A model generated the notes under the pieces. That model was not told where the DNA came from, did no database searches, and worked only from the letters and a program-made list of their open reading frames with translations. Below, piece by piece: positions 1 to 64,000 of a stretch of DNA of 64,000 nt; position 1 is the first letter of the stretch; each line of letters starts with the position of its first letter. A program made the translations under genes and the position numbers. Source of the DNA: Microtetraspora sp. NBRC 13810 (GTDB taxonomy: Bacteria > Actinomycetota > Actinomycetes > Streptosporangiales > Streptosporangiaceae); contig NZ_BSRQ01000008.1 in the NCBI RefSeq assembly GCF_030268685.1, positions 173,127 to 237,126 of the forward strand. The letters run 5' to 3'.

Positions 1-2
1 TG

Positions 3-116
3 CTCGGCCTCTGGTGGCCCGGCGGGCGGGCGGGGCCGGTGTCGGGGTGGGTGGGCGTAGCTGTGGCGTGGCTGCCGGTTGCCGGGGGGAGTGGGAGGGA
101 TAACGTGGAGTGGTGA
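3..116 (+). CDS. Possible 3' end of an upstream gene (partial)
   Basis: An open frame enters from the left edge and stops with TGA at 114-116, overlapping the GTG start of the next gene by 7 bases. The 37 visible residues are Gly/Trp/Val-rich with a hydrophobic stretch that could be the end of a membrane segment. The segment is GC-rich and another frame stays open almost as long, so this may be non-coding. No family is recognised. Confidence 0.22.
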   Translation, partial: LGLWWPGGRAGPVSGWVGVAVAWLPVAGGSGRDNVEW

Positions 117-1252
117 TCGTCGCCGCCGCCGTGTGCCCGTATCCTCCGCTGGTCGTGCCCGAACTCGCCGGGGACGCCGCCATCGAGCTGGACGGCCTGC
201 GGGCGGCCTGCTCCCGGGCGATCCGAGGGCTCAGCAGATCGGGGGCGGAACGGCTCGTGATCGTGGGCGGAGCCGACCTCGCCGAGCCGACGCCCGGCCA
301 TCCGAGCCACCTCGGCGACCTCTCAGTTCACGTATACCTCCAGGGCCGGGAGGTGTTGGGGCGGGGCCAGGCGGGAGTGTCCGCACAGGGCGGAGGAGTG
401 TCCGGGCGGGGCGGACCGGAGGTGTCCGCCTCGGGACCGGCGGGGGTGTTCAGGCCGGATCGGGGCGGTCTGTCCGGGCGGGATCGGATGGTTGGGGCCG
501 AGTCGGACCATGAGACCGGGCCCGGCCAGATGGCGGGGATCAGGACGGACCACGTGGAGGGGACGGGGCCGGACCAGGTGGAGGGGGCCGGGCCTGGGCG
601 GGTGGACGTGGTCGCCTATCCGGCGGAGGCGGCGGGGTCGCTGGCTCCCTGGGGTGTTGATGTCAGGGTCGGGGACGGGGCGCCCGTGTTGCCGTTGTCC
701 CTGACCGTGGGGCGGTGGCTGGTCGAGCGGGAGCAGGTGGGGCCGGTCGCGGGGATGTGGTCGGTGGCGTACGACGCCGCGCCCGGCGTGTGCGCCGCAC
801 TGGGGGAGCGTCTGGCGGACTCCGCCGAGCGGGTGGCGCTGCTGGTGATGGCGGACGGGTCGGCCTGCCTCACCGAGAAGGCCCCGGGGTACCTCGACCC
901 GCGGGCCCGCTCCTACGACGAACACATCCGGCACGTGCTGGAGACCGCCGACCTCGCCGCGCTGGCGGCCCTCGACCCGGCGGAGGCCGACGAGCTGTGG
1001 TTCGGCGGCCGGGCGGCCCTCCAGGTACTCGCCGGCGCCTGCCGGGCCGGGGAGCCCCGAGCCGGTGAGCCCCGACACGGAGAGTCCCACGCGGGAGAGC
1101 CGGGGGAGCCGAGAGAACCGGGGGAACCGGGGCAGCCGGACGCCGCCGGGCGCGTGGAGAGCGTGCCGAGGTTCCGCGAGCGGTCGGTCTACTACGAGGA
1201 CTGCTACGGCGTGGGCTACTACGTCAGCCTGTGGACCCGGCGCGGCTGCTGA
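110..1252 (+). CDS. Class III extradiol dioxygenase subunit B-like (LigB-fold) protein
   Basis: 380 aa with GTG start. The N-terminus (VIVAAAVCPYPPLVVPEL) and the C-terminal YGVGYYVSLW end resemble the actinobacterial LigB-like proteins encoded just upstream of miaA, a position this gene also nearly holds. Family members are usually about 230-250 aa. The excess here is two low-complexity stretches: a Gly/Ser/Pro/Asp-rich block at about residues 75-165, and a Gly-Glu-Pro repeat at about residues 312-345 just before the conserved tail. The intervening part (about 165-310, including ADELWFGGRAALQ) looks conserved. The fold assignment is from family resemblance; no catalytic activity is established and the true substrate is unknown. 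Confidence 0.75.
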   Translation: MVIVAAAVCPYPPLVVPELAGDAAIELDGLRAACSRAIRGLSRSGAERLVIVGGADLAEPTPGHPSHLGDLSVHVYLQGREVLGRGQAGVSAQGGGVSGRGGPEVSASGPAGVFRPDRGGLSGRDRMVGAESDHETGPGQMAGIRTDHVEGTGPDQVEGAGPGRVDVVAYPAEAAGSLAPWGVDVRVGDGAPVLPLSLTVGRWLVEREQVGPVAGMWSVAYDAAPGVCAALGERLADSAERVALLVMADGSACLTEKAPGYLDPRARSYDEHIRHVLETADLAALAALDPAEADELWFGGRAALQVLAGACRAGEPRAGEPRHGESHAGEPGEPREPGEPGQPDAAGRVESVPRFRERSVYYEDCYGVGYYVSLWTRRGC

Positions 1253-1488
1253 TCCCGGCCGTGGGTCCGCCCACGGGCACGGCGTACGCCGGCCGACTGC
1301 GCCGCACGGCGCACCCCGCACGGCGCGCTCCGGGCGGACGCGCCGCTGGCAGGACAGACACGGTCACGCCGACGGTGACGCCGTACCCGAGGACGACGCC
1401 CACCGGACAGTCGATGGACGAGCACGATGCCGCCCGCCACCCGCGACACGCTCCCGGAACGCAGGCTCGGCGTACCCGGCGAAAACCG

Positions 1489-1517
1489 TTGCCGCCGGAT
1501 GACCCCCCGTTGATAAA
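1489..1517 (+). promoter_or_regulatory. Candidate promoter of the DUF3800 gene
   Basis: TTGCCG at 1489-1494 and GATAAA at 1512-1517 are separated by 17 bases, a plausible primary-sigma -35/-10 pair. They lie in a 280-base spacer (1253-1532) in which I see no gene. The local sequence from 1500 to 1570 is noticeably less GC-rich than its surroundings. Confidence 0.4.
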
Positions 1518-1568
1518 GTCGATGATCGACGCGTGAAGGGAACGCGCAAAAGGAAATCGAAAAGCTTT

Positions 1569-2528
1569 ATGGGTGCGGAATTCCTGGAGATCGCCTGCGA
1601 CGAGTCCGGGTCGGAAGGTGACCGGCTCATCGGCGGGAACACCGATGTGTTCGCGCACGCCGGGGTCCGGCTGAGCGGGGAATCGGCGGCGGAGTGCGTC
1701 CTGGAGTTGCGGCGGAGGATACGTTCGCCGGCGACCGAGTACAAAGCCGGCCATCTGCTCCGGGCGAAGCATCGAGGCGCGCTGGAATGGCTGCTCGGGC
1801 CGGACGGCCCCCTTCGCGGAAACGCCCGGGTGCATCTCGTCGACAAGACCTTTTACGCCGTGGGCAGGGTTGTCGAACTGGCCGTGGGAGAGTTCGGGGG
1901 GCCGGGGCGGGACGACGCCAGGGCGCTGGTGTTGTATCGCGAAGGCGGGCGGGTATTCGGCCGGGACCGGTGGCAGGCGTTTCTGGAGTCGTTCAACGAC
2001 GTCATGCGCGGCAGAATGCCCACCGGGCCGTTCTTCCATATGGTCGGCGGTCTTACCGGCGGGCGGGGTCCGATAGGCGAGATCATGGAATCGCTCGCCG
2101 GGGCCGGGCCGCGCGCGGACGCCTTTCTCGCCAGGCTCGCCCACGAACCGGGGATGACGCCCGTCCTCAACCCGTTCGTCGGGGCCGTCATGCGGGCGAT
2201 CGTGCACTGGGGGGCGGGGGAAAGGCCCGTCCTCCTCGTGCACGACGAGCATGACGCCCTGACCGCCCGGCGGATCGCACTGCTGGAGGAGACGTTCGCC
2301 GGGCCGTTCCCCGCGCCGAGACTGGCCGGTGTGCGGCTCGTCGACTCGCGCTCGGATCCGCGGGTCCAGGTGGCCGACTTCCTGGCCGGGGTGGCGCGCA
2401 AGATCGCGTCGGACGAGCTCGCCGGGCGCGGGGACGCGGACCTCACCGCGCTGCTCCGCCCGCACGTGGACGCGTCCTCGGCGTGGGGCGACGACCGCAC
2501 CCGGGCCCTCCTGCTCCCCACACCGTGA
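1569..2528 (+). CDS. DUF3800 domain protein
   Basis: 319 aa from ATG 1569; an in-frame GTG at 1533 would add 12 Lys/Arg-rich residues. I prefer the ATG because it places the conserved FLEIACDESG motif at the extreme N-terminus, as is usual for DUF3800 (an RNase H-like fold of unknown function, often annotated as hypothetical). The other hallmark is near the C-terminus: SRSDPRVQVADFLAGVARK, matching the family's Q-x-A-D motif. The centre carries LHLVDKTFY-like and LVHDEHDAL strands with acidic residues that could form a metal site, by analogy. The gene stands alone between a candidate promoter and a convergent rnz. The stop codon lies in a repeated sequence (2511-2669). Confidence 0.72.
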   Translation: MGAEFLEIACDESGSEGDRLIGGNTDVFAHAGVRLSGESAAECVLELRRRIRSPATEYKAGHLLRAKHRGALEWLLGPDGPLRGNARVHLVDKTFYAVGRVVELAVGEFGGPGRDDARALVLYREGGRVFGRDRWQAFLESFNDVMRGRMPTGPFFHMVGGLTGGRGPIGEIMESLAGAGPRADAFLARLAHEPGMTPVLNPFVGAVMRAIVHWGAGERPVLLVHDEHDALTARRIALLEETFAGPFPAPRLAGVRLVDSRSDPRVQVADFLAGVARKIASDELAGRGDADLTALLRPHVDASSAWGDDRTRALLLPTP

Positions 2529-2669
2529 CGGCGGACCCGCGGGGGCTTCTCTCCACGCCGTGACGGCGGACCCGCGGGGGCCTGCGGAGGCTGGTGCTCA
2601 CGTCGTGACGGTGGGCGAGTGGGGACCCGCCGAGGCTGCTCCCCACACCGTGACGGCGGTCCCGCTGGG
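2511..2669. repeat. Degenerate repeats spanning the stop codon of the DUF3800 gene
   Basis: The 24 bases at 2511-2534, which encode the last residues and TGA stop of the gene, recur exactly at 2636-2659. Related copies of CCGTGACGGCGGACCCG start at 2523 and 2558, with weaker ones at 2602 and 2647. The whole spacer between the DUF3800 stop and the rnz stop is built from these copies. Confidence 0.8.
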
Positions 2670-2674
2670 ACCGG

Positions 2675-3625
2675 CTACGTCGTGGCGGTGGGGCGTGGGG
2701 GTCTGGGGAAGGGGATGTGCTGGAGGTCGTGGGCGAGGGTGATCGGGCCGGGGTAGGTTGTGGCCGCCTCGGCGAGGAAACGGGGCTCGTCGGCGGCGTC
2801 GTAGCGCTCGGAGACGTGGGTCAGGACGAGGTGGCCGGCGCCCGCCCGGGCGGCGACGTGCCCGGCCTGCGCGGCGGTGAGATGGCCGTAACGCTCGGCG
2901 AGCTCCGCCTCGGCGGACAGGAACGTCGACTCGATGACCAGCAGGTCGGCGCCCTCGGCGAGGGCGTAGGCGTTGTCGCAGAGCCGGGTGTCCATGACGA
3001 AGGCGAAGCTCTGCCCGGGACGCGGCTCGCTGCACTCGTCCAGGGTGACGGTGACGCCGGCCGGGGTGGTGACGACGCCCTCGCGTTGCAGCCGGCCGAC
3101 GAGGGGGCCGTGCACGCCGAGCGCGCCGAGCCGGTCGGGGAGCATGCGGCGCCCGCCGGGCTCGTCGAGGCGGTAGCCGTACGTGTCGATGGAGTGGGAC
3201 AGCGGGCGGGCGGTGAGAGTGAGCGGGCCGGCGGGCAGGCTGGGGCGCGGTCCGGTGAGCGGATGCTCGGTGACGACGGCGGTGTCCAGGAAGGAGGTGG
3301 CGTGGCGCAGGCGGCGGTAGTACTCCTCGCCGGTCGCGGGGTAGGCGACCGCGATCGGGTGCGGCACGCCGTCGCGGGCGACGCGCTGGATGACGCCGGG
3401 CAGGCCGAGGGAGTGGTCGCCGTGCAGGTGGGTGACGCAGATCCAGGTGAGGTCGTGCGCGCTCACCCCGGCCAGCAGCATCTGCCGCTGCGTCCCCTCG
3501 CCCGGGTCGAACAGGAACCCCTCGCCGTCCCAGCGCAGGAGGTAGCCGTTGTGGTTTCGGTGCCGGGTCGGCACGGCGCTCGACGTGCCGAGGACGAGAA
3601 GTTCGCGAAGGGACACGGCCGCCAT
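2675..3625 (-). CDS. rnz: Ribonuclease Z
   Basis: 316 aa from ATG 3625; the frame is open further upstream, but this start puts the family's [12 protein letters not shown] at residue 9, as usual. RNase Z is a metallo-beta-lactamase-fold endonuclease that trims tRNA 3' trailers in the cytosol. The HxHxDH zinc motif is HLHGDH at residues 66-71. Later metal-ligand motifs are also visible: [11 protein letters not shown] (Asp) and [10 protein letters not shown] (His). Length is normal for the family. The 5' end faces the divergent ogt-like gene; the 3' end is convergent with the DUF3800 gene across a repeat-filled spacer. Confidence 0.88.
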
Positions 3626-3710
3626 GCTACGGATGCCGGTACGCGGCGAAGGCCGTAGGCTCGCGAGGAAGGTCACGGTTTCCGCCGGTCTGCGGGGCCG
3701 GGAAGGGGGC

Positions 3711-4250
3711 ATGGTCGCCATGGGGGGAACGGTTGCCTTCGGCTCCGTGCCGTCGCCGCTGGGACAGGTGGCAATCGCCATGACCGAGGACGGCGTGGCC
3801 GCCGTCGGCTGGCGGGACGACCCGGAGCGGCGGGCGCTGATCGCCGCGCGGCTCGGCGTGCCGGAGGTGCGCGACCCGGCCCGTACGGCGGGCGCCCGCG
3901 AGCAGCTGGCCGCCTACTTCGACGGCCGCCTGACCGCCTTCGACCTCCCCCTCGACTGGCGGCTGACGACCAGGGTCCAGCGCCAGGTGCTCGGCACGCT
4001 GTACGAGCGCGTGCCGTACGGCCGCGCGGTCACCTACGGCGAGCTGGCCGCGATGAGCGGCGGGGCGGTGCCGGCGCGGGCCGTCGGCTCGATCATGGGG
4101 GCCAACCCGATCCCGATCGTGGTGCCCTGCCACCGGGTGGTCGCGGGCAACGGCCTCGGCGGGTTCAGCGGCGGCGAGGGCGTGGAGTCCAAGCGGTGGC
4201 TGCTCACCCTGGAGGGCTACCTGCAGCCCATGCTCGACTGGGTGCTCTGA
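3711..4250 (+). CDS. Methylated-DNA--protein-cysteine S-methyltransferase
   Basis: 179 aa from ATG 3711, preceded by GGAAGGGGG; a second ATG at 3720 is possible. The protein directly reverses O6-alkylguanine damage by transferring the alkyl group to its own cysteine, a suicide reaction. The active site PCHRV is intact with the nucleophile at Cys140. The preceding helix-turn-helix region ([35 protein letters not shown]) that inserts in the DNA minor groove is also complete. It is the single-domain Ogt/MGMT form without an Ada regulatory domain. It lies divergent to rnz and 45 bases before miaA. Confidence 0.9.
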
Positions 4251-4295
4251 CCCCGGCGGTACGAGGCACGCCCGGATCGTTGACAGACTTGGCCT

Positions 4296-5210
4296 GTGGG
4301 ACAGCTACCAGTCATCGCCGTCGTCGGCCCTACCGCGGCGGGCAAGTCCGATCTCGCGGTCGATCTCGCGCTGAGACTCGGCGGCGAAGTGATCAACACC
4401 GACTCCATGCAGCTCTACCGCGGCATGGACATCGGCACCGCCAAGCTGTCCCCCGCCGAGCGGCGCGGCGTGCCGCACCATCTGCTGGACATCTGGGACG
4501 TCACGCAGACCGCGAGCGTGGCCGAGTACCAGCGGCTGGTCCGGCCGCTGATCGACCGGCTGCTCGCGCGGGGCGTCGTGCCCGTCCTCGCGGGCGGCTC
4601 CGGCCTCTACGTCCGGGCGGCGCTGGACGACCTCGACTTCCCCGGCACCGACCCGCTGATCAGGGCCAGGCTGGAAGAGGAGCTGGAGCGGCACGGCGCC
4701 GCGCCGATGTACGCCCGGCTGGGCGAGCTGGACCCGGTGGCCGCCGCCGCCATCCTGCCCGGCAACGGCCGCCGCATCGTGCGCGCGCTGGAGGTCATCG
4801 AGCTGTCCGGCCGGCCGTTCTCCGCCACGATGCCGTCCTACGACGCCGTCTACCCCAGTGTCCAGCTCGGGGTCGAGGTCCCCCGGCCGGTGCTGGACGA
4901 GCGCATCGCGCTGCGCGTGGAGCGCATGTGGCGGTCCGGTCTGGTGGCGGAGGTGCGCGGCCTCGCCGCCCAGGGCCTCGCGGAGGGCCGTACGGCGAGC
5001 CGCGCCCTCGGCTACGCCCAGGTGCTGCGGCAGCTCGCGGGGGAGTGGACCGAGGAGGCGGCCAGGGAGGAGACGGTGCGGGCGACGCGGAGGTTCGCCC
5101 GCCGCCAGGAGTCGTGGTTCCGCCGGGACCCCCGGATCACCTGGCTGCCCCAGGACGCGCCGGATCTTCTGGAACGCGCACTCGATAGGGTGGCGACATG
5201 CGGTTCTTGA
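4296..5210 (+). CDS. miaA: tRNA dimethylallyltransferase
   Basis: 304 aa, GTG start. It transfers the dimethylallyl group of DMAPP to N6 of A37 in tRNAs reading UNN codons. The P-loop GPTAAGKS is at residues 11-18, followed by the family motifs [17 protein letters not shown] and HHLLDIWDV, and the C-terminal region with GYAQVLRQL and [14 protein letters not shown]. Its stop overlaps the start of dapF by 13 bases, so the two are almost certainly co-transcribed, as in other actinobacteria. Length and motifs are complete. Confidence 0.96.
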
Positions 5211-6007
5211 AAGGGCATGGCACCGAGAACGATTTCGTCATCCTCCCCGACCCCGACAACGAGCTCGACCTCACCGGCGCCTTCGTGCGAGCGGTGTGCG
5301 AGCGGCGTTCGGGCATCGGAGCCGACGGCGTGCTGCACGTCGTGCGCACCAAGGCGGTGCCGGAGGTGGCCGACCAGGCGGACCGCGCCGAGTGGTTCAT
5401 GGACTACCGCAACGCCGACGGCGGCGTGCCCGAGATGTGCGGCAACGGCACCCGGGTCTTCGCGCGCTACCTCGTGGACGCGGGCCTGGCCGCCCCCGGC
5501 GAGCTGACCATCGCCACCAGGGGCGGCGTGCGGCGGGTCCGGCTGGCGAGCGAGGGAGACGTCAGCGTCGAGATGGGCCCGGCCACGACGCTCGGCGAGA
5601 GCACCGCCACCGTCGCCGGGCAGGAGTACGCCGGGCTGCACGTGGACCTGGGCAACCCGCATCTCGCCTGCGTGATCGGCGACCCGGTCGCCCAGCTCGA
5701 CCTGACCCACCAGCCGGGCTTCGACCCCACCGTCTTCCCGCACGGCGTCAACGTCGAGCTGGTCAACGCGGTGGGCCCGCGCCGGGTCGTCATGCGGGTC
5801 TACGAGCGCGGCTCGGGCGAGACCCGGTCCTGCGGCACCGGCGCGGTCGCGTCGGCGGTGGCCGCCGCCGCCCTCACCGGCGAGACCAGCGGCACCTGGA
5901 CGGTGGAGGTGCCGGGCGGCACGCTCAGCGTCACGCTGACGGAGGAGACAACCTACCTGGCGGGCCCGGCGGTGCTGGTCGCGGCGGGCGAGCTTGACCT
6001 TTCCTAG
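5198..6007 (+). CDS. dapF: Diaminopimelate epimerase
   Basis: 269 aa. It interconverts LL- and meso-diaminopimelate in the lysine and peptidoglycan precursor pathway, a cofactor-independent two-base reaction. Both catalytic cysteines are present in their signatures: Cys81 in MCGNGTR and Cys212 in RSCGTGAV. The N-terminal HGTENDFV and central LGNPHLACV motifs are also intact. It starts inside the 3' end of miaA (13-base overlap), which indicates translational coupling. Confidence 0.96.
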
Positions 6008-6024
6008 ATCACACGGCAAACGCG

Positions 6025-6051
6025 GCATGCCCGGAGGCGTTTGGGGCATGC
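6025..6051 (+). terminator. Inverted repeat after dapF
   Basis: GCATGCCC at 6025-6032 and GGGCATGC at 6044-6051 can pair as an 8-bp stem with an 11-base loop. There is no T-run. It could be a weak terminator for miaA-dapF or an operator for the next gene. Confidence 0.35.
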
Positions 6052-6077
6052 TCGCCAACCTGGCAGACTGACTGCTC

Positions 6078-8366
6078 ATGGACGTGGACATCTGGGCCTG
6101 GGTCGGCGACACCCAGCGGCAACTTCAGGAAGCCGGGAACGCCGGCCTGGCCATCGCCTTGAGCGATCTTCCCGCTCAGGCCTACGAGGGGCGATACTCC
6201 CAGCTCGACGTGGTGGCCCCGGCCATCGCGGGCCAGGCGGAGACGATGGAGCTGCCCTGGCTGGAGTTCTACGCCCGCTACTGGCACCTCGTCGGCCGGA
6301 TCGGCGACCGCGCCCAGGGTGCGGTCGCCCTCGGCGACGCGCAGGAGCTGGTCGTGTTCGCCGAGCGCGAAGACGTGCGGGAGTGCCCCTCCGCGCCGGC
6401 CGCGCACGAGGCGCTCGCCGTCGCGCAGGCCAACGCCGACGGCCCCGGCTACGCCACGGAGCGGCTCACCCTGCTGGGCAAGGCGCTGGTCGGCGTCGAG
6501 CCGACCTCGCCGGCCTTCAGCGGCCTCACCGCGCAGTATGTCGCGGCGCTGCTCGACGGCGACCGCGCCGGTGAGGCGATCGCCTACGCCGAGTCGGCCA
6601 TCGAGCGGCTGCGCGGCGCGGGGCGGGAGGCGAGCTGGGAGCTGGCCGCGTCCGCCACCCGCGCCCTGCTCGCCGCGGGCCGCGGCGAGGACGCGCTGAC
6701 CGCCCTGCAGGCCGCCGCCGAGTTCAGGGCCGACGACCCGGTGGCCAAGGCGCACCGGGAGGGTGTCCTGCGCGCCCTGGTGCTCGGCACGCTCGGCCGT
6801 ACCCGGGAGGCCGTGGAGGCGCTGCCCGATCTCGACGTGGTCGGCGACCACCCGCGTTCGTTCGTCGAATGGGCCAGGACCGTCCACCTGCTCGCCGACT
6901 CCGAGCAGATCACCAACACCTGGCAGCTCGGCCGCGTGCTGCGCCAGTGGATCGACTACTTCGCGATGATGGGCGGCTACCGCGCCCGGGTCGAGCTGGC
7001 GCTGATCGCCGGTGAGCTGGCGGTCGCCCGGCAGGGCGTGTGGCAGGCCAAAGCCCTCGCCGACATCGCCGACAGCGGTCTCGCCGAGCTGAGGAACACC
7101 GACGGCCTGCCGGAGCGGATCGCCGCGCTGCGCGCCGCCGCCGACGCGGTCACCGCGCCCGAGGCGCCCGGCCCGCTGCCCGAGCTGGTCGGCCTGTTCG
7201 ACGCGGCCGACGGCTTCAACGCCGACCCGGAGCGCTGGGTCGGCTGGCTGACCCCGCTGTCCGGCAGCGACCTGGAGGCGACCCGGCGGCACACCACCAC
7301 CCTCGGCTTCCTCGGCTACCCCTCGCGCGGCGCCGACATCTACTGGACGATGCTGGTCGAGGGGCCGGACGCCGACCTCGCCCGTGCCGCCGAGGACGAC
7401 ATCGCCTACCTGGCCGGCCTGCTCATCGAGGCGCGGCAGGACGAGCGGCTGGAGCAGTTCGCCGCGAAGCTGCCCGACGCGCAGCGTCACCTCACGCTGG
7501 CCCGGCTGCACCGCGCCCGCGACCGGTGGACCGAGACCCTCGCCGAGGCCGAGCAGGCGCTCGCCGGAGGGGCCGGCATCGACGCCCGCCGCCTGCTGGC
7601 CGGCGCCGCCCAGCAGCTCGACCAGAACGCCAAGGGCGCCCAGGCGCTCAGGGAGGCGCTCGACCAGGGCGAGGTGGAGGACGAGGACGTCTGGCGGATG
7701 ATCGTCCTGGCCACGTCCGCCGAGGACTGGGAGACCGTCCGGGCCGGCGCCGCCAAGATCGGCATGCCGGTCGAGCCGGGCGAGGGTCCGATCGAGCAGG
7801 AGATGGGCCTGGTCCGGATCATCCTGCCCGCCCCCGACGGCAGCCAGCGCCAGGTCATCAGCGTGCGCACCGGCCCGGCCACCGCGCGCCTGGCCATCCC
7901 GCAGCCGCCCGGCATGGACTACAACGCCGGCGACCTGGTCGTCTTCGACCCGCAGCTCCTTGAGCCGGTTCCGGACGACCCGGAGGAGCGCGAGGGCTTC
8001 GTGCCGCCGTTCTCCGCGGTGCGGATGCTGCGTCCCGGCGGTTACACGAGCTGGTTCTTCGACGGCGCCGCGCCCTCGGAGCACGACTGGCACGAGTTCA
8101 ACGAGGTGCTGGCCGAGCGCGGCTGGCCGATGTGGGTCTACAGCGACGAGAACTACACGGTCACCCATCCCACCAGCGGCGAGAGCCTGCCGGGCGTGTT
8201 CGGCTGGGTCGCGGTCCCGCCGGACGTGCAGGCGGTCGAGCTCGACGCGCTGCTCGACGACGCCACCGAGCGCTGGGTGCACCCGCTGGCCTGGCTCGAC
8301 CTCGCCCGTGAGGTCGGCGTCGAGGTGGAGCGGCACGAGCACATCGTGAAGCAGTACGGCCTGTAG
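6078..8366 (+). CDS. Large alpha-helical TPR-like protein of unknown function
   Basis: 762 aa, cytosolic (no signal peptide or membrane segment). The first 550 or so residues are a run of Ala/Leu-rich helical pairs (for example ERLTLLGKALVGV, AIAYAESAIERLRG, RRLLAGAAQQL), typical of TPR-like scaffolds, with no classical TPR motif I can align exactly. The last 220 residues differ: mixed alpha/beta, with PGMDYNAGDLVVFDP, GYTSWFFDGAAPSEHDWHEFNEVL and WPMWVYSDENYTVTHPTSG. No catalytic motif is recognised. The upstream region lacks a clear ribosome binding site, and CAGACT 12 bases before the ATG resembles a -10 element, so a leaderless transcript is possible. I do not recognise the family. Confidence 0.8.
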   Translation: MDVDIWAWVGDTQRQLQEAGNAGLAIALSDLPAQAYEGRYSQLDVVAPAIAGQAETMELPWLEFYARYWHLVGRIGDRAQGAVALGDAQELVVFAEREDVRECPSAPAAHEALAVAQANADGPGYATERLTLLGKALVGVEPTSPAFSGLTAQYVAALLDGDRAGEAIAYAESAIERLRGAGREASWELAASATRALLAAGRGEDALTALQAAAEFRADDPVAKAHREGVLRALVLGTLGRTREAVEALPDLDVVGDHPRSFVEWARTVHLLADSEQITNTWQLGRVLRQWIDYFAMMGGYRARVELALIAGELAVARQGVWQAKALADIADSGLAELRNTDGLPERIAALRAAADAVTAPEAPGPLPELVGLFDAADGFNADPERWVGWLTPLSGSDLEATRRHTTTLGFLGYPSRGADIYWTMLVEGPDADLARAAEDDIAYLAGLLIEARQDERLEQFAAKLPDAQRHLTLARLHRARDRWTETLAEAEQALAGGAGIDARRLLAGAAQQLDQNAKGAQALREALDQGEVEDEDVWRMIVLATSAEDWETVRAGAAKIGMPVEPGEGPIEQEMGLVRIILPAPDGSQRQVISVRTGPATARLAIPQPPGMDYNAGDLVVFDPQLLEPVPDDPEEREGFVPPFSAVRMLRPGGYTSWFFDGAAPSEHDWHEFNEVLAERGWPMWVYSDENYTVTHPTSGESLPGVFGWVAVPPDVQAVELDALLDDATERWVHPLAWLDLAREVGVEVERHEHIVKQYGL

Positions 8367-8388
8367 TCCCGCGGTCCCGGGCTCTGCC

Positions 8389-8394
8389 TAGAAT
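8389..8394 (+). promoter_or_regulatory. Candidate -10 element of the SDR gene
   Basis: TAGAAT sits 39 bases before the ATG of the SDR gene, just downstream of the preceding stop codon. No convincing -35 is visible. Confidence 0.33.
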
Positions 8395-8432
8395 CATGTT
8401 CGGCAGAGCTCCGGACCCCGGGAGGAACGCGC

Positions 8433-9191
8433 ATGCTCGACCGATTCCGGCTGGACGGCAAGGTCGCCGTGGTGACCGGCGCGTCCGCGGGCCTCGGTGT
8501 CGCCTTCGCCAGAGGGCTCGCCGAGGCCGGCGCGGATGTCGCGATCGGCGCCCGCCGCAAGGACCGCCTGGAGGAGACCAGGCGCCTGGTGGAGGAGACC
8601 GGCAGGCGGTGCGTGGCGGTGGCCACCGACGTCTCCCGCCCCGAGGACTGCCAGGCGCTGGTGGACGCCGCGGTCGCCGGGCTGGGCGGAGTCGACATCC
8701 TGATCAACAACGCCGGGGTCGGTACGGCGGTGCCCGCGCTGCGGGAGGCCCCGGAGGAGTTCCGCCAGGTCGTCGAGGTCAACCTGCACGGCACCTTCTA
8801 CATGGCCCAGGCGTGTGCCCGGGTCATGAAGCCGGGCTCCTCGATCGTCAACATCGGCAGCGTCCTCGGCGAGACCACGGCCGGGCTGCCGCAGGCCGCC
8901 TACAGCGCCTCCAAGGCGGCGGTGGCCGGCCTGACCCGCGACCTCGCCCAGCAGTGGACCGGGCGGCGCGGCATCCGGGTGAACTGCCTGGAACCGGGCT
9001 TCTTCGCCTCCGAGATGACCGAGCAGTATCCCGAGGGCTACCTCGACGCCCAGCTCGGCCGGCGGGTGCTGATGAACCGCGCCGGGGACCCGGCGGAGCT
9101 GGTCACGGCGGCGATCTTCCTGGCGTCCGCCGCCGGTTCCTATGTCACCGGTGCCGTCCTGCCGGTTGACGGCGGCATCCTGATCACCTGA
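8433..9191 (+). CDS. Short-chain dehydrogenase/reductase (SDR)
   Basis: 252 aa; ATG preceded by GGGAGGAA at good spacing. A classical SDR: NAD(P)-binding TGASAGLG at residues 15-22, NNAG at 92-95, and the catalytic Ser143, Tyr157 and Lys161 (YSASK) are all present. The C-terminal PVDGGILIT end matches the FabG-like oxidoreductases. Arg residues after strand 2 (GARRKDRL) suggest NADPH preference by family rule. The substrate cannot be inferred; annotation as FabG would be over-specific because it stands alone rather than in a fatty-acid operon. Confidence 0.9.
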   Translation: MLDRFRLDGKVAVVTGASAGLGVAFARGLAEAGADVAIGARRKDRLEETRRLVEETGRRCVAVATDVSRPEDCQALVDAAVAGLGGVDILINNAGVGTAVPALREAPEEFRQVVEVNLHGTFYMAQACARVMKPGSSIVNIGSVLGETTAGLPQAAYSASKAAVAGLTRDLAQQWTGRRGIRVNCLEPGFFASEMTEQYPEGYLDAQLGRRVLMNRAGDPAELVTAAIFLASAAGSYVTGAVLPVDGGILIT

Positions 9192-9231
9192 CATGGGTGG
9201 GTTTCTACCATTTCGTGGGTAGCCCTTTGCC

Positions 9232-9237
9232 TAGACT
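9232..9237 (+). promoter_or_regulatory. Candidate -10 element of the HNH lipoprotein gene
   Basis: TAGACT lies 30 bases before the GTG start of the next gene and resembles the TAGAAT in front of the SDR gene. The -35 region is not obvious. Confidence 0.33.
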
Positions 9238-9267
9238 TGGAGCGATTCCACGATCTGGGGGTGGCGG

Positions 9268-9942
9268 GTGGGCGGCCGGAAGATCGCCGCGGGGGTGTTC
9301 GCGGCGATGATGCTCGCCGGGTGCGGCGCGCTGGAGACCGGGGTGGGCGCGCAGGACGGGAGCGGCGGGGGCGACGCCGCCGTGAACGTCAAGGAGGCGC
9401 GGGCCGACCTGGACCGGCTGGACGTCAAGGGCCGCGCCCCGATGACCGGCTACGACCGCGACGAGTTCGGCCCGGCCTGGTCCGACGTCGACCACAACGG
9501 CTGCGACACCCGCAACGACATCCTCAAACGCGACCTGGAGGGGGAGACCTTCAAGGAGGGCACGCACGACTGCATCGTGCTCACCGGCACCCTGGAGGAC
9601 CCTTACACCGGCAAGACGATCGAGTTCGAGCGAGGCCAGGACACCAGCACCAAGGTGCAGATCGACCACGTGGTCGCGCTCGCCGACGCCTGGCAGAAGG
9701 GCGCCAGGAACTGGAAGGCCGACCGGCGCAAGGAGTTCGCCAACGACCCGCTGAACCTCATGGCGGTGGACGGACCGCTCAACGGCCAGAAGGGCGCGGG
9801 CGACGCGGCGACCTGGTTGCCGCCGCGCCGCGCCTACCGGTGCGCCTACGTCGCGCGCCAGATCGACATCAAGGCCGAGTACGACCTGTGGGTGACCACG
9901 GCCGAGAAGGCCGCGATGGAGAAGGTGCTCGACGACTGCTGA
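9268..9942 (+). CDS. Secreted lipoprotein with HNH/DUF1524 nuclease domain
   Basis: 224 aa, GTG start. The N-terminus is a lipoprotein signal: basic MGGRK, a hydrophobic core, and lipobox LAGC with Cys19 as the predicted lipidated residue. The mature part matches the DUF1524 HNH endonuclease family found in secreted actinobacterial proteins. QIDHVVALADAW (Asp-His at 133-134) and NDPLNLMAVDGPLNGQKG (Asn163) are the beta-beta-alpha metal signature, followed by PPRRAYRCAYVARQI. Cys79, Cys102 and later cysteines could form extracellular disulfides. Likely a membrane-anchored, outward-facing nuclease that acts on external DNA. It is a single gene with its own candidate promoter. Confidence 0.86.
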   Translation: MGGRKIAAGVFAAMMLAGCGALETGVGAQDGSGGGDAAVNVKEARADLDRLDVKGRAPMTGYDRDEFGPAWSDVDHNGCDTRNDILKRDLEGETFKEGTHDCIVLTGTLEDPYTGKTIEFERGQDTSTKVQIDHVVALADAWQKGARNWKADRRKEFANDPLNLMAVDGPLNGQKGAGDAATWLPPRRAYRCAYVARQIDIKAEYDLWVTTAEKAAMEKVLDDC

Positions 9943-9948
9943 ACCGGG

Positions 9949-10347
9949 TCAGTCGTCGTAGTCCCGCTTGAACTTGACGACCTTGCCGGTCTTCAGCGAG
10001 ACGTAGACGTCGTACTCCCAGTTGCCCTTCTTCAGCTCGACCTGGCACACCCGGTGCCCGTGCTCCCACTCGCGTTCCACGTCGGTGACCCGGGCGCCGC
10101 CCGGGGCTCTCTTCTTGGCGATCGCCACGGCCTGCTTGCAGGTGATCGCCTGCTTGGCCGTCCCGGTCGTCACAGCGGTGGTCACGGCGGTGGTCACGGC
10201 GGTAGTCACGGCGGCCGTCCCGGCGGTGGCCGCCGTGGGGGTGGCCGCCGCGGGGGCGGCGGACATGGCGCCTGCGGCGGTCGCGCCGCCGGTCAGCACG
10301 GCCACGGTTCCGATTCCGAGGGCGATGAGCTTGCGTCGTGTGTTCAT
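9949..10347 (-). CDS. Secreted PepSY-domain protein
   Basis: 132 aa with a Sec signal peptide (MNTRRKLIALGIGTVAVLTGG, cleavage near residues 25-35). A linker containing four AVTT repeats follows, then a single PepSY-type domain (ITCKQAVAIAKKRAPG to VSLKTGKVVKFKRDYDD). PepSY domains are small extracytoplasmic folds often linked to two-component control. The domain holds two cysteines that may form a disulfide. The gene lies immediately downstream of the histidine kinase gene on the same strand, only 35 bases from its stop. It is preceded by the same CTTA repeats seen before the response regulator, so it is a probable target of that system. Confidence 0.83.
   Translation of the reverse strand: MNTRRKLIALGIGTVAVLTGGATAAGAMSAAPAAATPTAATAGTAAVTTAVTTAVTTAVTTGTAKQAITCKQAVAIAKKRAPGGARVTDVEREWEHGHRVCQVELKKGNWEYDVYVSLKTGKVVKFKRDYDD
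10169..10216. repeat. 12-bp tandem repeats in the PepSY gene
   Basis: Four copies of GTCACGGCGGTG (plus-strand reading) run without gaps and encode the AVTT repeats of the linker between signal peptide and PepSY domain. Confidence 0.9.
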
Positions 10348-10382
10348 GCCCCCACAGTGCCGACGGGCGCGATAGCGGCGCG

Positions 10383-11657
10383 CTAGCCGATCGTTAAGCC
10401 CGCACTAAGGTCGGCGGGGAAGGTGAGGGTCACCCGGGCGCCGCCGTCCGGGCCGCGGCCGAGGGTCAGCGTGCCGCCCGCGGACTCGGCCGTACGGCGG
10501 GCGATGTCGAGGCCGAGGCCGGTGGATCCGGCGCCGCTGCTGCCGCGTTCCAGGCGTCCGGCGGGGAATCCGGGGCCCTCATCGAGGATCTCCAGCAGCA
10601 CGCCCGGCGACAGCCGTACGGTGAGGGCGACGCCCTCGGGGGTGTGCGCGAAGACGTTGCCGAGCAGGGCGTCCACGCAGGCGGCGAGTTCCTCGGCGGC
10701 GACGGCGACGGGGAGCGGGCCGGGGTGCAGGTCCAGGGTGGTGGTGCGCTCCTGGTCCTCGGCCAGCGCCGACCAGAAGGCGACCCGTTCGGCCACCACG
10801 GCCGCCGCGTCGCAGTGCCGCCGCCCGCCCGACCTGCGTCTCGCCTCGTTGATCACCGCGCTCACGGCCCGTTCCAGGTCGTCCACCCGCGCGGCGATCA
10901 TGGCGGCCTCCTCCGGGTCGCGCAGCGACTCGGCGTCCAGGCGCAGCCCGGTGAGCGGCGTGCGCAGCCGGTGCGAGAGGTCGGCGGCGTTCTCCCGCTC
11001 CTCGGCGAGCAGTTCGCCGATCCGCCCGGCGAGGCGGTTCAGCGCCAGCGCCATCGCGCGGGCCTCCTGCGGGCCGCCGGGCACGGCACGGGCGGACAGG
11101 TCCCCGGCGGCGAGCCGGTGCGACACCCGGGCCGTCGCCGCCATCGGGCGGATGACCGCCCTGGCGAGCCGGTCGGCCACGGCGGTGCCGATGCCGATCA
11201 GCGCCAGGCCGAGCGCCAGCATGCCGAGCCAGGTCTCCCGCACGCCGCGCATCAGGTCGGCGTCGGACAGGAACGTCCGGACCACGGCCGTGCCGCCGGC
11301 GTCCTGCACGGCGACGAGGATCTCCCTGCCGCCGGGCGCGGACGCGGTGAGGCTGCGCCCGCGGGCGGCCAGCTCGACCGCGGGAGTGCGCCGGGCGGGC
11401 GAGCCGGCCACGCCGCCGTCGGGCAGGAAGACCGTGATCGGGTGCCCGCTCGCCTCGGTCGCCCGCCGCGCCGTCAGCGCCAGCGTCTCGCGGTCCACCA
11501 CGCCGACCGCGACCGCCACCGACTCGGCCTCGCCGGTCGCCTGCTCGACCGCCCCGTTCTCCGCGACCGCCCGCACCAGCAGCGCCAGCGGCACCAGCAA
11601 CGCGATCAGCACCAGGGACGTCGTGGCCGCCACCAGGGCCGCCAGCCACCTCCTCAC
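10383..11657 (-). CDS. Two-component sensor histidine kinase
   Basis: 424 aa, GTG start inside the stop of the response-regulator gene (GTGA overlap). Membrane segment 1 is at about residues 7-30, then an extracytoplasmic sensor region (about 31-142) and membrane segment 2 (about 143-160). A HAMP linker follows, then HisKA with the phospho-accepting His229 in DLSHRLRTPLTGL. The HATPase domain shows the N-box (LLGNVFAHT), DEGPGFP and GLGLDIARR. Complete and of normal length. It should autophosphorylate and pass phosphate to the upstream-encoded OmpR-type regulator. The signal is unknown; the neighbouring PepSY protein may modulate it. Confidence 0.93.
   Translation of the reverse strand: MRRWLAALVAATTSLVLIALLVPLALLVRAVAENGAVEQATGEAESVAVAVGVVDRETLALTARRATEASGHPITVFLPDGGVAGSPARRTPAVELAARGRSLTASAPGGREILVAVQDAGGTAVVRTFLSDADLMRGVRETWLGMLALGLALIGIGTAVADRLARAVIRPMAATARVSHRLAAGDLSARAVPGGPQEARAMALALNRLAGRIGELLAEERENAADLSHRLRTPLTGLRLDAESLRDPEEAAMIAARVDDLERAVSAVINEARRRSGGRRHCDAAAVVAERVAFWSALAEDQERTTTLDLHPGPLPVAVAAEELAACVDALLGNVFAHTPEGVALTVRLSPGVLLEILDEGPGFPAGRLERGSSGAGSTGLGLDIARRTAESAGGTLTLGRGPDGGARVTLTFPADLSAGLTIG
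10395..10409 (-). promoter_or_regulatory. CTTA direct repeat before the PepSY gene
   Basis: On the minus strand two CTTA cores (plus-strand 10406-10409 and 10395-10398) are 11 bases apart, inside the last codons of the kinase gene and about 50 bases before the PepSY start. The spacing and core match the repeat upstream of the response-regulator gene, as expected for an OmpR-family binding site. Confidence 0.5.
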
Positions 11658-12334
11658 GCGGGTTCGACGAGCTTGACGCCGACGCCCCGGACGGTGTGCA
11701 GATAACGGGGGGACTGGGCGGTCTCGCCGAGTTTGCGGCGCAACCAGGACAGGTGCACGTCCACCGTCTTGTCCGCGCCGCCGTACGGCACCTGCCAGAC
11801 CTCGGTGAGCAGTTCGCGTTTGCTCACCACCTCGCCGGGCCGGGCGGCGAGGTAGTGCAGCAGGTCGAACTCGCGCGGGGTGAGGTCCAGCGCGGCGCCC
11901 TCCAGGGTGGCCTCCCGGCTGCGCGGGTCGAGCCTGAGCGTCCCGACGGTCACCGAGGAGTCGGTACGGCTCTCGCCGGACCGCCGCAGCACGGCCCGGA
12001 TGCGCGCGTCGAGCTGGGCCGCGCTGAACGGCTTGACCACGTAGTCGTCGGCTCCGGCGTCCAGCGCGCCCACCATCGCGGTGTCGCCGTCCCGGGCGGT
12101 CGCCACGATCACCGGGACGCCGCTGACGGCTCTGAGCATGCGCAGCATCTCGGTGCCGTCCAGGTCGGGCAGCCCGAGGTCGAGCACGATCAGGTCGGGG
12201 CGGTCTTCGACGGCCTGGCGCAGGCCGTCCAGGGCGGTGGGCGCGGAGGCGACGGCGTGACCCCGCTCGCGCAGCCCTCGGGTGAGCGCGGTGCGGATCG
12301 TCACGTCGTCCTCGACGAGCAGGACGTTCGACAT
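11654..12334 (-). CDS. OmpR-family response regulator
   Basis: 226 aa. The receiver domain (residues 1-115) has the acidic pocket LVEDD, phospho-acceptor Asp52 (LDLGLPD) and Lys101 (VVKPFSA). The C-terminal winged-helix DNA-binding domain (about 130-225) shows LTPREFDLLHYLAARPGEVV and HLSWLRRKLGE. It forms an operon with the sensor kinase (overlapping GTGA junction). Four CTTA cores just upstream of its start suggest autoregulation and control of the divergent secreted-protein gene. The cognate signal and wider regulon cannot be read from the sequence. Confidence 0.95.
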   Translation of the reverse strand: MSNVLLVEDDVTIRTALTRGLRERGHAVASAPTALDGLRQAVEDRPDLIVLDLGLPDLDGTEMLRMLRAVSGVPVIVATARDGDTAMVGALDAGADDYVVKPFSAAQLDARIRAVLRRSGESRTDSSVTVGTLRLDPRSREATLEGAALDLTPREFDLLHYLAARPGEVVSKRELLTEVWQVPYGGADKTVDVHLSWLRRKLGETAQSPRYLHTVRGVGVKLVEPA

Positions 12335-12367
12335 TTGCCCCCAACCGTAGCTTTGTGTGACCTTTTC

Positions 12368-12402
12368 CTTAAGTCTCTTATCGTGCCCTTAACCGCTCCT
12401 TA
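12368..12402. promoter_or_regulatory. CTTA direct repeats between divergent genes
   Basis: Four CTTA cores start at 12368, 12377, 12388 and 12399 (spacings 9, 11, 11), so successive cores lie on about the same DNA face. The region is AT-richer than its surroundings and holds the promoters of the response regulator (minus) and the secreted protein (plus). OmpR-family regulators bind direct repeats of this spacing. Confidence 0.55.
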
Positions 12403-12427
12403 GGGTTTCCTGGGGGAGGGTGGACCC

Positions 12428-12889
12428 GTGCAGAGGCGACTGGTGCTTGCCGTGACCGGCTGGATCGCCACCGCGGCGCTGGCCACGGGGGCGGGCGTGG
12501 GGGTCATCGGCCTGCTCGGGGAGTCGTTCAGCGATCCCGCCGGCCGCCCGCTCTCGGCCGAGGACGTGCGGCGGGAGCTGGCCGCGACCCCGTCCCCGCC
12601 CGCCCGGCCGGTCGTCACCCCGAGCCTTCCCGCGACCCCGGCGCCGGCCGCCTCTGGGGCCGTCAGCGACGTGATCTCCACCGAGGGCGGCACGGTGGTG
12701 GCGCGGTGCGAGGGCGGGCTGGTGACGCTGAGGTCGTGGACCCCGGCGCAGGGCTACCAGGTGGACGACGTCGAGCGGGGGCCCGCCGGCCGGGCGCGGG
12801 TCGAGTTCGAGGCCGAGGAGACGGATGTCAAGCTGGAGGTCCACTGTGGCCCCGGCAACCGCCCGGTGCACCGGGTGCACCTCGACTGA
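12428..12889 (+). CDS. Secreted or membrane-anchored protein of unknown function
   Basis: 153 aa, GTG start with GGGGGAGGG upstream. An N-terminal hydrophobic segment (about residues 5-30) acts as signal or anchor, followed by a Pro/Ala-rich linker (about 55-80). A small extracytoplasmic beta-rich domain with two cysteines (VARCEGGLVTLRSW and LEVHCGPGN) could be disulfide-linked. It is divergent to the two-component operon and shares its promoter region with the CTTA repeats, so it is a likely target of that system. No enzyme motif is seen and the family is not recognised. Confidence 0.75.
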   Translation: MQRRLVLAVTGWIATAALATGAGVGVIGLLGESFSDPAGRPLSAEDVRRELAATPSPPARPVVTPSLPATPAPAASGAVSDVISTEGGTVVARCEGGLVTLRSWTPAQGYQVDDVERGPAGRARVEFEAEETDVKLEVHCGPGNRPVHRVHLD

Positions 12890-13004
12890 CGCACCTTCCG
12901 ATACGCCATTCGGCGCACGAAACCCCGCATTCAGCGCGGTTTTCGCAGAGCGTGCATAACCGATCGCATTATGGTTAGTATCGTGCCCAACGAGGGAGGG
13001 CGTC

Positions 13005-13796
13005 GTGACCGAAACGACACCTCGGGGGATCAATCCGAGCATTCCCAGTGCTGCTCGGATATATGATTATCTGCTCGGTGGTAAGGACAACTTCGCCGCT
13101 GATCGGGAGGCGGCGGAGCGCGTTCTCCGCACCATGCCCGAAGCGCGACTGTTGGCGCGGCACAATCGCGCCTTCTTGGGCAGAGCGGTACGTCATTGTG
13201 TCGATAACGGTATTACCCAGTTCATTGACATCGGCGCAGGACTACCGACCCGGGACAACACACATGACATCGCATCCGCGGTCAACCCGGACGTCCGGGT
13301 GGTTTATGTCGACAACGATCCGATAGTCATCAGCCACGGCCGCGCGCTGCTCGAAGAGGCCGGCCGGACCGCGGCGGTGCCCGGCGACGTGCGCAAGCCC
13401 GTCGACCTGCTGCACGAGGTCGCCCGGTGCGGTCTCATCGACTTCTCCCGCCCGTTCGCCGTGCTGCTGGTCGCGGTGCTGCACTTCGTGCCGGACGCGG
13501 CCGGCGCCGTCGAGCCGCTCAAGGAGGCGCTGCCGCCCGGCGGCATGTTCGTCGTGACCCACGGCGTGCGCGGCGAGCAGACCTCCCGCGAGGACGCGCG
13601 GGCGCTCCAGGCGGTCTACCGCCGCTCGACCACCCCCATCGTCGAGCGCGGCGAGGAGGAGGTGCTCGCGCTCTTCGACGGGCTCCGGCTGGTGCCGCCG
13701 GGGCTCGTGCCGCTGTGGGAGTGGCGGACTCCCGAGCCGCCGGCGCTCGACGAGCCGCCCGGCGGCATCGTGGGCGGCGTGGCCCGCAAGTCCTGA
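13005..13796 (+). CDS. SAM-dependent methyltransferase, DUF574 (Methyltransf_19) family
   Basis: 263 aa, GTG start with GGGAGG 7 bases upstream. The N-terminal signature (NPSIPSAARIYDYLLGGKDNFAADREAAE) defines this actinobacterial family. The SAM motif follows as QFIDIGAGLPTRDNTHDIA, then VVYVDNDPIV. The family is abundant in Streptosporangiales and Streptomyces, but its substrates are unknown. Upstream 12890-13004 is AT-rich for this genome and contains TAGTAT about 30 bases before the start, a probable promoter. The first 300 bases of the gene have lower GC and rarer codons than neighbours, which may mean recent transfer. Confidence 0.9.
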   Translation: MTETTPRGINPSIPSAARIYDYLLGGKDNFAADREAAERVLRTMPEARLLARHNRAFLGRAVRHCVDNGITQFIDIGAGLPTRDNTHDIASAVNPDVRVVYVDNDPIVISHGRALLEEAGRTAAVPGDVRKPVDLLHEVARCGLIDFSRPFAVLLVAVLHFVPDAAGAVEPLKEALPPGGMFVVTHGVRGEQTSREDARALQAVYRRSTTPIVERGEEEVLALFDGLRLVPPGLVPLWEWRTPEPPALDEPPGGIVGGVARKS

Positions 13797-13803
13797 ACCC
13801 GCC

Positions 13804-14013
13804 TCAGCCGCCGCGCACCTTCAGCGTGGCGAGCAGGTCGGCGGTGGCCGCGGTCACGGCGGCCACCGCGGCGTCGAACGCCTCGGCGTTGTGCGCGGCG
13901 GGCGCTCGGAAACCGGAGATCTTACGCACGTATTGCAGCGCGGCGGCCCGCATGTCCTCGTCGGTGACGGTCTCGGTGAACGGCGGGCGCAGGGTCTTGA
14001 TGCTTCGGCACAT
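13804..14013 (-). CDS. DUF2277 family small protein
   Basis: 69 aa. The start MCRSIKTLRPPFTETVTDEDM and the following ALQYVRKISGFRAPA are the conserved core of DUF2277, a short helical family of unknown function widespread in actinobacteria. The C-terminal half is an Ala-rich helix. It converges with the DUF574 gene (stops 4 bases apart) and precedes nothing on its own strand, so it is probably monocistronic. Confidence 0.85.
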   Translation of the reverse strand: MCRSIKTLRPPFTETVTDEDMRAAALQYVRKISGFRAPAAHNAEAFDAAVAAVTAATADLLATLKVRGG

Positions 14014-14064
14014 GCCCCCATTGTGTGCCGCGCCCCCGACAGAACGACAACGACCGCGCGGCGG

Positions 14065-14823
14065 TCAGGTCGCCCTGGCGGCGCGCGGCGCGAGCTGGGT
14101 GCCGAAGTCGTGGGCGATCCTGCGCATGTGCCGGGCGAGCTCGTCCTGGTCGAGCGCGGTGATCCGCTCGGCCGGCCCGGAGATCGACATCGCCGCCACC
14201 ACGCGGTCGCCGTCGTGCACCGGCACCGCGAGGCAGTGCACGCCCAGCTCCTCCTCGCCGAGGTCCAGCGCGTAACCGCGCTCCCTGGCCTGTGACAGGG
14301 CGCCGAGCATCTCGGTGTGCGCGGTGATGGTGTTCGCGGTCCTGCGCGGCATGCCGGTGCGCTCGATCAGCGCCACCACCTCGTCGTCCGGCCGGTGGGC
14401 CAGCAGGACCTTGCCCACGGCCGTACTGTGCGGCAGCACCCGCCGTCCCACCTCGGCGAACATGCGCAGCCGCCGCGGCGAGGGCACCTGCGCGATGTAG
14501 ACGATGAAGTCGCCTTCGAGCACCGCGAGGTTCGCCGTCTCCCCCGACAGCTCTACCAGCCGGCTCAGGTACGGCCGCGCCCACGCCCCCACCATCCGCT
14601 CGGCCACCCCGCCCAGGCGGACCAGCCCGCCCCCGAGCGCGTAACGCCGGTCGGTCTCCTGCCGCACGTAACCCCGGGCGAGCAGGGTGCGCAGCAGCCG
14701 GTGGATCGTCCCGTACGGCAGGCCCGTGCGCCCCGCCAGCTCGGAGATCCCCGCCGAGCCTCCCAGGTCGGCCAGCGCCTCCAGCACGTCGAAGGCACGG
14801 TCGACGCTCTGCACACCGGTCAA
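14065..14823 (-). CDS. IclR-family transcriptional regulator of the glycolate/malate operon
   Basis: 252 aa from TTG 14823, which overlaps the glcF stop (TTGA); GTG 14814 is an alternative. GAGGGGAGG lies just upstream. Residues 1-65 form the IclR winged helix (SVDRAFDVLEAL, GISELAGRTGLPYGTIHRLLRTLLARGYV). The rest is the effector-binding domain with LAVLEGDFIVYIAQV, HSTAVGKVLLAH, GYALDLGEEELGVHCLAVPV and MSISGPAERIT. Family members sense small organic acids such as glyoxylate, pyruvate or allantoate. As the last gene of aceB-glcDEF-iclR it probably represses that operon through the paired TTCC-N7-GGAA boxes before aceB, which would make it self-limiting; this is inferred. Confidence 0.92.
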   Translation of the reverse strand: MTGVQSVDRAFDVLEALADLGGSAGISELAGRTGLPYGTIHRLLRTLLARGYVRQETDRRYALGGGLVRLGGVAERMVGAWARPYLSRLVELSGETANLAVLEGDFIVYIAQVPSPRRLRMFAEVGRRVLPHSTAVGKVLLAHRPDDEVVALIERTGMPRRTANTITAHTEMLGALSQARERGYALDLGEEELGVHCLAVPVHDGDRVVAAMSISGPAERITALDQDELARHMRRIAHDFGTQLAPRAARAT

Positions 14824-16127
14824 CCGGCCTCCCCTCGCCCCTCGCCGGTCAGCGCCCGCGGCCCCAGTCCGCGCAGGGACGCGTCGAGCACCTGGACCGT
14901 GTGCGCCACCGGGATCTCCTCCTTGCCCAGGCGGCGCAGCGCCGAGGTGATCTGCATCGTGCACCCGGGATTGGCCGACACCAGCAGGCCGGCCCCGGTC
15001 TCCAGCACCCGCTCGGCCTTGCGCTCGCCCAGCTCCCGCGCCGCCACGGGCTGGAACAGGTTATACGTCCCGGCGGACCCGCAGCAGACGGCCGACTCGG
15101 GAACCTCGCGCACAGTGAGCCCGGGGATCCCGGCCAGCAGCGAACGCGGCTGGGCGCGGACGCCCTGGGCGTGCGCCAGGTGGCAGGCGTCGTGGTAGGC
15201 GACGGTGACCGGCAGCGGGTGCCGCTCGGCCGCCGGGCCCAGCTCGGCGAGGAACTCCGCCACGTCCACGGTCCTGATCGCCCGCGCCCGCGCCGCCCAC
15301 TCAGGATCCCCGGCGAGCAGTTCGGCGTAGTCCTTCATGGTCGAGCCGCAGCCGGCGGCGTTGACCACGACCGTGTCCACCCCGGCCCGCTCGAAACCGG
15401 CGATGGTGCGCCGGGCCAGCCGCAGGGCCTGCTCGTCGCGCCCGGAGTGCAGGGACAGCGCGCCGCAGCAGCCCTGGCCCCGCGGGATCACCACGTCGCA
15501 GCCCTCCAGCGCCAGCACCCGCGCGGTCGCGGCGTTCACCTGCGGGAAGAACTCGCCCTGCACGCACCCGGTGAGCATGCCGACCCGGGCCCGGCGCGGC
15601 CCGCGCGCCCGCACCAGCCGGGGCAGGCGGGGACGCGGCCCGGCGACCGGGGGCGCGAGATCGGCCATGACGGCGAGCGAGGGGCTGAACCTCGCCAGCC
15701 GGGGAGCGAGCGCGGCCCGCAGCGGCGCGCTCAGGCGCAGCGGCAGCCGCAGCGCGCGCAGCCGCCGGGGGTAGGGGAACAGCGCGAAGACGAGGGCGCG
15801 CAGCGCCCGGTCCTGCGGCTCGCGGGGGTGCTCCCGCTCGACCCTGGCCCGGGTCTCCTCGATCAGCCGGTCGTACCGCACCCCGGAGGGGCACGCCGTG
15901 ACGCAGGCCATGCACCCCAGGCAGGCGTCGAAGTGCCCGGCCATCTCCGGGGTGATCGGGGTGCCCTCGACGTGCTGCTTCATCAGGTGGATCCGGCCGC
16001 GCGGCGAGTCCATCTCCTCGCCCCACAGCACGTAGGTGGGACAGGTGGGCAGGCAGAAGCCGCAGTGCACGCAGTCCTTGATCAGCTCTTCCATGAACGC
16101 GTCCCCGCGCTCGATCCCGTCCTCCAT
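14820..16127 (-). CDS. glcF: Glycolate oxidase iron-sulfur subunit
   Basis: 435 aa from ATG 16127; the frame is open further upstream, but this ATG has AGGAGGGAT before it and overlaps the glcE stop (TGATG). Two 4Fe-4S ferredoxin motifs are complete: Cys19/22/25/29 and Cys69/72/75/79. Two CCG heterodisulfide-reductase-type domains follow (GQGCCGALSLHSGR and ESAVCCGSAGTYN), plus cysteines in MLTGCVQGEFFPQ and NAAGCGSTMKDY. It should carry electrons from the flavin subunits GlcD/GlcE to the membrane. D-lactate oxidase systems share this architecture, but the operon partner aceB favours glycolate. Confidence 0.93.
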   Translation of the reverse strand: MEDGIERGDAFMEELIKDCVHCGFCLPTCPTYVLWGEEMDSPRGRIHLMKQHVEGTPITPEMAGHFDACLGCMACVTACPSGVRYDRLIEETRARVEREHPREPQDRALRALVFALFPYPRRLRALRLPLRLSAPLRAALAPRLARFSPSLAVMADLAPPVAGPRPRLPRLVRARGPRRARVGMLTGCVQGEFFPQVNAATARVLALEGCDVVIPRGQGCCGALSLHSGRDEQALRLARRTIAGFERAGVDTVVVNAAGCGSTMKDYAELLAGDPEWAARARAIRTVDVAEFLAELGPAAERHPLPVTVAYHDACHLAHAQGVRAQPRSLLAGIPGLTVREVPESAVCCGSAGTYNLFQPVAARELGERKAERVLETGAGLLVSANPGCTMQITSALRRLGKEEIPVAHTVQVLDASLRGLGPRALTGEGRGEAG

Positions 16128-17365
16128 CAGATCCCTCCTGCCAGGCGGCCCGGCGACATCCGGCGGTCGGGGTCGAAACGCTCCCTGACCCGGCGCATCA
16201 ACGTCATCGCGCCGGTGGCGCCCCACGGGTCCACCTCGCGTGCGAGCCCGGCGGGCGCGGCCAGCACGACGACCCGGCCGCCGTGCCGGGCAGTAGCGGC
16301 CCGCAGCTCCGTCACCCGGGCCGCGAACTCCGCCGCACCGCCGCCGGCCGGCACCGCGACCTGGAGCACCACGGAGGCCATCGACCCGCGCACGGCCGCG
16401 CCCGGCCACGCGGCGACGGCCCGCAGCGCGTCCGCCAGCCCGGTGGGCGCCAGCCGCAGCTCCAGCAGGACCTCCTCGCCCGGCGGGCGGCCCCACCATC
16501 CGGGCGCCTCCCGCGTCACGCTCACCGCCGTGCCCGGAACGTCGGCCACCGCCCGCGCCATGACGAGCATCGCCTCCGCCCGCTCGTCCGCGGCCACCCC
16601 CGCCACCAGGACGGCCACCTCGACGGGCCCTTCCCGGCCGGGCCGGTCCAGCTCCACCGCGGCCGGCTCGGCCTGGGAGGCGGCCAGCGCCAGGGCAAGG
16701 GGCTGGAGGCGGCCGGAGGAGGGCAGCGTCAGGCGGACCCAGCGGCTGAGCGGCGGCAGCGGGTGCAGCCGGAAGGTCGCCTCGGTGATCAGCCCCAGCG
16801 TGCCGTACGAGCCGGTGAAGAGCTTGCCGAGGTCGTAGCCCGCGACGTTCTTCACGACCTTGCCGCCGGATCGGGCGACGGTGCCGTCGGCCAGCACGAC
16901 CGTGATGCCGATGAGCAGGTCGCGGGCGGTGCCGTAGCGGAACCTGCGCGGTCCGGCGGTCGCGGTGGCCAGCGTGCCGCCCACGGTCGCGCCCTTGAAC
17001 GCGGCGTCCAGGGCCAGCTCCTGCCCGCCCTCGGCCAGCACCCGGGACAGCTCCCCCAGGGTGACACCGGCCTGGGTCCTGACCACCATGTCACCGGCGA
17101 GGTGCTCGGTGATCCGGTTCATCCGGCGGGTGTCCACCAGCAGGTCGCACCGCTCGGGCGGGCGGCCCCAGCGCAGTTTGGTGCCGCCGCCCACCGGGAC
17201 GACGGCGAGGTCGTGCTCGGCGCAGGCCCGCATCAGCGCGGCGGCCTCGCCGGTGGACTCGGGCAGCGCCACCCAGCGCGGCGCCGCTCCCGCGGCCGTG
17301 TCGCCGGCGGTGGCCTCCCTGACCGCCACCCCGGTCTTCTCCAGCGCCTCCAGCGTCGCCGTCAT
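16127..17365 (-). CDS. glcE: Glycolate oxidase FAD-binding subunit
   Basis: 412 aa; ATG overlaps the glcD stop (TGATG). The PCMH-type FAD domain occupies the N-terminal half (VVPVGGGTKLRWGRPPE, GATVGGTLATATAGPRRFRYGTARDLLIG, KVVKNVAGYDLGKLFTGSYG). The C-terminal part is shortened and divergent, as in GlcE compared with GlcD. It forms the glycolate oxidase complex with GlcD and GlcF, giving glyoxylate. Translational coupling on both sides implies stoichiometric synthesis. Confidence 0.91.
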   Translation of the reverse strand: MTATLEALEKTGVAVREATAGDTAAGAAPRWVALPESTGEAAALMRACAEHDLAVVPVGGGTKLRWGRPPERCDLLVDTRRMNRITEHLAGDMVVRTQAGVTLGELSRVLAEGGQELALDAAFKGATVGGTLATATAGPRRFRYGTARDLLIGITVVLADGTVARSGGKVVKNVAGYDLGKLFTGSYGTLGLITEATFRLHPLPPLSRWVRLTLPSSGRLQPLALALAASQAEPAAVELDRPGREGPVEVAVLVAGVAADERAEAMLVMARAVADVPGTAVSVTREAPGWWGRPPGEEVLLELRLAPTGLADALRAVAAWPGAAVRGSMASVVLQVAVPAGGGAAEFAARVTELRAATARHGGRVVVLAAPAGLAREVDPWGATGAMTLMRRVRERFDPDRRMSPGRLAGGI

Positions 17366-18825
17366 CAGAACTGCTCCGCCTGCCCGGAGGCGACGAGCGG
17401 ATGCACGCCCCTGCGCACCCCCGGCACCTCCCCGCACAACCGCGGCGTCGGGAAGACCTTGCCCGGGTTGGACAGCCCCGCGGGGTCGAACGCGCACCGC
17501 ACGAGCTGCATCGTGTCCAGGTCCTCCGCGGAGAACATCCTCGGCATGTAACGCGCCTTGTCCACCCCGACGCCGTGCTCGCCGGTGATCGAACCGCCGT
17601 GCTCGATGCACAGGTCGAGGATCCGGCCCGAGACGATCTCGGCGCGCTCGCCCGCGCCCTCCTCGGCGTCGTCGAACAGCACCAGCGGGTGCAGGTTGCC
17701 GTCTCCGGCGTGGAAGACGTTGGCCACCCTGATGCCGTGCTCCTCGGCCAGCCGGTCGATGCCGGCCAGCACCCTGGGCAGCGCCGTGCGCGGCACCACG
17801 CCGTCCTGCACGATGTAGGCGGGGCTGATCCTGCCGACCGCGGCGAAGGCCGACTTGCGGCCCCGCCAGATCGCCGCCCGCTCGGCGGGATCGTCCGCCG
17901 TGCGCGTCTCGAACGCGCCGCTCGCCCGGCAGATCCGGGTGACCTCGCCGTACTGGTGGCGCACCTCCTCGGCCGGGCCGTCCAGCTCGACGATCAGCAC
18001 CGCGCCCGCGCCCTGCGGGTAACCGCAGCTCACCGCCGCCTCGGCGGCCTCGATGGCCAGCGCGTCCATCATCTCGATCGCGGCGGGCACGATCCCGGCG
18101 CCGATGATCTCCGACACGGCGACGCCGCCCGCCTCGGTGTCGGCGAACGCGGCGAGCAGCGTGGTGACCGTCTCGGGGGTGCGCGACAGCCGTACCGTGA
18201 TCTTGGTGGCGATGCCGAGCGTGCCCTCCGAGCCGACGAAGGCGCCGAGCAGGTCGTAGCCGGGGTCGCGGGCGTCGAGCTCGACGACGTCGCCGTCCGG
18301 GGTGACGATCTCCAGGGCCTCGATGTGGTTCACCGTGAAGCCGTACTTCAGGCAGTGGGCGCCGCCGGAGTTCTCGGCGACGTTGCCGCCGATCGAGCAG
18401 ACCTGCTGGCTGGAGGGGTCGGGCGCGTAGTAGTAACCCTGGGCGCGGACGGCCTCGCTGATCGCCAGGTTCGTCACGCCCGGCTCCACCACCGCCCGCC
18501 GGTTGTCCAGATCGACCTCCAGGACGCGGCGCATCCTGGAGGTCACGATCAGCACGCCGTCGGTGCGCGGCAGCGCCCCGCCGGACAGCCCGGTCCCGGC
18601 GCCGCGCGCGACGAACGGCACGCCGTACTCCGCGCAGAGCCGGACCACGGCGGAGATCTCCCCGGCCGTCCGCGGCAGCACCACGACGCCCGGCACGGCC
18701 CGGTGGTAGGTCAGGCCGTCGCACTCGTAGGTGCGCAGCCGGACCGGGTCGGTGATCACCGCCTCGGGTTCGAGCACTCCGGAGAGGCGGGCGGCCACCT
18801 CCCGCAGCGGCGTCGTCAGGGTCAT
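17365..18825 (-). CDS. glcD: Glycolate oxidase catalytic FAD subunit
   Basis: 486 aa, ATG with GGAGGAGA directly upstream. Full-length FAD-linked oxidase: FAD domain with VPFVARGAGTGLSGGALP, DPSSQQVCSIGGNVAENSGG and GSEGTLGIATKITVRL, then the C-terminal catalytic domain with VFHAGDGNLHPL and ITGEHGVGVDK. It oxidises glycolate (or a related 2-hydroxyacid) to glyoxylate. It starts 42 bases after the aceB stop and overlaps glcE, within a five-gene operon. D-lactate dehydrogenase is the main alternative; aceB next door supports glyoxylate as product. Confidence 0.92.
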   Translation of the reverse strand: MTLTTPLREVAARLSGVLEPEAVITDPVRLRTYECDGLTYHRAVPGVVVLPRTAGEISAVVRLCAEYGVPFVARGAGTGLSGGALPRTDGVLIVTSRMRRVLEVDLDNRRAVVEPGVTNLAISEAVRAQGYYYAPDPSSQQVCSIGGNVAENSGGAHCLKYGFTVNHIEALEIVTPDGDVVELDARDPGYDLLGAFVGSEGTLGIATKITVRLSRTPETVTTLLAAFADTEAGGVAVSEIIGAGIVPAAIEMMDALAIEAAEAAVSCGYPQGAGAVLIVELDGPAEEVRHQYGEVTRICRASGAFETRTADDPAERAAIWRGRKSAFAAVGRISPAYIVQDGVVPRTALPRVLAGIDRLAEEHGIRVANVFHAGDGNLHPLVLFDDAEEGAGERAEIVSGRILDLCIEHGGSITGEHGVGVDKARYMPRMFSAEDLDTMQLVRCAFDPAGLSNPGKVFPTPRLCGEVPGVRRGVHPLVASGQAEQF

Positions 18826-18867
18826 CTCTCCTCCGGTCGCTCGGGTCTCCTTACGATCCTGCCCCGC

Positions 18868-20457
<1,590 letters not shown>

Positions 20458-20466
20458 GAGCTGCCT

Positions 20467-20481
20467 TTCCGCTATGTGGAA
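20467..20481 (-). promoter_or_regulatory. IclR-type operator box 1 before aceB
   Basis: TTCC-N7-GGAA, 10 to 24 bases upstream of the aceB ATG and adjoining its GAAAGG ribosome binding site. IclR-family regulators recognise such short inverted repeats. Confidence 0.6.
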
Positions 20482-20487
20482 AAACGA

Positions 20488-20502
20488 TTCTGGATTATGG
20501 AA
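20488..20502 (-). promoter_or_regulatory. IclR-type operator box 2 before aceB
   Basis: TTCTGGATTATGGAA, a second imperfect copy exactly 21 bases (two helical turns) from box 1. On the minus strand it contains CATAAT, a possible -10 element, so a bound regulator would block the promoter. Confidence 0.55.
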
Positions 20503-20667
20503 GTGACGCTACTTCATGGCTTTTGGGGGGTCAAAGACCGGGTACCCGCCTCCCGCTCAGGGGCGAGCCGGGGATGGCCCGGGGGCGTCCCTGATGCCCG
20601 GCGGGCACGCGGTCCGCCACTCTTGGTGAGGACGGACGGCCTACCCGAGGGGACCGAGGGAAACACG

Positions 20668-21369
20668 ATGAGACGCATGGCGACCGCCGGAGCGGTACTG
20701 GGCGCAGGACTCCTCCTGACCGGCTGCGGCCTGGACGGCGTCGGCGGGCCGGCCAAGGAGGACGTCGTCGGCTACGACGTCAAGGGCGCGGTGACCGCGC
20801 TGGAGGTGAAGACCGGCGCGGGCGACATCGTGGTCAACGAGTCCGACCGCACCGGGCTGCGGGTCACCGAGACCCTGCACTGGCGGGGCGACGCCCGCCC
20901 GGAGACCGAGCACCCGGTGGACGGCGCCAAGCTCACTCTCGGCTACGCCTGCCCCGACCGGTTCGGGTTCGGCGAGTGCTGGGTGGACTACAAGGTCGAG
21001 GTGCCCCGCGGGCTCGACGTGGACGTGGACACCGGCTCGGGCCGGCTCACCCTGCGCTCCATCTCGGGCACCCTCGTCGCCTCCACCGGCTCGGGCGACA
21101 TCGAGGCCGGCGGGCTGGCCGTCAAGCGGGTCGTCGCCGAGACCGGCTCCGGCACCGTGGACCTGGGATTCTCCGCCGCCCCCGACGACGCGCGCGTCGA
21201 GACCGGCTCCGGCGACGCCACCGTACGGCTGCCGCAGGGCGCCTACGCCGTCACCGCGGAAAGCGGCGCGGGTGATGAGAGGATAGAGGTGACCGACGAC
21301 GATTCGGCCCCGCGAAAGGTGGACGTGTCCACCGGTTCCGGCGACGCCAATGTGTTGAAAAATCAGTGA
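20668..21369 (+). CDS. Lipoprotein with DUF4097-type beta-helix
   Basis: 233 aa from ATG 20668 with GAGGG upstream. The signal ends in lipobox LTGC (Cys20). The mature protein is a repetitive beta structure in which TGSGD/TGAGD motifs recur about every 20 residues (KTGAGDIVV, DTGSGRLTL, STGSGDIEA, ETGSGTVDL, ETGSGDATV, ESGAGDERI, STGSGDANV). This is the pattern of DUF4097/adhesin-like putative beta-helices. Four cysteines lie in the early insert (YACPDRFGFGECW). It is anchored outside the membrane; the role is unknown. It is divergent to aceB. Confidence 0.86.
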   Translation: MRRMATAGAVLGAGLLLTGCGLDGVGGPAKEDVVGYDVKGAVTALEVKTGAGDIVVNESDRTGLRVTETLHWRGDARPETEHPVDGAKLTLGYACPDRFGFGECWVDYKVEVPRGLDVDVDTGSGRLTLRSISGTLVASTGSGDIEAGGLAVKRVVAETGSGTVDLGFSAAPDDARVETGSGDATVRLPQGAYAVTAESGAGDERIEVTDDDSAPRKVDVSTGSGDANVLKNQ

Positions 21370-21464
21370 TCGCGGCGATAACCAGGTGAGCTTCCGCGGG
21401 TGGCGTGTCACCATCGGGGAAGACACCACGGTGTTCGGACGTTGATTTCACAGAGATGACATTT

Positions 21465-22928
21465 ATGCAGAACGATTCCCGTGCTCGCTTCACCCGTGAC
21501 GACCGCAGCCGGCTGGACGACCTGGAGGCCACCACGGCCGACGTCCCCGAGACCGGCGAGCTCGACCTGGAGGACCGTCAGGCGCTACGCCGGGTGGCCG
21601 GCCTGTCCACCGAGCTTCAGGACATCACCGAAGTCGAGTACCGTCAGCTTCGACTTGAGCGGGTCGTCCTGGTCGGTGTCTGGACCTCGGGAAGCGCGGC
21701 CGACGCGGACAACTCCCTCCTCGAACTCAAGCTCCTCGCCGAGACGGCGGGCTCGGAGGTGCTGGACGGCGTGATCCAGCGCCGCCAGCGGCCCGACCCG
21801 GCGACCTACATCGGCTCGGGCAAGGCCGTCGAGCTGCGCGACATCGTGGCGGCCTCCGGCGCGGACACGGTGATCTGCGACGGTGAGCTGACCCCCGGCC
21901 AGCTCCGCCAGCTGGAGGAGGTCGTCAAGGTCAAGGTGATCGACCGCACCGCGCTGATCCTCGACATCTTCGCCCAGCACGCCCAGAGCCGCGAGGGCAA
22001 GGCCCAGGTCGAGCTGGCCCAGCTCCAGTACCTCATGCCGCGGCTGCGCGGCTGGGGTGGCAACCTGTCCCGGCAGGTCGGCGGCCGGGCCGCCGGCGGC
22101 GTCGGCATCGGCGGGCGCGGCCCCGGTGAGACCAAGATCGAGCTGGACCGGCGGCGGATCCGCGAGCGGATGTCCAAGCTGCGCAGGCAGATCAGCGGCA
22201 TGTCCACCGCCCGCGAGACCAAGCGCACCAGGCGGCGGGGCCGCGAGGTGCCCGCGGTCGCCATCGCCGGCTACACCAACGCGGGCAAGTCCTCGCTGCT
22301 CAACCGGCTCACCGGAGCCGGCGTGCTGGTCGAGGACGCGCTGTTCGCCACGCTGGACCCGACGGTCCGCAGGGCGCGCACGCCGGAGGGCCGGCTGTTC
22401 ACGCTCGCCGACACCGTCGGCTTCGTGCGGCACCTGCCCACCCAGCTCGTCGAGGCGTTCAGGTCCACGCTGGAGGAGGTCGGCGAGGCCGATCTGATCC
22501 TGCACGTGGTGGACGGCTCGCACCCCGACCCCGAGTCGCAGCTCGCCGCCGTGCGGGAGGTGCTGGCCGACATCGAGGCCAACGACCTGCCCGAGATCGT
22601 GGTGATCAACAAGGCCGACGCCGCCGACCCGGTGGTGCTGGCCAGGCTCACCGCCAGGGAGCGCCGCAGCGTCGTGGTCTCCGCGCGCACCGGCGCGGGC
22701 ATGGACGAGCTGATGGCGCTCATCGAGCGCGAGCTGCCCAGGCTCGACCACGAGGTCCGCGTGCTGGTGCCCTACGACCGGGGCGACCTGATCTCGCGGG
22801 CGCACAAGGAGGGCGAGGTGCTGTCGGTGGAGCACACCGGAGACGGCACCGTGCTGCACGCGCGTGTGCTGTCCAGCCTGTTCGGCGACCTCGACCGGTT
22901 CGCCAAGCCGATCGAGACGGTCTCCTAG
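21465..22928 (+). CDS. hflX: Ribosome-associated GTPase HflX
   Basis: 487 aa from ATG 21465 (AGAG 9 bases upstream); ATG 21456 or an upstream in-frame start would extend it. HflX binds stalled 70S/50S ribosomes and splits them. The N-terminal domain shows DPATYIGSGKAVEL and the HflX signature GWGGNLSRQVGGRAAGGVGIGGRGPGETKIELDRRRI in pieces along the sequence. The GTPase domain has the P-loop GYTNAGKSS, DTVGFVRHLP and NKAD. It ends with the C-terminal domain. A strong stem-loop follows the stop. Confidence 0.95.
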   Translation: MQNDSRARFTRDDRSRLDDLEATTADVPETGELDLEDRQALRRVAGLSTELQDITEVEYRQLRLERVVLVGVWTSGSAADADNSLLELKLLAETAGSEVLDGVIQRRQRPDPATYIGSGKAVELRDIVAASGADTVICDGELTPGQLRQLEEVVKVKVIDRTALILDIFAQHAQSREGKAQVELAQLQYLMPRLRGWGGNLSRQVGGRAAGGVGIGGRGPGETKIELDRRRIRERMSKLRRQISGMSTARETKRTRRRGREVPAVAIAGYTNAGKSSLLNRLTGAGVLVEDALFATLDPTVRRARTPEGRLFTLADTVGFVRHLPTQLVEAFRSTLEEVGEADLILHVVDGSHPDPESQLAAVREVLADIEANDLPEIVVINKADAADPVVLARLTARERRSVVVSARTGAGMDELMALIERELPRLDHEVRVLVPYDRGDLISRAHKEGEVLSVEHTGDGTVLHARVLSSLFGDLDRFAKPIETVS

Positions 22929-22946
22929 CCCCGGATCGCGACGGGC

Positions 22947-22980
22947 GGGCCGCCGGTGCCGTACGACACCGGCGGCCCTT
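22947..22980 (+). terminator. Stem-loop terminator after hflX
   Basis: A perfect 12-bp stem, GGGCCGCCGGTG at 22947-22958 and CACCGGCGGCCC at 22967-22978, with an 8-base loop, begins 18 bases after the hflX stop and is followed by TTCCC. From here to 23341 (about 360 bases) I see no convincing gene; the stretch has visibly lower GC. Confidence 0.75.
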
Positions 22981-23277
22981 CCCGTGCGCCGGAAACTTCG
23001 CGCTGGGCGGCAAATGCGACGGTGGTCGTACATGCCGGGGATTGCTACTATTGCTCAAGCCTCGCGACCCCATTCTGATGCAGGTTTCGCATGACGCTTG
23101 CTGTGAGTCGTGGTGCTTGCCGGATGTGATATGCCCTGAGGTGCGCGAACGGCTTGGCGAGGAGGACGGGAAGGCCGATCTGCCGGCCTGGGCGCCCGGC
23201 GAGAGACCGACGTTCTTCCCCAATACCCCTGTACAGCAAGCCGACCTGTGAAATAACGTAACTGAACTGAAATCGCC

Positions 23278-23289
23278 AGATCATGATCT
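23278..23289. promoter_or_regulatory. Palindrome upstream of the HutI-like gene
   Basis: AGATCATGATCT is a perfect 12-bp palindrome flanked by CGCC and CGGCG, which extends the symmetry. It lies about 50 bases before the leader ORF and is a candidate operator. Confidence 0.4.
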
Positions 23290-23341
23290 CGGCGATACGG
23301 TCACCGCACAACACTTGCGGATGAGAAGCAGGAGACCCCCG

Positions 23342-23419
23342 ATGTCGTCCGGACTGCCAGCGGACCCCGTGGGCGCCAGCGCCCGCGCGAGCCTGGCCTG
23401 CTCTCCCCGGGACCGGTGA
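23342..23419 (+). CDS. 25-codon leader ORF before the HutI-like gene
   Basis: ATG 23342 is preceded by CAGGAGA, the best ribosome binding site in the region. The ORF encodes 25 residues (starting MSSGLPADPVG) and stops with TGA 4 bases before the ATG of the HutI-like gene, which itself has no good binding site. This arrangement suggests translational coupling. No run of a single amino acid typical of attenuation is present. The peptide itself matches nothing I recognise. Confidence 0.45.
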   Translation: MSSGLPADPVGASARASLACSPRDR

Positions 23420-23423
23420 TGCG

Positions 23424-24632
23424 ATGACCGTGCGGCTGCTGACCAACATCGGCCGGCTGTGGACCGGCAACGACGTGTGCAGCAACGCGGCGATCCTCGT
23501 GCACAACGATCGGATCGCGTGGGTGGGCCGTGCGGCCGACCTGCCGCAGAGCGTCCCCGGTGTCGTCGACGACATCGTCGACGTGGATCATGTGGAGAAC
23601 CTCGGCGGCGCGCTCGTCACGCCCGGCCTGATCGACGCCCATACCCATCCGGTCTACGCCGGCAACCGCTACGCCGAGATGGCCATGCGCACCGGCGGCT
23701 CCTCGCCCAGCGCGATCACCGCGGCCGGCGGCGGCATCGGCTCGACCGTGACCGTCACCCGCGGCACCGACCCGTGGACCCTGTGCAACGGCGTCCGCGA
23801 GCGCCTGCGCGAATGGCTGCTGAGCGGCACCACCACCGTCGAGGCCAAGACCGGCTACCACCTCACCCGCGACGGCGAGCTCGCCGACATCCGCCTGCTG
23901 CGCGAGCTCGAGAAAGAGCCGATGATGCCGCGGGTGCACGTGACCTTCCTGGCCGCGCACGTCGTGCCGCCCGAGTACTTCGGCCGTCAGCGCGACTACG
24001 TGGAGGCGGTCGGCTCCTGGTGCGGCGACGCCGCGGCGGCCGGCGCCGACAGCGTCGACGTCTACTGCGACGAGGGTCACTTCACCACCGAGGAGGCCCG
24101 CTGGGTGCTCTCCTCCGGGCGCAACGTCGGCCTGCTGCCGCGCATCCACGCCGGCGCCCACAGCCGCCGCGGCGCCGTACAGCTCGCCGCCGAGCTGGGC
24201 TGCGCCTCCGCCGACCTGCTGCACCACGTCTCCGACGAGGACATCGCGGTCCTGTCCCGGTACGGCGTGCCCGCGGTCGTCTGCCCCAGCACCGCGCTGC
24301 AGGACGACAACCTGCCGCCGGTCCGCCGCATGATCAGCCAGGGCGTGCCGATCGCGCTCGGCAGCGACCACAACCCCGGCCACTGCGGCATCACCTCGAT
24401 GTCCCTGGTGATCAGCCTCGCCGTCGCCGCCTTCGGCATGAGCGTGGGCGACGCCCTGCGTGCCGCCACCCTGGGCGGCGCGACCGTGCTGCGCGCCCCC
24501 GACCGCGGCGTGCTCGCCCCCGGCCGCCTCGCCGACATCGTCCAGTGGGACGCCGACCACGAGGGCGCCTTCGCCTGGGCGTTCGGTCTCAAGCCCCGCC
24601 GCGTCTGGAGCGGCGGCGTCCCGGTTCAGTGA
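23424..24632 (+). CDS. HutI-like amidohydrolase (imidazolonepropionase family)
   Basis: 402 aa. The fold and overall sequence match imidazolonepropionase: PGLIDAHTHPVYAGNRYAE (metal His pair), AGGGIGSTV, VEAKTGY, HVTFLAAHVVP, DVYCDEGHFT, a metal His in LPRIHAGAH, and a metal Asp in LGSDHNPG. However, the HADE signature reads HAGA (Glu absent) and the His of SADHL is Leu, with HH two residues later. Both positions are thought to be catalytic in true HutI, so the substrate may differ. No other hut gene is nearby. Annotators would probably call it hutI; I trust the superfamily more than the name. Confidence 0.7.
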   Translation: MTVRLLTNIGRLWTGNDVCSNAAILVHNDRIAWVGRAADLPQSVPGVVDDIVDVDHVENLGGALVTPGLIDAHTHPVYAGNRYAEMAMRTGGSSPSAITAAGGGIGSTVTVTRGTDPWTLCNGVRERLREWLLSGTTTVEAKTGYHLTRDGELADIRLLRELEKEPMMPRVHVTFLAAHVVPPEYFGRQRDYVEAVGSWCGDAAAAGADSVDVYCDEGHFTTEEARWVLSSGRNVGLLPRIHAGAHSRRGAVQLAAELGCASADLLHHVSDEDIAVLSRYGVPAVVCPSTALQDDNLPPVRRMISQGVPIALGSDHNPGHCGITSMSLVISLAVAAFGMSVGDALRAATLGGATVLRAPDRGVLAPGRLADIVQWDADHEGAFAWAFGLKPRRVWSGGVPVQ

Positions 24633-24751
24633 GTCCGGGGCATATCGGCGGAAGATGTCGCTCGCTGTTCATTCCGGCGAGGTGCCCCTGATCGGCGGCC
24701 CGTTGGCATCATGAGCCCCGGTAGCCGGACCACGACCTGGGAGCATGTGCC

Positions 24752-25345
24752 GTGATGCCGACTGGCGGCGATACCTCGCTGCTGCGCGAGTTCCTGCGGG
24801 CCCCGTTGCTGACCGCCACCGTGGCGCCGAGCTCGCGGTGGCTCGCCGACCAGATGGTCGTGCCGATCCCCGAGAGCGGCCAGCCGACCGTGGTGGAGCT
24901 GGGACCGGGCACCGGAGCCTTCACCCGTGGCATCCAGGAGCGCCTGGGCGGGCGCGGCCACCACCTGGCCATCGAACTCAACCCGCGTCTCGCCGGGCCG
25001 CTCAGCCGCCGCTTCCCCGGCGTCGAGGTCGTGCACGCGGACGCGGCCCGGCTGCCGGAGCTGCTGGCCGAGCGCGGCCTGTCCGCCGATCTCGTGGTCA
25101 GCGGCCTCCCCTGGGTGGCCTACCAGCCGAACGGGAAGCGGCCGCTGCTGCCCCTGGTGGCCGGGTCGCTGTCCGGCCACGGGGTCTTCACGCAGTTCGC
25201 CTACTGCTGGACCCGGTGGGCTCCGCCCGCGCAGCGGTATCTGCTCGACCTGCGCAGGACCTTCGAGGAGGTCGTGCTGAGCCGCACGGTGTGGCTCAAC
25301 CTGCCGCCCGCCCTGGTGTACTTCGCCCGCCGCCCCCGGGGATAG
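24752..25345 (+). CDS. Class I SAM-dependent methyltransferase
   Basis: 197 aa from GTG 24752 (ATG 24755 also possible; GGGAG at 24739-24743). The SAM-binding motif is VVELGPGTGAFTRGI, with an acidic residue at AIELNP and VVHADAARLPEL. VVSGLPWVAY is the post-motif seen in phospholipid N-methyltransferase-like (PmtA-like) and KsgA-like enzymes. Length fits the small PmtA-type group, but the substrate is not certain. It follows the HutI-like gene by 119 bases on the same strand. Its stop codon lies inside a sequence (CGGGGATAGCG) that recurs at the end of a downstream tandem array. Confidence 0.82.
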   Translation: MMPTGGDTSLLREFLRAPLLTATVAPSSRWLADQMVVPIPESGQPTVVELGPGTGAFTRGIQERLGGRGHHLAIELNPRLAGPLSRRFPGVEVVHADAARLPELLAERGLSADLVVSGLPWVAYQPNGKRPLLPLVAGSLSGHGVFTQFAYCWTRWAPPAQRYLLDLRRTFEEVVLSRTVWLNLPPALVYFARRPRG

Positions 25346-25432
25346 CGCCGTCCCCGGGGCGTTCTCGGGTCGTCCCCGGGGCGTCCACGGGTCGTTCTCG
25401 GGGCGTTCTCGGGTCGTTCTCGGGGATAGCGT
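25337..25432. repeat. 11-bp tandem array starting at a stop codon
   Basis: Seven gap-free 11-bp units run from 25349 to 25425, each of the form CGTYCYCGGGK (units alternate CGTCCCCGGGG, CGTTCTCGGGT and variants). The sequence CGGGGATAGCG, which contains the TAG stop of the methyltransferase gene, occurs both at 25337-25347 and again right after the last unit. Shorter 9-base variants continue to about 25470. Confidence 0.9.
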
Positions 25433-25493
25433 GCTGTCCACAGAACGGCGTTCGGGGCGTTCGGGGGGATCGCCGCCGCCATAGCCTGCGCGC

Positions 25494-26249
25494 GTGCGAA
25501 CCGACCAGCGGGCCGACGAGCGCGCGACAGCCGAGGCGAGGCTGCGCGCGCTGCGCGGGCACCCGTCTCCAGCGCGCCCCTTCGAGGAGGACGACCGGCC
25601 CGGCGGCCGTGCCCTGGCGCCCCCGGGGTCCCGGCCGTCCCTGGCGGGGTTGCGCCGCCTGGTCGCCGACGCGGATCCCGGCGGGCCGCGGCTGAAGGTC
25701 CTCGTCGCGATCGGGGTGCTGGCGGCCGCGGTGGGCGGGCTCTACGCCTGGCGCGCCCAGCCGGTCGCCGAGCCGCTGCCTCCGCCGCCGGCCGCCCCGC
25801 CCGTCGTCGCCCGGCCCTCGGCCTCCCCCTCTCCGGAGGTCACCGTGCACGTGGCGGGGAAGGTCCGGCGGCCCGGCGTGGTCACCTTGCCCGGCGGGGC
25901 CAGGGTCAAGGACGCGATCGCGGCGGCCGGCGGCGCGAAGAAGGCCGCGGCGACCGGCACGCTCAACCTGGCCCGCCGGCTGATCGACGGCGAGCAGATC
26001 GTCGTCGGCGCCCCGGGTGGCGGTTCTCCTCCGCCCCTGGCCGACCCCATGACCGGCGCCGTGGTGGACCTCAACACCGCGACCGTCGAGCAACTGGACC
26101 TGCTCCCCGGCGTCGGAGAGGTCCTCGCCCGCCGCATCCTCGACTACCGCGAGGCCAACGGCGGCTTCCGCAGCGTGGAGCAGCTCAACGACGTCTCCGG
26201 CATCGGCGACAGCAAATACGCCGACATCAAAGACAAGGTCCGGGTGTGA
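25494..26249 (+). CDS. comEA: ComEA-type DNA-binding protein
   Basis: 251 aa, GTG start. An N-terminal cytosolic region, one membrane segment (about residues 68-86), and a Pro-rich linker are followed by an SLBB domain (VTVHVAGKVRRPGVVTLPGGARVKDAI). A C-terminal helix-hairpin-helix pair ends it (VDLNTATVEQLDLLPGVGEVLARRILDYRE, VSGIGDSKYADIKD). ComEA binds incoming DNA outside the membrane during uptake. TAGCCT just before the GTG could be a -10 of a leaderless transcript. It overlaps comEC by 4 bases. Whether the strain is naturally competent is unknown; the pair is conserved in many actinobacteria not known to take up DNA. Confidence 0.92.
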   Translation: MRTDQRADERATAEARLRALRGHPSPARPFEEDDRPGGRALAPPGSRPSLAGLRRLVADADPGGPRLKVLVAIGVLAAAVGGLYAWRAQPVAEPLPPPPAAPPVVARPSASPSPEVTVHVAGKVRRPGVVTLPGGARVKDAIAAAGGAKKAAATGTLNLARRLIDGEQIVVGAPGGGSPPPLADPMTGAVVDLNTATVEQLDLLPGVGEVLARRILDYREANGGFRSVEQLNDVSGIGDSKYADIKDKVRV

Positions 26250-29002
26250 CCGCCGGAGCGGGCCGGGCGTCCCCCGTGGAGGGAGGGCCCCTCGGTCACG
26301 CGCCGCATCTCCTGCCGCCCGCGCTGGCAGCGTGGGGGAGCGCCCTGGTGCTGCTCGGCTGCTCCGCGGCCACCGGGGCGGTCGTGGCGGGACTCTGCGC
26401 GCTGGGAGCGGGCGCGCTCCTGGCGTCCGAGCGGCTCGGCGGGCGGCGGGGAGCCTCGGGGCCGCCTGGCGGGGGAGCGCCGTCGCGGCCCGGTGGGAGG
26501 GCGTCGAGGCGTCCGGGCGCGCCGCCGGGCCGGGGGACTTGGAGGCGATTGGGCGCGCTGTCGGGTCTGGGGGTTTCGAGGCGGCTGGGTGGGCTGTCGG
26601 GCCTGGGGGCTTTGAGGGGGTGCGGACCGGGCGTGGGCGGCGGGTGGCTGCGGGTGGGCGCTGCGGTGCTGGCGTGCGCGGCGGCCGCGGCCGCGTCGGT
26701 GGCGTTCCGGGTGCACGCCGTCGGCACCGGGCCGGTCGCCGACGCGGCGCGCGCCAACCGGCCGGTGAGCGCCGAGATCGTGCTCACCGGCGATCCACGG
26801 GTGCTGCCGCCGAAGGGCACCGGGTTCCGCGGGGAGAGCGTGGTCGCCGACGCCAGGATCGAGGCGCTGGAGACCGCCGGGGCGAGGTACGCGGTGCGCG
26901 CCCCGGTGCTCGTGTTCGCCTCGGGAGGCGCCTGGCGGGGGCTGCTGCCCAGCCAGCGTCTCAAGGTGAGCGGACGGCTGGCCCCGGCTGAGGAGGGCGA
27001 GCTGCTCGCCGGAGTGCTGCTCGTGCGCGGCACACCGGAGACGCTCACCCTGCCCAGCGCGATCCAGCGGGCGGCGGGCGTGCTCCGCGCCGGGCTGCGC
27101 TCGGCGTCCGACGTGCTGCCGCCGGACCAGCGCGGGCTGCTCCCCGGCCTCGTCGTCGGCGACGTCTCCCGGATGGACGAGCACGTCAGGGCCGACTTCC
27201 GCACCGCGGGCCTGGCGCATTTGACCGCGGTCAGCGGCACCAATCTGTCGATCGTCGCGGGCGCCGCCCTGGCGCTCGGCCGCCTCGGCGGGATGCCGCT
27301 GGCCGTCAGGGCCGCGCTCGCGGCGGTCGCGATGGTCGCCTTCGCCGTCGTCGCGAGGCCCTCGCCGAGCGTGCTGCGGGCGCTGTTCATGGGCCTGGTC
27401 GCGGCGGTCGCGCTCGGCACCGGCCGCTCCAGGGACGGCGTGGCGGCCCTGTCGGTCACGGTGCTCGGGCTGGTCCTCTTCGATCCCGCCCTGGCCCGTT
27501 CGTACGGCTTCGCCCTGTCCGTATGCGCCACCGGCGGGATCCTGCTGCTGGCGCCGCGCTGGCGGGACCGGATGGCCGTGCGGCTGCCCCGCTGGCTGGC
27601 CGAGGTCATCACCATCCCGCTCGCCGCTCAGGCGGCCGTCACGCCGGTGCTGGTGCTGCTGGCCGGGCAGCTCTCGCCGGTGGCGGTCCCAGCCAACCTG
27701 CTCGCGGGTCCCGCCGTCGCCCCCGCGACCCTGCTGGGCTTCGCCGCCACGCTGCTCGCCCCGGTCCACCTGGAGGCGGCCCGGCTCCTCGTCCGCCCGG
27801 CCGGGCTCGCCACCGGGTGGATCATCTGGGTGGCATCGCGAGCCGCCGCACAACCGGCGGCGTCCGTGCCTTGGCCCGGCGGCCTGGCGGGCCTGGCCCT
27901 GCTCGCCGTGGCGGTCGCGCTCCTGGTCGCCGTGCTGCGCCATCCCGTCGGCCGCCGCCTCGGTCCGGCCCTGGCCTGCGGGGCCCTCGTGGCCGTCTTC
28001 GCCCTCGGCCCGGCGGTCTCGTCGTGGCCGCCCGGCCGCTGGCTGCTCGTCGCCTGCGACGTCGGGCAGGGCGACGCGCTCGTGGTCGCCGCCGGTCCGG
28101 GCCGGGGCGTCGTGGTGGACGCCGGGGCCGATCCCTTGCTGGTGGACCGCTGCCTGCGCGACCTCGGCGTCCAGGAGATCCCGCTGCTCATCCTCACCCA
28201 TCCGCATGCCGACCATGTGGGAGGGCTGGCGGGCGTCCTACGCGGCCGAACCGTCCACGCGGCGGCCGTCGGCCACCCCGCCCCCGGCACCCCGGAGGGG
28301 AACCTGCCCGCTTCCGGCACCACAGACCCGAGCCTGCCCGCTTCCGGCACCACAGACCCGAGCCTGCCCGTTTCCGGCACCACAGACCCGAGCCTGCCCG
28401 TTTCCGGCACCACAGACCCGAGCCTGTCCGCTTCCGGTATGGCGAGCGGGAGCCTGCCCGCTTCCGGCACTGCGGAGGGGAGGCTGTACGCGGACCTCGC
28501 CAGGCGCGGCGTGCCAGTGACCCCGGTGACGGCGGGTACCCGCTGGCGCTTCGGTCCCTCCGACATCACGGTCCTGGCCCCGTACGGCGACGCCGTGCCC
28601 GCCGGAGCCGGGGAGGGCGCCCAGGCGAACAACGGGAGCGTCGTCGTGCACGTGCGCTGGGCGTCCGGTTCGGCGCTCCTGAGCGGCGACATCGAGACCG
28701 AGACCCAGGCGGAGCTGGTGCGCCGCGGCGTCCCCCGGGTCGACGTCCTCAAGGTGCCGCACCACGGCGCGGCCCGGCAGGATCCCGCCTTCCTGGCGGC
28801 CACCGGGGCCCGCGCGGCACTGATCAGCGTCGGAGCCGGCAACGACTACGGCCACCCCGCCCCCGTCACGCTCGCCCGGCTCGGCCTCCAGGGCACCCGG
28901 ATCCACCGCACCGACCTGCTGGGCGACATCGCCGTCGTCGACGAGGGCGACGGGCTCGCGATCCTCACCCGCGGAACGGTCCATGATCTGGCCAACTCTT
29001 GA
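26246..29002 (+). CDS. comEC: ComEC/Rec2 DNA uptake channel protein
   Basis: 918 aa, GTG start overlapping the comEA stop. The N-terminal hydrophobic segments are split by a Gly/Pro/Arg-rich stretch (residues about 65-130). An extracytoplasmic OB-like domain follows (about 165-275), then the Competence core (AGLAHLTAVSGTNLSIVAGAAL) with several membrane helices to about residue 590. The C-terminal metallo-beta-lactamase domain has VACDVGQGDAL, LTHPHADHVGG, LSGDIE and KVPHHGA. A 60-residue insert of 10-residue repeats interrupts this last domain. All catalytic motifs are intact, so the gene looks functional. Confidence 0.92.
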   Translation: MTAGAGRASPVEGGPLGHAPHLLPPALAAWGSALVLLGCSAATGAVVAGLCALGAGALLASERLGGRRGASGPPGGGAPSRPGGRASRRPGAPPGRGTWRRLGALSGLGVSRRLGGLSGLGALRGCGPGVGGGWLRVGAAVLACAAAAAASVAFRVHAVGTGPVADAARANRPVSAEIVLTGDPRVLPPKGTGFRGESVVADARIEALETAGARYAVRAPVLVFASGGAWRGLLPSQRLKVSGRLAPAEEGELLAGVLLVRGTPETLTLPSAIQRAAGVLRAGLRSASDVLPPDQRGLLPGLVVGDVSRMDEHVRADFRTAGLAHLTAVSGTNLSIVAGAALALGRLGGMPLAVRAALAAVAMVAFAVVARPSPSVLRALFMGLVAAVALGTGRSRDGVAALSVTVLGLVLFDPALARSYGFALSVCATGGILLLAPRWRDRMAVRLPRWLAEVITIPLAAQAAVTPVLVLLAGQLSPVAVPANLLAGPAVAPATLLGFAATLLAPVHLEAARLLVRPAGLATGWIIWVASRAAAQPAASVPWPGGLAGLALLAVAVALLVAVLRHPVGRRLGPALACGALVAVFALGPAVSSWPPGRWLLVACDVGQGDALVVAAGPGRGVVVDAGADPLLVDRCLRDLGVQEIPLLILTHPHADHVGGLAGVLRGRTVHAAAVGHPAPGTPEGNLPASGTTDPSLPASGTTDPSLPVSGTTDPSLPVSGTTDPSLSASGMASGSLPASGTAEGRLYADLARRGVPVTPVTAGTRWRFGPSDITVLAPYGDAVPAGAGEGAQANNGSVVVHVRWASGSALLSGDIETETQAELVRRGVPRVDVLKVPHHGAARQDPAFLAATGARAALISVGAGNDYGHPAPVTLARLGLQGTRIHRTDLLGDIAVVDEGDGLAILTRGTVHDLANS
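28304..28483. repeat. 30-bp minisatellite inside comEC
   Basis: Six head-to-tail 30-bp units, the first four nearly identical, encode LPASGTTDPS-type decapeptides. They lie in the metallo-beta-lactamase domain between the HPHADH motif and the next strand. The unit is a multiple of three, so copy-number change keeps the frame. Confidence 0.95.
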
Positions 29003-29010
29003 TTTGCTCA

Positions 29011-29031
29011 ATAGTTAGTGATATCAACTAT
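29011..29031. promoter_or_regulatory. Palindromic operator of the MarR gene
   Basis: ATAGTT-N9-AACTAT, in a markedly AT-rich patch 19 bases before the MarR start. Such a palindrome is typical of MarR-family autoregulation. Confidence 0.62.
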
Positions 29032-29049
29032 CAGCCGTTGGGAGGATAT

Positions 29050-29496
29050 GTGGAGACCTCGGAGGACAGGTTCTTCGCCGGGCTGGGCTCCGGGTACGCG
29101 AAGATCCGTCAGGCGTTCGCGCGGCACGTGGGGATGAGCGGGCCGCGTCTCATGGTGCTGATGCGGCTGTGGCGGACGGGCGAGACCAGTCACAGCGAGC
29201 TGCGGCGCCTCCTGGCGCTGGACGGGGCGAGCGTGACCCGCCTCGTCAAGGAGTTCGAGGCCGAGGGGATGCTCACCCGGCGCGTCGACCCGGGCGACAA
29301 CCGCTACACGCTGGCCCGTCTCACGCCCGTCGGCGAGCGGGTGGCCGCCGACCTCGCCCGCAGGCACCAGGACTACCAGGTACGGCTCCTCGACGGCGTC
29401 ACCCCCGAAGAGCGGGAGGCCGTGCTGCGCGCGCTGGAGCGGCTGAGCTCCAATGCGGACCGCATCGCCGCCGAAACACAGGAAGGGAACGGTTGA
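29050..29496 (+). CDS. MarR-family transcriptional regulator
   Basis: 148 aa from GTG 29050, with GGAGG 4 bases upstream; an in-frame start farther upstream would place coding sequence across the operator. Winged-helix features: GPRLMVLMRLWRTGETSHSELRRLLALDGASVTRLVKEFEAEG in consecutive helices, then the wing RRVDPGDNRYTLARLTPVG. MarR dimers usually repress their own operon and release on binding a phenolic or other small ligand, or on oxidation. No cysteine is present, so redox sensing is unlikely. It is co-directional with and one base from the SnoaL-like gene, its probable target together with itself. Confidence 0.9.
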   Translation: METSEDRFFAGLGSGYAKIRQAFARHVGMSGPRLMVLMRLWRTGETSHSELRRLLALDGASVTRLVKEFEAEGMLTRRVDPGDNRYTLARLTPVGERVAADLARRHQDYQVRLLDGVTPEEREAVLRALERLSSNADRIAAETQEGNG

Positions 29497-29497
29497 G

Positions 29498-29842
29498 ATG
29501 ACGGAGGATCCGAAGGCCGTGGGTCACCGCATGTACGAGGCGTTCAACGCCCGCGACCTCGCGGCCCTGGAGACGATCCTGTCGCCGGGATTCGTCAGCC
29601 ACCCGCTCGGCACCACCGGCGTCGAGGCCGTGACCGGCGCCTGGGCCAAGCTCTTCGCCGCCTTCCCCGGCATCCGGGTCACCGTTCAGGACATGCTCGC
29701 CGACGGCGACAGGGCCGCCGTGCGGACGACCCTCCACGGGACTGCGGCGGCCACCGGAGAGCCGCCCACCATGCTGGAGATCTTCCGCGTGCGCGAGGGG
29801 CGCATCGCCGAGCTGTGGGGCGTGAGCACCCTGGGACGCTGA
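29498..29842 (+). CDS. SnoaL-like polyketide cyclase/ester cyclase family protein
   Basis: 114 aa from ATG 29498, preceded by AGGAAGGG. A single NTF2-fold SnoaL-like domain: MYEAFNARDLAALETILSPGFVSHP, then VTGAWAKLFAAFPGIRVTVQDML, DRAAVRTTLHGT and the closing strand MLEIFRVREGRIAELWGV. Such proteins include cyclases, isomerases and non-enzymatic binders, so the reaction cannot be told from sequence. It forms a two-gene operon with the MarR regulator (one-base gap), inserted between comEC and holA. Confidence 0.85.
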   Translation: MTEDPKAVGHRMYEAFNARDLAALETILSPGFVSHPLGTTGVEAVTGAWAKLFAAFPGIRVTVQDMLADGDRAAVRTTLHGTAAATGEPPTMLEIFRVREGRIAELWGVSTLGR

Positions 29843-29898
29843 GCCGGGCCCGTCGGTCGGGTTCACGGTCCGGGGGGTCGGCGTGGCATGCTCTGCGC

Positions 29899-30873
29899 AT
29901 GGCGACGACACCCGCACCCGTGACCCTGGTGATCGGCGACGAGGAGCTGCTCGCGGAGCGGGCCGCGAACGCGGTGGTGGCCGCCGCGCGGGAGGCCGAG
30001 CCCGGCACGGAGGCCCACGACCTGAGCGGTTCCAAGGTCGAGCACGGAGAGCTGACCAGACTGGCCTCGCCCTCGCTCTTCGGCGATAGATCCGTGGTGG
30101 TGATCAGGTCGGCCCAGGACCTCACGAAGGACGTGATCGCCGAGGTCGTCGCCTACGCCGCCCGCCCGTCCGAGGACATATGGCTGGTCCTCCTCCATCC
30201 CGGAGGCGTCAAGGGCAAGGCCCTGGTGGACGGGGTGAAGAAGGCCGGCGCGCACGTCGTCACCGTGTCCAAGATGACCAAGCCGGGGGAGCGGCTCGAC
30301 TTCATCAAGACGGAGATCAAGCGGGCCGGCCGTACGATCGCGCCGGACGCGGCGCAGGCCCTGCTCGACGCGGTCGGGAGCGACCTGCGCGAGCTGGCCG
30401 CGGCGTGCGGCCAGCTCGTCTTCGACACGCCCACCGACAAGAAGGGCATCGGCGCGGCGGATGTCGCGCGATACCACCGCGGCCGCGCCGAGGTCAGCGG
30501 TTTCACCGTGGCCGACGCCGCCGTCGAAGGCCGCCTGGCCGACGCGCTGGAGCAACTACGGTGGGCGCTGTCCACAGGCGTGGCCCCGGTGCTCCTGGTC
30601 AGCGCGCTTGCGGGCGGGCTGAGGTCGCTCGCGAAGGTGGGCGGGGCCCCCAGAAACGTACGCGGCGGTCAGCTCGCCGGTCAGCTCGGCATGCCGCCCT
30701 GGAAGGTCGACCGGGTGAAACGCCAGCTCAACGGCTGGGGCCCGACGGGCATCGCGCGCGCCATCCAGGCCGTCGCCGTCGCCGACGAACAGGTCAAGGG
30801 CGGCGGCGCCGACCCCGCCTACGCCCTGGAACACGCCGTCCAAACCATCGTGGCCAGCCGCACCGGCCGCTGA
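29899..30873 (+). CDS. holA: DNA polymerase III delta subunit
   Basis: 324 aa from ATG 29899. Delta opens the beta sliding clamp within the clamp loader. The N-terminal nucleotide-binding-like domain starts TLVIGDEELLAERA, with LASPSLFGDRSVVVIRSAQDLT typical of HolA. The central and C-terminal helical domains (LLDAVGSDLRELAAACGQL, GVAPVLLVSALAGGLRSLAKV, WKVDRVKRQLNGW) complete the family pattern. It sits in the usual place downstream of comEC, although two accessory genes intervene. The last 17 codons and stop are duplicated just downstream. Confidence 0.94.
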   Translation: MATTPAPVTLVIGDEELLAERAANAVVAAAREAEPGTEAHDLSGSKVEHGELTRLASPSLFGDRSVVVIRSAQDLTKDVIAEVVAYAARPSEDIWLVLLHPGGVKGKALVDGVKKAGAHVVTVSKMTKPGERLDFIKTEIKRAGRTIAPDAAQALLDAVGSDLRELAAACGQLVFDTPTDKKGIGAADVARYHRGRAEVSGFTVADAAVEGRLADALEQLRWALSTGVAPVLLVSALAGGLRSLAKVGGAPRNVRGGQLAGQLGMPPWKVDRVKRQLNGWGPTGIARAIQAVAVADEQVKGGGADPAYALEHAVQTIVASRTGR

Positions 30874-30964
30874 CCCCCACCTGTCATCGCTCACGCCCTG
30901 TAACAGGCCGTCTAGACCATCGTGGCCAGCCGCACCGGCCGCTGACCCCCACCCGTCATCGCCC
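30821..30964. repeat. 72-bp tandem duplication spanning the holA stop codon
   Basis: Unit 1 (30821-30892) encodes the last 17 residues of HolA and its TGA. Unit 2 (30893-30964) repeats it, with 33 bases identical around ACCATCGTGGCCAGCCGCAC. Substitutions in unit 2 create in-frame TAA (30901) and TAG (30913). The period is exactly 24 codons. After unit 2 about 40 bases remain before the HxlR stop. Confidence 0.93.
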
Positions 30965-31003
30965 ACGACCGGCCGCGGCGGTGTTCGGCGTGCTCGGGGT
31001 CGT

Positions 31004-31528
31004 TCACGCCGATGCGGAGGGTCTCCTCTGGTGGCGGGAGGCGATGAGCGGGCCGAGGACGTGGGTGCCGGGGCCGATGCGACCGCCGGGGCCGGGGAGC
31101 TGGGTGGTGTTGTCCACGGTGAGGGGACCGCCGCAGTGGGCGCAGGTGGCCACGGGCGTGGTGTCCTGATCGCAGGTCAGATGATGGATCCGGGCGGGCG
31201 GCCCGGCCGGGCCCGCGTACCAGCGGTCGCCCCAGTTCATCAGGGCGAGGAGCACGGGGTAGAGCTCCTTGCCTTTTTCCGTCGCCTGGTAGTGCTCGCG
31301 GGGCGGGTGCTCCTGGTACCGCTCGCGGGCGAGAACGCCCTCCTCGACCAGCCGGGCCAGCCGTGCCGCCAGGATCTTGCGCGAAATCCCGAGATCGTTG
31401 GCCAGGTCGTCGAACCGGGTGATCCCGCACAACACGTCACGCATGATCAACGCGGTCCACGCGTCCCCGAACAGATCGGTGGCGCGGGCGATCGAGCAGG
31501 CCACGTCCGCGAGCGAGGTTCTGGTCAC
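31004..31528 (-). CDS. HxlR-family transcriptional regulator
   Basis: 174 aa, GTG start. The HxlR winged helix occupies residues 10-105: CSIARATDLFGDAWTALIMRDVLCG, RFDDLANDLGISRKILAARLARLVEEGVL, YQEHPPREHYQATEKGKELYPVLLALMNWGDRW. The C-terminal extension carries CAHCGG, which with Cys at THLTCDQD may bind metal; this is typical of the longer HxlR members. It is divergent to a methyltransferase gene. Two near-identical operators lie between them, so it probably represses both. Confidence 0.91.
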   Translation of the reverse strand: MTRTSLADVACSIARATDLFGDAWTALIMRDVLCGITRFDDLANDLGISRKILAARLARLVEEGVLARERYQEHPPREHYQATEKGKELYPVLLALMNWGDRWYAGPAGPPARIHHLTCDQDTTPVATCAHCGGPLTVDNTTQLPGPGGRIGPGTHVLGPLIASRHQRRPSASA

Positions 31529-31545
31529 CCGTCGATTGTATCCAG

Positions 31546-31560
31546 GTTCCCTGAGGGAAC
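31546..31560. promoter_or_regulatory. HxlR operator A
   Basis: GTTCCCTGAGGGAAC, a perfect palindrome with a 3-base centre, 17 bases upstream of the HxlR gene's GTG and 49 bases upstream of the divergent methyltransferase ATG. Confidence 0.7.
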
Positions 31561-31574
31561 TTCTTGCATGTTAG

Positions 31575-31589
31575 GTTCCCTGAGGAAAC
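31575..31589. promoter_or_regulatory. HxlR operator B
   Basis: GTTCCCTGAGGAAAC, identical to operator A except for one base, 29 bases away. Flanking bases match too (AGGTTCC... in both). It lies 20 bases before the methyltransferase ATG. Confidence 0.7.
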
Positions 31590-31609
31590 TCCAAACGGAG
31601 GAGGGGACG

Positions 31610-32395
31610 ATGGCGGTCACCCCGCATATCGAACTGGACTCACGGTTACCGGGTGCAGTGGACGGACGGCAGATCAGGGCCGTCGCCTTCCAGGACGTAC
31701 GGATCGAGTACGTGACGGGTGTGTTGCGGCGGCTCGGCCTGGACGCGACCGGGCGGCGGGCCCTGGTGGTGGGAAGCGGTCGCGGTCTGCTGGCCGCGGG
31801 CCTGGCCCGGCTGGGCTTCGACGTCGTCGCCGTGGACCCGTCCGCCACGGCCACCGCGCTGGCCCGCGAGGCGAACGAGCGCGAGTACCCCGGCATCGTG
31901 TACGAGACCGCGCCCGCCGAGGCCCCGGGCTTCGACGACGAATCGTTCGACGTCGCCTATTACGCCGACACCTTCGAGATCACCCCGGCCCTCGGCCGCG
32001 TGGTCAAGCAGGCCGGCCGGGTCCTCAAGCCCGGCGGCCTGCTCCTCTACGACACCGTCAACAGGACCGTGGTGTCCCGCCTGATCTACCTCGGCGCGTT
32101 CCAGGCGCTGCCCATGACCCGCATCATGCCGGCCGGACGCTACGCCGCCGCACGGCTGCGCCCGCCGGCCGAACTCGCGGCCGAGCTCAACCGGCACGGT
32201 CTCCGCAACGAGGACATCTGCGGCTTCAAGCCCGACGACCCGCGCAACCTCGTCAAGGCCGCCATCGCCCGCCGCCGCGGCGAGATCACCGACGAGCAGA
32301 TCCCCCCGATGGTCAGCTTCGAACTAGCCCCCAACGCCAGCCCCCAGGTCACCTACTTCGGCTACGCCCTCAAGACCACCCCCACCCACCCCTGA
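31610..32395 (+). CDS. Class I SAM-dependent methyltransferase (UbiG-like)
   Basis: 261 aa from ATG 31610, preceded by GGAGGAGGGG. SAM-binding motif ALVVGSGRGLLAAGLARLGFDVVAVDPSATA, then FDVAYYADTFEI and the motif III strand GRVLKPGGLLLYDTVN. Overall it resembles the UbiG/3-demethylubiquinone methyltransferase-like group, but actinobacteria use menaquinone, so it is more likely a small-molecule methyltransferase. Divergent from the HxlR regulator with two shared operators; together they form an accessory regulator-target module. Confidence 0.86.
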   Translation: MAVTPHIELDSRLPGAVDGRQIRAVAFQDVRIEYVTGVLRRLGLDATGRRALVVGSGRGLLAAGLARLGFDVVAVDPSATATALAREANEREYPGIVYETAPAEAPGFDDESFDVAYYADTFEITPALGRVVKQAGRVLKPGGLLLYDTVNRTVVSRLIYLGAFQALPMTRIMPAGRYAAARLRPPAELAAELNRHGLRNEDICGFKPDDPRNLVKAAIARRRGEITDEQIPPMVSFELAPNASPQVTYFGYALKTTPTHP

Positions 32396-32425
32396 ACTCC
32401 CTCAGCACGACCACATCCCACGTCC

Positions 32426-33151
32426 TCAACGTGCGCCCTGGGCGGTTGTCTGCTGGGGGCTGTCCAGAGTGGAGGAGGGGGTGAGGGTGCCGTCGTGGAT
32501 GTGCAGGACCTGGTCGGCGAGGGTGATCAGGGTGGGGTCGTGGGTGGCCACCAGGGCGGTCAGGCCATCGTTGTGGACCAGGGTGCGGATCAGTTGCATG
32601 ATCTGGCGGCCGGTCTGGGAGTCGAGTTGGCCGGTGGGCTCGTCGGCGATGAGCAGGCGGGGGCGGTTGGCGAGGGCGCGGGCGATGGCGACCCGCTGCC
32701 GTTGCCCGCCGGACAGCTCGTACGGACGCTGAGCCGCCTGGCGGTCCAGGCCGACAAGAGACAGTAGTGTCCGCGCACGATCGTCGCGCTCGGCGGCGGG
32801 TACCCGGGCCAGCCGCATGGGGACCCCGACGTTCTCGGCCGCGGACAGCACCGGAATCAGGCCGAAGGACTGGAACACGAATCCCACAACGTCCCGGCGC
32901 AGCGCCAGCAGCCCGTCCTCGGGCAGCGCGGTGACCTCCTGCCCGGCCACGACGACCCGCCCGGCATCCGGCCGGTCCAGCCCGCCGATCTGGTTGAGCA
33001 GCGTGGTCTTCCCCGAACCCGAACGCCCGCGGATCGCGATCAGCTCACCCGGCCGCGCCTCGAACGAGACCTCCTTGAGCGCCACCACCTCCTTCGGCCC
33101 GGACCGGTAAACCTTCCGCAGCCCCTCAACGACAACCAACGGCTCACTCAT
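32426..33151 (-). CDS. ABC transporter ATP-binding protein (MacB/LolD-type)
   Basis: 241 aa from ATG 33151. Complete nucleotide-binding domain: Walker A GRSGSGKTTL, Q-loop VGFVFQSFGLIP, signature LSGGQRQRVAIARALA, Walker B LLIADEPTGQLD and H-loop ATHDP. The sequence belongs to the MacB/LolD/FtsE-like group that pairs with FtsX-type permeases, as found upstream in the same operon. Its ATG overlaps (ATGA) the stop of a 168-codon frame running through the upstream repeats, probably by chance. It is the last gene of the operon. Confidence 0.93.
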   Translation of the reverse strand: MSEPLVVVEGLRKVYRSGPKEVVALKEVSFEARPGELIAIRGRSGSGKTTLLNQIGGLDRPDAGRVVVAGQEVTALPEDGLLALRRDVVGFVFQSFGLIPVLSAAENVGVPMRLARVPAAERDDRARTLLSLVGLDRQAAQRPYELSGGQRQRVAIARALANRPRLLIADEPTGQLDSQTGRQIMQLIRTLVHNDGLTALVATHDPTLITLADQVLHIHDGTLTPSSTLDSPQQTTAQGAR

Positions 33152-33685
33152 AGCCCACCCCTCCGAACCCTCGCCACCCACATCACCGAACCCGCCACCC
33201 CCGCCGAACATGCGGCCTCCGCCAAACCAGCCGCGCCCGCCGATCGTGAGGCCTCCGCTGCGCCGGCCAGCTCGGCTGAGCGTGCGGGCTCTGCCGAAGC
33301 ACTCACCCCTACCAAACCGGCCGCCCCCACAGAACATGCGGCCTCCGCCCAACCAGTCACCTCCGCCGAGCGTGAGGCCTCCGCCGCACTGGCCACCTCC
33401 GCTGGGCGTGAGGCCTCAGCGGAAGTACTCACCCCTGCCAAACCCGCCGCCCCCCGCCGACGTGCGGCTTCCGCCGAACCGGCCATCGCCGCCCAACCTG
33501 CGGCCTTGGTAGAACCTACGGACCTTGCAGGACGTGGGGCGCTTACAGAACTTGCGCCCCATGCAGTTCCAATCGCCCCAAACGAACCCAGCGCCCCAGC
33601 CGAATCCGCCCCCTCTACCGGACCGACAGCCCCTACCGAACCCGAGGCCATCATCGACCCAACGCCCCCATCGGCCCCGCCTGGC
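33152..33685. repeat. Repeat-filled spacer with a 126-bp minisatellite
   Basis: This 534-base spacer between the two ATPase genes has at least two and a half units of period 126 bp: copies begin at 33206, 33332 and about 33458 (markers TGCGGCCTCCGCC at 33211 and 33337, TGCGGCTTCCGCC at 33463). Further degraded Gln/Pro-coding repeats run to about 33650. Because 126 is divisible by three, several frames stay open on both strands (for example 33148-33654 on the minus strand), but their composition is a pure Ala/Ser/Glu or Pro/Arg repeat and I do not call them genes. Confidence 0.85.
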
Positions 33686-34624
33686 TCATCGTCCGTCCTC
33701 TGATGGCTCGTCGTTTGAGCCCTCCGGCCATACGCCGATGTGGTCGTGTTCCAGTTCCAGGCGGACCCGGCGCTCCATGTTGAGCGAGCTCATGAAGTCG
33801 CGTGGCAGTTGGAGGCGGCCCACCCGGTCCAGCACGGCGTACTCGCGTGCGACCGTTCCGCCGTCCTCGGACGTGCGGCGCAGGGTCTCGCTGCTGGTCC
33901 GGCCGTCGCGGATGCCGATGGTGCGGTCCACCCGCTCGGAGACCAGCTCGTCATGGGTGACGATCACGGCGGTGACCCCCAGCTCCCTGTTGGCCTTGCG
34001 CAACGCGGCGAAGACCTCCTCGGAGGACTCGCTGTCGAGCTCGCCCGTGGGCTCGTCGGCCAGGACGACCTCCGGCGAGTTGGCGAGCGCGACGGCGATG
34101 GCCACCCGCTGCTGCTCGCCGCCGGACATCTCCCCTGGGCGGCGGTCGGCGCAGTAGGACACCTCCAGCAACTCCAGCAGCTCGTCGGCCCGCGACCTCG
34201 GGGCGCGGTTGCCCGCCAGGCGCATGGGGAGCGACACGTTCTCCCGGGCCGTCAGGTAGGGGATCAGGTTGCGCGCGGTCTGCTGCCAGATGAAGCCGAC
34301 AGTCTCCCTGCGGTAGCGGAGCCGGTCCTTGGCCGTCATGGAGAGCAGGTCGACCCCGGCCACCCGCGCCACGCCGGCCGTCGGCACGTCGAGCCCGGAC
34401 AGCACGTTGAGCAGCGTCGACTTACCGGAACCGGACGCGCCCACCATGGCGATCAGCTCGCCCTTCTCGATGAGCAGGTCCAGTCCCTGGAGGGCGACCA
34501 CCTCGACGCCCTCGGTCTTGAAGATCCGCACCAGGTTGTCGCACAGGATGTGCGCGCCCTCGCCGAAGACCGGCCTCTCGCGTACGGCCTGCGCCTCCAG
34601 CTCGGAGAGCGTCGGAGTGTCCAT
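33686..34624 (-). CDS. ABC transporter ATP-binding protein
   Basis: 312 aa from ATG 34624 (AGGTGA 9 bases upstream); TTG 34633, overlapping the permease stop, would add three residues. Complete ATPase: Walker A GASGSGKSTL, Q-loop FIWQQTARNLIP, signature MSGGEQQRVAIAVALA, Walker B VVLADEPTGELD, H-loop VTHDE. An N-terminal 25-residue lead and a C-terminal extension of about 75 residues (from RTSSETLRRTSEDG) are longer than in typical LolD-type subunits. It is coupled to the preceding permease gene, so it probably energises that permease. Confidence 0.93.
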   Translation of the reverse strand: MDTPTLSELEAQAVRERPVFGEGAHILCDNLVRIFKTEGVEVVALQGLDLLIEKGELIAMVGASGSGKSTLLNVLSGLDVPTAGVARVAGVDLLSMTAKDRLRYRRETVGFIWQQTARNLIPYLTARENVSLPMRLAGNRAPRSRADELLELLEVSYCADRRPGEMSGGEQQRVAIAVALANSPEVVLADEPTGELDSESSEEVFAALRKANRELGVTAVIVTHDELVSERVDRTIGIRDGRTSSETLRRTSEDGGTVAREYAVLDRVGRLQLPRDFMSSLNMERRVRLELEHDHIGVWPEGSNDEPSEDGR

Positions 34625-34629
34625 GTCCG

Positions 34630-37323
34630 TCAATCACCTACTCGCAGAACGGAGCCGAGGGATCGCCGCCGGGTGACGGCGGCGTGCGTGAACGCGCCGA
34701 GCACCGCCACCACCGTCAGGCCGGCGGCGAGCAGCGTCGGGGTGACGAGGTCGAGGGGATAGCCGCCCACGGCCACCTCGCCCGTGTAGACGCTCAGATC
34801 GATGCCGGGGCCGAGCAGCGCGGGCAGGCTCAGCCCGAGGAGCAGCCCCGCCAGCGACGGGAGCACGATCACCGGCGCGACCTCCAGCACGGTGACCGCC
34901 CGCGCCTGCCGCTCGGACAGCCCCAGGGTGCGCAGGTAGGACAGCGCCGTGCCGCGCTCCGCGCCGCCGATCACCAGCGCGACGCTCACCGCGGCGAGCG
35001 CGTAGCAGCCCAGCGCGGCGGTCACCACCAGCAGGGTCGTCCGGATCGCGCCGACCAGCGGGATGGCGGTGATCTCGGCCAGCTCGGCGTCGAACGTGGT
35101 GACCGTCGGCGGCGAGGGCAGGGCGAGCGCCGCCCGCAACCGCTCGGCGTCGAGCCCGGCCCCCTGGACGATCAGCATGTTGACCACCGTGCGGCTGCCC
35201 GCGCGCTCGTTGGCGTCGAGCGGGACGACGACGGTGTCCCGCAGCTCCCGGCCGAGGGCGGGCAGCGCCACGACGGTGCCCCGGGGCACCAGCGTGATCC
35301 TGGTCTGCCAGCCGATCTGCAACCGCTCGTTTCCGGCCAGGTCGGGGCTGACCAGGGCCGGGACCTGCGGAGCCGGGACGTCGGCCGGTGGGCCGGGCAC
35401 GGCCAGCGGGGTGCCGGCCAGGGCCGAGCGGTAGGCGGCCAGGTCGACCGCCAGCGCTGTGCCGTACCTGCCGCCGCCGCCGATCTGGACCCTCCCGCGC
35501 GACGCGGGCACCACCGCCCGCACCCCCGGCACTTTCCGGACCCGCTCGATCGCCGCCTGCGGGATCTCCACCGCGCTCTCGACGCGCGCGTCCGCCCCGG
35601 CCCGTTGCCACGCCGCGTCGCGCTGGGTGGCGTCGAGGCCGCCGGAGACCACCGCCGCGAAGACCGACACGGTCAGCGCGGGCAGCAGGATCAGCACCGG
35701 CAGCGCCGACTGGACCCCGGCCCGCGCGGTGAGCGTGAGCCCCAGGAACGGCACCGCGCCGCGCCCCCGGGTGGCCAGCCGGGCGATCAGCCGCAGCGGA
35801 TACGGGTACAGGCGCAGCGTGACCAGCGCGCAGGCCACCGTGAGGGCGACCGGTACCAGCATCAGGTAGGGATCGGTGCCCTGCTCGGAGACACCGGTGG
35901 TCAGACCGCGGGCGCGGAGCAGGTAAGCCCCGGCGAGCGCCAGGACGACGACGATGACCTCCAGCGTGACCCGGCGCGGCGAGGGACGGCGGGCCACGAC
36001 GTCGGTGCGGCCGTCACGCAGAGGCCGGCGATGCTCGACGGCGATCCGCACGGCCGCGAACCCGGCCGCGGCCGCCACGATCGCGGGCGGCCCGGCGTAG
36101 ACGACCGGGGTGGCGGCGCCGGGGACCAGGGCCGCCGCCGCGAAGCCGAGAAGCGCCGAGGGCGCGGCCACCAGGACGACCGGCCAGACGCCGGCCGCGA
36201 CGACCTGGCGCAGCGAGCCGCCCCGGGCCCGCATCAGCCCGAGGGCCGGCCGCGCCCGCCCGGTCAGCAACTGGACGGCGAGCGCGATCACGCCCAGCGC
36301 CACTCCGGCGAGCCCGCCCAGGATGAGCAGCAGCAACGCCTCCGCGCTGCTCTGCCGCCGCAGATGGTCCGACAGCACGGTGTCCAGGCCGGTCCGCGCG
36401 GTGTAGGGCGGCGTCACCCCGGTGCGCCCGGCCGGGGAATCGGCGTCCGTGCGGTCGCCGGCGATCACGCCCTTGTAATCGGCGACCGCCCCGATCAGGC
36501 TTCGCGCGTTGCGTGCGGTCACCGCGCTCTGTCGCACGGGGAGGACCCAGAAGTACGACAGGTCGCGCTCGTAGCCCTTCAGGACGCTCAGGCTCCCGGC
36601 GTGGGTCAGGCCGGTGGCGTGCGTCTCGTCGCCGTCGCCGCCGGGGATCCGCTCGGCCACGACGTTCAGCACGTCGGAGTTGTGCAGCCAGAAGCCGTCG
36701 GCCGGGTCGACCGGCTCGAACAACCCGGTGATCCGGGCGGCGATGGTGTCGCTGTTGCCGAGGAGCAGCACGGTGCCCACCGGCGTGTCCAGCTTCCGGG
36801 CCGCCTCCCTGGTCAGGGCGAGGTCCACCCGGGGGATCTCGCGGAACTCCGGGCGGCCCGGCACGGTCAGGGTGCCTGGCGGGCCGGGCGGCGTCCCTTC
36901 GACGTAACGCACGCGGCGGTCGGCGCCGGACAGCCAGGCGACGTTGACGTACTGGTGGTTGCGGTAACCGGGGCCGACGCGGCCGCCCACGGGCGTGTCG
37001 TAGGTCTTGGCGCCGGCATGCGCGCGCGAGGCGGGGCCGCGGTCGGCCACCGCGGCCAGCTCGGCCGGCAGCAGCCGCTGCCACCGGGCGCTCCGCTCGG
37101 TGAAGTCCTCCTGCCGGGCAAGGTGCATCGCGTTGCTCGGCACCGTCACCAGCAGGTCGGTCTGGCTGACGGACGCCTCGGCCATCGAACGGTGCAACGC
37201 GTCGTCGTAGGCGGCCTGCATGGCCCGCGGCACGGCGGAGACGAGCAGGGCGGCGCTGAACACCAGCGCCGCGAGCACGGCGGAGGCCCCCCGGTGCGCC
37301 CGCACCAGCGTGAAAACGCTCAC
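34630..37323 (-). CDS. FtsX-like ABC transporter permease
   Basis: 897 aa from GTG 37323 (GAGGAGG 5 bases upstream). One N-terminal membrane segment (about residues 12-33), a large extracytoplasmic domain, a first FtsX core of several helices near residues 330-450, more helices, then a second periplasmic-type domain. A C-terminal FtsX core ends with three to four helices (LLVVTAALGCYALAAVSVALVIGG, SLAGLLLGLSLPALL, VTPTLLAAGLTVVAVLGAF). This MacB-type architecture works by mechanotransmission rather than as a solute channel. Substrate unknown; lipid or peptide export, or envelope signalling, are possibilities. Paired with the overlapping ATPase gene. Confidence 0.9.
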   Translation of the reverse strand: MSVFTLVRAHRGASAVLAALVFSAALLVSAVPRAMQAAYDDALHRSMAEASVSQTDLLVTVPSNAMHLARQEDFTERSARWQRLLPAELAAVADRGPASRAHAGAKTYDTPVGGRVGPGYRNHQYVNVAWLSGADRRVRYVEGTPPGPPGTLTVPGRPEFREIPRVDLALTREAARKLDTPVGTVLLLGNSDTIAARITGLFEPVDPADGFWLHNSDVLNVVAERIPGGDGDETHATGLTHAGSLSVLKGYERDLSYFWVLPVRQSAVTARNARSLIGAVADYKGVIAGDRTDADSPAGRTGVTPPYTARTGLDTVLSDHLRRQSSAEALLLLILGGLAGVALGVIALAVQLLTGRARPALGLMRARGGSLRQVVAAGVWPVVLVAAPSALLGFAAAALVPGAATPVVYAGPPAIVAAAAGFAAVRIAVEHRRPLRDGRTDVVARRPSPRRVTLEVIVVVLALAGAYLLRARGLTTGVSEQGTDPYLMLVPVALTVACALVTLRLYPYPLRLIARLATRGRGAVPFLGLTLTARAGVQSALPVLILLPALTVSVFAAVVSGGLDATQRDAAWQRAGADARVESAVEIPQAAIERVRKVPGVRAVVPASRGRVQIGGGGRYGTALAVDLAAYRSALAGTPLAVPGPPADVPAPQVPALVSPDLAGNERLQIGWQTRITLVPRGTVVALPALGRELRDTVVVPLDANERAGSRTVVNMLIVQGAGLDAERLRAALALPSPPTVTTFDAELAEITAIPLVGAIRTTLLVVTAALGCYALAAVSVALVIGGAERGTALSYLRTLGLSERQARAVTVLEVAPVIVLPSLAGLLLGLSLPALLGPGIDLSVYTGEVAVGGYPLDLVTPTLLAAGLTVVAVLGAFTHAAVTRRRSLGSVLRVGD

Positions 37324-37378
37324 CGCCGCCTCCTCGGCGTGCAGACGCCCACCACACGCTCCCGCCTCCCACAACGGG

Positions 37379-37600
37379 CCTCCCACGTCTGGCAACCGCC
37401 GGCCCGCGTGTCACGACCGACCTCCCGCCTTTTACGGTCGGCGGCCCGCGTGTCGCAACTGGCCTCCCGCCTTCCGCTACCGGCCTCCCACGTCTGGCGA
37501 CCGCCGGCCCGCGTGTCGCGACCCGCCTCCCGCGTTCCACGGTCGCTGGCCCGCGTGTCGCGACTGGCCTCCCGCCTTTCACGGTCGGTGGCTAGTGGGA
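37379..37600. repeat. 42-bp minisatellite between two permease genes
   Basis: Units start at 37379, 37421, 37484, 37526 and 37568 (42 bp each), with a 21-bp half unit at 37463. Each begins CCTCCC and most contain GGCCCGCGTGTCGCGAC. They alternate between two subtypes (CCTCCCACGTCTGG and CCTCCCGCCTT). The array fills most of the 343-base spacer 37324-37666; no gene is assigned there. Confidence 0.9.
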
Positions 37601-37666
37601 TGTTCGCCGGGTGGTGGGGTGATCGGGGGTGGCTCCCGAGGGCTGCCGAGGCGGTCGGGTGGGGGG

Positions 37667-40600
37667 TCATGCGTCCTCCCCGATGCGTAGGGTGCCGCCT
37701 GGGCCTGTGCCGCGCAGCGTGCGGGCGAGAGCGGCGACGATGGCGAACAGCAGCAGGGCGACCACGGCCAGCAGACCGGCGGTGGCGAGCCACGGGATGT
37801 CGAGCAGCACCGCCGGGGTCACCGTGGTCGCCTGGCCGGTGAGCACGATGTGCGGCACCACGAGGCGGGCCACCACGACGGCCAGCGCGGTCCCGGCGGC
37901 CAGCGACAGGCCGATCAGGAACGCCTGCTCGACCGCGAGCATCCCGAGAACCTGCCGGGCGCTCATACCCAGTGCCCGGAGGACGGCGAACTCCGCCGCC
38001 CGCTCCCTGGCCGCCACCGCCGCGTTGACCAGGAACCCCAGCAGGGCGAAGATCAGCGCCGCTACGAATCCGAGGATCAGCGCCCCCTGGAGGCCGCTCG
38101 CCAGCGGGTCGTCGCGCAACTGACGGGTGAGGCTGGCGAGGTCGACGACGCTCTGGTCCCACTCGGGGTGCCGCCCCAGCTCCGCGACCGCGGCGGCGCT
38201 CTCGCCGCCGCGCAGGCCGAGCCACCACTCCGTGGCCGGCCGCGGCGCCCTGCCGGCCGCGAGGTCCCGCGCCTGGAGGGTCTCCCAGTCGACCAGCAGG
38301 GCCGGCCGGTCGGCGGGCGTGCCGGGCAGCGCGCCGACGACCCCGGCGACCGAGATCGGCACGGGCGTCTGGTCCAGCGTCACCGTGGCGGTCTGGCCGG
38401 TGACGAGCTTCTCGGCGGCGGCCAGCTCACCGGTGACCACCACGGGCAGCGGCGCGGCCAGGGCCCGCTCGCCGAACAGGTCGGCGTCGCTCGTCTCCGC
38501 GGGGACCGCGAGGAAGGTCACCCGCCGAGGGTCGGCGCGGCCATCCCGAGTCTGCGGGGCCGTGACCTCCAGGCCGAACAGCGCGCCGTCCCCGCCCACC
38601 GTCACCCGCGGCGCGCCGGCGGCGGACGGCGGCTGCGCCCAGCGGACGCCCGCCGGCATGGGGACCAGGGTGCCGTCATCGGTGCGGACGCGCTCCACGG
38701 TGAGACGGAGGCCACCGCCCGGCGGCGCGGCCACGTCGGCGGAGAACGCGCTCACCGCCAGCGGATAGGCGAGCCGGCCCGACCGCCCCGCGAGGGCCGA
38801 GAGGTCCACGCTCATCTCGCTCGCGCCGGACCGCGGCGACCCGAGCGGTATCTCCTTGCGCACGCCCAGCGCGTCCACGACCACCATGTGGATCGGCATC
38901 CGGCCGGGCGCGCCGGTCGCCCCCTCGGCGGTCAGGCGCAGGTCGAGGGTGAGCCGCCGGGGCTCGCCCGGCAGCGGCAGCCCGCGCGTCGGCGGCCGGG
39001 CGGCGCTCAGGCGGCGGGCCAGGGTGCCCAGCGGTTCGGCGGAGAGGTCGGGGCGGAGCTTGACCAGCGCGCCCAGCCGGTCGGCGTCGAGCGCGAGCAG
39101 CGTGGCGTCGTCACCGCCGAACTCCGAGACGCCGTGGTAGGCGGGGCTGAACGACTCGACCCCCGGCAGCCCCACGTAGGCCGGGCCGCGGCCGAGTGAG
39201 CCCAGCTCCTGCCCGTCGGTGGAGCCCGCGACCCGCAGGTCGGCCCCCGCCTGGTGCCTGGCCTGGTCGTCCTGCGATCCACGCCAGGTCACGGCGGTGG
39301 TCATCGACACCACGCCGATCGCCACGGCCATGATCAGCAGCAGCGCGGGCCCGGAGTAGCGCAACGGCCTGCGGCTGACCTGCCAGGCGCCCAGCGCGGG
39401 CGCGAGCGAGGGCCGTCTCGCCGTGAACCGCTCGGCCAGGCGGCTGACCGGCGACACCAGGCGCAGGCCGAGCACGCCGCCGCACAGCAGCGCCAGCGCC
39501 GGGCCGGTGATGATCAGCGGGTCGAGCCCGAGGTCGCCGCCCACCGTCGCGGTGACCGGCGCGCCGTACCGCTGGAGCTGCCAGATGGCCAGCGCGGCGA
39601 CCACGAGCAGCGCCACGTCGGCGCCGGCCCGCTGGAAGAGCCCCCTGCGGTCGCCGCGGCCGCGGGCCGACTGCTCCTCCATATAGCTGAGGCGGGCGCC
39701 GCGCAGCGCGGGCAACGCGAGCAGCACGGCGCAGGCCAGCGCGACCGCCGCCGCGACGAGGAAGCTCGCCGCGCCGACGCCGGGCGCTAGCCGTACGCCG
39801 GAGGCGGCGATCCACGGGATGGAGCCCACAAAGCGCAGCAGCGGCGCGGCCAGCAGCGGCGCGATGATCACGCAGGGCAGTGCCACCAGCAGCGCCTCGC
39901 CCCCGGCGAGCAGGGCGAGCCTGACGCTGCCTGCGCCGCGTGAGCGCAGCAGGGCCACCTCCATGCGCCGGTGGTCGGCGAGAAGCCTGGCGGTGAGCGT
40001 CAGGGCGTAGGAGGCGAGGAGCAGCAGTTGCAGGACCGGCACCAGCATGGTGGAACGGGCGACCAGGCCCGCGGTGCCGAGGCGGGCGAGCATCCCCGGC
40101 AGGTCGCCGGCGACCGTGCACTGGGCGCAGCCGGGCAGCTCGGGCACGGCGGTCGTGAGCGCGGCGACCGACGCCGCGAGCGGGCGCAACCGCTCCGGCG
40201 AGAGCGTGCGCAGGTCGGGGACGGCGGTCCAGGTGACGGGCACGTTGGTGACGAAACGGGCGCGGAAGGCGGCCTCGCCCACCATCAGCGGCCCGTAGGT
40301 CGTGAAGCCCTTCGTCTCCACGCCCCGGGTCAGCAGCGGGTCGGCGGCCCAGCGGTCGGAGAGCGGGTCGTCCAGTGTGTAGACGCCGGTGATCCGGACC
40401 TTGACGGGGTCGTCGTCGAGGCGGCCGACGACGGTGATCTCGCTGCCCGCGGCCAGCCCCATGGCCCGCGCGGCAGGCTGGGAGAGCGCGGCCTCCAGCA
40501 CGCCGCCGGCGGAGGACTCGCCGGGGGACTCGCCGGGCGAGGCGGGAGGGGACCCGGCGGGCCAGGCGCCGGACTGGAGCCGGGCCTGCCGCTGGAGGTC

Positions 40601-40972
40601 GCTCTGGACGGCGAACCTGGTCAGCTCGGGGGTCTCCCGGTCCTCCTGGCCGGGCATGGCGTAGGAGTCGGAGCGGGAGCTCAGCGTCACGGCGGTGGGG
40701 ACGCCCGGATAGGCGCGGGTCAGCGCCTCCCGCACGGCGCGGTCGAGCGCGGGGAGCGCCTCCCCGGTGACCGGGGCGGTCACCGTGGCCGACACGTCGT
40801 GCACCGAGGCGGTCGCCATCGCCCGGCGGACTCCCACGTCGGCGATCGTCGAGGCGTAGAGCGTGAGGGCGACGAGCGTGGTCGTGGCGAGCAGGATGGA
40901 GCCGAAGGCGGCGAGAAGCAGCAGCGGCTCATTGAACGCGCGCCGAAGGATGAGCGGTGCCCGTCCCCGCAT
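37667..40972 (-). CDS. Large FtsX-like ABC transporter permease
   Basis: 1101 aa, ATG with GAGGAGG upstream. Membrane segment near residues 18-40, a long extracytoplasmic domain (to about 300), a first FtsX core (STMLVPVLQLLLLASYALTLTARL, LLVALPCVIIAPLLAAPLL, AASFLVAAAVALACAVLLAL), further helices to about 570 and a second soluble domain. The C-terminal FtsX core reads ALILGFVAALIFALLGFLVNAAVAARERAAEFAVLRALGMSARQVLGML, broken here only by helix ends. First gene of a minus-strand operon with a second permease and two ATPases. Probably the partner of the distal ATPase. Substrate unknown. Confidence 0.9.
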   Translation of the reverse strand: MRGRAPLILRRAFNEPLLLLAAFGSILLATTTLVALTLYASTIADVGVRRAMATASVHDVSATVTAPVTGEALPALDRAVREALTRAYPGVPTAVTLSSRSDSYAMPGQEDRETPELTRFAVQSDLQRQARLQSGAWPAGSPPASPGESPGESSAGGVLEAALSQPAARAMGLAAGSEITVVGRLDDDPVKVRITGVYTLDDPLSDRWAADPLLTRGVETKGFTTYGPLMVGEAAFRARFVTNVPVTWTAVPDLRTLSPERLRPLAASVAALTTAVPELPGCAQCTVAGDLPGMLARLGTAGLVARSTMLVPVLQLLLLASYALTLTARLLADHRRMEVALLRSRGAGSVRLALLAGGEALLVALPCVIIAPLLAAPLLRFVGSIPWIAASGVRLAPGVGAASFLVAAAVALACAVLLALPALRGARLSYMEEQSARGRGDRRGLFQRAGADVALLVVAALAIWQLQRYGAPVTATVGGDLGLDPLIITGPALALLCGGVLGLRLVSPVSRLAERFTARRPSLAPALGAWQVSRRPLRYSGPALLLIMAVAIGVVSMTTAVTWRGSQDDQARHQAGADLRVAGSTDGQELGSLGRGPAYVGLPGVESFSPAYHGVSEFGGDDATLLALDADRLGALVKLRPDLSAEPLGTLARRLSAARPPTRGLPLPGEPRRLTLDLRLTAEGATGAPGRMPIHMVVVDALGVRKEIPLGSPRSGASEMSVDLSALAGRSGRLAYPLAVSAFSADVAAPPGGGLRLTVERVRTDDGTLVPMPAGVRWAQPPSAAGAPRVTVGGDGALFGLEVTAPQTRDGRADPRRVTFLAVPAETSDADLFGERALAAPLPVVVTGELAAAEKLVTGQTATVTLDQTPVPISVAGVVGALPGTPADRPALLVDWETLQARDLAAGRAPRPATEWWLGLRGGESAAAVAELGRHPEWDQSVVDLASLTRQLRDDPLASGLQGALILGFVAALIFALLGFLVNAAVAARERAAEFAVLRALGMSARQVLGMLAVEQAFLIGLSLAAGTALAVVVARLVVPHIVLTGQATTVTPAVLLDIPWLATAGLLAVVALLLFAIVAALARTLRGTGPGGTLRIGEDA

Positions 40973-41178
40973 GAACCCGCCTCCTCGAACCGGCCGCCGA
41001 CGTTATGCACCCTTGGTCACCAGTGGTCCGGCGGCAAGTAGCCCGGCTCCTCGGTGATGGAGCCGATATCCGGCGGCGACGCCCGCGTGATATCGAAATC
41101 GTGACACTTCCGCGGGACGGCGGCGGAGGATCGATACCGGGCTGTGGACGGCGGTCGCTGAAGAGGATTTTCCTGTGG

Positions 41179-41215
41179 AAAAACCAGAACGCCGCCTCCC
41201 ACTCATGGGATGCGG
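41179..41215 (-). terminator. Rho-independent terminator of rpsT
   Basis: On the minus strand GCCGCATCCCA pairs with TGGGAGGCGGC (one mismatch, 4-base loop), and a GGTTTTTCC tract follows 8 bases on. It begins 16 bases after the rpsT stop. Confidence 0.85.
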
Positions 41216-41231
41216 CGCTGGAAGAGCGGAA

Positions 41232-41504
41232 CTACTTGGCGGCGGCCAGGGCGGCGGCGCGCTTGGCGATCGCCGACTTGCGGTTGGCAGCCTGGTTCTT
41301 GTGGATCACGCCCTTGCTGGCGGCCTTGTCCAGCTGGCGGGAAGCGCGCTGCATGGCCGCGAGGGCCTCGTCGGCGTTGCCCTGCTCGGCGGCCTCGCGG
41401 AACTTGCGGATCGCCGTCTTGAGGGACGACTTGACAGACTTGTTACGCAGCCGGCGCTTCTCGTTCTGCCGGTTGCGCTTGATCTGGGACTTGATGTTCG
41501 CCAC
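41232..41504 (-). CDS. rpsT: 30S ribosomal protein S20
   Basis: 90 aa from GTG 41504, preceded by GAGG at proper spacing; the frame is open upstream but S20 characteristically starts (M/V)ANIKSQIKR. Lys/Arg-rich helical bundle binding 16S r[25 protein letters not shown], then [36 protein letters not shown] in successive helices. Length is standard. A clear terminator follows, so it is probably transcribed alone. Confidence 0.97.
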
Positions 41505-41651
41505 GAAGAAGCCTCGGTTGGAAAGTCGATGGATGGGGCGCGCGGGCAAGATTGAGAGGGCGCGCCACACGCAGTTGAACAGACTACCAATCATCGGGTG
41601 CCTGGCTCAAATCGAAGCTGGCTGCGCCCACAGGTCAGCCCTGTGGGCAGT

Positions 41652-42656
41652 CTAGCCCGGCCGGACCCAGAACTCCTCGTATTCGGCCCAGTCGGCGTCG
41701 GTGGCGGCGAAGTCGACGTACAACGCCAGGCCGAAACGATCCTTCCGGTCGGCGTGTCCGGTGAGGGCGAGCCGCGCGCCCTCTGCGGCGACCACGACGC
41801 TTTCGGCCGAGTCGTTCCACGGAGCCGCGTGGTCGTGGTAGGCGGGCGCGCCGACCAGCACGGTCGTGCGCGCGGGGGCCGTCTCCAGCGCGATCTCCGC
41901 CTGCCTGGCGACATGCCCCCCGTAAAGCCAGGAAAGCGGGAGACCGGAGTCATACGTCATGACGGCCACCTGATCGGTGCGTTCCGCCACTTCGCGGAAG
42001 AAGTCCCGGGACCAGTACTTGTCGCGGCCCAGGACGCCGCGGGCGAGCGGCCGCATCCCCGGATAGGGCTCGATCTGCGGCGTCGAGGTGGACAGCGTCC
42101 TGCCGTGCAGGAGCGCGCGGGTACGGGTGAGCAGGTCGAGGAAGTCCGTGTCGCCGTTCCCGATGGGCTCGAAGTTGTAGTGCACCCCGTCGAAACCGGC
42201 CGCCATGATGTCGCGGACGCCGTCCAGCACGCGTTTCCTGGCCGCCGGATCGTCCAGATCGAGATAACCGTCCACCTTCTGCCCGAGCCAGGCGGAAACC
42301 CGAACATCAGGCAACGCCTCATCCCACCATTTCAAGAAATTTCGTGCATTTGGATATTTGTCTGGCTTGAGGGTGCCGTCCTTCTCGAACGGGCCGGCGT
42401 GGACGTACACGTCCCGGATGCCGGTGCCGCGCAGCCGTACGGCGAGCGCCCGGACGTCGCGCTCGGTGCGGCGGCCGTCGATCCACATATGGCCTAGCCA
42501 CAGCGCGTCATGTCCACTGCTCTTCGCCCACACGGCGGGCGTCCCGGTAAACTGGAGCCGCAACGCGGCGGCGAAGACGCCGACGAGGGCGAGCAACACT
42601 GCCGCCGTCAGCACGAGCAGGCGCACGCCGAATCGTGCGGTGGTCCGGGTCAGCAC
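41652..42656 (-). CDS. Membrane-anchored glycoside hydrolase-like (GH18-type barrel) protein
   Basis: 334 aa, GTG start. An N-terminal signal anchor (about residues 10-35) is followed by a TIM-barrel-like domain. [19 protein letters not shown] resembles the GH18 strand-4 motif (DGxxxxxE) but lacks the usual DxDxE spacing, and [18 protein letters not shown] resembles the GH18 strand-6 M-x-Y-D motif. The rest ([32 protein letters not shown]) is not like characterised chitinases. It probably acts on an extracellular glycan, or has lost activity. Divergent to lepA. Confidence 0.72.
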
Positions 42657-42727
42657 CTGGACATGTCACCATGAAGGTCGGCTGTCACGCCAGCCGCAGA
42701 TCGCCCCTTACCTCGAAACGGACCCCG

Positions 42728-44572
<1,845 letters not shown>

Positions 44573-44577
44573 CAAGG

Positions 44578-44613
44578 GGGCGGGCGCGCCGCCCCCCTGG
44601 CGCGCGCCCGCCC
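44578..44613. terminator. Bidirectional stem-loop between lepA and the chitinase gene
   Basis: GGGCGGGCGCGCC (44578-44590) and GGCGCGCGCCCGCCC (44599-44613) form a GC-only stem with a 2-base bulge and an 8-base loop. It lies between two convergent stops (44572 and 44639). No T-run on either side. Confidence 0.6.
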
Positions 44614-44638
44614 GCCCCGCCGTGGGCGCGGTGCGGCG

Positions 44639-45907
44639 TCAGCGCAGGACGCTGTAGAGGGCCGAGGAGAGGGACGCCTTGGCGTCGTCCTGGTCCAGCG
44701 ACCACATCATGGAGCCGCCGAGGCCCTTGAGCCGGATGTAGGCCGCCTTCTGCAGCAGCACGGCCGGGTCGTCGTAGGACCAGAAGTCGTTGCCGTCGTA
44801 GAGCCACATGGCGCCGGTGACCAGGTCGCGGTACCGCTTGCCCGGCTTGTCCACCAGGACCTTGTAGTCCTCGGTCCCGGCGGCCCACGTTCCCTGCGCG
44901 GGGCCGGTGGCCGGGCGGTAGAGGCCGTTGCCGCCCTGCACCCCGGTCCAGCCCTGCCCGTACCCCGGGACGCCGACGACGATCTTGCGCTTGGGCGCGC
45001 CCCGGTTCACGTAGTCGCGCACGGTCTGGTCCACGCTGTAGCGCACCTCGTTGGGGTCGCGCCGGTCGGTCAGCAGGTTGCCGTGGTGGGCGGTGCGGGG
45101 CTCCCACGGGCCGCGCAGGTCGTAGCCCTGGACGGTGGCGAAGTCCAGCAGGCCGAACACCTTCGCGACCTCGAACCCGGCGTCGATCTTGGCCGCGGCG
45201 GCGGGGAGGAAGGCGGTCAGCTCCGCGCGCCGGTCGTACGCGTCCATCTGCCTGCGCAGCTCGGCGACGAACAGGGTGAAGTTCCGCCTGTCCTCCGGGC
45301 GGATGACGTTGCCGTCGTTGCCGGCCGAGCCGGGCCACTCCCAGTCCAGGTCGATGCCGTCGAAGACGCCCGCGCCGGTGCCCGCGGGCAGGCCGGGCAG
45401 GTCGCCCTTGAGCCACAGGCCCACGCAGGACGCGGCCAGCCTGGCCCGGGACTCGGCCGTGAGCACGGCGTCGGAGAAGTACTTGGAGCCGGTCCAGCCG
45501 CCCAGCGAGATCAGCACCTTCAGGCCGGGGTTCTTCGCCTTGAGCTCCTTGAGCTCGTTCAGGTTGCCCTTGAGCGGCTGCTCGGCGGTGTCGGCCACCC
45601 CGTCGACGCTCTGCTCGGCGGGCACCGGACGCTGCCAATCGGCCCACGCGTCGGCGGAGACGCAGGTGCCGTCCTCGGCGACGTTGCCGAACGCGTAGTT
45701 GATGTGGGTGAGCTTTCCGGCCGCGCCGCTGGTCTGCAGATCGCGCACGTGAAAGTTCCTGGCGTAGATCCCCCACTGGATGAAGTAGCCCACCCGCTTG
45801 AACCGGGCGTCCTGGGTGGGGTGTGCTTGTGCCTGGGCCGGTACGGCGATCGCGGTCAGACCGAGGGAGAGGGCGGCGGCGAGGAGGGATCTGGAGAGTC
45901 GGACCAC
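44639..45907 (-). CDS. Secreted GH18 chitinase
   Basis: 422 aa from GTG 45907 with GGAGAA 6 bases upstream; the frame is open upstream but this start begins a Sec signal peptide (about residues 1-28, AQA-type cleavage). The GH18 catalytic motif is FDGIDLDWEWP with the acid Glu190; LISLGGWTG (strand 3), YDLRGPWE and MMWSLDQDD (strand 8) are also present. It hydrolyses chitin or related GlcNAc polymers outside the cell. No carbohydrate-binding module is attached. A 25-base palindrome upstream suggests a dedicated repressor. Confidence 0.94.
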   Translation of the reverse strand: MVRLSRSLLAAALSLGLTAIAVPAQAQAHPTQDARFKRVGYFIQWGIYARNFHVRDLQTSGAAGKLTHINYAFGNVAEDGTCVSADAWADWQRPVPAEQSVDGVADTAEQPLKGNLNELKELKAKNPGLKVLISLGGWTGSKYFSDAVLTAESRARLAASCVGLWLKGDLPGLPAGTGAGVFDGIDLDWEWPGSAGNDGNVIRPEDRRNFTLFVAELRRQMDAYDRRAELTAFLPAAAAKIDAGFEVAKVFGLLDFATVQGYDLRGPWEPRTAHHGNLLTDRRDPNEVRYSVDQTVRDYVNRGAPKRKIVVGVPGYGQGWTGVQGGNGLYRPATGPAQGTWAAGTEDYKVLVDKPGKRYRDLVTGAMWLYDGNDFWSYDDPAVLLQKAAYIRLKGLGGSMMWSLDQDDAKASLSSALYSVLR

Positions 45908-45931
45908 TGTTTCTCCACTGCTCGGGGCTGA

Positions 45932-45956
45932 ACTTATAGGAAAGTTTCCTTTAAGT
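45932..45956 (-). promoter_or_regulatory. Palindromic operator upstream of the chitinase gene
   Basis: AGGAAAGTTTCCT at 45938-45950 is a palindrome around a central base, and ACTTA/TAAGT at both ends extends the symmetry to 25 bases with a single mismatched pair. It lies 25 bases before the GTG in an AT-rich patch, where the promoter should be. Confidence 0.65.
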
Positions 45957-46066
45957 TTTTCCCGGATCGTAGAGCGGTCCGATCGCGCCGTCAACGGCCA
46001 CGGCGATTTCTCGGCGACGGGATCGACCTGCGTCGCCGCCCTTCGAGATCGGTGGGTGATGACGGT

Positions 46067-47587
46067 ATGAACGAACAGCATTTATGTCTCCGTTGCGGCG
46101 CGAATGCCGGGGATTCTCCCTGGTGCCCGCGCTGCGGCGCCTCGACGAGCGCCTCGACGAGCGCTTCGACGAGCGCCACGGCGGGCGGCCCGGCGGACGG
46201 CCCGGCGGACGGCCCGGGGAGCGGTCCGGGAGGCGGTCCGGGGGGCGGCCAGGTGGGTGGCCAGGCGGGTGGTCCGGGGGGCGGCTTGGGAAGCGGTTCA
46301 AGGAGCGGCTCGGGGGGCGCCGCGCCGCCGACCGGCCGGCACGCCTCGGAACGGCGGGCGGATCCCTACCCCGGCCCGCCGGAGGACACCGTCCGATGGC
46401 GCCCGCCCCGCGAATCCCCCCGCGGCGCCGCTGAAAGCCGGCAGGAGGTCACCGACCCCGGCGCGGGCTGGCTCGGCGACCCCGGGCCGCGATGGCAGGC
46501 GGGCGGCGGCGAACCCGTCCGGCGGGAACACGGGGAATGGTGGCGCGGGGAGGCGGGCGATCGGCAGGCGGGGGGCTGGGCACAGGGCGGCCAGCACACG
46601 GACGATAGGCAGGCGGGCAGCCCTCAGGCGGGCGGTCCTCGGGCGGGTCACCAAGCGGGCGGTCCTCAGGTGGGAGGGCCTCAGGTGGGAGGGCCTCAGG
46701 TGGGAGGGCCTCAGGCTGGTGGTGGTGCTCAGGCGGGGGAGTGGCAGGCGGGGGGCTCTCGGGCGGGGGATGCGGAGGGACGCCGGGCGGACGGGCGTGG
46801 TGGCGGTGGGCCGGAGTTGTGGGCCGGGGGCGAGGTGCGGGAGGAGCCGCGGTCGTCGCGGCGGTTTCTGCTGCCACTAGGCGTGGTGGTCCTCGCGGCC
46901 GTTGTGGTGGGCGTGGTGGCGTTCGTGTTGGGACGCGACGGATCAACCGGCACCACCCCCGTGAGCGCCCCCACGGCGACGCTGGAGGGCTCCCAGGCCC
47001 CTCAGGAGAACGCCCCGCCCGTCGGGGGCGAGCCCGGCGAGCCCGGCGAGACCACGTCCCCCGAGGAGTCGGAGGAGCCGCCTCCCGAGGACGAGCCTTC
47101 CGAGGAGGCCGAGCCGTCCGGGGAGCCGTCCGCCGCGCCGGGGGCGGCGGAGCAGGCCCAGGCGGTCGACGACGTCCTGGCCGACAGCGGTGGCGCCCGC
47201 TCCGGGCTCGGTCCCGCGCTCGACCAGGTACGCGGCTGCGCGGAGTCGCAGACCGGGATCGCGACGATCGAGCGGATCACCGAGGCCCGGCGCGAGCAGG
47301 TGCGCCAGGTCGAGGAACTCCAGGTGGACGCCGTCGCGGACGGCGACGCCGTACGGTCCCGGCTGGCCGACGCCCTCGGCGCGTCGCTGGAGGCCGACGA
47401 GAGCTTCCTCACCTGGGCCCGCCGCCAGGCCCAGGACTGCGACGCCGACTGGAACCGGGACCCCGACTACCGGCGCGGCGTCGACTCCTCCACCAGGGCC
47501 ACGGAGGCCAAGCGGGCGTTCGTCGAACTGTGGAACCCGCTGGCCCGGCAGCACGGCCTCCCGGAGCGCGCCGAACACGAGATCTGA
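46067..47587 (+). CDS. Zinc-ribbon, single-pass membrane protein with repeats
   Basis: 506 aa from ATG 46067; GTG 46052 is an alternative. A zinc ribbon opens the protein (Cys7/Cys10 and Cys20/Cys23). About 235 residues of Gly/Ala/Ser/Gln/Pro repeats follow, including three exact VGGPQ-coding units. A membrane helix (near residues 267-290, LPLGVVVLAAVVVGVVAF) leads to a Glu/Pro-rich linker and a helical extracytoplasmic domain of about 140 residues with two cysteines (VRGCAESQT, AQDCDADWN). The topology suggests a cytosolic sensor ribbon linked to an outer domain. The function is unknown. Confidence 0.78.
   Translation: MNEQHLCLRCGANAGDSPWCPRCGASTSASTSASTSATAGGPADGPADGPGSGPGGGPGGGQVGGQAGGPGGGLGSGSRSGSGGAAPPTGRHASERRADPYPGPPEDTVRWRPPRESPRGAAESRQEVTDPGAGWLGDPGPRWQAGGGEPVRREHGEWWRGEAGDRQAGGWAQGGQHTDDRQAGSPQAGGPRAGHQAGGPQVGGPQVGGPQVGGPQAGGGAQAGEWQAGGSRAGDAEGRRADGRGGGGPELWAGGEVREEPRSSRRFLLPLGVVVLAAVVVGVVAFVLGRDGSTGTTPVSAPTATLEGSQAPQENAPPVGGEPGEPGETTSPEESEEPPPEDEPSEEAEPSGEPSAAPGAAEQAQAVDDVLADSGGARSGLGPALDQVRGCAESQTGIATIERITEARREQVRQVEELQVDAVADGDAVRSRLADALGASLEADESFLTWARRQAQDCDADWNRDPDYRRGVDSSTRATEAKRAFVELWNPLARQHGLPERAEHEI
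46664..46708. repeat. 15-bp tandem repeats in the zinc-ribbon gene
   Basis: Three perfect copies of CCTCAGGTGGGAGGG, with degenerate copies on both sides (CCTCAGGCTGG, CCTCGGGCGGG), encode the Gly-Pro-Gln repeats. Confidence 0.93.
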
Positions 47588-47640
47588 CCCCGCGAGGCCC
47601 TCACCGCCAGGGGCGGACACCGGGCCGCCCCCGCACGACA

Positions 47641-47806
47641 CCACGGCGGTCCGCCCCGAGCACGGCCGCCGCCGTCACGGGCGCCACGGCGGTCCTCACC
47701 GTGCCACGGCGGTCCGCCCCGAGCACGGCCGCCGCCCTCACGGCGCCAGGGCGGTCCTCACGGCGCCACGGTGGTCCGCCCGAGTACGGCTGCCGCCTGC
47801 GCGCGG
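47641..47806. repeat. 63-bp repeats duplicating the 3' end of the membrane-protein gene
   Basis: Copies begin at 47641, 47704 and 47766 with CCACGGYGGTCCGCCC. The third is the coding 3' end of the minus-strand gene (last residues and TGA at 47758-47760). The two others lie beyond the stop in the spacer and carry one extra G that breaks the frame. Period 63 then 62 bases. Confidence 0.9.
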
Positions 47807-49719
47807 TAGGCGGTCGTGTCGAGGTCGTGGGCCTCCAGGTGGTCCAGCATGGCCTGGAGGAGGCGGCGCTCGATCAGCTGGGCGTACTTGCCCGCGTCCA
47901 GGCTCCGCATGAGGCGGGCGGCGTCGCGTTCGGCGCCCAGCTCCCGCAGGCCGGCCCGGGCGCCGTAGGGGTAGACGGGGAAGGCGGACGGGCTCGCCCG
48001 GCGCGCGTTCCTGCCCAGCAGCGCCGCCCCGGCGCGTGCCAGGCGGAGCGGGGCGAAGAGCACGTCCGTCACCAGGTCCACCCGGATCCGCCGGACGGCC
48101 GCCAGCGCCACCGCGCGCTGCGACATCGACGGCAGCAGATCCACCACGTGGAACTCCTCCCGTACCGGCGGCAGCACCGTCGTCACACACCGCAGGTGCA
48201 GCATCCGCCCCTCCACCGCCACATGCACGAACGCGGAGACGACCGCCTCCTGGTCCTCCGCGGGAGCTATCAGCGCCCCGGCCGGGTTGCGCGTCTCCGG
48301 GCTCTCCGGACCGACCGTGATCCGCTGGTAGTGCCGGATGCCGCCCTGCGGGTGCCTGACGGCGGCGTCCACCGTGTCGGGCACGGCGACGAAGTACGGC
48401 AGGCCGGTGTGCGCGTCGATCAGCGGGTGGCTCTGGCCGGGGAACGGCCGGGCGGCGGCCTGCCGGTGCGGGCGTACGTACGTGCCGCGGGCCACGACAT
48501 GGTCGGAGACGTGCAGCCGGTCCAGGCGCCGGGCGGGATGGTCCACCGCGTCGCGCATCTCGAGCAGGCGCCGGCGCAGGAAGCGGTGCGTCTCCACCGG
48601 GTCCACCCAGGTGACCGGCACGGCCGAGCCCTCGCCGTACCCGCCGCGCGGCCGGTCCAGTTCCACGGCGATCGACCACGTGCTCTCGACGTCGCCCGCG
48701 CCGACGAAGGGATCGTCACCGGCGTACAGCGTGACGTTCCCCCACTGCGCCTGGCCGACGTAGTCCAGCCGCTCCCGCAGGGCCTGCGAACCCTCGACCG
48801 GCCCGCGGACCGCGCCCGGCCCGAGCGTACGGGCCAGCGTCAGGTAGCCCGTGATGCGGTGCGCCACGGCCACGCCGAACGCGGCCAGCAGGAACAACGC
48901 CGGCACGATCACCGTCCAGCCCGGCGTGGCGCGGGCGAAGAAACCGCCGAAGACCGCGTCCACCGCGACGCCCAGCGTGGCCGACACCGTGCCGGTGAGC
49001 GCGATCCCCGCCCAGACGGCGAGCAGCACCCGCCACGCCACGTGCCCGCGCCGGACCTCCGGCAGCCCGAGCAGCGCGAGCGGCAGCAACGCCACCACCC
49101 AGGCCACCCCAACCGACCACGACAGGAGCAACGCCAGCAGCAGCAACACCGTCACCGTCGCGTCGCGGAACACCGCCAGCCGCTCGGCCCGCAGCCCGTG
49201 CACCAGCACCGGCACCGCGTCCACCCCGCCCAGCGACGGCGCGACCGCCCGGAACCGGTCACCGAGCAACTCGCGCAGCACCCGGTGCCTGAACCCGTCG
49301 TCGAGATGGACGCCCGCCGCCAGGTACCGGGTCGGGTTGGCCAGCGGGGGAGCCGGCGGCGCCTGCTGCTCCTGCGGCGGCGAGAACCGCGGACCCTGCG
49401 GCGGATGCTCGCCCCCCGCGGGCGGCGGGAACGCGTGCTCCGTGTCCGGGGGCGGGAACGCGTGCTCCCCCGTGCCCGAGGGCGGAAGGTCGCTGGCGGG
49501 AGGCGGAAAGTGGCCGCCGGGAACGCCGGCGGACGCCCGGTACCGGTCGTGCGGGTCGGCCCCGGTGGGGTGGGTGTGCGAGTCGCCAAGGGACGGTTCG
49601 GCCTCGGCGGGGTGGCTGCGCGGATCGTCGTGGGACGGGGCCGCGTCGCCGGTGGGCAGGGGGCGGCCGGTGGAGGAGGGGTGGGCGACGGTGCGGTCGT
49701 CCGGTTCCGGTGTATGCAT
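47758..49719 (-). CDS. Membrane protein of unknown function with Pro-rich N-terminus
   Basis: 653 aa from ATG 49719 (GGAGAG just upstream); the frame is open farther upstream. Residues 1-140 are His/Pro/Asp-rich and disordered. Residues 141-200 look like a small folded domain (NPTRYLAAGVHLDDGFRHRVLREL). Four or so hydrophobic helices occupy about 200-310 (TVTVLLLLALLLSWSVGVAWVVALLPLALLGL, VLLAVWAGIALTGTVS, FLLAAFGVAVAH). A large cytosolic domain of about 300 residues follows, with beta strands (NVTLYAGDDPFVGAG, VHVAVEGRMLHLRCVTTVLPP). I do not recognise a named family. Its 3' end is repeated downstream. Confidence 0.78.
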   Translation of the reverse strand: MHTPEPDDRTVAHPSSTGRPLPTGDAAPSHDDPRSHPAEAEPSLGDSHTHPTGADPHDRYRASAGVPGGHFPPPASDLPPSGTGEHAFPPPDTEHAFPPPAGGEHPPQGPRFSPPQEQQAPPAPPLANPTRYLAAGVHLDDGFRHRVLRELLGDRFRAVAPSLGGVDAVPVLVHGLRAERLAVFRDATVTVLLLLALLLSWSVGVAWVVALLPLALLGLPEVRRGHVAWRVLLAVWAGIALTGTVSATLGVAVDAVFGGFFARATPGWTVIVPALFLLAAFGVAVAHRITGYLTLARTLGPGAVRGPVEGSQALRERLDYVGQAQWGNVTLYAGDDPFVGAGDVESTWSIAVELDRPRGGYGEGSAVPVTWVDPVETHRFLRRRLLEMRDAVDHPARRLDRLHVSDHVVARGTYVRPHRQAAARPFPGQSHPLIDAHTGLPYFVAVPDTVDAAVRHPQGGIRHYQRITVGPESPETRNPAGALIAPAEDQEAVVSAFVHVAVEGRMLHLRCVTTVLPPVREEFHVVDLLPSMSQRAVALAAVRRIRVDLVTDVLFAPLRLARAGAALLGRNARRASPSAFPVYPYGARAGLRELGAERDAARLMRSLDAGKYAQLIERRLLQAMLDHLEAHDLDTTAYRAQAAAVLGRTTVAP

Positions 49720-49926
49720 CGGCTCTCCGTTGAAGTGCACGGGTGGGGCGCCGGGAAGATTCGTCGGCGCGCTGGCCGACTTCCGCGGAATCCACGGGGA
49801 TTCTCGCTCGTTGGTGCCCATCCGCCCGCCATCCGAAGCACCCGGGGACACATGCTCCGGAAGGTGCGGCCCCGGGACGCGGGCGCGATGGTCGAGGCAT
49901 GGGGCGGGCGGCGGCAGACTGGAGGC

Positions 49927-51144
49927 GTGCCTTCCACGCTGCCCGACGGCGACCCCGTGCCCGCTTCAGGAGAGCTGCCGCCCGGGGCGCTCGACGGTCT
50001 CGGCTCGCGGCCGTTCGGGTTCTACGTCCACGTGCCCTTCTGCGCGACCCGCTGCGGTTACTGCGACTTCAACACCTACACCGCCGCCGAGCTGGGGCCG
50101 GGCGCCTCCCACGGGGACTACGCGGACACCGTGGCCGAGGAGGTACGGCTGGCGCGCCGTGTTCTCGGCGACGCCGACCTGCCGGTGCGGACCGTGTTCT
50201 TCGGCGGCGGCACGCCGACCCTGCTCGACTCCCACGACCTGACCCGCGTCCTGGGCGTGATCGACAAGGAGTTCGGGCTCGCCCCGGACGCCGAGGTGAC
50301 GACGGAGGCCAATCCCGAGTCGGTGGACCCGGCCTCGCTGGCCACGCTCAGGAGCGGCGGGTTCAACCGGGTGAGCTTCGGCATGCAGAGCGCCCGGGAG
50401 CACGTCCTGCGGGTGCTGGACCGCCGGCACACGCCCGGCCGGGCGGCGCAGGCCGTGCGCGAGGCCAGGGAGGCGGGCTTCGAGCATGTCAACCTCGACC
50501 TGATCTACAGCACGCCGGGGGAGACCGACGACGACTGGCGGGCTTCCCTGGAGGCCGCGCTGGCCGCCGGTCCCGACCACGTCTCGGCTTACTCGCTCAT
50601 CGTCGAGGACGGCACCCGCCTGGCCGCCAGGATCAGGCGCGGCGAGCTGCCCATGCCCGACGACGACGTGGCCGCCGACCGCTACCTGATCGCCGAGGAG
50701 CTGCTCACCGCCGCCGGCCTCACCTGGTACGAGATCTCCAACTGGGCCGCCTCCGAGGCCGCCAGGTGCCGGCACAACCTGCTCTACTGGACCGGCGGCG
50801 ACTGGTGGGGCGCGGGTCCGGGCGCGCACAGCCACGTCGGCGGCACCCGCTGGTGGAACGTCAAGCATCCCGCCGCGTACGCCGCCCGCCTGGCCGCCGG
50901 TGAGACCCCGGCGCACGCCCGCGAGATCCTCACCCCCGCCGACCGGGCCATGGAGCGCCTGATGCTGGAGCTCCGCCTCGTCACCGGCTTCCCGCTCGCC
51001 GAGGTGGCCCCCGAGTCCCGTACGGCGGTGGCCGGCGCGCTGGCCGGCGGCCTGCTGGAGACGGAGCCGTTCAAGGCCGGGCGGATGGTCCTCACCCTGC
51101 GCGGCAGGCTCCTCGCCGACGCGCTGATCCGCGACCTGACCTGA
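49927..51144 (+). CDS. hemW: Radical SAM heme chaperone HemW
   Basis: 405 aa from GTG 49927. Radical SAM cluster Cys39/Cys43/Cys46 (CATRCGYC) is preceded by FYVHVPF and followed by FFGGGTPTLL and ISFGMQS-type RVSFGMQSA. The C-terminal HemW region has YWTGGDWWGAGPGAHSHVGGTRWWN and a small winged helix. HemW delivers heme to respiratory proteins and is often mis-annotated as coproporphyrinogen oxidase HemN; the motif CxxxCxxC followed by Asp-Phe and lacking the fourth Cys fits HemW. The location upstream of hrcA is conserved in actinobacteria. Confidence 0.94.
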   Translation: MPSTLPDGDPVPASGELPPGALDGLGSRPFGFYVHVPFCATRCGYCDFNTYTAAELGPGASHGDYADTVAEEVRLARRVLGDADLPVRTVFFGGGTPTLLDSHDLTRVLGVIDKEFGLAPDAEVTTEANPESVDPASLATLRSGGFNRVSFGMQSAREHVLRVLDRRHTPGRAAQAVREAREAGFEHVNLDLIYSTPGETDDDWRASLEAALAAGPDHVSAYSLIVEDGTRLAARIRRGELPMPDDDVAADRYLIAEELLTAAGLTWYEISNWAASEAARCRHNLLYWTGGDWWGAGPGAHSHVGGTRWWNVKHPAAYAARLAAGETPAHAREILTPADRAMERLMLELRLVTGFPLAEVAPESRTAVAGALAGGLLETEPFKAGRMVLTLRGRLLADALIRDLT

Positions 51145-51185
51145 GCCCCACCTGACCTTAGCTGATCTGGCCGGTTTGACCGGGG

Positions 51186-51214
51186 CCGGCCGGGGCTGAC
51201 GGGGACCCGGCCGG
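51186..51214. terminator. Stem-loop between convergent hemW and DUF3097 genes
   Basis: CCGGCCGGG (51186-51194) and CCCGGCCGG (51206-51214) form a perfect 9-bp stem with an 11-base loop, ending four bases before the DUF3097 stop. Confidence 0.6.
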
Positions 51215-51217
51215 TGG

Positions 51218-52036
51218 TCAGGAGGTCTCCGGGGCGCCGGTGACGAAGTCGATCAGCTCTTCGACCCGGCCGAGAAGCTCGGGCTCCAGGTCGGTGTAGA
51301 CGGAGACGGAGCCGAGGATGCGGCGCCAGGCGTCCGCCGGTTCCATCCGCCAGCCGAGGGCGGCGATGACGCCCTCCTTCCACGGGACGCCCCGGGGCAC
51401 CTTCGGCCAGGCGGGGATGCCGAGGACGGACGGCTTGACCGCCTGCCAGATGTCCACGAACGGGTGCCCGACGACCAGCACATGCGGCGAGGTGACCTGG
51501 GCGGCGATGCGGCTCTCCTTGGACCCGGCCACCAGGTGGTCGACGAGCACGCCGAGCCGCCGCCCCGGACCGGGCTCGAACTCCGCGACGATCGCCGGCA
51601 GGTCGTCGACGCCCTCCAGGTACTCCACGACGACGCCCTCGACCCGCAGGTCATGGCCCCAGATCCGCTCCACGAGGGCGGCGTCGTGCACGCCCTCGAC
51701 GTAGATCCGGCTCTCCCTCGCCACCCTGGCCCGCAGGCCCTCGACGGCGATCGACCCGGAGGCGCTGCGCCGCGCGGCGGGCGGTCCGGCCGCCTGCGGC
51801 CGGACCAGCGTCACCGCCTTGCCCTCCAGCAGGAACGCGGCGGGCGCGAGCGGGAACAGCCGCCGGCGCCCGAACCGGTCCTCCAGGGTGACCGCCTCCT
51901 TGTCACAGGCCACCACCGCCCCGCAGAACCCGCTCCCGGCGTCCTCCACCACGAGGTCGGTCTCGGCCGGCACCTGGGGAATCTTGCCCTTGCCCGGCCG
52001 CCGCCAGTTTCCGGCCAGCACGTCACGCCCGTACAT
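51218..52036 (-). CDS. DUF3097 family protein
   Basis: 272 aa from ATG 52036. The start MYGRDVLAGNWRRPGKGKIPQVPAE in pieces and ESRIYVEGVHDAALVERIWGHDLR are typical of DUF3097, an actinobacterial protein regularly found near hemW and hrcA. The core contains a Toprim-like pattern (IYVEGVHDA with Glu, and LGVLVDHLVAGSKE with Asp), suggesting nucleic-acid chemistry, but no function is established. Convergent with hemW. Confidence 0.88.
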   Translation of the reverse strand: MYGRDVLAGNWRRPGKGKIPQVPAETDLVVEDAGSGFCGAVVACDKEAVTLEDRFGRRRLFPLAPAAFLLEGKAVTLVRPQAAGPPAARRSASGSIAVEGLRARVARESRIYVEGVHDAALVERIWGHDLRVEGVVVEYLEGVDDLPAIVAEFEPGPGRRLGVLVDHLVAGSKESRIAAQVTSPHVLVVGHPFVDIWQAVKPSVLGIPAWPKVPRGVPWKEGVIAALGWRMEPADAWRRILGSVSVYTDLEPELLGRVEELIDFVTGAPETS

Positions 52037-52072
52037 GCCACCCGACGCTAGCAAACACGGCGATCAACCGCC

Positions 52073-53212
52073 CTACCCGCCATACGGCGGCACCCCGGCT
52101 GGGCCACCCGCCGGAGGGCCCCCCGGGGGAGGACCGCCCGGGGGAGGACCGCTCGGGGGAAGGCCGCCCGGGAAAGGACCGCTCAGGGGAGGACCACTCG
52201 TCGGAGAACCTTCCGGGGACGGGCCCCCGAGAGGCGTGCCCGCGAGAGGCGCACCGCCGAAGGGCGGCCCGCTGAAGGGGGGCGCGCCGAAGGGGGCCGC
52301 GCCGAGGGGCGGGCCGTCGGCGGGGGCCGCGGCGAGGCGGCGGTACGCGGCGCCGCGCCGGACCAGCACCACCACGCTGACGACGATCGCGAGCAGGAAG
52401 CCCGCCGCCGACACGACGACCGCCACCAGCACCGAACCGGAGATCGAGCCCGCCACGCCGACGGGATTCCGCCCGACGGCGAACCGCACGCCCGGCGCCT
52501 CCTGCCCGATGTCGCAGGTGAGCCGGTAGGAGCCCGGCTCGGCGACCCCGATGTCCAGGATGAGCTGCCAGGTGGTGCCGCCGTCCCGGACCGTCTGCGT
52601 ACCTCCCGCGCGGTTGAGCTTCGCCTCCCTGCCGTCGCCCTGGATCGAGCAGCGGTAGCTCACCGTCTCGCCGGTGGCGATGTAGAGGGCGGGGTGGTCG
52701 GCCGGGTCGAGGGTGACGGTTCTGCCCTGCCCGGGGGCGAAGACGTCGCCGGGGATCGCGTCCGTCACGCCGGAGGCGACGCCGAGCCCAGCCCCCACCA
52801 CCCCGCCGGCCACGCACACCGCCGCGACCACCCAGGCCACCGCGATCCACAGCAGGCGGGGACGCAGCCGCCGCCGGTCCACCGGAGCCCGCTGCCCGTA
52901 CTGCGGCGCGCCCCCGCCGTGGTACGGCTCCCCGAACCGCGGCCCGCCCTGCGGCGGCGGCGCCCCGCCGTACCTGGGACCTCCGTAGGCCGGACCGCCA
53001 TAAGCCGGACCGCCGTACCCGGGACCGCCGGGCGGGGGACCGCCGGGCGGGGGACCGCCGTGGGGAGGGCCTCCGTGCGGCGGCTCGCCCGGGCGTGGGC
53101 CGCCGTGCTGAGGGCCGCCGCCGTGCGCGGGCGGCGGCGGGACGCCCCGGGGGGAGCGCTGGACGCGTCTGGTGGGGTCGCCGGCGTCGTCGGAGGCGGG
53201 GGTTTCGGCCAT
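52073..53212 (-). CDS. Two-pass membrane protein with Gly/Pro repeat tails
   Basis: 379 aa from ATG 53212. Both ends are low complexity: residues 20-110 are HGGPP/YGG repeats and 300-379 are GPP(P/L)GG repeats, so both tails are predicted disordered and cytosolic. Two membrane helices (about 122-145 and 248-272) flank a domain of about 100 residues exposed outside, with two cysteines ([18 protein letters not shown]) that can form a disulfide. The architecture recurs in actinobacterial envelope proteins with Pro-Gly-rich tails. No enzymatic motif is present and the role is unknown. Confidence 0.8.
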
Positions 53213-53323
53213 ACAGCAGAGTGTGTACCTTGCCGGCTCGGCACCGGAAGACGGCCGGTTGACCGGCGGCGGAGCAGATCGCGCCTGCGGCGTTATCGCA
53301 CCTCGTGTCCGAGCGCCGTACAC

Positions 53324-53350
53324 TTGGCACTCGGGAACACAGAGTGCCAG
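53324..53350 (+). promoter_or_regulatory. CIRCE operator upstream of hrcA
   Basis: TTGGCACTC, 9-base spacer, GAGTGCCAG. This differs from the CIRCE consensus (TTAGCACTC-N9-GAGTGCTAA) by one base in the left arm and two in the right. It is centred about 63 bases before the hrcA TTG, so HrcA represses its own gene. Confidence 0.93.
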
Positions 53351-53399
53351 ACCTGGCGTTTCTCAGTGGACCGACGAGGATCGCAGGGAGGTGAGCGCG

Positions 53400-54416
53400 T
53401 TGGTCGACGACCGCAAGCTCGCGGTGCTCCGCGCGATCGTTGAGGATTATGTCTCCACCAACGAGCCGGTGGGATCGAAGGCCCTGGTGGAGCGGCACAA
53501 CCTGGGCGTCTCACCCGCGACGATCCGTAACGACATGGCCGTGCTAGAGGAGCAGGGGTACATCACCCAGCCCCACACCAGCGCGGGCCGCGTCCCCACG
53601 GACAAGGGCTACCGGCTGTTCGTGGACCGGCTCTCCCAGATCAAGCCGTTGTCCGGAGCCGAGCGGCGGGCCATCGAGTCGTTCCTCGCGGGGGCCGTCG
53701 ACCTCGACGACGTGGTCAAGCGCACCGTGCGCCTGCTGGCGCAGCTGACCCGCCAGGTGGCGGTCGTGCAATACCCGGTTCTGAGCAGCTCGACGGTGCG
53801 GCACATCGAGCTCGTCCCGCTGACCGACCGCCGTGTGATGCTGGTCCTCATCACCAACACCGGTAGAGTCGACCAACGGGTGATCGAGCTTCCCGAGGCG
53901 GTCGACGAGTCCCGCGTGGCGCACCTGCGCGCGATGCTCAACGCCTGCCTCGACGGTTGCGGGCTGGACAAGGTCCCGGAGACGGTGGCCGACCTGCCCG
54001 AGCACGTGCCGGTGGAGGACCGGCCCGTGGCGGCGATGATCCTTTCGGTGCTCCTGGAGACTCTCGTGGAGCGCCACGACGAAAAGATCGTCTTCGCCGG
54101 CGCGGCCAACCTCGCGGCGGGCGGCGACTTCACCGTCGGCCTGCGCGATGTGCTGGAGGCGCTGGAGGAACAGGTGGTGCTCATGCGCCTCCTCGGGGAG
54201 ACTTCCGACTCGGCCGCGCTCACCGTGCGGATCGGCTCGGAGAATCCCTACACCGGACTCCGTGGCACGTCCATCGTCGCCGCCGGGTACGGTTCGGGCG
54301 ACAAGCAACTGGCCCGGCTCGGAGTGCTGGGGCCCACCCGTATGGATTATCCGGTCACGATGGGAGCGGTGCGCGCGGTGGCACGCTACGTCAGCCAGAT
54401 CCTGGCTGCTTCTTAA
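53400..54416 (+). CDS. hrcA: Heat-inducible transcription repressor HrcA
   Basis: 338 aa from TTG 53400 (GGGAGG 8 bases upstream); GTG 53391 sits directly on the binding site and is less likely. The N-terminal winged helix is well conserved ([61 protein letters not shown]). The GAF-like and insert domains follow to [23 protein letters not shown]. HrcA with GroEL represses chaperone genes through CIRCE, which is present just upstream. Operon with dnaJ (11 bases apart). Confidence 0.96.
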
Positions 54417-54427
54417 GAGGTCGATAA

Positions 54428-55564
54428 GTGGCTAAGAGCGACTACTACGGCACCCTCGGGGTGCGCCGCGACGCCAGCGCGGACGAGATCAAGAGGGCCT
54501 ACCGCAGGTTGGCCCGTGAGCTCCACCCCGATGTCAACCCCGATCCGGCCACCCAGGAGCGGTTCAAGGAGATCACCCAGGCTTACGAGGTCCTGTCCGA
54601 CCCCAACAAGCGGCAGATGTACGACCTCGGAGCCGACCCGTTCGCCTCCGGCGCGGGGGCGGGCGCGGGCGGCTTCGGCGCGGGCTTCCCGTTCAGCGAC
54701 ATCATGGACGCGTTCTTCGGCTCGGCGGGCGCGGCCCGCGGCCCGCGTTCGCGTGCCCGCCGCGGGCGCAACGCCACGATCAGGGTGGAGCTGGAGCTGC
54801 GCGAGACCGCGTTCGGCACCACCCGCGAGCTGGTCGTGGACACCGCCGTGCTGTGCGAGGTGTGCCAGGGCGCCGGCGCCGCCGCGGGCACCCACCCGGA
54901 CACCTGCGACATGTGCCACGGCCGCGGCGAGGTCTCCCAGGTCACCCGGTCCTTCCTGGGGCAGGTGATGACCTCGCGCCCGTGTCCGCAGTGCGGCGGG
55001 TTCGGGTCCATCATCCGCAACCCCTGCCAGGAGTGCTCCGGCGACGGCCGGGTGCGCACCCGCCGGACGATCAAGGTCCGGATCCCCGCGGGCGTCGAGG
55101 ACGGCACGCACATCCAGCTCGCCGGCGAGGGCGAGGTCGGCCCAGGCGGCGGCCCGGCCGGAGACCTCTTCCTGGAGATCGCCGAGCTGCCGCACGAGAT
55201 CTTCGAACGGCACGGCGACGACCTGCACTGCACCGTGCAGATCCCGATGACCGCCGCCGCGCTCGGCACGATCCTGTCCGTCGAGACGCTCGACGGTAAG
55301 GAGGACATCGACGTGCGCCCCGGCACCCAGTCCGGTCAGGTCATCCCGCTGTACGCCAAGGGTGTGCAACGGCTCAACGAGACCGGCCGCGGCGACCTGC
55401 TGATCCACGTCAACGTCGAGACCCCGCTCCGGCTCGACACCCAGCAGGAGGATCTGCTCAAGGAGCTCGCCAAGCTGCGCGGGGAGGAGCGCCCGCCCGG
55501 CAAGTTCGCACCCGGGCAACAGGGCTTCTTCTCCCGGTTGAGAGACGCGTTCAACGGCCGCTGA
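54428..55564 (+). CDS. dnaJ: Molecular chaperone DnaJ
   Basis: 378 aa. J domain with HPD at residues 33-35, a Gly/Phe-rich segment (about 75-105), then four CxxCxGxG-type zinc repeats ([32 protein letters not shown]), and the C-terminal substrate-binding domain. It stimulates DnaK ATPase and delivers clients. This is the hrcA-linked paralogue (commonly DnaJ2 in actinobacteria); another copy is expected with dnaK-grpE elsewhere. Co-transcribed with hrcA and so under CIRCE control. Confidence 0.96.
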
Positions 55565-55567
55565 CCG

Positions 55568-56299
55568 ATGAGCGTTCCCGTGTTCCTGGCCGGGCGGGCG
55601 GAGCTGGAGGGAGACGAGGTCGTCCTCGGCGGCGCCGAGGGGCGGCACGCCGCGACGGTGCGGCGGCTGCGCGCCGGTGAGCGGGTCGACCTCACCGACG
55701 GTGCCGGCCGGGTCGCCGAGTGCACGGTCACCGGCGTCGGCAAGGACTCCCTCCGGCTCGCCGTGCTGCGTCGCCACGACGTGCCCGCGAGCAGGCCCAG
55801 GCTGGTCGTGGTGCAGGGGCTGCCCAAGGGTGAGCGGGGCGAGCTCGCCGTGGAGATGATGACCGAGGCCGGCGTCGACGTGATCGTCCCGTGGGCGGCG
55901 GCCCGGTGCGTCACCCAGTGGAAGGGCGAGCGGGCCGGCAAGGCGCTGGCCCGCTGGCGGAACACCGCCAGGGAGGCAGGCAAGCAGGCCCGCCGGTTCC
56001 ACCTTCCCGAGGTGACCGAGCAGGCGGGCACGGCCGACGTCGCGGCGCTGCTGGCGAAGGCCGCGCTGGGCGTCGTGCTGCACGAGGAGGCGGGGCACGC
56101 GCTGTCCGGTCTGGACCTCCCCGCGCACGGGGACATCGTGGTCGTGGTGGGGCCCGAGGGCGGCATCGCCGAAGAGGAGATCGAGCGCTTCACGGCGGCC
56201 GGGGCCGCTCCGGCGCTGCTGGGGCCGACGGTGCTGCGCACCTCGACCGCGGGCGTGGTGGCGGCGGCGGTCCTTCAGGCCCGCACCGGCCGCTGGTGA
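55568..56299 (+). CDS. rsmE: 16S rRNA (uracil-1498-N3)-methyltransferase
   Basis: 243 aa, 3 bases after dnaJ. A PUA-like N-terminal domain is followed by a SPOUT knot. VVQGLPKGERGELAVEMMTEAGVDVIVPW and VVVGPEGGIAEEEIERFTAAGAAPALLGPTVLRTSTAGV carry the SAM-binding and knot residues (GPEGG, LGPTVLRTSTA). It methylates U1498 in helix 44 of 16S rRNA. The gene order hrcA-dnaJ-rsmE is standard for actinobacteria. Confidence 0.95.
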   Translation: MSVPVFLAGRAELEGDEVVLGGAEGRHAATVRRLRAGERVDLTDGAGRVAECTVTGVGKDSLRLAVLRRHDVPASRPRLVVVQGLPKGERGELAVEMMTEAGVDVIVPWAAARCVTQWKGERAGKALARWRNTAREAGKQARRFHLPEVTEQAGTADVAALLAKAALGVVLHEEAGHALSGLDLPAHGDIVVVVGPEGGIAEEEIERFTAAGAAPALLGPTVLRTSTAGVVAAAVLQARTGRW

Positions 56300-56304
56300 C
56301 CGGC

Positions 56305-56322
56305 GCCGCCCGGGCGGGCGGC
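56305..56322. terminator. Small GC stem-loop between rsmE and the membrane-protein gene
   Basis: GCCGCCCG (56305-56312) and CGGGCGGC (56315-56322) can pair around a tiny loop between convergent stops. No T-run; weak support. Confidence 0.4.
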
Positions 56323-56326
56323 CGGG

Positions 56327-57013
56327 TCAGCCGCCCGTGGTGGCCACGGGACCGGCGCCGACGGTGCCGGTGGGAAGCGGTGACAGGGTGCCGGCCGGTG
56401 AGGGCTCGGGGTCGGCGGGCGGGCACTGGCTGACCGGGCACGGCTCGCCGGTCGGCGGCGTGACGTCCGACGGCGTGGGCGTCGGAGTCGGGGTCTGCGT
56501 CGCCCTGGCCGGGCACCTCTCGTCGTCGGGTGAGGGGGCGGCCGCGACGGCGTCGCCGGTCCCGGTGGGACAGGGGCGGGTCGTCGTCGGGCGCGGATCG
56601 GCGCTCGGCGTGCGGGTCACCGGATGCCTGCTCGGGTCGTTGCCCGCCGCCGTCGTGGGCGGCGGCTGGGGCGGAGCGGGCTGGTGCGGCACGGTCCTGA
56701 TCGTGGTCTGCGGACGGGAGGTGGCCGCCATCTCCGGCGGCGCGGTCGACTCGTCGTCCACCGGGGCGACCTGGCTGCTGCGCGGCGTGTCGTCGCCGAC
56801 GAGCTGGGGGCCCACGACGACGACCACGGCGGCCACCAGGACCGCGCCGGCCGCCGAGGCCGCCACCCGCCACCACACCAGCCAGCGTGAACCGCGCTGC
56901 TCGATCCTGGCGCGGATGATCTCAAGTCCGTCCGGAGAGGGAACGACCGCGTCGGCCTCCGCACGGAGCGCACGGCGGAGAATCTCGCCGTGCTCGTCGG
57001 GGGACTCGGTCAT
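56327..57013 (-). CDS. Membrane protein, putative partner of the SigE-type sigma factor
   Basis: 228 aa; ATG overlaps the sigma-factor stop (ATGA). A cytosolic N-terminus of about 45 residues (ILRRALRAEADAVVPSPDGLEIIRARIEQ), one membrane helix (about 48-72), and a 150-residue Thr/Pro-rich outer tail with four cysteines (two near TTRPCPTG and DDERCPA, two in EPCPVSQCPP). Position and topology suggest an anti-sigma role, but there is no HxxxCxxC zinc motif. In several actinobacterial SigE-family operons such Pro/Thr-rich membrane proteins occur; the role is inferred from coupling alone. Confidence 0.78.
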   Translation of the reverse strand: MTESPDEHGEILRRALRAEADAVVPSPDGLEIIRARIEQRGSRWLVWWRVAASAAGAVLVAAVVVVVGPQLVGDDTPRSSQVAPVDDESTAPPEMAATSRPQTTIRTVPHQPAPPQPPPTTAAGNDPSRHPVTRTPSADPRPTTTRPCPTGTGDAVAAAPSPDDERCPARATQTPTPTPTPSDVTPPTGEPCPVSQCPPADPEPSPAGTLSPLPTGTVGAGPVATTGG

Positions 57014-57618
57014 GACAACTGCTCCAGAACAGTACGTAGTGCGGCCATGCCGCGGGCGGTGTGGCTCTTCACGGCGCCCTTGCTGATCCCCATGGCGTTG
57101 GCGATCTCAGCTTCGGACAGGTCACCGTAATACCGCAGAACCAGGGCCTCCCGCTGCCGTGTCGGCAGACTCCGCAGCGCCTCGATGACGGCGGACCTCT
57201 CCAGCTCGCCGATCGCGCCGTTCTCGGCGCTCGGCGCGTCAGGCAGGCCCTTGGGCGCGTACTTCTCCACCACCGCGCGATGACGCAGCACGGAACGGGA
57301 TCTATTGACGACCGACTGGCGCAAGTAGGCGAGTGCCTTGTCGGGATCGCGTAATCTGCGCCAGGCGCCATGAATGGCGACGAACGCGTCTTGCACGACC
57401 TCCTCCGCAGTGGCGCTGTCGCGGACGAGCAACACAGCGAGGCGCACGAGAGACCGATAATGCGCGCTGTAAAGCGCGGTCACGGCCATATCGGCGTCCC
57501 ACCCGACGGGCACCGCCCCGAGCGACCTGTCGGCCACGAGGGTCTCGGTGGTCACATCATTGGGACGCGTGGCCTTGCCTGGGGGTTTACCACGCTCTTC
57601 CGGTTCGTTAGTGGGCAT
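57010..57618 (-). CDS. SigE-family extracytoplasmic-function RNA polymerase sigma factor
   Basis: 202 aa from ATG 57618. Region 2: ALYSAHYRSLVRLAVLLVRDSATAEEVVQDAFVAIHGAWRRL, broken here by helix boundaries. Region 4: ERSAVIEALRSLPTRQREALVLRYYGDLSEAEIANAMGISKGAVKSHTARGMAAL in successive helices. It belongs to the ECF group annotated as SigE family in actinobacteria. About 40 N-terminal residues (MPTNEPEERGKPPGKATRP) are extra and disordered. It is overlapped by the downstream membrane-protein gene. The regulon is not visible. Confidence 0.92.
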   Translation of the reverse strand: MPTNEPEERGKPPGKATRPNDVTTETLVADRSLGAVPVGWDADMAVTALYSAHYRSLVRLAVLLVRDSATAEEVVQDAFVAIHGAWRRLRDPDKALAYLRQSVVNRSRSVLRHRAVVEKYAPKGLPDAPSAENGAIGELERSAVIEALRSLPTRQREALVLRYYGDLSEAEIANAMGISKGAVKSHTARGMAALRTVLEQLS

Positions 57619-57763
57619 GACCCAGTTGTGTCCTCGCCGGTGGCCTCGCCCGAGAGTCTGTTTTCGCTGCAGTGTTGCACACACACCCTATCCGGGAGGA
57701 TCTTTCGGTGCAGCCCGCGACGCATTACCGATTGGCAACAGCGCTTACCGATATGGTGGAACC

Positions 57764-58111
57764 GTGGTGACAGACTGCCTGTTCTGCAAGATCGCGGCCA
57801 AGGAGATCCCCGCCGATCTCGTCTACGAGACCGAGCGCACCCTGGCCTTCCGCGACATCAACCCGCAGGCGCCGACGCACGTGCTGGTGGTCTCCAAGGC
57901 CCACCACGCCGACGCCGCGGCCCTGGCCGAGGCCGACGACGGCCTGGCGGACGAGCTGATCAAGGCGGCGCACGCGATCGCCGTGCAGGAGGGCGTCGCC
58001 GCCGACGGTTACCGCCTGGTCTTCAACACCGGCCCCGGCGCCGGGCAGACGGTCTTCCACGTGCACGGACACCTGCTGGGTGGCCGCGACCTCCGCTGGC
58101 CGCCGGGCTGA
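57764..58111 (+). CDS. HIT-family nucleotide-binding protein
   Basis: 115 aa from GTG 57764 (GTG 57767 also possible). HIT signature VFHVHGHLLGG (His-x-His-x-His) near the C-terminus, plus the N-terminal DCLFCKIAAKEIPADLVYE typical of the HinT branch, including the CxxC pair. It hydrolyses nucleotide phosphoramidates. The gene neighbourhood rsmE-HIT-phoH-ybeY is conserved in actinobacteria. The 145-base gap to the divergent sigma gene holds both promoters; none is clear enough to annotate. Confidence 0.94.
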   Translation: MVTDCLFCKIAAKEIPADLVYETERTLAFRDINPQAPTHVLVVSKAHHADAAALAEADDGLADELIKAAHAIAVQEGVAADGYRLVFNTGPGAGQTVFHVHGHLLGGRDLRWPPG

Positions 58112-58191
58112 GCGCGCACGGGGCCGACACGGCTACCATGACGTAAGAGAAGCGTGCCGAACCGGGAGGCGATCAGGCCGCAAGCCTGCCC

Positions 58192-59231
<1,040 letters not shown>

Positions 59232-59235
<4 letters not shown>

Positions 59236-59711
59236 GCATCGAGATAGCCAACGAGTCCGGCGTCGACGTCGACGAGGACGCGCTGGTCGCGCTGGCCGGC
59301 CACGTGCTGGCGAAGATGGGCATCCATCCGCTGGCCGAGCTGTCGATCCTGGTCGTCGACGAGGCCGCGATGACGGTGCTGCACGAGCAGTGGATGGGCG
59401 AGCCGGGGCCGACCGACGTGCTCGCCTTCCCGATGGACGAGCTGCGCCCGGGCTCCGGCGGCGGGCGGCAGGACGGCGACGGCCCGGCCGACCCCGCCCT
59501 GCTCGGCGACGTCGTGCTCTGCCCGCAGGTCGCCGCCAAGCAGGCCGCCGAGGCCGGGCACCCCACCCGGGACGAGCTGGACATGCTGTGCACCCACGGC
59601 ATCCTGCACCTGCTCGGCTATGACCACGCCGAGCCCGAGGAGCACGCCGAGATGTTCGGCCTCCAGGGCGAGCTGCTCGAGTCGTGGCGGGAGGTGCGGC
59701 CGGAACCGTGA
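59232..59711 (+). CDS. ybeY: Endoribonuclease YbeY (rRNA maturation factor)
   Basis: 159 aa, overlapping phoH by 4 bases. The zinc-binding signature [11 protein letters not shown] (His122, His126, His132) is intact, as is the preceding [12 protein letters not shown] Gly/Asp-rich insert (about residues 74-88, [15 protein letters not shown]) lengthens a surface loop. YbeY takes part in 16S rRNA 3' maturation and 70S quality control. Coupled at the 3' end to the corC-like gene. Confidence 0.96.
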
Positions 59712-61012
59712 GTTCCGCGTTCGGATGGTTGCTTCCGGCCGTCGTCCTCGTCGTGATCGGCGGCCTGATCGCCAGTGCGGAGACGGCTCTGGCGCGCATC
59801 TCCAGGGTGCGCGCCGAGGAGTTCGTCCGTGAGGGCCGGCGCGGCGCGCAGCGTCTGCAGGCCATCGTGGCGGACCCGCCGCGCTACCTCAACCTGGTGC
59901 TCCTGCTCCGGGTGAGCTGCGAGCTGGTCTCCACCGTCATCGCCACGCTGCTCTTCATCGACTGGCTGGGCGACAAGGGGTGGGCCTACACCGCGGCCGC
60001 CGCCACCATGATCCTGGTCTGCTACGTGATCGTCGGTGTCTCGCCGCGCACGCTCGGCCGTCAGCACGCCGAGCCGATCGCGCTGGCGAGCGCCCCCGTC
60101 GTGTACGGCCTGACCCGCATCTTCGGCCCGCTGCCCAGGCTCCTCATCCTGCTGGGGAACGCGCTGACCCCCGGCAAGGGCTTCAAGGAGGGCCCCTTCA
60201 CCTCCGAGGCCGAGCTGCGCGACCTGGTCGACCTGGCCGAGGAGCGCAGGGTCATCGAACCTGACGAGCGGGAGATGATCCACTCGGTCTTCGAGCTGGG
60301 CGACACCCTGGTGCGCGAGGTGATGGTGCCGCGCACCGACATGGTGTTCATCGAGCGCGGCAAGACGCTCGGCCAGGTGCTCTCGCTCGCGCTGCGCAGC
60401 GGCTTCTCCCGCGTCCCGGTGGTGGGGGAGAACGAGGACGACGTGATCGGCATCGCCTACCTCAAGGACATCGTCCGCCGGATCCACGAGACGGGCGAGG
60501 ACCGCAGGGAGGAGCGGGTGGAGTCGATCATGCGCCCGGCCACCTACGTGCCGGAGAGCAAGCCCATCGACCAGCTCATGCGCGAGATGCAGGCGCGGCA
60601 GATCCACCTGGCGATCGTGATCGACGAGTACGGCGGCACCGCGGGCCTGGTGACCATCGAGGACGTGCTGGAGGAGATCGTCGGGGAGATCGCCGACGAG
60701 TACGACCAGGAGGCGCCGCGGGTCGAGTGGCTGTCCGACGGCTCGGTGCGGGTGACCGCCCGGCTGACGGTGAGCGAGCTGGGCGACCTGTTCGGCATCG
60801 AGATCGACGTGGACGACGTGGAGACCGTGGGCGGGCTGCTCGCGCACGCCCTGGGCCGGGTGCCCATCGCCGGGTCCCAGGCCGTGGTCGAGGGGCTCAA
60901 CCTCACGGCGGAGAGCCTCGCCGGACGGCGCAACCGGATCAGCACGGTCGTCGTCCGCCGGGCGAGTCCCGCGGCCGGTGACGTGGTCTCCGCCGCGGCC
61001 CGGCACGACTGA
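59708..61012 (+). CDS. CNNM/CorC-type membrane protein (hemolysin family)
   Basis: 434 aa from GTG 59708, overlapping the ybeY stop (GTGA). The CNNM domain with four membrane helices covers residues 1-150 ([30 protein letters not shown]). A CBS pair lies at about 185-310 ([60 protein letters not shown] in order). A CorC_HlyC domain is at about 330-415. Probably acts in Mg2+ or Co2+ homeostasis; the hemolysin name is historical. Conserved in the phoH-ybeY-corC-era cluster. Confidence 0.93.
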
Positions 61013-61218
61013 GACGGGCGCCCGGAGACGACGTCCATTGGATCGCAAGCCGCCTGTAAGTGGATTGCAAGTACGGCCGGACACTATGAATGTGCGACGC
61101 CCGCTGCTCCGGGGGTCGCGGGACGACTCGGAAGCCGGGGGGGAATCTGGCCAGGAGGGTCCCGGAGGGGGTAGGGCGGCGCCCGGTCGAACTGGTCCGG
61201 CCGCGGCGCAGCTCGACA

Positions 61219-61261
61219 TAAGGGTGCTCTCGTCCGTGTAATGCGGGTGAGAGCACCCTTA
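61219..61261. terminator. Perfect 13-bp hairpin between the CorC-type and lipoprotein genes
   Basis: TAAGGGTGCTCTC (61219-61231) pairs perfectly with GAGAGCACCCTTA (61249-61261) around a 17-base loop; AGTGTTTATT follows. It probably ends the phoH-ybeY-corC transcript. The rest of the 328-base gap (61013-61340) holds no clear gene; a 51-codon frame at 61086-61241 with no ribosome binding site ends within the hairpin. Confidence 0.7.
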
Positions 61262-61340
61262 AGTGTTTATTGGTGACTGCTCGGGATTGCCGCTTTTGCG
61301 GGTGGGGAACAACGCCGCACAAGGTACCTCGGGGGGCAAG

Positions 61341-62024
61341 GTGTGTGGTGTGCGCAGGGCGGGACTCCCGCCTCGGATCTCGGGGGCCGTCGTGTCCGGA
61401 GCCGTGCTGTGCGGGACGCTGTCCGGTTGCGGCACCGGTGAGGCGATCTACACGGACGTCTCGCTGCCGGCCGAGAGGGCGAAGATCCTCGCGCTTCTCG
61501 GCGACCTCCCCGGCCTGCCCGACGGCTTCTCCGTACGGCCGCGCGACGGCTGGCAGCCGCCCTTCCGGTCCGCCGACGAGAACTGCCGGCTCGCGCTGGA
61601 CGCCGCGGCCGGCCGTCCCCCGGCGCAGGACATGCGCACGCACGCCGAGGTGTCCTTCCACGGCGCCGGGCTGGGCGAGGTCGCCGGCGCCGGGGTGACC
61701 AGCTACGGCGGCGGCGCGGGCGCGTCGTTCGACCGGCTCGGCGACGCGCTGGAGGACTGCGCCCAGGTGGCCGGCTGGAATGCGGGCAAGGGGACCAGGT
61801 TCGCCTCCGAGGAGCTGCCGATCGCCGGCGTCGGCGACGACACCGTGGCCAGGCGGCTCACCGGACGGCTCAACGGCTTCCCCTATGAGATGCATCTCGT
61901 CTTCGTACGGGCCGGCGAGACGCTGATCTCGGTGGTGCACGCGGGCGTGAACCCGCCCGACCCGGTGCGCACCGAGCAACTGGCCGGGGCGGTGACGGCG
62001 AAGATGACCGGCCAGGCTGAGTAA
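61341..62024 (+). CDS. Lipoprotein of unknown function
   Basis: 227 aa from GTG 61341 (GGGGGG 4 bases upstream; GTG 61350 also possible). A signal with lipobox LSGC sits near residue 31. The mature domain has two cysteines (DENCRLAL and LEDCAQVAG) and an alpha/beta pattern similar to sensor-type actinobacterial lipoproteins (DLPGLPDGFSVRPRDGWQPPF, then TGRLNGFPYEMHLVFVRAGETLISVVHAG). I do not recognise a named family. It lies ten bases before the deaminase-like gene, so may share a transcript with era. Confidence 0.85.
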   Translation: MCGVRRAGLPPRISGAVVSGAVLCGTLSGCGTGEAIYTDVSLPAERAKILALLGDLPGLPDGFSVRPRDGWQPPFRSADENCRLALDAAAGRPPAQDMRTHAEVSFHGAGLGEVAGAGVTSYGGGAGASFDRLGDALEDCAQVAGWNAGKGTRFASEELPIAGVGDDTVARRLTGRLNGFPYEMHLVFVRAGETLISVVHAGVNPPDPVRTEQLAGAVTAKMTGQAE

Positions 62025-62034
62025 CCTAGTCATC

Positions 62035-62361
62035 GTGACTGAGGCGACGCTCGACCCAGAGGACAACAAGCTCGTGACGCTGGCCCGCGCCGCCCGTGCC
62101 CGGTCGGGCACGGCCGAGGGCGCCGCCGTCCGCGACGAGACCGGCCGTACCTACTCCGCCACGAACGTGGCGCTGCCCTCGCTGACGCTGTCGGCGCTCC
62201 AGGTCGCGGTGGCGATGGCGGTGTCGAGCGGCGCGACGTCGCTGGAGGCGGCCGCGCTGGTGACCGCGGGCGAGGGGCCCAGCGACGCCGACCGTGCCGT
62301 GGTCGCCGACCTCGGCACGAAGACCGTGCACACCGCCGGTCCCGACGGCAAGCTCCGATGA
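62035..62361 (+). CDS. Cytidine deaminase-like protein lacking zinc ligands
   Basis: 108 aa. The fold pattern of the cytidine deaminase family can be traced (LVTLARAARARSGTAEGAAVRDETGRTYSATNVALPSLTLSALQVAVAMAVSSGA in pieces), but the zinc-binding His/Cys-Ala-Glu and the Pro-Cys-x-x-Cys motifs are absent, so it is presumably not a deaminase. Such degenerate proteins are encoded immediately upstream of era in many actinobacteria, including mycobacteria. It overlaps era by 4 bases. Role unknown; possibly a structural helper of ribosome assembly, which is only a guess from its neighbourhood. Confidence 0.82.
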   Translation: MTEATLDPEDNKLVTLARAARARSGTAEGAAVRDETGRTYSATNVALPSLTLSALQVAVAMAVSSGATSLEAAALVTAGEGPSDADRAVVADLGTKTVHTAGPDGKLR

Positions 62362-63260
62362 GCGAGGAGTTCCGCGCCGGGTTCGCCTGCTTCGTCGGCC
62401 GGCCCAACGTCGGCAAGTCCACCCTGATGAACGCGCTGGTCGGCACCAAGGTCGCGATCACCTCGTCCAAGCCGCAGACCACCCGGCGGGTCATCCGCGG
62501 CGTCGTGCACCGCCCCGACGCCCAGCTGATCATCGTCGACACCCCGGGCCTGCACCGGCCGCGTACCCTGCTGGGCGAGCGGCTGGACAGCCTGGTGCTG
62601 TCCACGCTCACCGAGGTGGACGCGATCGGCTTCTGCGTCCCGGCCAACGAGCCGATCGGCAAGGGCGACCGTTTCATCGCCGACAAGCTCGCCGCGGTGA
62701 AGAAGACCCCGGTGATCGCCGTGGTCACCAAATGTGACCTGGTCTCCCGGGAGAAGATCGGCGAGCAGTTGCTCGCGGTGTCGCAGCTCGCGGAGTTCGA
62801 CGAGATCGTCCCGGTGTCGGCCCGGTCCGGCGAGCAGCTCGACGTGCTGGGCGACCTGCTGATCGCCCGGCTGCCCGAGTCCCCGCCGCTCTACGCGGGC
62901 GGCGAGCTGACCGACGAGCCCGAGCAGGTCCTGGTGGCCGAGCTGATCCGGGAGGCGATCCTCGAAGGCGTCCGCGACGAGCTGCCGCACTCCATCGCCG
63001 TCGTGGTCGAGGAGATGCAGCCCCGCGAGGGCCGCGACGACCTGCTCGACGTCTACGCCCACATGTTCGTCGAGCGCCCGTCCCAGAAGGCCATCGTGAT
63101 CGGCCACAAGGGCGAGCGCCTCAAGGAGGTCGGCACCCGGGCCCGCGCCCAGATCGAGGGCCTCCTCGGCACCCGCGTCTTCCTCGACCTGCGCATCAAG
63201 GTCGCCAAGGACTGGCAGCGCGACCCGAAGCAGCTCCGCCGCCTGGGCTTCTACGACTGA
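62358..63260 (+). CDS. era: GTPase Era
   Basis: 300 aa. GTPase domain: P-loop GRPNVGKS (residues 14-21), TTRRVIRG, DTPGLHRP and TKCD (G4). The C-terminal KH domain (from about residue 205) carries the GHKGER signature with IVIGHKGERLKEVG. Era binds the 3' end of 16S rRNA in 30S assembly. The 4-base overlap with the deaminase-like gene indicates coupling. Length and motifs are complete. Confidence 0.97.
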   Translation: MSEEFRAGFACFVGRPNVGKSTLMNALVGTKVAITSSKPQTTRRVIRGVVHRPDAQLIIVDTPGLHRPRTLLGERLDSLVLSTLTEVDAIGFCVPANEPIGKGDRFIADKLAAVKKTPVIAVVTKCDLVSREKIGEQLLAVSQLAEFDEIVPVSARSGEQLDVLGDLLIARLPESPPLYAGGELTDEPEQVLVAELIREAILEGVRDELPHSIAVVVEEMQPREGRDDLLDVYAHMFVERPSQKAIVIGHKGERLKEVGTRARAQIEGLLGTRVFLDLRIKVAKDWQRDPKQLRRLGFYD

Positions 63261-63289
63261 CCCTCCCGATCTGGCGCGGCGCCGGGCCC

Positions 63290-64000
63290 CTACGGGCCGT
63301 CCGGGGCGGGCAGGGCGAGGCGTTCGCGTAGTCGTACGGCGTCGGGGGCGAGGGCGGAGACGAGGGTGCCCGGACCGGCGAGGGGGAGTACGGCGCGGCC
63401 CTCGCCGACCTCCGCCGCAAGCGGGCGCGGCTCGTCACCGGCGAACAGGACGCTGCCCACGCAACGGGCGTCGCCGTAGACGGCCGGACTCCCGTCCACC
63501 GCCGGGTCGCCCACGACGAACTCCTGGCGGAGCAGCGGGCGGCCGTCGTGGACGGCGTCGAAGCGGGAGTGGCAGCGTCCCGGCGCCTCGCCGTACCTGC
63601 CGAAGACGATCTCCTCCCGCCACACCGCCGAGGCGCCGGCCGCCAGCGTGAGCCGTACCACCATGCGGTGCCGGCAGCCGGCGGCCAGCACGGTCGGCTC
63701 GGGGGTGAAGACGAGGCGCCCGCCCGCCTCGACGTGCGCCTCGACGACCATGACCGACTCGCCCCGGCCGGGCAGGACCAGCGTGCTCGCCACCGACGCC
63801 ACCTCCAGCCGGGCGCCCGGCCCGACCCGCACGTCCAGCCGGAGCCGGTCGCCGCCCAGCGGGCCCGCCGCCGTGGCGACCAGGTGCACCCGTTCCGGCC
63901 CGGTCTGACGCAGGGTCAGGGGCGGGGCCGAGCGCAGGGTGGACAGCACGACGCGCCCCCGCCCTCCCATCTCGGCGGCGATGGCCGCGTGCGCCGTCAT
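63290..64000 (-). CDS. ureD: Urease accessory protein UreD
   Basis: 236 aa to the ATG at 63998-64000, the window edge. The UreD/UreH pattern is present: APPLTLRQTG, ATAAGPLGGDRLRLDVRVGPGARLEVASVAST in pieces, FTPEPTVLAAGC, and EEIVFGRYGEAPG. UreD is the scaffold on which UreF and UreG assemble to deliver nickel to urease. The usual length is about 240-280 aa, so this may be the complete gene or lack a few N-terminal residues outside the window. Other ure genes should lie beyond 64000 on the minus strand. Convergent with era. Confidence 0.88.
   Translation of the reverse strand: MTAHAAIAAEMGGRGRVVLSTLRSAPPLTLRQTGPERVHLVATAAGPLGGDRLRLDVRVGPGARLEVASVASTLVLPGRGESVMVVEAHVEAGGRLVFTPEPTVLAAGCRHRMVVRLTLAAGASAVWREEIVFGRYGEAPGRCHSRFDAVHDGRPLLRQEFVVGDPAVDGSPAVYGDARCVGSVLFAGDEPRPLAAEVGEGRAVLPLAGPGTLVSALAPDAVRLRERLALPAPDGP

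Follow-up and report, generated by a model that had tools for sequence, protein, structure and literature searches.

A 72-bp tandem duplication across the holA stop codon of Microtetraspora sp. NBRC 13810, very probably produced by replication slippage

The end of holA in Microtetraspora sp. NBRC 13810 carries a 72-bp tandem duplication that includes the stop codon. It is very probably the result of a single slippage event private to this genome, neutral in effect and with a second copy that is decaying. The array was studied within a 64,000-nt stretch of contig NZ_BSRQ01000008.1 (the window), where it covers the tail of holA and runs into the 130-nt gap before a convergent HxlR-type gene (Table 1). 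The holA product matches TIGR01128 (NCBIfam) at 186.8 bits, where the cut-off is 80, and also Pfam PF21694; holA was matched in 199 of the 201 genomes of the family. Its TGA stop lies at 30871-30873.

Structure of the array and divergence of its copies

The whole array extends over 30816-30967 and was reported by TRF with period 72, 2.1 copies, a score of 255 and no indels. A direct-repeat search paired 30816-30887 with 30888-30959 at 90% identity and a spacing of 72. The two copies adjoin directly and align without gaps, 65 of 72 positions being identical. Sequence inspection, repeat search and TRF thus agree on a real tandem repeat. Around the holA stop the self-match scored 57, and it did not exceed 8 once the downstream DNA was shuffled. 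An assembly artefact is unlikely, because the copies differ by 10%. The first-pass annotation had the right region and a 72-bp unit including the TGA, and these stand. Its extent of 30821-30964 was too short, 8 nt of a third copy are present as well, and the unit encodes the last 18 residues of HolA, not 17, followed by 14 nt of flank.

Table 1. Features of the holA region in the window and duplications across the holA stop at other loci
Feature	Coordinates	Strand	Description
holA, DNA polymerase III subunit delta	29899..30873	+	Intact gene for 324 aa, with its stop in copy 1
Copy 1 of 72-bp unit	30816..30887	+	Final 18 holA codons, the TGA and 14 nt of 3' flank
Copy 2 of 72-bp unit	30888..30959	+	Noncoding, decaying; 90% identity to copy 1
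Partial third copy, 8 nt, CGCCCACG	30960..30967	+	Original 3' flank; alignment at shift 72
HxlR-type regulator gene, convergent with holA	31004..31528	-	PF01638, 81.4 bits, and gene call
holA-stop duplication, L050			Period 48
holA-stop duplication, L056			Period 61, about two 30-nt units
holA-stop duplication, L009			Period 31
holA-stop duplication, L017			Period 35
holA-stop duplications, L036 and L236			Period 26 each
holA-stop duplication, L033			Period 39, 13-nt units
holA-stop duplication, L063			Period 20
holA-stop array, L262 (G203), another species			Period 34, neat, multi-copy

Read in the phase of holA, copy 2 translates as AHAL*QAV*TIVASRTGR* and contains the two in-frame stops described in the first pass, TAA at 30901-30903 and TAG at 30913-30915. 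The direction of the base changes was judged by comparison with 48 relatives, all of which have G at 30829 and C at 30841; a T at both equivalent positions of copy 2 creates its TAA and TAG. Position 30843 is an A in copy 1, and copy 2 has a G there that is shared with 37 of the 48 relatives; judged from this alignment, the A is likely a derived synonymous change in copy 1. Most base changes are found in copy 2, at sites constrained in copy 1. The combination of nonsense changes in copy 2 and a synonymous change in copy 1 indicates that, of the two copies, only the first evolves as a gene; the suggested decay of copy 2 is therefore supported by nonsense changes at otherwise invariant sites. 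At 30820, copy 1 agrees with all 48 relatives in having T, and both copy 2 and the third piece have C, from which we infer an original difference between the junction repeats and not a later mutation. The copies share an identical run of 38 nt in their 3' half (p ~0.03 for random placement of the seven differences), which could hint at conversion or at a second slippage event; we give it little weight.

Origin by slippage and absence from relatives

Short tandem duplications in bacteria arise through slipped-strand mispairing (replication slippage) between short direct repeats. The holA array resembles such duplications in being a single gapless duplication with a short, imperfect flanking direct repeat and a second copy free to decay; it shows no substantive difference and merely spans a stop codon. 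Its three junctions, CGCCTACG, CGCTCACG and CGCCCACG, are alike at 6-7 of 8 positions, CGCCCACG (30960-30967) and CGCCTACG (30816-30823) sharing 7 of 8 bases, and the match at shift 72 extends 8 nt past copy 2. This direct repeat is imperfect and is only suggestive of slippage, the pair 30816-30823 and 30960-30967 being the likely site.

Before the event, imperfect 8-nt repeats of the form CGCC(T/C)ACG would have stood 72 nt apart, start to start, one in the last codons of holA and the other in the convergent intergenic gap. Replication slippage between them would have given one private tandem duplication. Because the stop lies inside the duplicated piece, the ribosome halts in copy 1 as before and HolA is unaltered; the event would therefore be selectively neutral, a reading to which the overall pattern also points. 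Copy 2 would have become untranslated 3' sequence that later gathered mutations, two of them nonsense.

No 72-bp duplication was found among the holA loci of other species examined, including the nearest relatives compared (L002 and L227/L033, ~87% protein identity), so that the unit is single-copy in relatives at these loci. The first-pass annotation had proposed slippage at the gene end and held that an identical two-copy structure in all related strains, with selection on copy 2, would instead mean an old, functional element. When copies were counted across relatives, the two-copy structure was found in none of those examined; this absence, the gapless single duplication and the 8-nt junction repeat support slippage. 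In the plasmid collection, the only match was to one Nonomuraea chromosome, at 75% identity and in the holA tail only. In some relatives the holA stop is crossed by other, different tandem duplications, with periods of 20 to 61 (Table 1). Considering that their units and periods differ, these are mostly separate events.

Tandem arrays at actinobacterial gene boundaries

We surveyed tandem arrays in ~2.4 Mb from six actinobacterial genomes, with genes predicted by a simple and crude codon-usage caller. Stop ends were counted where the noncoding DNA beyond them measured at least 60 nt (1052 in total), and expected counts were derived, with edge correction, from how often purely intergenic arrays occur. 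All 113 intragenic arrays had a period divisible by three. Start-spanning arrays were depleted ~11-fold, with 5 at 1314 starts against 56 expected (Poisson p ~4e-18). Stop-spanning arrays, with 29 at 1052 ends, were somewhat below the 44 expected (p ~0.01); either some constraint acts at the 3' boundary or the crude gene caller makes this boundary indistinct. A second detector found arrays at 40 of 1047 stops versus 4 of 1312 starts (p=8e-11). Shuffled controls yielded a single array with this detector, and the shuffled noncoding DNA control of the survey gave nine altogether.

The stop was located within the first unit in 28 of the 29 stop-spanning arrays. Whatever its period, a tandem duplication across a stop codon keeps that stop in the first copy, and tolerance therefore does not require a function. 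Since the protein is unchanged at any period, multiples of three are not significantly enriched at these arrays (14/29, p=0.11; 16/40 with the second detector, p=0.40). The preserved reading phase, to which the first pass attached meaning, does not bear that weight: the 24-codon period of the holA array is a one-in-three coincidence. In the Microtetraspora sp. NBRC 13810 genome, 12 stop-spanning arrays were found in the ~0.8 Mb sampled, which by scaling suggests that the whole 9-Mb genome likely holds about a hundred or more. The holA array is an ordinary member of this common kind. Our literature search retrieved nothing on stop-spanning duplications as such.

Arrays scored as intergenic were also enriched in periods divisible by three (77/129, p ~1e-9), an excess that could come from overlooked genes, from pseudogenes or from a genuine bias. 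Genome G011 (200 kb sampled, L153-L162) contained two intragenic, two intergenic and no stop-spanning arrays, unlike the other five genomes, and may differ in slippage rate or repair.

The window contains further tandem arrays. One of 35- and 45-bp units (2514-2672) crosses the stop codon of gene 1569-2528 and extends towards that of a convergent gene at 2675-3625. A 63-bp array (47634-47797), the third stop-spanning one in the window, runs over the stop codon of minus-strand gene 47758-49719. A 30-bp, 5.6-copy array (28303-28470) lies in frame inside the large plus-strand ORF 26246-29002, which looks ComEC-like by eye, and encodes repeats of a 10-residue motif around ASGTTDPSLP. Two arrays with periods of 126 and 105 bp, both divisible by three, are located at 33185-33493 and 37359-37582, within or close to long gaps that precede minus-strand genes. 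They could be left over from coding repeats or belong to gene starts that were called too short.

Alternative explanations

The holA 3' end might be a special slippage hotspot in Streptosporangiaceae, its GC-rich tail ACCGGCCGCTGA either giving many chance direct repeats or stalling the fork. Such a hotspot would be compatible with slippage and additive to it, but we consider it unlikely. Distinct holA duplications occurred in 7 of 77 other loci, versus 40 of the 1047 surveyed gene ends (p=0.036) and one of 143 other gene ends within those loci (p=0.003), in a comparison that is post hoc, since holA was picked because of this very array. The newly added holA loci alone did not replicate the excess (2/30 vs 40/1047, p=0.33), the two controls disagree (0.7% versus 3.8%) and the two period-26 cases (L036 and L236) may share ancestry. 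A first comparison of holA with other ends relied on a gene caller and a strict tandem criterion that overlooked several loci. The mild excess at holA is thus unproven. A broader proposal, which we also consider unlikely, is that stop-spanning slippage duplications keep extending the 3' ends of genes in actinobacteria with large, GC-rich genomes, with much 3' intergenic DNA consisting of decayed gene tails and holA as a preferred site.

Alternatively, copy 2 could be a functional 3' element (a terminator, a processing site or a spacer between holA and the HxlR-type gene) that was duplicated and then kept. Its position in a convergent gap and the identity of the 3' halves over 38 nt would fit. 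However, when both strands were folded, the copies showed no more RNA structure than shuffles (z 0.25, -0.60, -1.01). A promoter and terminator scan of the array found no site, an Rfam search with the array matched no family, so that neither a stable hairpin, a T-run nor a covariance-model match points to an intrinsic terminator or structured RNA, and the unit is absent in all other species examined. Retained function is accordingly very improbable, and as far as the sequence can tell, copy 2 most likely does nothing detectable.

The other first-pass suggestion, a shifted stop codon, would have holA formerly ending in copy 2 and leaving a fossil tail when its stop moved upstream; it is almost certainly wrong. 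The 24-codon period keeps phase, and the final residues of copy 2 and its TGA are those of copy 1, but HolA of relatives ends at the copy 1 position (usually ...SRTGR-stop), a duplication including the stop puts the first stop in copy 1 as soon as it arises, so that a longer protein would need prior loss of the copy 1 TGA, and other stop-spanning arrays lack an enrichment for multiples of three.

Comparison with named repeats and significance

Within the literature searched, the nearest named kind is formed by the mycobacterial VNTR, MIRU and ETR loci, such as the rnc-fpg1 repeats, which are intergenic tandem repeats of tens of base pairs present in some lineages only (PMC2734929). The duplication at holA shares with them its unit size, its intergenic placement, its actinobacterial host and its restriction to a lineage. 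In contrast to those loci, it has only two diverged copies and a unit that stems from the end of holA itself, is not dispersed, and has no known polymorphism or expression effect. Elsewhere in its own genome, a search for dispersed copies of the unit, as expected for MIRUs, retrieved only a 25-nt partial match.

By itself, the holA array is ordinary and of little significance. The survey, for its part, is a clean illustration of how selection acts on slippage: arrays within genes stay in frame, those spanning stops are nearly free and those spanning starts are removed. A stop-spanning duplication might also be used as a small internal control for mutation, in which copy 1 is constrained and copy 2 records mutations.
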